Positions 1 through 23,142 of a stretch of 23,142 bases of DNA are shown piece after piece. The position numbers and the translations under genes were made by a program. The stretch lies in the IMG/VR virus record IMGVR_UViG_3300010354_000689, positions 1 to 23,142 of that record; one strand, given 5' to 3'. Position 1 is the first letter of the stretch. Each line of letters begins with the position of its first letter. This DNA comes from a virus. The notes under the pieces were generated by a model. That model did no database searches. It was not told where the DNA came from and saw only the letters and a list, made by a program, of their open reading frames with translations.

Positions 1-72
1 TATAAAAGAAACATCAAGACGATGTTTCTTCGCAATCTGTTCAACTGTTTTATGGGATTTGAGTTTATTCAT
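1..72 (-). CDS. Start of a small gene resembling DUF5661 proteins (partial, runs off left edge)
   Basis: An ATG at 72-70 opens a frame of 24 codons that is still open at base 1, so only the N-terminus is visible. It reads MNKLKSHKTVEQIAKKH and then RLDVSFI. The KTVEQIAKKH start, with its short basic helix, is what I know from DUF5661-type small phage proteins. The diagnostic second half of that family is outside the window, so the match rests on about 15 residues. It lies 27 bases after the gp16 stop, where T4 has gp17, the large terminase subunit. It does not look like the start of gp17, so a small gene probably sits between the two terminase genes. An AAAGG about 13 bases before the ATG is a poor ribosome site. 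A late-promoter core lies just upstream. It could instead be an unrelated helix-turn-helix protein. Confidence 0.55.
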   Translation of the reverse strand, partial: MNKLKSHKTVEQIAKKHRLDVSFI

Positions 73-93
73 TTATAAAATAGAACCTTTATT

Positions 94-101
94 TATTTAT
101 T
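94..101 (-). promoter_or_regulatory. Late-promoter-like NATAAATA motif after gp16
   Basis: Read on the minus strand, AATAAATA begins inside the gp16 stop codon and repeats once more with a 4-base shift, ending at base 90. It matches the T4/cyanophage late-promoter core (TATAAATA / NATAAATA) and ends 21 bases before the ATG at 72. No -35 element is expected for this class. The sequence is also low-complexity AT, so chance cannot be excluded. Confidence 0.45.
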
Positions 102-537
102 ATTCTGGTTCCCCCTGTGTTTGCTGCTTTAACAGTTTTGCTAATTCCGCTGTAGATCCGACAAAAAGAGCGTTATTAACTGTTGTAGGTCCTTTTGTTT
201 TTTCTTCTTCAATTTCCTTAAGTTTCTTTTGGAGGTCCATTAATTTATCTGTTGCATCAGCAACATTTTTTATGAGTTGCCCTGCAACTTCATATGCACG
301 AGGCATCTCACTTTCTTGCGCGAGTTCTAAAATACCATTAATTGCCTCTTGACCTTTTTCTATAAGAGAATATAAATTTCCTCTGGTATAATCATAATCT
401 TTCTTAACATCATTTATAGATGATGAAATTTTTTCTACTCTTTCAACTACTACTTCGGACTCATTTTCAGTTTTGGTAGAAATAATTTCACCACTTAAAT
501 TAAACGTATCATTTAATTTATCAAATTTTTTTGTCAT
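100..537 (-). CDS. 16: Terminase small subunit (T4 gp16-like)
   Basis: This is the small subunit of the DNA packaging motor, which recognises replicated concatemeric DNA and stimulates the large-subunit nuclease/ATPase. From the second ATG (537) the product is 145 residues; T4 gp16 has 164. The central segment (DYDYTRGNLY, then a helical stretch containing EMPRAYEVAGQLIKN and an LMDLQKKLKEIEEE heptad-like helix) lines up with T4 gp16 from its DDYGVVRRN segment through SPRHMEVFATL. The C-terminal NNALFVGSTAEL matches T4 QNATVFMGSPTEL. The middle is a predicted helical oligomerisation region. I prefer the ATG at 537 over the one at 543, because AGGA at 548-545 lies seven bases from the former and only one base from the latter. 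The six-base gap after gp15 and the order 13-14-15-16 support the call. Nothing looks truncated. Confidence 0.93.
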   Translation of the reverse strand: MTKKFDKLNDTFNLSGEIISTKTENESEVVVERVEKISSSINDVKKDYDYTRGNLYSLIEKGQEAINGILELAQESEMPRAYEVAGQLIKNVADATDKLMDLQKKLKEIEEEKTKGPTTVNNALFVGSTAELAKLLKQQTQGEPE

Positions 538-544
538 TTTCATA

Positions 545-548
545 TCCT
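545..548 (-). promoter_or_regulatory. Ribosome binding site deciding the gp16 start
   Basis: AGGA on the minus strand sits in the gap between the gp15 stop and gp16. Its spacing is seven bases to the ATG at 537 and one base to the ATG at 543. The downstream start is therefore the likelier one, giving a protein that begins MTKKFDKL. Confidence 0.55.
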
Positions 549-549
549 A

Positions 550-1551
550 TTAAAAAATAGATCCACTAAATCCAAAATCATCACCATCTTCAATTAAAAG
601 ATTATCTGAAGAAGTAATAGATTTAACTTGAGATCCTGCTAAATGAGAAGTAATACTTGTATTATCTTTTCCTCTATCAACTGTAATAACATTACCGGAT
701 TTAGAACGTACATAAACTTCCTCACCCTCCAAATCAAGATATGTGTTAGTTAATATTTCACTAGCATCATTTACTGTAATTAGTCTATCTGTAGCAGATA
801 TATCATTAGTCAAATATGTAAGGACTTCTCCAGTATAATTTTTAATTGCTCTTGGTTCTGATGAATAAACAATTTCTCTTGTTGGAGATGCAGTAGGATC
901 TCCTGCAATAAAACCAATAGATGTTTTTTTGATAATATCTTTTGTTGCAGAAGAAATGGGTCCAAAAATATAAGTTTTTGCCGTAAATCTTAAAGTATAA
1001 ATTAAAACTCTTCTTGTTGATAGATCTCCCTCATAATCATCCTGCATAGTAATATTCTCAAGAATCACAGGAATATCTCTTTTTTCATTTATAGTATCAA
1101 CCAAATCAACCGTCATTGTATAGGCTGGTTGAAAATATGGAAGTATTTGTTCGACAATCTGAAGAGCATCGTCATTTAATTTTGACATGATACTTAATTC
1201 AAACTGCATGTTGTATGGAACAGGAAGATAAGCTTTTTTTGTTTCTGTTCCATCTTGAGCAGATTTTGCAGTAAAATATTGAGTAGTTGTCGATTTTCTA
1301 GATGGATCATAAGTCAAACCAGTAAATTCAAATGACATTCTCGGTAATGTAATTTGGACTGGTTTATTTAAATTTGGAGATTGGTTCAATCTAGCAAGAA
1401 ATTTTTGAGTTGGTCCATATGCAAGAGGAACTTTAATAACACTAACTGTTTCATTGGAATTGTTAGTATGTTTAATGATTATCTCATTAAATAAAGAACC
1501 AAAAGCAATTACAGTTCTTCTTAATATTTCGTTATAAAAATACTCAAACAT
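550..1551 (-). CDS. 15: Tail sheath stabilizer / tail terminator (T4 gp15-like)
   Basis: gp15 forms a hexamer that caps the tail tube and sheath and meets the neck proteins when head and tail join. The N-terminus MFEYFYNEILRR parallels T4 MFGYFYNSSFRR. The family's most recognisable stretch, QIVEQILPYFQP (residues 131-142), is present exactly and is followed by the KRDIPV segment. The body to about residue 235 corresponds to most of T4 gp15 (272 residues). This protein has 333. The added C-terminus (about 252-312) is a small beta-type module with the pattern GEEVYV...GNVITVDRG...H..G, which also occurs in two other virion proteins here. It ends in an acidic, glycine-rich tail. The start has only a weak ribosome site (AAGAA). 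The 60-base gap before it, the longest in the window, holds a late-promoter core inside an inverted repeat. Confidence 0.95.
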   Translation of the reverse strand: MFEYFYNEILRRTVIAFGSLFNEIIIKHTNNSNETVSVIKVPLAYGPTQKFLARLNQSPNLNKPVQITLPRMSFEFTGLTYDPSRKSTTTQYFTAKSAQDGTETKKAYLPVPYNMQFELSIMSKLNDDALQIVEQILPYFQPAYTMTVDLVDTINEKRDIPVILENITMQDDYEGDLSTRRVLIYTLRFTAKTYIFGPISSATKDIIKKTSIGFIAGDPTASPTREIVYSSEPRAIKNYTGEVLTYLTNDISATDRLITVNDASEILTNTYLDLEGEEVYVRSKSGNVITVDRGKDNTSITSHLAGSQVKSITSSDNLLIEDGDDFGFSGSIF

Positions 1552-1585
1552 ATTCTTAATTTATAATACTACTAGTTGATCAATA

Positions 1586-1610
1586 ATAAAAGTTATTTAT
1601 GTACTTTTAT
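1586..1610. repeat. 8-bp perfect inverted repeat with the late-promoter core in its loop
   Basis: ATAAAAGT and its exact complement ACTTTTAT flank a nine-base loop in the gap between gp14 and gp15. The loop holds CATAAATA on the minus strand. There is no long T run after the stem, so it is not a convincing terminator. It may be a processing hairpin or a chance AT palindrome. Confidence 0.5.
1594..1601 (-). promoter_or_regulatory. Late-promoter-like CATAAATA upstream of gp15
   Basis: CATAAATA matches the T4-like late core NATAAATA. It lies in the largest intergenic gap, 42 bases before the gp15 ATG, which would leave a leader of roughly 35 bases. A second near-match, TATAAATT at 1565-1558, is closer to the ATG and would give an almost leaderless message, so it is less likely. 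Confidence 0.5.
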
Positions 1611-1611
1611 G

Positions 1612-3033
1612 CTATGGCATTCCAAAGGGGTTTGATTCATCAAAATCGATAATTTCATCTGCATCCTCTTCAATTTCTTCATTTGCTGAATATCCATCTT
1701 TAGCAGCAAATGTTTCTATTGTTCTTAAATAATAAGAGGCACTTGATGAAGAACCAACAATATTTTCCCCACGTATAAATTCGCCGGTAACATTAGTAAC
1801 TTGAAGAACATTTGTGATAGAGTTCCAAGATTTAACTTTAGCGGTAACACCACTTTGTGCCCCTGTAACAGTTTCATTAAATTGAAACTTACCTGTTGAA
1901 ATTAGTGCAGGACTTTCAATCGTAATTATTGGATTTGTTGTATAACCAAGACCAGAGTTAGTAATATAAATTGAAGTAATAGATCCACCAGCAGATACAA
2001 CTGCTGTTGCAGATGCTGCTACAGTAGAAATTCCATTAAATGTTATTGTAGGGGGAGTAACATACCCAGATCCAGAATTTGTAATAGTAATAATACCTAC
2101 AATACCATTACCTATAGATGCAATTCCAGTTGCTCCATTTCCTCCACCACCTATGAATCTTATTTTAGGAGCAATGGTGTATCCAAAACCAGCATTTGTA
2201 ATTAACACTTCTTGAACTGATTTTGATTGTGGATTTACATTTGAGTTGCAAACAACAATACCACCAATCATCCTAGGAATCGCAGTTGCTGTTTTTCCTC
2301 CAGAAGGAGCAGAGGAAATACCAATAGTAGGTGTGTCTGTATACCCACCACCACGATTTGTTACTGTAATATATCTAATTCCTCCATTTACAATTGTAGC
2401 ACTTGCTCTCGCAGTAACCCCAATACCGGTCATTGTAAGATTTACAATATTTCCAACTAAAGCGCCATCAAAACTATCAGAGTCTGTTGCTTCATTTGTG
2501 CCTATAATGCCATCAATTTCTCCAATACTCGTATCTATTATTTCATCTTCATATTGGAAGAGTTCACATCTTAATTGGTAAGTATACAGACCTTGAAGTT
2601 GGTAAAATGGTTTTTCGTGTTCAACATATTTAATTTCAAATAATCTTTTACCTAAAGGAAAATAAATTATATCACCTTCTCTTGGTCTACTTGATACTTT
2701 TATATTTGGTTGTTTTTCAATTAGTGGAGAAATATAAGTCTTAAATCTTTCTCTAGATATTGTAAGAGTTATTTCATTTAGTGCCTGAATTCCAAATTTA
2801 GACAAAATAGTAGGATTATCACTATATCCATCATAAGTATCCACATATGCTTCTATTGGATATGCGTTGTTAAATTTTGATTCAATAACTTCTTTTATGA
2901 CTGTTTTTTCTGTGACAAATTGCCTAGGAAGATAATAAACTTCAATTCCATACATTTTTAATTGCTCATTAATCAAATCTTGAATAAGACCCTGTTCTGT
3001 TTTAGATCCTTGAAGAAAAAATGGATTGAGCAT
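1612..3033 (-). CDS. 14: Neck protein (T4 gp14-like) with a large repeat insertion
   Basis: gp14 works with gp13 to seal the filled head and form the platform for the tail. Residues 1-165 follow T4 gp14 closely: EVYYLPRQFV against ECYYVPREYV, then YVDTYDGY, SKFGIQ..NEITLTI, REGDIIYFPLG, LFEIKYVE and PFYQLQ. The end, ESNPFGMP, matches T4 ESNPFDNDFMD. T4 gp14 has 256 residues and this one 473. The difference is an insertion at about 185-435. It consists of four repeats of about 40 residues with an ITN.G.GYT..P.I core, followed by a module with the pattern NETVTG..SG.TA.V...G.F..GENI. The inserted part is rich in Gly, Thr, Ile and Val and is probably all beta, projecting from the neck. TAGG lies nine bases before the ATG, which is four bases after the gp13 stop. 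Confidence 0.94.
   Translation of the reverse strand: MLNPFFLQGSKTEQGLIQDLINEQLKMYGIEVYYLPRQFVTEKTVIKEVIESKFNNAYPIEAYVDTYDGYSDNPTILSKFGIQALNEITLTISRERFKTYISPLIEKQPNIKVSSRPREGDIIYFPLGKRLFEIKYVEHEKPFYQLQGLYTYQLRCELFQYEDEIIDTSIGEIDGIIGTNEATDSDSFDGALVGNIVNLTMTGIGVTARASATIVNGGIRYITVTNRGGGYTDTPTIGISSAPSGGKTATAIPRMIGGIVVCNSNVNPQSKSVQEVLITNAGFGYTIAPKIRFIGGGGNGATGIASIGNGIVGIITITNSGSGYVTPPTITFNGISTVAASATAVVSAGGSITSIYITNSGLGYTTNPIITIESPALISTGKFQFNETVTGAQSGVTAKVKSWNSITNVLQVTNVTGEFIRGENIVGSSSSASYYLRTIETFAAKDGYSANEEIEEDADEIIDFDESNPFGMP
1870..2385 (-). repeat. Four tandem ~40-residue repeats inside gp14
   Basis: Residues 217-255, 271-308, 310-348 and 349-388 of gp14 repeat the pattern I..I.ITN.G.GYT..P.I.I, followed by a Gly/Ala-rich turn. 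The cores are TNRGGGYTDTP, TNAGFGYTIAP, TNSGSGYVTPP and TNSGLGYTTNP. The DNA has diverged far more than the protein pattern, so these are old duplications kept by selection. Confidence 0.85.
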
Positions 3034-3037
3034 ATAA

Positions 3038-3892
3038 TTAACCTATCATATCTAATGGAGGAAGTTCATAAGTACTTGACATTTTTTCCATTAGCATATC
3101 AATTTCTCTCTGAGCATCATCATACATTTGTCTGCCATTTAATTCCACGCCCCCAGGAAGTTTAACACCAGTAAACTTCATCATATTTTGACCCCATTGT
3201 CTCTTAATTAATGATGTTAAATATGGTTTAATAAAAGAGTCATTCCAAACTCTTGAATAATCATTAGGGTCTAATGTTGAATAACAATCAATAATAAAAT
3301 ATTTGTCTTTTGATACGGAAGACCAATCGATATCTAAGTATAAACGATCTTGTCTTTTATTAAACCTAATTTGTTTTTGCGTATTCAAAAGAAAATCAAG
3401 ATCTTCCAAATACGTTTTTACCATTGCATAACTAAGTAATTCTGTAGTTCCCCAATAGTAAATATCATTTAAAAATAATTGATATTTCACACTAAACATA
3501 TTGTTAGTGATGGTATTTGCTCCATCAAAAATAAATATTTTATTAATTCCTATAATATTTGGCGGGACCTGAAGATAATTACTATTTTCATAAAAATTAA
3601 AAGTAGTTGCAGTCCCTACTATATTTGTAGTAACAGATGTGCTTGCAATTCCAACAGAACTTGTGGAATTAGAAGAGTATCCAGCCCTCCCCCTATCAAT
3701 ATCGTCTTGAGTTACTTTATATTTGTAAAATGTTGGATACACGCCATCAAAATGTCTTTCCTGAAAAAATTGAATGGCATCATCTACTAGGTCTTCAATT
3801 TGTTCGTCCGCAACATTTATTTCTAGAACTGGAAATCCAAGTTTCCTTTTACAATAATCTATTAGTTCTTGTCTCGTAGATGGTTGTGCCAT
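3038..3892 (-). CDS. 13: Neck protein / head completion (T4 gp13-like)
   Basis: gp13 binds the portal after DNA packaging and, with gp14, prepares the head for tail joining. It has 284 residues against 309 in T4. The N-terminus MAQPSTRQELIDYCKRKLG, the acidic helix EDLVDDAIQFFQERHFDGV, the LQVPPNIIGINKIFIFD strand region, and the LYLDIDW and WGQNMMKFTGV segments are typical of gp13 in T4-like marine phages. Residues about 70-105 are a Ser/Thr/Gly-rich insertion containing SVGIASTSV, a word that recurs in other virion proteins in this window. The ATG shares one base with the stop of the upstream 56-aa gene (TAATG). No ribosome site precedes it, so translation is probably coupled. gp14 follows after four bases. 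Confidence 0.95.
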   Translation of the reverse strand: MAQPSTRQELIDYCKRKLGFPVLEINVADEQIEDLVDDAIQFFQERHFDGVYPTFYKYKVTQDDIDRGRAGYSSNSTSSVGIASTSVTTNIVGTATTFNFYENSNYLQVPPNIIGINKIFIFDGANTITNNMFSVKYQLFLNDIYYWGTTELLSYAMVKTYLEDLDFLLNTQKQIRFNKRQDRLYLDIDWSSVSKDKYFIIDCYSTLDPNDYSRVWNDSFIKPYLTSLIKRQWGQNMMKFTGVKLPGGVELNGRQMYDDAQREIDMLMEKMSSTYELPPLDMIG

Positions 3893-4062
3893 TAGAATTT
3901 AAGATTTGCAATTACTTCTTGTTGACTAAAATATAATTTAATATAAGACTTTGCCAAATCTTTCAAAATTTTAATATCATCTATACTATCTATATCTCTA
4001 GAAAGTTTTTCATATTCAAATAACTTATTCATACTTTCAAGTGAAATTTTATTAGGATCCAT
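3892..4062 (-). CDS. Small conserved-looking helical protein, 56 aa, function unknown
   Basis: A 56-residue frame fills what would otherwise be a gap of about 160 bases before gp13. It begins MDPNKISLES, continues MNKLFEYEKL and SRDIDSIDDI, and ends VIANLKF. It is mostly charged and amphipathic with no cysteine and no membrane segment, so a short helical hairpin is likely. Its start overlaps the end of the 74-aa gene by 11 bases, and its stop overlaps the gp13 start by one base. Overlap on both sides is strong evidence that it is a real, coupled gene. I recall small proteins of this type next to gp13 in cyanophages but cannot name a function. A neck or assembly accessory role is inference from position only. 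Confidence 0.8.
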   Translation of the reverse strand: MDPNKISLESMNKLFEYEKLSRDIDSIDDIKILKDLAKSYIKLYFSQQEVIANLKF

Positions 4063-4276
4063 TTGCCAAATTCCTCAGTAAATTTTTAATTTCGTTCAAG
4101 TCTTCTTTTATTGAATTTACATCGTTTTCTAAATTACAAACTCTTTCGCTTTCACTTTGTTTTATTTTTTTTATTTTCATGTAATTTTCATAATCATTAG
4201 TATTTGTATTTAAAATTGCTTTTGTTCTTTCATCTCTTATGAGATTTGTATGCCCCTCAACCTTAGAATATTCCAT
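4052..4276 (-). CDS. Small coiled-coil protein, 74 aa, function unknown
   Basis: The first 32 residues carry TNLIRDERTKAILNTNT, a stretch I recognise as the start of a small conserved protein in T4-like marine phages. The rest, about residues 38-70 (ESERVCNLEND, then VNSIKEDLNEIKNLLRNLA), has regular Leu/Ile/Val spacing and reads as one coiled coil. That suggests an oligomeric or scaffold-like role. The ATG is two bases from the stop of the 834-aa gene and has no clear ribosome site. The 3' end overlaps the 56-aa gene by 11 bases. No enzymatic motif is present. It may be a minor structural or assembly protein, which is inference from its place in the operon. Confidence 0.8.
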   Translation of the reverse strand: MEYSKVEGHTNLIRDERTKAILNTNTNDYENYMKIKKIKQSESERVCNLENDVNSIKEDLNEIKNLLRNLANGS

Positions 4277-4277
4277 A

Positions 4278-6782
4278 TTATGCTAAAGCGATTACTCTAA
4301 AATCTGACAGTCTTGGCGGAAACGCTTGATTTGTTCCTGAACCAATAAGTTTAATGCTAAAGTATCTAAATGATGGTAGATTTGAAATTGTAAATTCATA
4401 TTCTTTATAGTCTAAATCAGATCTGTTATATCCAACTATATCAGTTTTAATTACCTTTTTATCAGAAGTTCCGTCATTTAGTGAATTGGAAATAATTCCC
4501 CCATCAATTGTAAGGTTTGAATAACCAGGAAATTGATAATATATATCTTTTTCGTTAGCGTCATTTTTGATTGCATAAAGTGCTCTCAAATCACTAAAAA
4601 CATTTATATAAGCAGAAACAATTATTTTTAATGAAGTTGCGGGCAATTCCAATTGAATATTATTTGTAGCATAAACAAAAGAAGATGGATCGTCCTTTAA
4701 TGTATTAACTCTATTGTCTGTAATATAATTACTGATGGGATTATTAATTCTATTAGAGGTCAAAATTACTGAAGACCTATCCAAATCAACAATCGGAGAA
4801 ATATAAGGATCTGTAGTTTCCAATAACATATTAATGGTTAAAGATTTATTTCCGGGAAGTGTTGTTAATCTTTCTTTCTCATTTATTTTAGAGCAAATTA
4901 TTCTTGGAGAATTTAGAAAGTTTTCTTTATTAAGATCAATATCAGAAAATCCTTTATCTTGGAAAGAAATTTCCGTTCCGTCAACACTAGTTCCGGAAAT
5001 CGTTCTCATTTTTGCTGAAATATTTGTACCATTAATAGATGTTGTTTTTATATTCGGATCAATAATTTCATATTGAATATTTTGAGTTGCATTAATAAAA
5101 CTTCCACCAGAGGATTTTGTTTGATTAAAATATAATTTTGGAAATTTAGTCCCTATTGACCTATCCACTTGTCCTTGAGGAAGAGATGCTGTTTTTCCAT
5201 CCGAAGATACGTCTATTTTTACATTATAATAATCAAAATCTATTGGATCGGAAACAGTAGCATCTTGTAGTGTATGTGTTGTATTAATTCTTCTCAGCGA
5301 TACTCCATTTAACTCATACTTGTAAACGAGAGTTCCTGATGTATAAGAGGATGATAAAGTTTGGTCAATTTCCCTAACTATACCAGTTAGTGTGTTACCA
5401 GAAACTCCATTATAAGAAATAATTTCGTTTCCAATTATAAAATATCCTGGGTTTTCTGTACTAACACCAACATTTTCAAAGGTTGAAAAATTTGCTACAG
5501 AATCTAGTGAAATATCCGAAGTAGAATTTTTATCGTAATTGACAGATAATTTAACCGGTTTTATATCACTAAGAACATTAGATAAAGATACAATATTTTC
5601 TCCGGCATGCATTCCATGATTTGAATGATTTACTTTTATATGTAACCCATCAGATTCTACTTCTATTCCGTCAGAAGGAATTAATACCCCTCCAACTGAA
5701 GCGTTTAAATCTGTTGCTATGCCAAGACTGTTAAAATAACTTATTGTACTTCCCGAACCTGTTATAAAGTCGCCTTGAACGTTATCTAAAATTAATTGGT
5801 TAACTCCTCTTAAGTTTGAAACAGAAATTCTTAAGTTTTTACCTAAAGTTTCTGCTCCAAGTTGAGATACAGAAAGAACATCCCCAATAACATAACCTGT
5901 TCCGCCATTAGATATTGTTGCTGCTATAGCAACTCCTCCATTTGAAATGGTAATGTTTGCCGTTGCATTTTTTCCGCTGCCAGTTATATTTGTTAGTGGG
6001 ATATTTGAGTATACTAAAGTTGATCCGTCAGTGGGAGTATATCCAATTCCTGCATTAATAATAGTTAAATTTCCAGTTGCAATTCCTGCGGATGAAACAT
6101 AGTTTCCAGTAGCATTACTTCCTTTTTGAAACACGGTATTTCCAAATACTAAATTCGGATCAACAATCGTAGATGCTAATCCGACTCTTATCTTTCTTGA
6201 TTGGAATTCAAGTGGATTCTGGAGTAATGTTGCAATTTGTGCATTGCCAACACCCAACTCTGGATTATAAAAATTAAAATCACCTTGCGTATTAGTAAAG
6301 TCTGCTCTATACAGTGTGAATTTTAAATCTTCATATGGACTCTCATTCCATGTAACGGCGTTTTGTGATTTAAAGAGACCGCCAGTAATTGATTCTTTTG
6401 TTACAACTTGCTGAGACTCTAATCCACCACTAGAAGTGACATCAATTTCTCCCAACCTAGAAACCCAGACATTATAATCTTGAGAATTTGACATTATAAC
6501 AAGAGCATGAAATTTTTGCCCAGTTAAATATACCGGAGAAGGAAAAGTTACTCTGGTTGGTGTTGAAGCATCAGTAAAATCTTTAACGTCTTTGGGGTCT
6601 ATTACAACTTCACCAAATGGATATACTTTTTCTGTAGGTAGACCAAGTTCCATTGGTCTTAGTTGGATAGTTACTGGTAACGTAGTATCTTTTGATAAAA
6701 AATATAAATCAACGGAAGTGACAAAAATTCCTTTACCATTTTCAACATAAAATGATTGTGCTAGTGGATCTACAACTTTCAT
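4278..6782 (-). CDS. Virion structural protein, detached C-terminal part of a DUF4815-type baseplate/fibre protein
   Basis: This 834-residue protein begins MKVVDPLAQSFYV, then GIFVTSVDLYFLSKD, LPVTIQLRPM and SPVYLTGQKFHALVIMSNS..YNVWVSRLG. In related cyanophage proteins, as I remember them, this block follows directly after the DUF4815 region in one long chain. Here it is a separate gene. Residues about 210-350 hold Gly-rich modules (INAGIGYTPTDG, SNGGTGYVIGD). About 410-490 hold the second shared module (GNEIISYNGVSGNTLTGIVRE). From about 570 to the end there is the conserved pattern GTSVDGTEISF, SPRIICSKINE, SNRIN..ISNYITD and a terminal PPRLSDFRVIALA. A role in the tail or baseplate periphery is likely. 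The ribosome site is poor (A-rich leader), but a late-promoter core lies 21 bases upstream. Confidence 0.85.
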   Translation of the reverse strand: MKVVDPLAQSFYVENGKGIFVTSVDLYFLSKDTTLPVTIQLRPMELGLPTEKVYPFGEVVIDPKDVKDFTDASTPTRVTFPSPVYLTGQKFHALVIMSNSQDYNVWVSRLGEIDVTSSGGLESQQVVTKESITGGLFKSQNAVTWNESPYEDLKFTLYRADFTNTQGDFNFYNPELGVGNAQIATLLQNPLEFQSRKIRVGLASTIVDPNLVFGNTVFQKGSNATGNYVSSAGIATGNLTIINAGIGYTPTDGSTLVYSNIPLTNITGSGKNATANITISNGGVAIAATISNGGTGYVIGDVLSVSQLGAETLGKNLRISVSNLRGVNQLILDNVQGDFITGSGSTISYFNSLGIATDLNASVGGVLIPSDGIEVESDGLHIKVNHSNHGMHAGENIVSLSNVLSDIKPVKLSVNYDKNSTSDISLDSVANFSTFENVGVSTENPGYFIIGNEIISYNGVSGNTLTGIVREIDQTLSSSYTSGTLVYKYELNGVSLRRINTTHTLQDATVSDPIDFDYYNVKIDVSSDGKTASLPQGQVDRSIGTKFPKLYFNQTKSSGGSFINATQNIQYEIIDPNIKTTSINGTNISAKMRTISGTSVDGTEISFQDKGFSDIDLNKENFLNSPRIICSKINEKERLTTLPGNKSLTINMLLETTDPYISPIVDLDRSSVILTSNRINNPISNYITDNRVNTLKDDPSSFVYATNNIQLELPATSLKIIVSAYINVFSDLRALYAIKNDANEKDIYYQFPGYSNLTIDGGIISNSLNDGTSDKKVIKTDIVGYNRSDLDYKEYEFTISNLPSFRYFSIKLIGSGTNQAFPPRLSDFRVIALA

Positions 6783-6795
6783 TTTTTTATTTTTA

Positions 6796-7215
6796 TTATT
6801 CTTTATTTATTTTGGTTTTGTTTGCGAAATTCTTGGTGTTTTCTTCTCCATAATCTAATGTTAACTCCTCACCGACATTAATATCTTTAGTTGCATAATG
6901 TCTCATTACTTCATTAACTTTGTCAATTTCAAAATTGACATTTGATTCTGAATTATGATTATATAGACCACAAAATCCCATACCAATAATACTAAATTTA
7001 TCGTCTAAAACATAACTATAAGGTATGCAGGAATTGCATTGATTTATTTCTTCTGTGGGTATTAAAAAATAAGGAAATTCTTCTAATATTTCATATTTTT
7101 TAATTCTCTGCCGAGCAAAAACTCCCCATCTATGAATGTCCGATCTTCTAACAACAAGTTTTTCAGAATAAATTAATTGGTATTTATATAATGATCTAGA
7201 TGAATTTGTTTCCAT
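6796..7215 (-). CDS. SET-domain protein, probable protein lysine methyltransferase
   Basis: SET proteins transfer a methyl group from S-adenosylmethionine to lysine side chains. In this 139-residue protein the minimal SET signatures are in order: RWGVFA at 29-34 (cofactor loop, usually G.G.FA), GLYNHNSESN at 83-92 (family NHS..PN, with N86 and H87 kept), and EELTLDYGE at 116-124 (family EELT.DY, with Y122 as the expected catalytic tyrosine). There are no pre-SET or post-SET zinc cysteines, and only three cysteines in all (C60, C63, C82). The length fits a bare SET core as seen in bacteria and large DNA viruses. GAAGGA at 7223-7218 is a good ribosome site. It lies between two structural genes that look like halves of one ancestral protein. 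The target is unknown; a virion protein or a host protein are both possible. Confidence 0.88.
   Translation of the reverse strand: METNSSRSLYKYQLIYSEKLVVRRSDIHRWGVFARQRIKKYEILEEFPYFLIPTEEINQCNSCIPYSYVLDDKFSIIGMGFCGLYNHNSESNVNFEIDKVNEVMRHYATKDINVGEELTLDYGEENTKNFANKTKINKE
6804..6811 (-). promoter_or_regulatory. Late-promoter-like AATAAATA upstream of the 834-aa gene
   Basis: AATAAATA lies in the last codons of the SET gene and ends 21 bases before the ATG at 6782, the same distance as the copy after gp16. It overlaps coding sequence (codons for K-I-N-K), so constraint from the protein is possible. Confidence 0.4.
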
Positions 7216-7217
7216 TA

Positions 7218-7223
7218 TCCTTC
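7218..7223 (-). promoter_or_regulatory. Ribosome binding site of the SET gene
   Basis: GAAGGA ends two bases before the ATG at 7215. It is one of the strongest ribosome sites in the window, where most genes rely on coupling or have weak sites. Confidence 0.6.
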
Positions 7224-7233
7224 ACAAAATTGT

Positions 7234-7239
7234 ATTATA
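7234..7239 (-). promoter_or_regulatory. Possible -10 hexamer TATAAT before the SET gene
   Basis: A perfect TATAAT lies 18 bases before the SET ATG, in the short gap after the S74 fragment. TTGACA occurs immediately upstream instead of about 17 bases away, and no other -35 is well placed. In AT-rich DNA this may be chance. If real, it would let host sigma-70 polymerase express the SET gene apart from the late genes. Confidence 0.2.
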
Positions 7240-7241
7240 TG

Positions 7242-7502
7242 TCAACTCTGTCTATTTTTTAAAGTATCAACTTCTTTTTTTAATTCTTTTATTGCCTCAA
7301 TCATAACAGGAATTAATTGTATATAATCAACTGCTAAATAACCATTTTCTTGCATCTCAACCATTTCTGGAAATTCTTTTTGAACTTCTTGTGCAATCAC
7401 TCCATAAGAATTTCCAGATACCCCCGTAATTTCTGTCATTTTTTCATTCCATTCATAATACATTCCATTTAAATTTGCAATTTTATCTAAATAAACACCC
7501 AT
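7242..7502 (-). CDS. Separate C-terminal part of an S74 intramolecular chaperone domain
   Basis: This 86-residue product carries most of the S74 (endosialidase-type) chaperone fold: LDKIANLNGMYYEWNE, then SYGVIAQEVQKEFPEMV, NGYLAVDYIQLIPVMIEAIKELKKEVDTL. S74 domains sit at the C-terminus of trimeric fibres, help them fold, and then cut themselves off. The catalytic SD..LK segment is absent here. It is instead at the very end of the upstream 1,854-aa protein in another frame. The junction is TGATG: the stop of the large gene shares a base with this ATG, so coupled translation is likely. A TTG directly before the ATG is a less likely start. The last helix is leucine-rich and coiled-coil-like, as in normal S74 domains. 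It could act in trans on the large protein, or be a frameshift product of a once continuous gene. Confidence 0.85.
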   Translation of the reverse strand: MGVYLDKIANLNGMYYEWNEKMTEITGVSGNSYGVIAQEVQKEFPEMVEMQENGYLAVDYIQLIPVMIEAIKELKKEVDTLKNRQS

Positions 7503-10500
7503 CAATTAAAATTCAACCTGAACAATCTATTTAGTGCATTGTCAATGAGTTGAATGTTATTCTTGAGTTTGATATCACTCATACCCATTCCACCTCCACC
7601 ACCAGAACCCATTCCACCAGAACCCATTCCACCAGAATCCATTGGAGAAGACTGTGAAGGAGAACTCATGGGCGATGGTGTCGCACTATTCATAGGACCA
7701 TTATTGCCAGCTCCGTTGTTCATAGGGTTACTATTCATGGGAGGAGGAGTATTTGTCGGAGTAACTGCATTATTCATTGGATTATTCATTGGATTATTCA
7801 TTGGTGTAGGCTGGGTTCCGGTTCCAGTCCTTGATCCTTCATCTACAGTAGCAACCCTTTGACCACTACCAACCGTTTCTTTTCTTCCATTTCTAATGTT
7901 TCCTGTAGAAACTTGCAAATTATTAGAATCTGCATAGTTTGAGTTGTTTATTTGGTTGACAACTTTTGCTTCAAACTTTGGACTCATATCAGTATTGATA
8001 TTTCTTACAATATCTCTTGGGAGTCCTGCAGCTTGAGCAAGTTCTTTAAGTCTATTTGCCCCACCGTCTTGTAGTGGTTTTGGTCCATAATTATAATAAA
8101 CTGTTGTCGGTGGTGCTGGTGGTGGTGGAGGTTCGACTATCACAACTGGTGTTTGAGTCAATGTTTGAGTCGGTGTTGGAGACGGTGTTGGAGACGGTGT
8201 TGGTATTTCTGGTTTTGCTGGGGGAGATCCTGGACCGGGTATATATGAAATTGATTGTTCTACTTCCAGTCGTATTGGTCTTGAAACAAGAACATTTTCT
8301 TGGACCGTGTTGAGCTTTCCTTCAGAAAAATATTTTTCTTCGGAAACAGTTGTATATGTTCCATAAATTAAAGAATTTTTATCACTGCTTGTTAACCTAA
8401 AAAGTTTACTTCCACATTCAAATTTTGGATTAACATCTATATTTGGATTAGGAATAAAAAATGATCCAATAACAACGCCAACCTCATTTGTTATTAATCT
8501 AACATTAGTAATTGTAGCTTCCGCCTTACTTGTTTGTCCAATTAATTTCATACCAACTGCTACTGTTCCAGAGAATTGTCCTTGTGGTTGATTTGATAAA
8601 CTATAAGTGTCTACATTAAGAATTGTTGATGTTGAAGAATATAGTTCAGGTATATTAGACGAAGAATTATATGGGTTTTTTATATAAACATCTGATGGGG
8701 CGTTATATGGTCCATACTTGTGATTTTGTTTAGCAACTCTAAAAGATATCTTTGCGAATGAACCTGGAGTATTGAAAGTTCCTATTACTGTTTCTTCAAC
8801 TTGAAATACTCCACTAATCATGTTTATTTCAAGTAATTTTGGAACAATATATTTGTTTATATCAATACCGCCAAAGAAAGAATATACTCTTGTAAAGGGT
8901 TTCATTCTTTTTGCAGTAAATTCAACGTTTCTGGACCTCATGTATGGTATTATCTTAGTATCAGTTATTCTATCTCCTAAAGATTTTTCTTGTCTTCCAC
9001 CACCTCCTTTACCTCTACCTTTACCCCCAATCCCACCACCACTTCTTGTGCTGTTGTTGGTGCCGCCACCTGTCCAAAATTTATTTTTGGAATTCCAAAT
9101 TGAACCAACAAATCCTTTTTGTTGATCAAATGATTGATTAAGTGAAACCTGAACTTGATCTCTGGCAATTTCAATAGAATTTGCAGCTATTCTAGTTTGA
9201 TCAAGCCAAGAATCTGAAGATGGAAATAATGAAATAGTTCCATTATAAAAATCTTCAGCATATGGATTCACATTTACTGCTCTTGAAGCATATCTTTGAG
9301 TTATATAAGGAACTTCTTGATAATTTAAAGTGATTAATTGCCCAGTTCTTTTTACACCAGTTCCTATCAAAGTAGTATCTGTTCTAAAGTCGATGTTTGT
9401 TGTTACCCCTAATCCAATTGCTGAATTAGTCCCCAGTAAAAGATCAATCGATGTTGTAAAATGAGGTGGTCTTAACTCTCCCGTATCAGTATCAATTGAA
9501 TTTTTGTCTACTATCTCTTGATTTTGAGTAGATTTTTCTGTAAAGTTATCGACAAAAAATCCAGATTTAAAACGATTATTACCAACTTCATCAGTTACTT
9601 GAAAATTAGATGCATTAACTTCAAGTAGAGAAAGTGTGGTGTAAAGTTCCAAGTTTTCAATTCTATCTTCAAGTTTGCCTATATCTGACATCCTATATCT
9701 CTTATGTTCTTTTATATCAATGTCTATTTCATTGACATTATTGAGGTATGCTGGAAGATATGCTGTAGCGATTTCTAAAGAATCTTCTCCAATAACCGGT
9801 GATTGTGGATTTTCCGCCGGAGTTCCTGATTTTAATTGAAAAACTCCATTTTTATCCAAAGTTATTTTATCAATTCTTGGAAGATAGAATGAGTATGAAA
9901 GTAAAATTGACTCATCTGATGCTAAAATATTTGATGAAGAATTTCCAGATTGAGTAAAAATTCTTGACAAAAACTCAAAAGGAGATCTTGAATATTCAGT
10001 CGGAGTAATTTTAGAAACTCTTGGTCTAATATCTAACATATCGGAATTTTTCAAAACATAATCATACATATATCCTATATCAAGATAATCATATTGTTCA
10101 TATGAATTTACGGATGTTATATCCCCAGTATCTGACGAAGAAAAACTTGCAGATTCAAAAATTACTTTTAATTTTCTTGTAGGCTCTTTACTTTTTACTT
10201 CTCTAGTAATACTAGAATAATCATACAAGGTTTCTTTTTGGTTTGTATTATATTTAAAGGAAGAAGTTACATTTTTGTCTCCAATATCCAATGTAGAAAT
10301 AACAGCTGTTATACCAGATTCTTTAAATGTTACTTTTTCACCTTCAATGAAATTATTAGAATTTGAATATACAAATCCTATCTTTAAGTCATTAATTTTT
10401 TCACAGTAAATTCCAAGGGATTGACTTTTTTCTCCTATAAATTCTTCTCCAATTAACAAATCCGAAGTTTTATTTGTTGGTCCGTTTAACGAACTTAAAA

Positions 10501-13066
10501 TAACTGATGGAAGTTCTGGATCATTTTGATCATTTGATTCATAAATGCCATAAACGTTAGTTACGTCTGGTTCAAGCAAACATATTTCTTCATCTTGAAC
10601 TCTTGTTCCATAAGGATATTTTCCATATATAAGTCCATCATTTAATGTTGTTGAACCTATTCCAGATGCTGAATATTTTGATTTATCAATAATTAAAGTT
10701 TTTATTCTATTTTTATTTTTAATTTTAGATTTTACATTAGATTTTCTAAGAGTTGCTATTAATTTTGCATTTCCATTATTAGAAAGACCATTTATAGTTA
10801 AAGATTTGGAACCATTTGTAAATACAAATTTATCAGCACTTAAATTTTGAGTAAATCCACTTTCTGTTACTAAAACGTATCTTTCTTCATCATAAGGTAA
10901 AAATGTTTCATCTTGTCCGGCGTTTATTATTCCTGTAGAGTTTGATGTGATTGTTACATCAAACTGTTTTCTTATTGTTAGATTTGATTTTGTTAAATCT
11001 ACATTTGCTACATTTGATTTTGGTAAAATTGTATATAATGAATTATCGGTAGATGATTGTAATTTTGTTGTTATAATTCTAAAATCAGATGGTGTTATAT
11101 TTGAATTTGGAAGATCACCATCGCAAACTCCGCTAACTGTAGTTACTCCGCTAATAGTAAGAGAATTTTCTGATACGGATACAATTTTAGCGAATGTTAC
11201 CGTAGAAAGACCTGGATTAGAGAATGCAACTAAATTTTGGGCAGTGGCAATTCCCACAAAAAACTTTCCTGGAGAGGTAACTGTACTTACTCCCGATGAT
11301 TGTCCTGTTATTGTTACTTGCCCAATACTTAAAGAAGTACTCTGAATTGTATCGCCGGTAAAAGTATAAGAAGTTCCTACTATACCGTGTACAGATTTTA
11401 CGTCAGATATTCCATATGAACGAATATTTTTAGTAACTCTGGTATTTTCTATTCCATCAAAAATAAGTTTCTCTCCCAAAGAAAAATTACCTTTAGAATT
11501 ATAAACAGTAAGTGCTGTTCCTGCAGAAACATCGTATCTGAGGAATCCAACTGCCCCACTTTCCTTTCCTTTTACATGAACAGGAGTTTGTAATGTTATT
11601 GGTTCGTTCATATCAATAGTTGTATATGTTTGTATATCATATAAACATATATCCCATTGATTTTCTTCTGGTCTTGATGTGCTATAAGATCCAGATTCTA
11701 GTGCAAAGTCATAAACTCTAGCTAATCCAATTTCATTCCCTGGTGGAGTTATTTGAGAAGATCCAACTCTAGAATCTCTAAGACTTACATAATAAGTTGT
11801 AGCAATACTAACAATCGGAGACCCATAAACTCTATTAAGAGTAAAAGTTGGACCTGTAAAATAATTTATGCTTTGATCTTCTAAAGTTTTTGTTTGTCTT
11901 GGTTTTACAAAGTCCAAAAATGTAGGAGAAATAGTTTCAATTTCATATCCCCTAACATAAGCTTTAAGTGGAGAAATATTATAAGTTGCTAATCCCTCTT
12001 GAGGGACATTACCATTATAAGTTAGTTGATTTTCGGAAAAAACTCCATTATTTCCCCTTAAATTATTTAATGTTTCTTGTACTACAATAATAGGAGTGTT
12101 TACATAATAATCTCCAGACTCATCAAATGTTCTCCTAGCAAATTCTTGTGAGATAATATTATATTCGGGAGTTCTTGAAATATTAATCAATTCTCCCTGA
12201 TTAATTTCTAATAATTGAATAAAATTATTAGTGTCATTTGAATCTAATGGTATTTGTTCTAACTTAACAAATATAGAAAATCTATCTGCTCCCGGAGCAG
12301 CATAATTTGAAAACCCCTGTGCATTATCATAAAGGCTATCATCATCAAAAGCTGTTTTAATTTCCTCAAATACCCTAAAACCAACTCTGGCACTAGGAAT
12401 ATTTGAATATGGATTAAGATATAAAACAGTTGTAGGAACATCAACAAAATATCCCCTTATGTAATAAACACCTTCTTCCAAATAAACCGAAGAAGCTTTA
12501 TATGTGCTATTTTGAAGAACTGTTGTTGCAAAAGCTTTTCCGGAGGGAAGTAAAATTTCTGAAGGGTCATCATTTTCTAAAGTATCGCTATCTATTGCCA
12601 GGATATCTTGATCAACTAATAAATTTTCTCCATCTAAAAAAGTTTTTTGAGAATTACTTTGCGAATCAGAAGACAAATACTTTACAATTAAAGTAGTTTT
12701 ACTTATCGTATTAGATATATTTAAGTAATCTTCAATTATAGCAGTGATGCCACTTGTTTCTCCCTTTATTCGTGAACCTATTAAACTACTAAGGTATAAA
12801 TTAGCAGGGGTTCCTTGATAAGTGTCCTGTAAAACTACACTATTTAAATCATTTTTATAAATTATATTTCCAGGAATAACTACAGATCCTTCTTTAAATA
12901 CATGATTTCCAAATTTTTCAATTTGACTTTGAAGAATGGATTGTAGTGTTGTTAGCTCTCTTGCTTGAACAGGATAACCAGGTTTGAAAAGTACTTTATA
13001 ATATTCTTTTTGTGGGTCAAAATCATCAAAATATGGAGAGACGTTAAGATTAGTTTCCTGTGGCAT
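7502..13066 (-). CDS. DUF4815-type baseplate/tail-fibre structural protein with a truncated S74 end
   Basis: This 1,854-residue virion protein lies in the T4 gp9-gp12 position. The N-terminus SPYFDDFDPQKEYYKVLFKPGYPVQARELTTLQ (residues 11-43), given here in two parts: SPYFDDFDPQKEYYKV and LFKPGYPVQARELTTLQ, is the DUF4815 signature. Further family blocks are DMLDIRPRVSKI and SPFEFLSRIF near 1010-1035, SDIGKLEDRIENLELY near 1125-1140, and PYMRSRNVEFTAKRMKPFTR near 1375-1395. A Gly/Lys/Arg-rich linker is near 1335-1360. Near 1550-1590, KLFRLTSSDKN...GKLNTVQENVLV is the part that usually precedes a DPLAQTF segment, but that segment is absent. It is replaced by a Pro-rich linker (about 1600-1655), Asn/Met/Pro/Gly repeats (about 1750-1828), and then SDIKLKNN at 1830-1837, the start of an S74 chaperone. 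The dyad positions S1830 and K1835 are kept. The chain stops at residue 1854, mid-domain. It starts seven bases after gp8, with a weak AAAGAA ribosome site. Confidence 0.88.
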   Translation of the reverse strand: MPQETNLNVSPYFDDFDPQKEYYKVLFKPGYPVQARELTTLQSILQSQIEKFGNHVFKEGSVVIPGNIIYKNDLNSVVLQDTYQGTPANLYLSSLIGSRIKGETSGITAIIEDYLNISNTISKTTLIVKYLSSDSQSNSQKTFLDGENLLVDQDILAIDSDTLENDDPSEILLPSGKAFATTVLQNSTYKASSVYLEEGVYYIRGYFVDVPTTVLYLNPYSNIPSARVGFRVFEEIKTAFDDDSLYDNAQGFSNYAAPGADRFSIFVKLEQIPLDSNDTNNFIQLLEINQGELINISRTPEYNIISQEFARRTFDESGDYYVNTPIIVVQETLNNLRGNNGVFSENQLTYNGNVPQEGLATYNISPLKAYVRGYEIETISPTFLDFVKPRQTKTLEDQSINYFTGPTFTLNRVYGSPIVSIATTYYVSLRDSRVGSSQITPPGNEIGLARVYDFALESGSYSTSRPEENQWDICLYDIQTYTTIDMNEPITLQTPVHVKGKESGAVGFLRYDVSAGTALTVYNSKGNFSLGEKLIFDGIENTRVTKNIRSYGISDVKSVHGIVGTSYTFTGDTIQSTSLSIGQVTITGQSSGVSTVTSPGKFFVGIATAQNLVAFSNPGLSTVTFAKIVSVSENSLTISGVTTVSGVCDGDLPNSNITPSDFRIITTKLQSSTDNSLYTILPKSNVANVDLTKSNLTIRKQFDVTITSNSTGIINAGQDETFLPYDEERYVLVTESGFTQNLSADKFVFTNGSKSLTINGLSNNGNAKLIATLRKSNVKSKIKNKNRIKTLIIDKSKYSASGIGSTTLNDGLIYGKYPYGTRVQDEEICLLEPDVTNVYGIYESNDQNDPELPSVILSSLNGPTNKTSDLLIGEEFIGEKSQSLGIYCEKINDLKIGFVYSNSNNFIEGEKVTFKESGITAVISTLDIGDKNVTSSFKYNTNQKETLYDYSSITREVKSKEPTRKLKVIFESASFSSSDTGDITSVNSYEQYDYLDIGYMYDYVLKNSDMLDIRPRVSKITPTEYSRSPFEFLSRIFTQSGNSSSNILASDESILLSYSFYLPRIDKITLDKNGVFQLKSGTPAENPQSPVIGEDSLEIATAYLPAYLNNVNEIDIDIKEHKRYRMSDIGKLEDRIENLELYTTLSLLEVNASNFQVTDEVGNNRFKSGFFVDNFTEKSTQNQEIVDKNSIDTDTGELRPPHFTTSIDLLLGTNSAIGLGVTTNIDFRTDTTLIGTGVKRTGQLITLNYQEVPYITQRYASRAVNVNPYAEDFYNGTISLFPSSDSWLDQTRIAANSIEIARDQVQVSLNQSFDQQKGFVGSIWNSKNKFWTGGGTNNSTRSGGGIGGKGRGKGGGGRQEKSLGDRITDTKIIPYMRSRNVEFTAKRMKPFTRVYSFFGGIDINKYIVPKLLEINMISGVFQVEETVIGTFNTPGSFAKISFRVAKQNHKYGPYNAPSDVYIKNPYNSSSNIPELYSSTSTILNVDTYSLSNQPQGQFSGTVAVGMKLIGQTSKAEATITNVRLITNEVGVVIGSFFIPNPNIDVNPKFECGSKLFRLTSSDKNSLIYGTYTTVSEEKYFSEGKLNTVQENVLVSRPIRLEVEQSISYIPGPGSPPAKPEIPTPSPTPSPTPTQTLTQTPVVIVEPPPPPAPPTTVYYNYGPKPLQDGGANRLKELAQAAGLPRDIVRNINTDMSPKFEAKVVNQINNSNYADSNNLQVSTGNIRNGRKETVGSGQRVATVDEGSRTGTGTQPTPMNNPMNNPMNNAVTPTNTPPPMNSNPMNNGAGNNGPMNSATPSPMSSPSQSSPMDSGGMGSGGMGSGGGGGMGMSDIKLKNNIQLIDNALNRLFRLNFN
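7601..7645. repeat. 15-bp in-frame tandem repeat, three copies
   Basis: Two exact copies of accagaacccattcc are followed by a third with two substitutions. On the minus strand they encode GMGSG-type repeats directly before the S74 start. The unit length is a multiple of three, so copy-number change would not break the frame. Confidence 0.9.
7769..7804. repeat. 12-bp in-frame tandem repeat, three exact copies
   Basis: Three exact copies of attattcattgg encode PMNN repeats in the linker of the DUF4815-type protein. Exact identity suggests recent expansion. Confidence 0.92.
8151..8203. repeat. 12-bp in-frame tandem repeat, about 4.4 copies
   Basis: The plus strand reads gtttgagtcaat, gtttgagtcggt, gttggagacggt twice, and then gttgg. 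On the minus strand this encodes the PTPSPTPSPTPTQTLTQT part of the proline-rich linker, a stiff spacer between the body and the C-terminal domains. Confidence 0.9.
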
Positions 13067-13072
13067 AATTCT

Positions 13073-14623
13073 TTAGAATTGCAAAATGACTTTGATATCT
13101 TCTTTTTGACTTTTAGACCTTGTTATTGAAGGTCTGTTATCAACGTATATAATATTACCAGAATATTTTTTTACCTCTGGATTTGATATACCATTGACAA
13201 AAGATTGTCCAAGGTTATATGTTCTATTATTTATTGAGGTTGAAATGCCAATAAAATTAGTATCAATATAAAGATTAGTTCCATTAATAAAAGTTGTTCC
13301 TCCGGTTCCTACAGAACTAGTAAATCTGTTTAAATTAATTCCATAAGTTGGTGATGCATTTTGAGATCCATTTGTATTAAATCCAACCAGACTTTTATCC
13401 TGCCAATATTTTAAAACACCTGTATTATTATCATAAGATATAACCCTACCAACAGCTGTTGTTCCTGTACTTATTGTCTGAGTAAATCTTGAGTTAGGTA
13501 CAAATGTTGCCGTTTCGTACCCAGTTCCATTAAGTTTTAAAGCATAAACTGCACTCGCTTTATCAATATTTAATAATGAAGTGGAATTGTAAGACTCTGG
13601 ATTTTCCACAATTCCAATTCTAGCAATTTTATTGCCAATTATAAAATCTGGATTTTCTATATCATTTTCAATTCTTGAAAAAATTAAAACACTATTCGCC
13701 CCAAGTTCTCTATAAATATCTGCACCATGTCCACCTTTTGGTGGAATGATAACATCAAAAGTTGGGATGACTGTTCCAGTAGGAACCCCCCCAGAAAGTA
13801 AATCAATAGTTCCATATGTATAATTAGAACCACCTTCTGAAACAGTGACCGTCTCTACCTCAGAATCATTATTAACAACTATAGTTACTTTTGCTCCTTC
13901 CCCGTCACCTTTAATTGGAACATTTGTATAAATTTTATTTGCAGTTCCTATGCCAACTCCACGATTTGTAATAGTAACTATTTTTATTTGATTATTTTCT
14001 AAAGAAGCATTTGACACAATTTCAGAATTTTCTGCACTTGTGGTCCAATTTTTAGGAACTGGTATAAAATCTATAGCATCAAACTTCATAACATCAGTTG
14101 GTTTAATTGTATAAAGATATTTCCAAATATAACCATCACCACTGTCACCCGCAGGCTTTGGTTCTAAATCAGTGAAAGTTGGTTCATCTAATGAAGGTCT
14201 TCCTTCTGGATTTTCTGGATCAGTGCCATTTTGAAGGCAAATATAAACTTTATAATCACTATTAACTACGTAATAATTTGAAGAATAAAGACTTGTTGCT
14301 CCAGATGGTTTTGAAGTTTTTGTTATGCTTATATCATGACGATACATATCGTAAGTAGTTCCAGATGACCAAGTTATCTTTTTAACTACTTGATTTACAT
14401 CACTTGCTTTAATTTTTTTTAAAGCAATCATAGTATCCCAATAATCATTTTCCTGATCAAAACTATCCTTTGGTGCTGGTGGATTACTTTCCCATGTAGA
14501 GGAATAATCAGATGCATTAGTTAAACCAACGAAAGAATAATAAGAATTAAAAGAAGAAGTTGCAGAAGCAACAAAATTCTTTGCGGTCAAAATTCTTAAT
14601 TGATCAGTTATAATTGCGGACAT
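13073..14623 (-). CDS. 8: Baseplate wedge subunit (T4 gp8-like), enlarged
   Basis: gp8 is a structural subunit of the baseplate wedge that binds gp7 and the gp10 region in T4. Diagnostic matches are NYYVVNSDYKVYICL (residues 116-130), GDGYIWKYLYTI (162-173, T4 GDGYVWEYLFEI), GNKIARIGIVENP (T4 GFRQISIITNP), and the C-terminus GNIIYVDNRPSITRS..QKEDIKVILQF, which parallels T4 GEMIYMENRPPI..MDQTEEINILFTF. T4 gp8 has 334 residues and this has 516. The extra length is in two inserts. One, about 213-300, has Gly-rich modules (TNRGVGIG, EGGSNYTYG). The other, about 345-485, contains a GTTAVGRVISYDNNTGVLKYW module. There is no good ribosome site. The upstream gap carries a late-promoter core. It lies immediately after the gp7-position protein, as in T4. 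Confidence 0.94.
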   Translation of the reverse strand: MSAIITDQLRILTAKNFVASATSSFNSYYSFVGLTNASDYSSTWESNPPAPKDSFDQENDYWDTMIALKKIKASDVNQVVKKITWSSGTTYDMYRHDISITKTSKPSGATSLYSSNYYVVNSDYKVYICLQNGTDPENPEGRPSLDEPTFTDLEPKPAGDSGDGYIWKYLYTIKPTDVMKFDAIDFIPVPKNWTTSAENSEIVSNASLENNQIKIVTITNRGVGIGTANKIYTNVPIKGDGEGAKVTIVVNNDSEVETVTVSEGGSNYTYGTIDLLSGGVPTGTVIPTFDVIIPPKGGHGADIYRELGANSVLIFSRIENDIENPDFIIGNKIARIGIVENPESYNSTSLLNIDKASAVYALKLNGTGYETATFVPNSRFTQTISTGTTAVGRVISYDNNTGVLKYWQDKSLVGFNTNGSQNASPTYGINLNRFTSSVGTGGTTFINGTNLYIDTNFIGISTSINNRTYNLGQSFVNGISNPEVKKYSGNIIYVDNRPSITRSKSQKEDIKVILQF

Positions 14624-14641
14624 TTTACAAAGGTTTTTATT

Positions 14642-14649
14642 TATTTATT
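14642..14649 (-). promoter_or_regulatory. Late-promoter-like AATAAATA upstream of gp8
   Basis: The motif overlaps the stop of the giant gene, is repeated with a 4-base shift, and ends 18 bases before the gp8 ATG. The 15-base string TAATAAATAAATAAA here is identical to the one after gp16. Confidence 0.45.
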
Positions 14650-17600
14650 AGGTTGAATAACCAATATACTTCAATCTATTATAACGTTGAATGATAGGAG
14701 ACGTAGATATTCCACCAATATTAGCATACGTTTTAAATTCTTTTGAATTTTCAATGTTTGGTGTAACAATTATTCCCCAACTATATTCGCCATAAAAATT
14801 ACTAAACCCAAAACCAGTTAAATTATTATATTCAGATACACTTACAGTTACTTTAGCAACATTGGTAATTCCTACTCCAGGAACTGCGGTTTGTGCTATC
14901 GAAACTGATGCTACTTGATAAATGTTATCAATAAATGTTGTTCCAATTCCAACAACATTACCAGAAGAATTGAGTGAAGTAAGTCCTTTACCAACATTTG
15001 AATTGTTAACTACAAAATAATATCCAGTTTGAATTCCACTAATTCCGGTAGTGGCTATCCCAACTTTTACGATTTTGGGATCTCTTATGATTGAATTATT
15101 TGGAATAAAGAAATCAAACACTATTCCAGTAGATGCAACTCCTACAGAAGTGCTTTGAATTCCCGTAATTATTCCAAAATCTCCCTCATAAGATACTTCA
15201 TCGATAATTTCATAACTTGCCGATGGATGTTCTATTAAAACTAAAGGTGCCTTTGAAGTTGTGTATCCAAATCCACCAAAAGTCACAGAAATACCTGTAA
15301 CAATACCCTCAGATATAGTAGCAGTCGCTTTTGCAGTATTTTGTGCCGCAGTAGTTCCAAATCCAATTGGACTTGAAACTGTTATTATAGGGGAAGTTGT
15401 ATATCCAACACCACCATCATTAATAATGATCGAAGAAATAGTTCCAGAAGTTGATACTACTGCAGTGGCAGACGCCCCAATTACAGAATCTTGTGAAATA
15501 ATAATAATTTTATTTTGAGGTTTTTCGTTTAATCCATTATGAATATATTCGCGTTCACTATCAAAAAATCCTTTAACACTTTCTACAAAAATTATAGTAG
15601 ATCCAATTCCAACATTCTGAATAATATTTGTATTTGGTTGAATATATGGTTCATAAAGTATTCTATCCTTTCCTACTTTTTGCCCATTTACTACTAAATC
15701 TGTAGTTTGCTTACACCAAGTTAAAGATCTTAATAAATTCTCGTTATTAGATATTCCTGGTCCAGCATAAATATTTGTCTCAAAATAATCGGAAGCTGGT
15801 ATTTTTGTTGCTATTCTTTTATTTTCAGTAAATTTAATATTATCACTTGTTATAGTTGCAGTATCTCCAACTTTTATTGTTCTAATGACATCTGTAATTC
15901 TTGTATCTACATTTTCAGTTCCTTTATAGAATAAAATTCTACATTTGTCTTCTTTTTTAGGTGCTTCTGTAAATCTTATTCTACTTCCACCCCTAAAAGT
16001 ATATGCATCTCCCGGAACTTGAAGAACATCATTAATAAAAACTAATAAAGTTGCTTGAATTTCATTTTTAGTTAATCTTTTTGACTTAATAGTAGTTTGA
16101 ACTCCATCAATTTTAAGTGGAAATACTTTTCTTACCTCATCAAACAAAGAATCAAAAGAATCAATTAATTGTAGGGAACCAATAGTCCATGCCGCAAATT
16201 CGTCAACATAAGTGCTATCAATTGTAATTTTAAATTCGGAAAAACTAGAAGTATTTGTTGGAATTCCCGTGGTGCCTCCAACAGAAACTGTTAATGATTC
16301 ATTTGGTCGGTATCCATATCCTAAATTTTTTAATTCGAAAGAAATTACACTTGATCCCTGACCAACAACAATATCAATAACTGCCCCAGTACCAATACCA
16401 ATCGATGATTCAGAACTGTATTGTAATGGTAAATTGCTATACGATAGAGGACTATCAAAAATAACAACAGGTGGATTTGATGAAGTATATCCTAAACCTG
16501 GATTTGTAATTGCAACACTTACAATATTTCCTTTACTAACTGAAGCAATGCCTATAAATTCTATATTAGGAATACCTGCACTAAAAGTTGCTACTCCAAC
16601 GTTTATTGTTTTTTGTATTCCTGGTCTATATCCAGATCCACTATTTCCAATACTAATTGATTGAATTGTTCCGGCAGAAGAAACAATTGCTGTTCCACCT
16701 GCTGCTACTAGTGGTTGATATCCAAATCCCTGGGTTGATGCAACAGACAAAATGACACCACCCCTAGGTAAAGAAGCAGTATTAACATCGTAAATTGAAG
16801 AAGACCCAGAACCAACAAATGAAATAGTAGTAATTCCTAATGATTCATTCATATTATATGATCCAGATGAATAGACAGAATCTGGCGGTTGAAACACGTT
16901 ATTTACTACTACTATGGCATTATTTGATGATATTCCAGAAACACTTGTGTTATTTGATTTTAGTTCAAAAACATTATTATTTCCATCAAAATTTTGTGAG
17001 ATGTCGTCAAATATGTAATTATCTGAATAAGATTCATTAACAGTATTAGTAATCCCAGATCTTAAAAATATTCTTCCACTAAATGACGATCCAGTTTTAA
17101 TTCCAACATAGTCAACCTCATCAGGTCTATTTGATGGGTTATCAAATGGAACTTCTCCAAAAGGTGCATCTGCAAAATAAATATCATTATCAACGATATT
17201 ATAATTACCATAAATTTTGGTAACTAAACTCGATGAACTATGCGTTGTTAGTGTAGTTCCTAACCAAGGTCTTATTACAGTTAGTGCATTTGTACTTGCA
17301 ATACCAACTGATACAACTCTCATAATTTCTTCATCTATTTTAATTAGATCTCCACCGTAAATTGAACTAATTCCAGAGACATAAACTTGTGAGTCAAAGA
17401 AAGTAATATTTTTAGATGTTATAGTTGTAATTGCAGTTGATACTACTGGTGATTGTACTACATTATCAACTGCAATTAATGCTTTTTTATTTTGATTTTT
17501 TGAGGTAAATACATGAAAAGTTCCCACACCAACAGAAGTTAAATCCAAAACATTTGGAACTGATTTTAAAGCATCAGAAGATGACGCTGCAACTCTAACA

Positions 17601-20600
17601 TTTTTATCATCCAGTTTTACGATATATAAAGTTGCGGGAAGTTTATTTGTGATTCCAATTCCAGCAATAAAAGTTTCACCTATACCTATTGCTTGAGTAG
17701 TTCCTAATCCTGGGTATGAATATGCTATTTCTTCCCCCGTAACATAAAAATTATTTGGAATTTTTATTGTATTTTTACTAATATTTACTGTGTTAGGATC
17801 ACTTGCATTAAAATATCTTTGGAAAATTGGTATATTTCTACTGGTTAAAGGAAATGTTTTTTTAATATCATTATTTGATCCCGTATAAGATCCATATACA
17901 TATTCAATATTTCCATTAGTTAAAGATATTGTTTCTTTAAGTTCCCTTAACCCAATTTTTACGCCAAAAACTTTAACATCAATATCTATATTTTCATTTG
18001 GTGTAAAGTAAATATTTGTATTTGATCCATTGATTCCAGCGGTTGTAACTCCTAATATGGAATTTGTATTTAAGATTCCAAACTCTGTAATATAACAGTC
18101 ATTTTGTCCAGAATTTGTTGCTACTAAAAATTCAGAAACTTGATATTCGGAATTTGTTTTATCTTCAATACTAATAATACAATATGCAGAAACATAGTCA
18201 TTATTTGAATACGTTAATATTGTATTTGGTACTGGTGACGCGCTGGAAGAAATTTCTGTAGACGATGAAATAATAGAACTTCCACTTATAATTTGTTCTC
18301 CAACTTCAATTCCTGAGGTTTTTGCTAAAGAAACGTTAAAAGTATTGACAACATAATCAACTGAAGTTGATGAATATGGAATTAAATCAATTTTTATTTG
18401 AGAACCTGATAGATAAGCATTATAAGATCCTATCCCTGAAGATGATCTTGATAATGAAGAATCTGTGTTTATTTGTCCATAATCTAGTAAGTAAATATTA
18501 GATTCGTCGTTCAATATAGTAAGTTCATCAAATTCATAGTAAGAAGAATCTGTTGCACCAATCTGAACTAAAACTTTCGATGATCTATATGTAGAAGCAA
18601 TTCCAACAATTGTAGTCGAAATTCCAGTGCCTTGCGGGATTGTTGTCGTAGCAGTTTTTATATTTACTGAGTTTCCTAAATTAATTGTTCCAACTCCACT
18701 TATTGCATCATTGAGAGAAAATGAGAAAAGTTCTAAATGATAATCATTAAATTTGGGTTTTACTGGATAAAAAAGAAGATTTCCAGAATCTTCCGAAATA
18801 TTAAAATCAAAAAATCCCAAATTTTTAGAATTTAAAGTTGTTAGTCCATATTGATTCAAAAATCCAAAACTATTATTATGAATTAATGCTATTGCGCTAA
18901 GTTGCTTTTCATTCGTGATTTTTTTATCTTGCACTAATGCAAAATATTTTTTAGATCTAAAATCAGTTAACTTAAATGATTCCGCAATACTAAATTGTGT
19001 TGGTCTAGGATTACTATTAAATTCTACAGCAACATCATCAACAACTAATACTCTATTTCCCAAAGATTCAATATATTGATCAATATCTCTAGATTCTAAT
19101 AAAATTTCAGTAGATTTAATCTCACCATCTATTAAAAGATTATTTTCTGATACAAGATCAAAGTCAAAAACACAATTAGTGTCAACTACACTATAAAAAT
19201 CTATAATTGGAGAAACATCTCCTAAATTTTGATGTGTAGAAATTCCTGAGTTTGATAATGACTCTATGTCCAAATTACTAAATTTTTTAAATCCAGCAGT
19301 GTGGTTTAATGAACTTACGGCGTTATCCCAAGAATTTAACTCTTTTTTAGATTTTAATGCGTATGAAAAATATTGATAATAATCACTATCATGTATTCTC
19401 TGTAAATCACTATTTAAAAATCCAGTTTGTTTATTCCATCCCTTTTCTACAATAGAAGATGAATCAACTTTATAATCAGTTTCAAAAGACAATACTTCTC
19501 TTATAATTGCAAAAGAACCCGAAGTTTCTCCATTTATAATATCGCCAGCAACAAAATCATCAATAGTAAAAACTTTAAGATAATCATTACTTAAAGTTTG
19601 TGATACAACTTTTCCAATTGAAGTGTTGGAATTAATAAATTCTCCTTCATAAAATTTATTCTTTTTAAGAACTGCATTAAAAGTCGGAAAGTCAGATTCT
19701 AAAATTATTCTTCCAACAGAATATTCATCGTCAAACTTACCTGGATTTTCTCCACTTTGCAAATACGAAGAAAGATTATAAGTGACAGATCCATAAGCAG
19801 ATCCACCAATGTTTGGATCTACATTAGTTACAGTAAATAAAGAATAATTATAATTAGCAGAATTGTAACCCTTTCCTGTGGTTGCAATACCAACGCTTGT
19901 ACCCTCGATTAAAACTTTACTTCCAATAGTAAAGGGAAAATCTTGTGGATCACTAAAACTTGCACCTAAAGATACTGTTACATTTTTCGTTGAGTTATTA
20001 AATACAATATTTTGAATTTCGATGCCATTAGAATTATTAACGGGAACAATTCTTGGGGGGATATTGCTAATAGATAAATTATTTTTTCTAATAGTGACTT
20101 TAGAATCTCCTAGGTTGTAAAATAAATCAATATCCTTTACAACCTTATTCGTTAATCCATCTATTACAACCAAAGACGGTGCAATACTATAATTTTTTCC
20201 AATAGATGTTATTCCAATATAATCAAATGATGTTAAAGGATCCAAAACTAAAATAGTAGGAAGTTGAACTATTGGCCTGACACTAAAATCTGAAGAATAA
20301 TCAAATCCAATATCTTGAATTCTTAAATTTGAAATTTTTCCTATTGATTTTGTGTTTATGGACAAAATTGAATCAGAACCTTTTTGGGAAACAATAGAAG
20401 TTATATTTGGGAGAGATTTATATTTTCCACCCTTTATCACGGAAATTTGATTAATTTCTCCTTCTGCAGTAACTGAATCAGTATAATATTCTACATTATT
20501 AGAATAAGAAGACCTCTCAGGTTTTTTTAATATATTAAAGGTAAATGAATTTGGGGAAATTCCCACAATTGAATATTTTCCGTTATAAACGCTTTCAATT

Positions 20601-23142
20601 AAAGATATTTTATTTGATCCTATTACATCTTCATCTCGTATTATTTCGGTTTTAGGTTTAGGATTTAAATTTGTATTAATTGGAATTAAAGAATAATACA
20701 AATCATTTGGGACACTATCATTAAGAGTTAATGTAATTTTTGCAGTCGAGTCTATTCCTATTTTACCAACTTTGGATACTTCAAAAACAGATTTTGTTGA
20801 AGTAGTGTCAAATTCTTCTGTAAATTTACTGTCTTTATAAAATTTAAAATCAAATGCAGAATATGAAACTGAATTATTTGTAAAAGATAAGGAAGGATCC
20901 GATAAATCAAAAATTACATTTTCATTTCTTGTTAAATTTATTGGAGGATTAATTGGCAAAATAAATCCAGGAGATGAAGAATTTATATTAATTATTTCTG
21001 GATTTATTTTTGTTGCTTGGTAAAAACTATTAGATAGTTTAATTTTATTTGTATCTACAACGACAACATAGTAAATATTTTGATTAACTAATCCATCTGA
21101 AGGGGTTTCTGATGAGTATATGACTTTTTGACCAGTGTAGTACCCATGAACATTGATTGTTATAATATTATTTTCAGTATCTATAGAAGAGAATGCCCGA
21201 TCATTAATTAATAATCTTCTATTATAATCATTATATTTGACTACAAATGTAGTAGAAACGCCAGATTTAACTTTAATTATAACATTATCAAATAAAGATA
21301 ATCCATGAGTCTCCGCTGTAGAGACTGTTACTACATTTTTACTAATTTCTCCTACTAATTTATTAGTTTTATTTGTTTTAAAACTATGACTATTACCTAT
21401 TCCTATTGAAGTAAAATATAAAATTCCTGATTGCAATATAGAAGATCCCACTGAAACAAAAGATCCTGTTGACCCAATTCCAACATTAAAGGTAGAAATT
21501 CCAATAAGATCGTTTGATATTTTTGCTGCATAAACTATTGAATTGTCAGTAAGTTGGAAAGTGGACGATCCGTCTGTAGATACTGAAATTTGTGTGCCTC
21601 CGTTTGAGGAGTAAATTAAAGAATCTCCAGTATTTAAGTTATGATTTTTAATATAAATTGATTGAGTAGGAATTATAATTTGAGTTAATCCAACTCCAGG
21701 ATTTGAAAAATATATTGTACTGACAATTCCAACTCCAGAAGATGTTCCAATTCCTACAGATTCTCTAGGGTCAAAATAAAATTCCCGATCAATATCAAAA
21801 TTGTAGGATGAAGAAATATCAAGATTAAATTGTAGTTTTTTTGTTTTTTCTGTAAGTGCAGTCCCCACCGAATATGAAGATAACCCTATTGTTCCATTTT
21901 GACTGCGAATGACTCTAATTCTAGAGGAATTTTGATCTATATTTAAAATTTTAAGTTGTTCATTACCTATTTGATAAATATCATTTTCTTTAACTTCAGG
22001 ATATTTTAAGTTACCCAAAACACTAAAATAAGTAATTAAACCAGTATCTTGAACAGATCCAATTCCAGATGATAGTGTAAGAGTGTTTGGTGTTACTTTT
22101 ATATTAGCAAACTTTTGATAATCATTATTGCCAGTGAATGTAATTAGATCATTATTTAAGTAATTATGAGGAATCGTCGTAAATCCAATAAATTGATTAT
22201 TATATGGATATAATTCAACATTTTCAAAATACGAAGTTGCGACACTAATTTGATTTACAGGTTTGCCTTTAAGCAAAGAAACTTCTGCCCTTGCTTCTTG
22301 CGATTCGAGTTCATAATCAAACAATATTTTATCTTTAATTTTATAATTTTTTCCTCCAGTTATTATACCAATAGAATCAACAGATCCCGAAAAAACGTTC
22401 CGAATTATTGATGTTTGATTTTTAACTTTATTTGGATTAAAAATATAATCATATGAAGAAATATTATATGAATTAATAATTCTTTTCCACTCAGTTTGAT
22501 TTATATCAATATAATCTTGATTAGACGAACTTCTAAAGTTAAATTCTATTGGTTTTGATTTATATGACTGACCTATAATATATGGAAAGATTGGCTTTTT
22601 ATAATTTGAGAACACTCCTGTTGTCTCTACCTTACCAGCATTAATAGTAGTAAAATATGCATAAATGCCATTTGGATATTCTGGAGTAACACAAAATCTT
22701 CCATTATGCTCGTCCAAATCCCCATTTCCATCATAAAAATAATCATCTATGAAAAATCCTTTAGGATATAACAAAGAACTTGGTCTTGTAGGATCAGAAA
22801 TTATGTCATCTTTTTCTCTATATCCAGAAACTAAACATTTTATAGATCCTCCAGTTTTTGATGCATATCCATATGGACCATAAATTGGATTTCCATCATA
22901 AGCCCATCCAATAATTGGAGAGTGTCCAATTGAATTGATATCGGAAATTTCTTTATTGTCTAAAATCTGTAAATCTGGAGTGTATATCTTACCACCATTT
23001 TTCAGTCTACTGGATTGAACAGATAATCTTAAATTTCTTGGCGCATAAGCATGTGTATATTGAAGTCCATATTCTTTATTCAATCCTTCTGTTATTATTC
23101 CGTCATCTTCATTTATTTTGGAACTTTGAAGTAATCTTTCAA
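14648..23142 (-). CDS. Giant virion protein in the gp7 position, YHYH domain (partial, runs off right edge)
   Basis: The frame is open to the right edge: 19 in-frame codons precede a TTG at 23083 without a stop. That TTG is therefore probably internal and the true start lies outside. At least 2,830 residues are present, numbered here from the codon at 23140. Residues about 70-165 are a YHYH domain (GHSPIIGWAYDGNPIYGPYGY, LDEHNGRF.VTPEYPNGIYAYF). Residues about 1160-1285 (FYEGEFI..., GETSGSFAIIRE, DSDYYQYFSYALKSK, HTAGFKKF) resemble, by my alignment, the T4 gp7 segment that ends NRSRSYYVMKIKS..RFVHPVGF. The rest is beta-type modules: GVGYTTSPIITV, GSGYRPG, GLGYTSSNPP, and one EEIMRV...ALTVIRPWLGTT..H module. 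VGI(A/G)(S/T)T words are frequent. The gene lies directly before gp8, where T4 has gp7 (1,032 residues). A baseplate role is likely; gp7 orthology is an inference. Confidence 0.85.
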   Translation of the reverse strand, partial: ERLLQSSKINEDDGIITEGLNKEYGLQYTHAYAPRNLRLSVQSSRLKNGGKIYTPDLQILDNKEISDINSIGHSPIIGWAYDGNPIYGPYGYASKTGGSIKCLVSGYREKDDIISDPTRPSSLLYPKGFFIDDYFYDGNGDLDEHNGRFCVTPEYPNGIYAYFTTINAGKVETTGVFSNYKKPIFPYIIGQSYKSKPIEFNFRSSSNQDYIDINQTEWKRIINSYNISSYDYIFNPNKVKNQTSIIRNVFSGSVDSIGIITGGKNYKIKDKILFDYELESQEARAEVSLLKGKPVNQISVATSYFENVELYPYNNQFIGFTTIPHNYLNNDLITFTGNNDYQKFANIKVTPNTLTLSSGIGSVQDTGLITYFSVLGNLKYPEVKENDIYQIGNEQLKILNIDQNSSRIRVIRSQNGTIGLSSYSVGTALTEKTKKLQFNLDISSSYNFDIDREFYFDPRESVGIGTSSGVGIVSTIYFSNPGVGLTQIIIPTQSIYIKNHNLNTGDSLIYSSNGGTQISVSTDGSSTFQLTDNSIVYAAKISNDLIGISTFNVGIGSTGSFVSVGSSILQSGILYFTSIGIGNSHSFKTNKTNKLVGEISKNVVTVSTAETHGLSLFDNVIIKVKSGVSTTFVVKYNDYNRRLLINDRAFSSIDTENNIITINVHGYYTGQKVIYSSETPSDGLVNQNIYYVVVVDTNKIKLSNSFYQATKINPEIININSSSPGFILPINPPINLTRNENVIFDLSDPSLSFTNNSVSYSAFDFKFYKDSKFTEEFDTTSTKSVFEVSKVGKIGIDSTAKITLTLNDSVPNDLYYSLIPINTNLNPKPKTEIIRDEDVIGSNKISLIESVYNGKYSIVGISPNSFTFNILKKPERSSYSNNVEYYTDSVTAEGEINQISVIKGGKYKSLPNITSIVSQKGSDSILSINTKSIGKISNLRIQDIGFDYSSDFSVRPIVQLPTILVLDPLTSFDYIGITSIGKNYSIAPSLVVIDGLTNKVVKDIDLFYNLGDSKVTIRKNNLSISNIPPRIVPVNNSNGIEIQNIVFNNSTKNVTVSLGASFSDPQDFPFTIGSKVLIEGTSVGIATTGKGYNSANYNYSLFTVTNVDPNIGGSAYGSVTYNLSSYLQSGENPGKFDDEYSVGRIILESDFPTFNAVLKKNKFYEGEFINSNTSIGKVVSQTLSNDYLKVFTIDDFVAGDIINGETSGSFAIIREVLSFETDYKVDSSSIVEKGWNKQTGFLNSDLQRIHDSDYYQYFSYALKSKKELNSWDNAVSSLNHTAGFKKFSNLDIESLSNSGISTHQNLGDVSPIIDFYSVVDTNCVFDFDLVSENNLLIDGEIKSTEILLESRDIDQYIESLGNRVLVVDDVAVEFNSNPRPTQFSIAESFKLTDFRSKKYFALVQDKKITNEKQLSAIALIHNNSFGFLNQYGLTTLNSKNLGFFDFNISEDSGNLLFYPVKPKFNDYHLELFSFSLNDAISGVGTINLGNSVNIKTATTTIPQGTGISTTIVGIASTYRSSKVLVQIGATDSSYYEFDELTILNDESNIYLLDYGQINTDSSLSRSSSGIGSYNAYLSGSQIKIDLIPYSSTSVDYVVNTFNVSLAKTSGIEVGEQIISGSSIISSSTEISSSASPVPNTILTYSNNDYVSAYCIISIEDKTNSEYQVSEFLVATNSGQNDCYITEFGILNTNSILGVTTAGINGSNTNIYFTPNENIDIDVKVFGVKIGLRELKETISLTNGNIEYVYGSYTGSNNDIKKTFPLTSRNIPIFQRYFNASDPNTVNISKNTIKIPNNFYVTGEEIAYSYPGLGTTQAIGIGETFIAGIGITNKLPATLYIVKLDDKNVRVAASSSDALKSVPNVLDLTSVGVGTFHVFTSKNQNKKALIAVDNVVQSPVVSTAITTITSKNITFFDSQVYVSGISSIYGGDLIKIDEEIMRVVSVGIASTNALTVIRPWLGTTLTTHSSSSLVTKIYGNYNIVDNDIYFADAPFGEVPFDNPSNRPDEVDYVGIKTGSSFSGRIFLRSGITNTVNESYSDNYIFDDISQNFDGNNNVFELKSNNTSVSGISSNNAIVVVNNVFQPPDSVYSSGSYNMNESLGITTISFVGSGSSSIYDVNTASLPRGGVILSVASTQGFGYQPLVAAGGTAIVSSAGTIQSISIGNSGSGYRPGIQKTINVGVATFSAGIPNIEFIGIASVSKGNIVSVAITNPGLGYTSSNPPVVIFDSPLSYSNLPLQYSSESSIGIGTGAVIDIVVGQGSSVISFELKNLGYGYRPNESLTVSVGGTTGIPTNTSSFSEFKITIDSTYVDEFAAWTIGSLQLIDSFDSLFDEVRKVFPLKIDGVQTTIKSKRLTKNEIQATLLVFINDVLQVPGDAYTFRGGSRIRFTEAPKKEDKCRILFYKGTENVDTRITDVIRTIKVGDTATITSDNIKFTENKRIATKIPASDYFETNIYAGPGISNNENLLRSLTWCKQTTDLVVNGQKVGKDRILYEPYIQPNTNIIQNVGIGSTIIFVESVKGFFDSEREYIHNGLNEKPQNKIIIISQDSVIGASATAVVSTSGTISSIIINDGGVGYTTSPIITVSSPIGFGTTAAQNTAKATATISEGIVTGISVTFGGFGYTTSKAPLVLIEHPSASYEIIDEVSYEGDFGIITGIQSTSVGVASTGIVFDFFIPNNSIIRDPKIVKVGIATTGISGIQTGYYFVVNNSNVGKGLTSLNSSGNVVGIGTTFIDNIYQVASVSIAQTAVPGVGITNVAKVTVSVSEYNNLTGFGFSNFYGEYSWGIIVTPNIENSKEFKTYANIGGISTSPIIQRYNRLKYIGYST

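Follow-up and report, generated by a model that had tools for sequence, protein, structure and literature searches.

A likely two-chain form of the S74 chaperone encoded at a break in the VrlC/DUF4815 gene of metagenomic viruses

Introduction

The S74 domain is the textbook intramolecular chaperone, which is covalently attached to its client and then cut off. In MyRF, where the S587/K592 dyad equals S911/K916 of endoNF, the cleaved "cable" threads the β "donut" of a neighboring subunit, trimerization occurs mostly through the last helix, and three α1 helices make a collar (PMC8326128). Tail-fiber chaperones of the intermolecular kind are represented by T4 gp38, Mu/pyocin Tfa and V22 gp27; no homology to other chaperones is stated for V22 gp27 (PMC7289586). 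Neither T4 gp38 nor Tfa is known to be related to S74.

Here, we analyze a 23,142-nucleotide stretch of viral DNA (the window; IMG/VR record IMGVR_UViG_3300010354_000689), in which the S74 domain is distributed over two genes, and we compare it with related loci and with the structures above. We propose that the chaperone is likely reassembled from two chains, with a short client-borne tail serving as a modular tag.

Results

The S74 domain of the window is divided between two overlapping genes

Profile search returns two PF13884 matches on the minus strand of the window: the first, at 7579-7490 in the 1,854-aa protein (chain A), covers model positions 1-31 (E 3.1e-5), and the second, at 7493-7359 in an 86-aa ORF (chain B), covers positions 16-57 (E 1.5e-10). 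Chain B alone exceeds the curated PF13884 cut-off and the A part stays below it (19.4 of 22 bits), and only the two together (1-31 + 16-57) cover the family profile across the whole domain. Chain A ends in GGGMGM-SDIKLKNNIQLIDNALNRLFRLNFN, immediately followed by a stop that overlaps the B start within TGATG (ATG at 7502-7500), with a TTG one codon before the ATG as an alternative B start. The B frame is -1 relative to A and is closed by a TAA a few bases upstream, and there is therefore no long alternative reading. The Ser-Lys dyad (S and the K at S+5) lies in the A-tail, B is without a catalytic dyad, and the stretch common to both, about a dozen residues long, is helix α1. The initial annotation had claimed, from the sequence alone, that the domain is split over the end of the 1,854-aa protein and the TGATG-started ORF, that the protein's tail holds the Ser/Lys self-cleavage pair, and that both pieces share a sub-motif of about a dozen residues; all three claims held, with a dyad spacing of five residues and with α1 as the shared stretch.

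Table 1. Coordinates of the split S74 pair and adjoining genes in the window
Feature	Positions	Strand	Profile match
VrlC/DUF4815 N-terminal chain, 1,854 aa, then Pro/Met/Gly-rich linker and A-tail	7502..13066	-	phrog_358 1-1399
S74 A-tail, 25 aa (SDIKLKNNIQLIDNALNRLFRLNFN): predicted cleavage site M/S, Ser-Lys dyad, α1 copy 1	7505..7579	-	
A chain stop codon TGA, overlaps B ATG	7502..7504	-	
S74 B chain, 86 aa: α1 copy 2, four β strands, C-terminal helix	7242..7502	-	
SET-domain gene between B and VrlC C-chain	6796..7215	-	PF00856, E 7e-13
VrlC C-terminal chain, 834 aa, begins at ...DPLAQSF junction	4278..6782	-	phrog_358 1421-2055

Split pairs form a single conserved clade

Searching IMG/VR with B chains, followed by profile scans of the fetched loci, yielded 35 distinct split pairs, all on metagenome contigs, and 105 distinct in-frame S74 domains. 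The single-polypeptide criterion of the intramolecular Peptidase_S74 family is not met by any of the 35 pairs, which consist of separate ORFs in different frames: B is offset by -1 from A in 24 and by +1 in 11, and never shares its frame. It starts with ATG in 34 pairs and GTG in one, at offsets of -14 to +11 nt relative to where the A stop begins, and the A and B frames fail to overlap in five. Every A-tail carries the S and S+5 K dyad and the SD..LK motif (35/35) and ends 22-30 residues past the Ser; residues S, D, L, K, N and I are invariant among 18 aligned tails, and the segment preceding the Ser varies among loci (Gly-rich, Pro-rich or neither).

In a tree of 88 B regions, all 34 split chains are set apart by a branch with support 100/99, so that split B chains constitute one clade apart from the in-frame S74 domains with one change of state, the inner forks being weak because only 82 columns were available. 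Identity to the window's B reaches down to about 52% in the aligned set without any member in which the parts are rejoined. Furthermore, purifying selection is evident on both pieces: in pairwise comparisons pN falls far short of pS in B and, for the most part, also in the short A-tail, and in most pairs A-tail and B alike have pN/pS < 1. Together, the 35 pairs, their single clade and the conservation of both pieces show that the split arrangement is old and maintained rather than a local accident. The impression in the initial annotation of a recombination between two S74 copies may fit the origin of the pair, and its check for relatives with one continuous frame gave the opposite outcome (0/35); as a refinement, the pair is not unique to the window and adjoins a break of VrlC/DUF4815 into two genes. 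In one locus (L287:4001-6802) further frame breaks, possibly sequencing errors, cut B and the VrlC C-chain.

No split S74 was found in cultured phages, where the closest listed matches share about 46% identity with B; the annotated cultured-phage matches examined (S-SSM7 and S-SRM01), as well as a single-cell contig, carry in-frame S74 tail proteins. A scan of genome contigs gave a single hit, a distant in-frame S74 from a Bdellovibrionales MAG.

The pair is located mostly at a break in VrlC

Chain A matches the VrlC/DUF4815 profile (PF16075, 2.7e-59), and it and the 834-aa protein correspond to the two halves of phrog_358. Both chains likewise match, as halves, the VrlC/DUF4815 proteins of the baseplate in T4-like cyanophages and pelagimyophages; PDB matches for VrlC include 9euf. 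Whereas VrlC of the window is broken into two genes at the S74 pair, VrlC relatives without the pair feature a single ORF of about 2,500 aa and no S74: both halves share one ORF in 57 fetched loci (some near-duplicates), and the gene is unbroken in Synechococcus phage S-SM2 (7,560 nt). Among split loci the pair is found mostly at this break, and wherever VrlC is present with sufficient flank it is encoded by two genes, interrupted just before the ...DPLAQSF segment, with the A-tail and B inside the break.

Additional variation was observed around this junction. VrlC is broken at the same position without an S74 pair, across a 75-nt gap, in L005:7995-16079; the N-part has a second break in L172:1-3990, its first piece lacking an A-tail; and homologues of the SET-domain gene occur at its position only in the window's subclade.

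Chain B is predicted to adopt the S74 fold beyond the dyad

AlphaFold2 run on 26 split B chains (pLDDT 90.5) predicts the order helix-strand-helix-strand-helix-strand-strand-long helix. Its best PDB matches comprise the phage chaperones 3GW6, 4UW8 and 3GUD as well as the MyRF ICA (TM 0.78, Z 8.4, residues 601-697), the comparison with 7DC3 giving Z 8.4 across 85 residues (fold only, monomer); endoNF residues 924-1062 align with Z 6.7. The predicted model thus meets the expectation of an ICA fold with a long terminal helix, the trimerizing role of which is inferred from the family. B aligns over its full length to MyRF ICA and endoNF just past their respective dyads, and therefore begins right after the dyad, at α1, leaving the dyad and its own α1 to the A-tail.

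Other clients and unpaired tails

Two members have the pair behind proteins other than VrlC: in L169 this protein is 235 aa long and weakly matches the GP38 adhesin, and in L102 it is 483 aa long with a Gly-rich end. Downstream of B, both loci have a glycine-rich ORF. L169 additionally carries a conventional in-frame S74 gene directly upstream, and in-frame S74 occurs elsewhere on the large contigs G004 and G005. In L102 (2544-3992) a Hint/intein-like end (...AHTYVCCGFLSHN...) precedes the Gly-rich linker and A-tail, the intein-family match being only weak.

In L096 the VrlC N-part is in two pieces, both A-tailed, and B follows the second piece only. The first tail, if functional, must therefore use a B from elsewhere. 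Two tails with only one B offer the best hint we have that B may act in trans, a possibility that rests on one contig. Orphan A-tails, sought only in loci already fetched, comprise this one (L096:2213-2311, no B behind; also L168, L260; contig IMGVR_UViG_3300021961_000137).

Discussion

In light of these results, we propose that the S74 chaperone is reassembled from two chains, the tail acting as a modular client tag, a reading we consider likely (probability roughly 0.72) and in which expression, 3A:3B assembly, chaperone action and cleavage are inferred. Chain A would be the VrlC N-part, its last 25 residues forming a "cable" that carries both the cleavage site and the Ser-Lys dyad in addition to one α1, and B would be made next to its client by translational coupling at the overlapping stop and start. 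B would supply a second α1, the β "donut" and the C-terminal trimerizing helix; three B chains would trimerize via this last helix, each capturing one A-tail, so that three VrlC N-chains would be held together by the B trimer during folding. Finally, cleavage ahead of the Ser would release the A-tail, which would depart together with B. The separation of cable and donut is structurally plausible because the MyRF cable threads a neighboring subunit's donut, and retention of the dyad in every tail implies, by inference, tail cleavage.

Support comes from the complementary PF13884 halves, which share only α1; anatomy, conservation, single clade and selection are shown for this reading, with the B fold predicted by model. 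The initial annotation's claim of a domain working in trans if both products are made is thus supported by the relatives, expression, assembly and cleavage being inferred. Against it stands the absence of expression, mass-spectrometry or complex data; what is known of the family, rather than protein data, underlies the inference of VrlC-N trimerization, chaperone action and cleavage. Most loci also have a Gly/Pro-rich linker before the Ser and not the triple-β-helix usual for phage S74 clients, the split loci are all metagenomic, and the case of two tails with one B is a single contig. A bolder and only possible extension is a client-tag system, in which various virion proteins could acquire the 25-residue S74 tail and a single free B would process in trans every client of the phage that bears one; if true, an intramolecular chaperone would have turned intermolecular.

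The most serious rival, which we nonetheless regard as unlikely, is that A-tail and B do bind but cleavage is lost or secondary, with B remaining in the virion as a trimerizing clamp or docking adaptor for the VrlC N-chain, which it might also connect to the separate C-chain. The location of the pair exactly at the VrlC N/C chain break and the flexible, stalkless linker upstream of the Ser favor such a clamp; however, the catalytic Ser and Lys, needed for cleavage only, are retained in every tail, and in two loci the pair lies behind other proteins.

Still less probable is a spreading inserted cassette that mainly breaks host genes, the chaperone role being a by-product. The pair does sit at gene breaks in VrlC, the GP38-like adhesin and the Gly-rich protein, with glycine-rich coding resuming past B in the latter two, but no endonuclease or integrase is seen beside it, and the identical VrlC break occurs without the pair in L005.

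Programmed ribosomal frameshifting or bypassing, which would fuse A and B into an ordinary S74, is all but ruled out: frames do overlap at the junction in many loci, but both +1 and -1 relations occur, five loci have no overlap, the fused product would hold α1 twice, and an in-frame slippery heptamer is present in only 1/35 loci (L089), where B is in +1 and unreachable by a -1 slip. Frame offsets, slippery-site scan and duplicated α1 thus lead us to reject frameshifting as a general mechanism, answering the check on it raised by the initial annotation. Equally remote is decay of a broken S74 domain into remnants: most VrlC relatives do function with no S74 domain, but the 35 diverged pairs keep open frames, start/stop coupling and catalytic residues at low pN/pS, and the many loci with stops inside B that decay would need were not seen. 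A pseudogene is accordingly rejected on conservation in favor of a very probably functional two-part version, with expression and cleavage inferred. Assembly error is rejected since the same split recurs in 35 distinct loci from many metagenomes.

The S74 family is already known; we found no description of a split or trans-acting S74 in the open-access literature searched, and no conserved two-chain form there or in cultured phages. A natural, conserved two-chain S74 would demonstrate that the chaperone can do without covalent attachment. It would also permit free mixing of cable and cutter in vitro and provide a short, removable tag together with a separate trimerizing partner.

The split pair resembles known S74 members in sequence family, Ser-Lys dyad spacing, the α1-β-α-β-α-β-β-long helix order and C-terminal position on a virion protein. 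It differs in that known members are one continuous chain, whereas here the dyad and the remaining fold reside on two separately translated chains, both of which carry α1. As with T4 gp38, Mu/pyocin Tfa and V22 gp27, the gene for a small separate protein directly follows that of the client (PMC7289586), but none of those chaperones is known to complete a self-cleaving domain using its client's tail, as the A/B pair is proposed to do. The two-chain S74 would represent a third phage route to tail or baseplate protein assembly, besides fused S74 domains and Tfa/gp38-type proteins.
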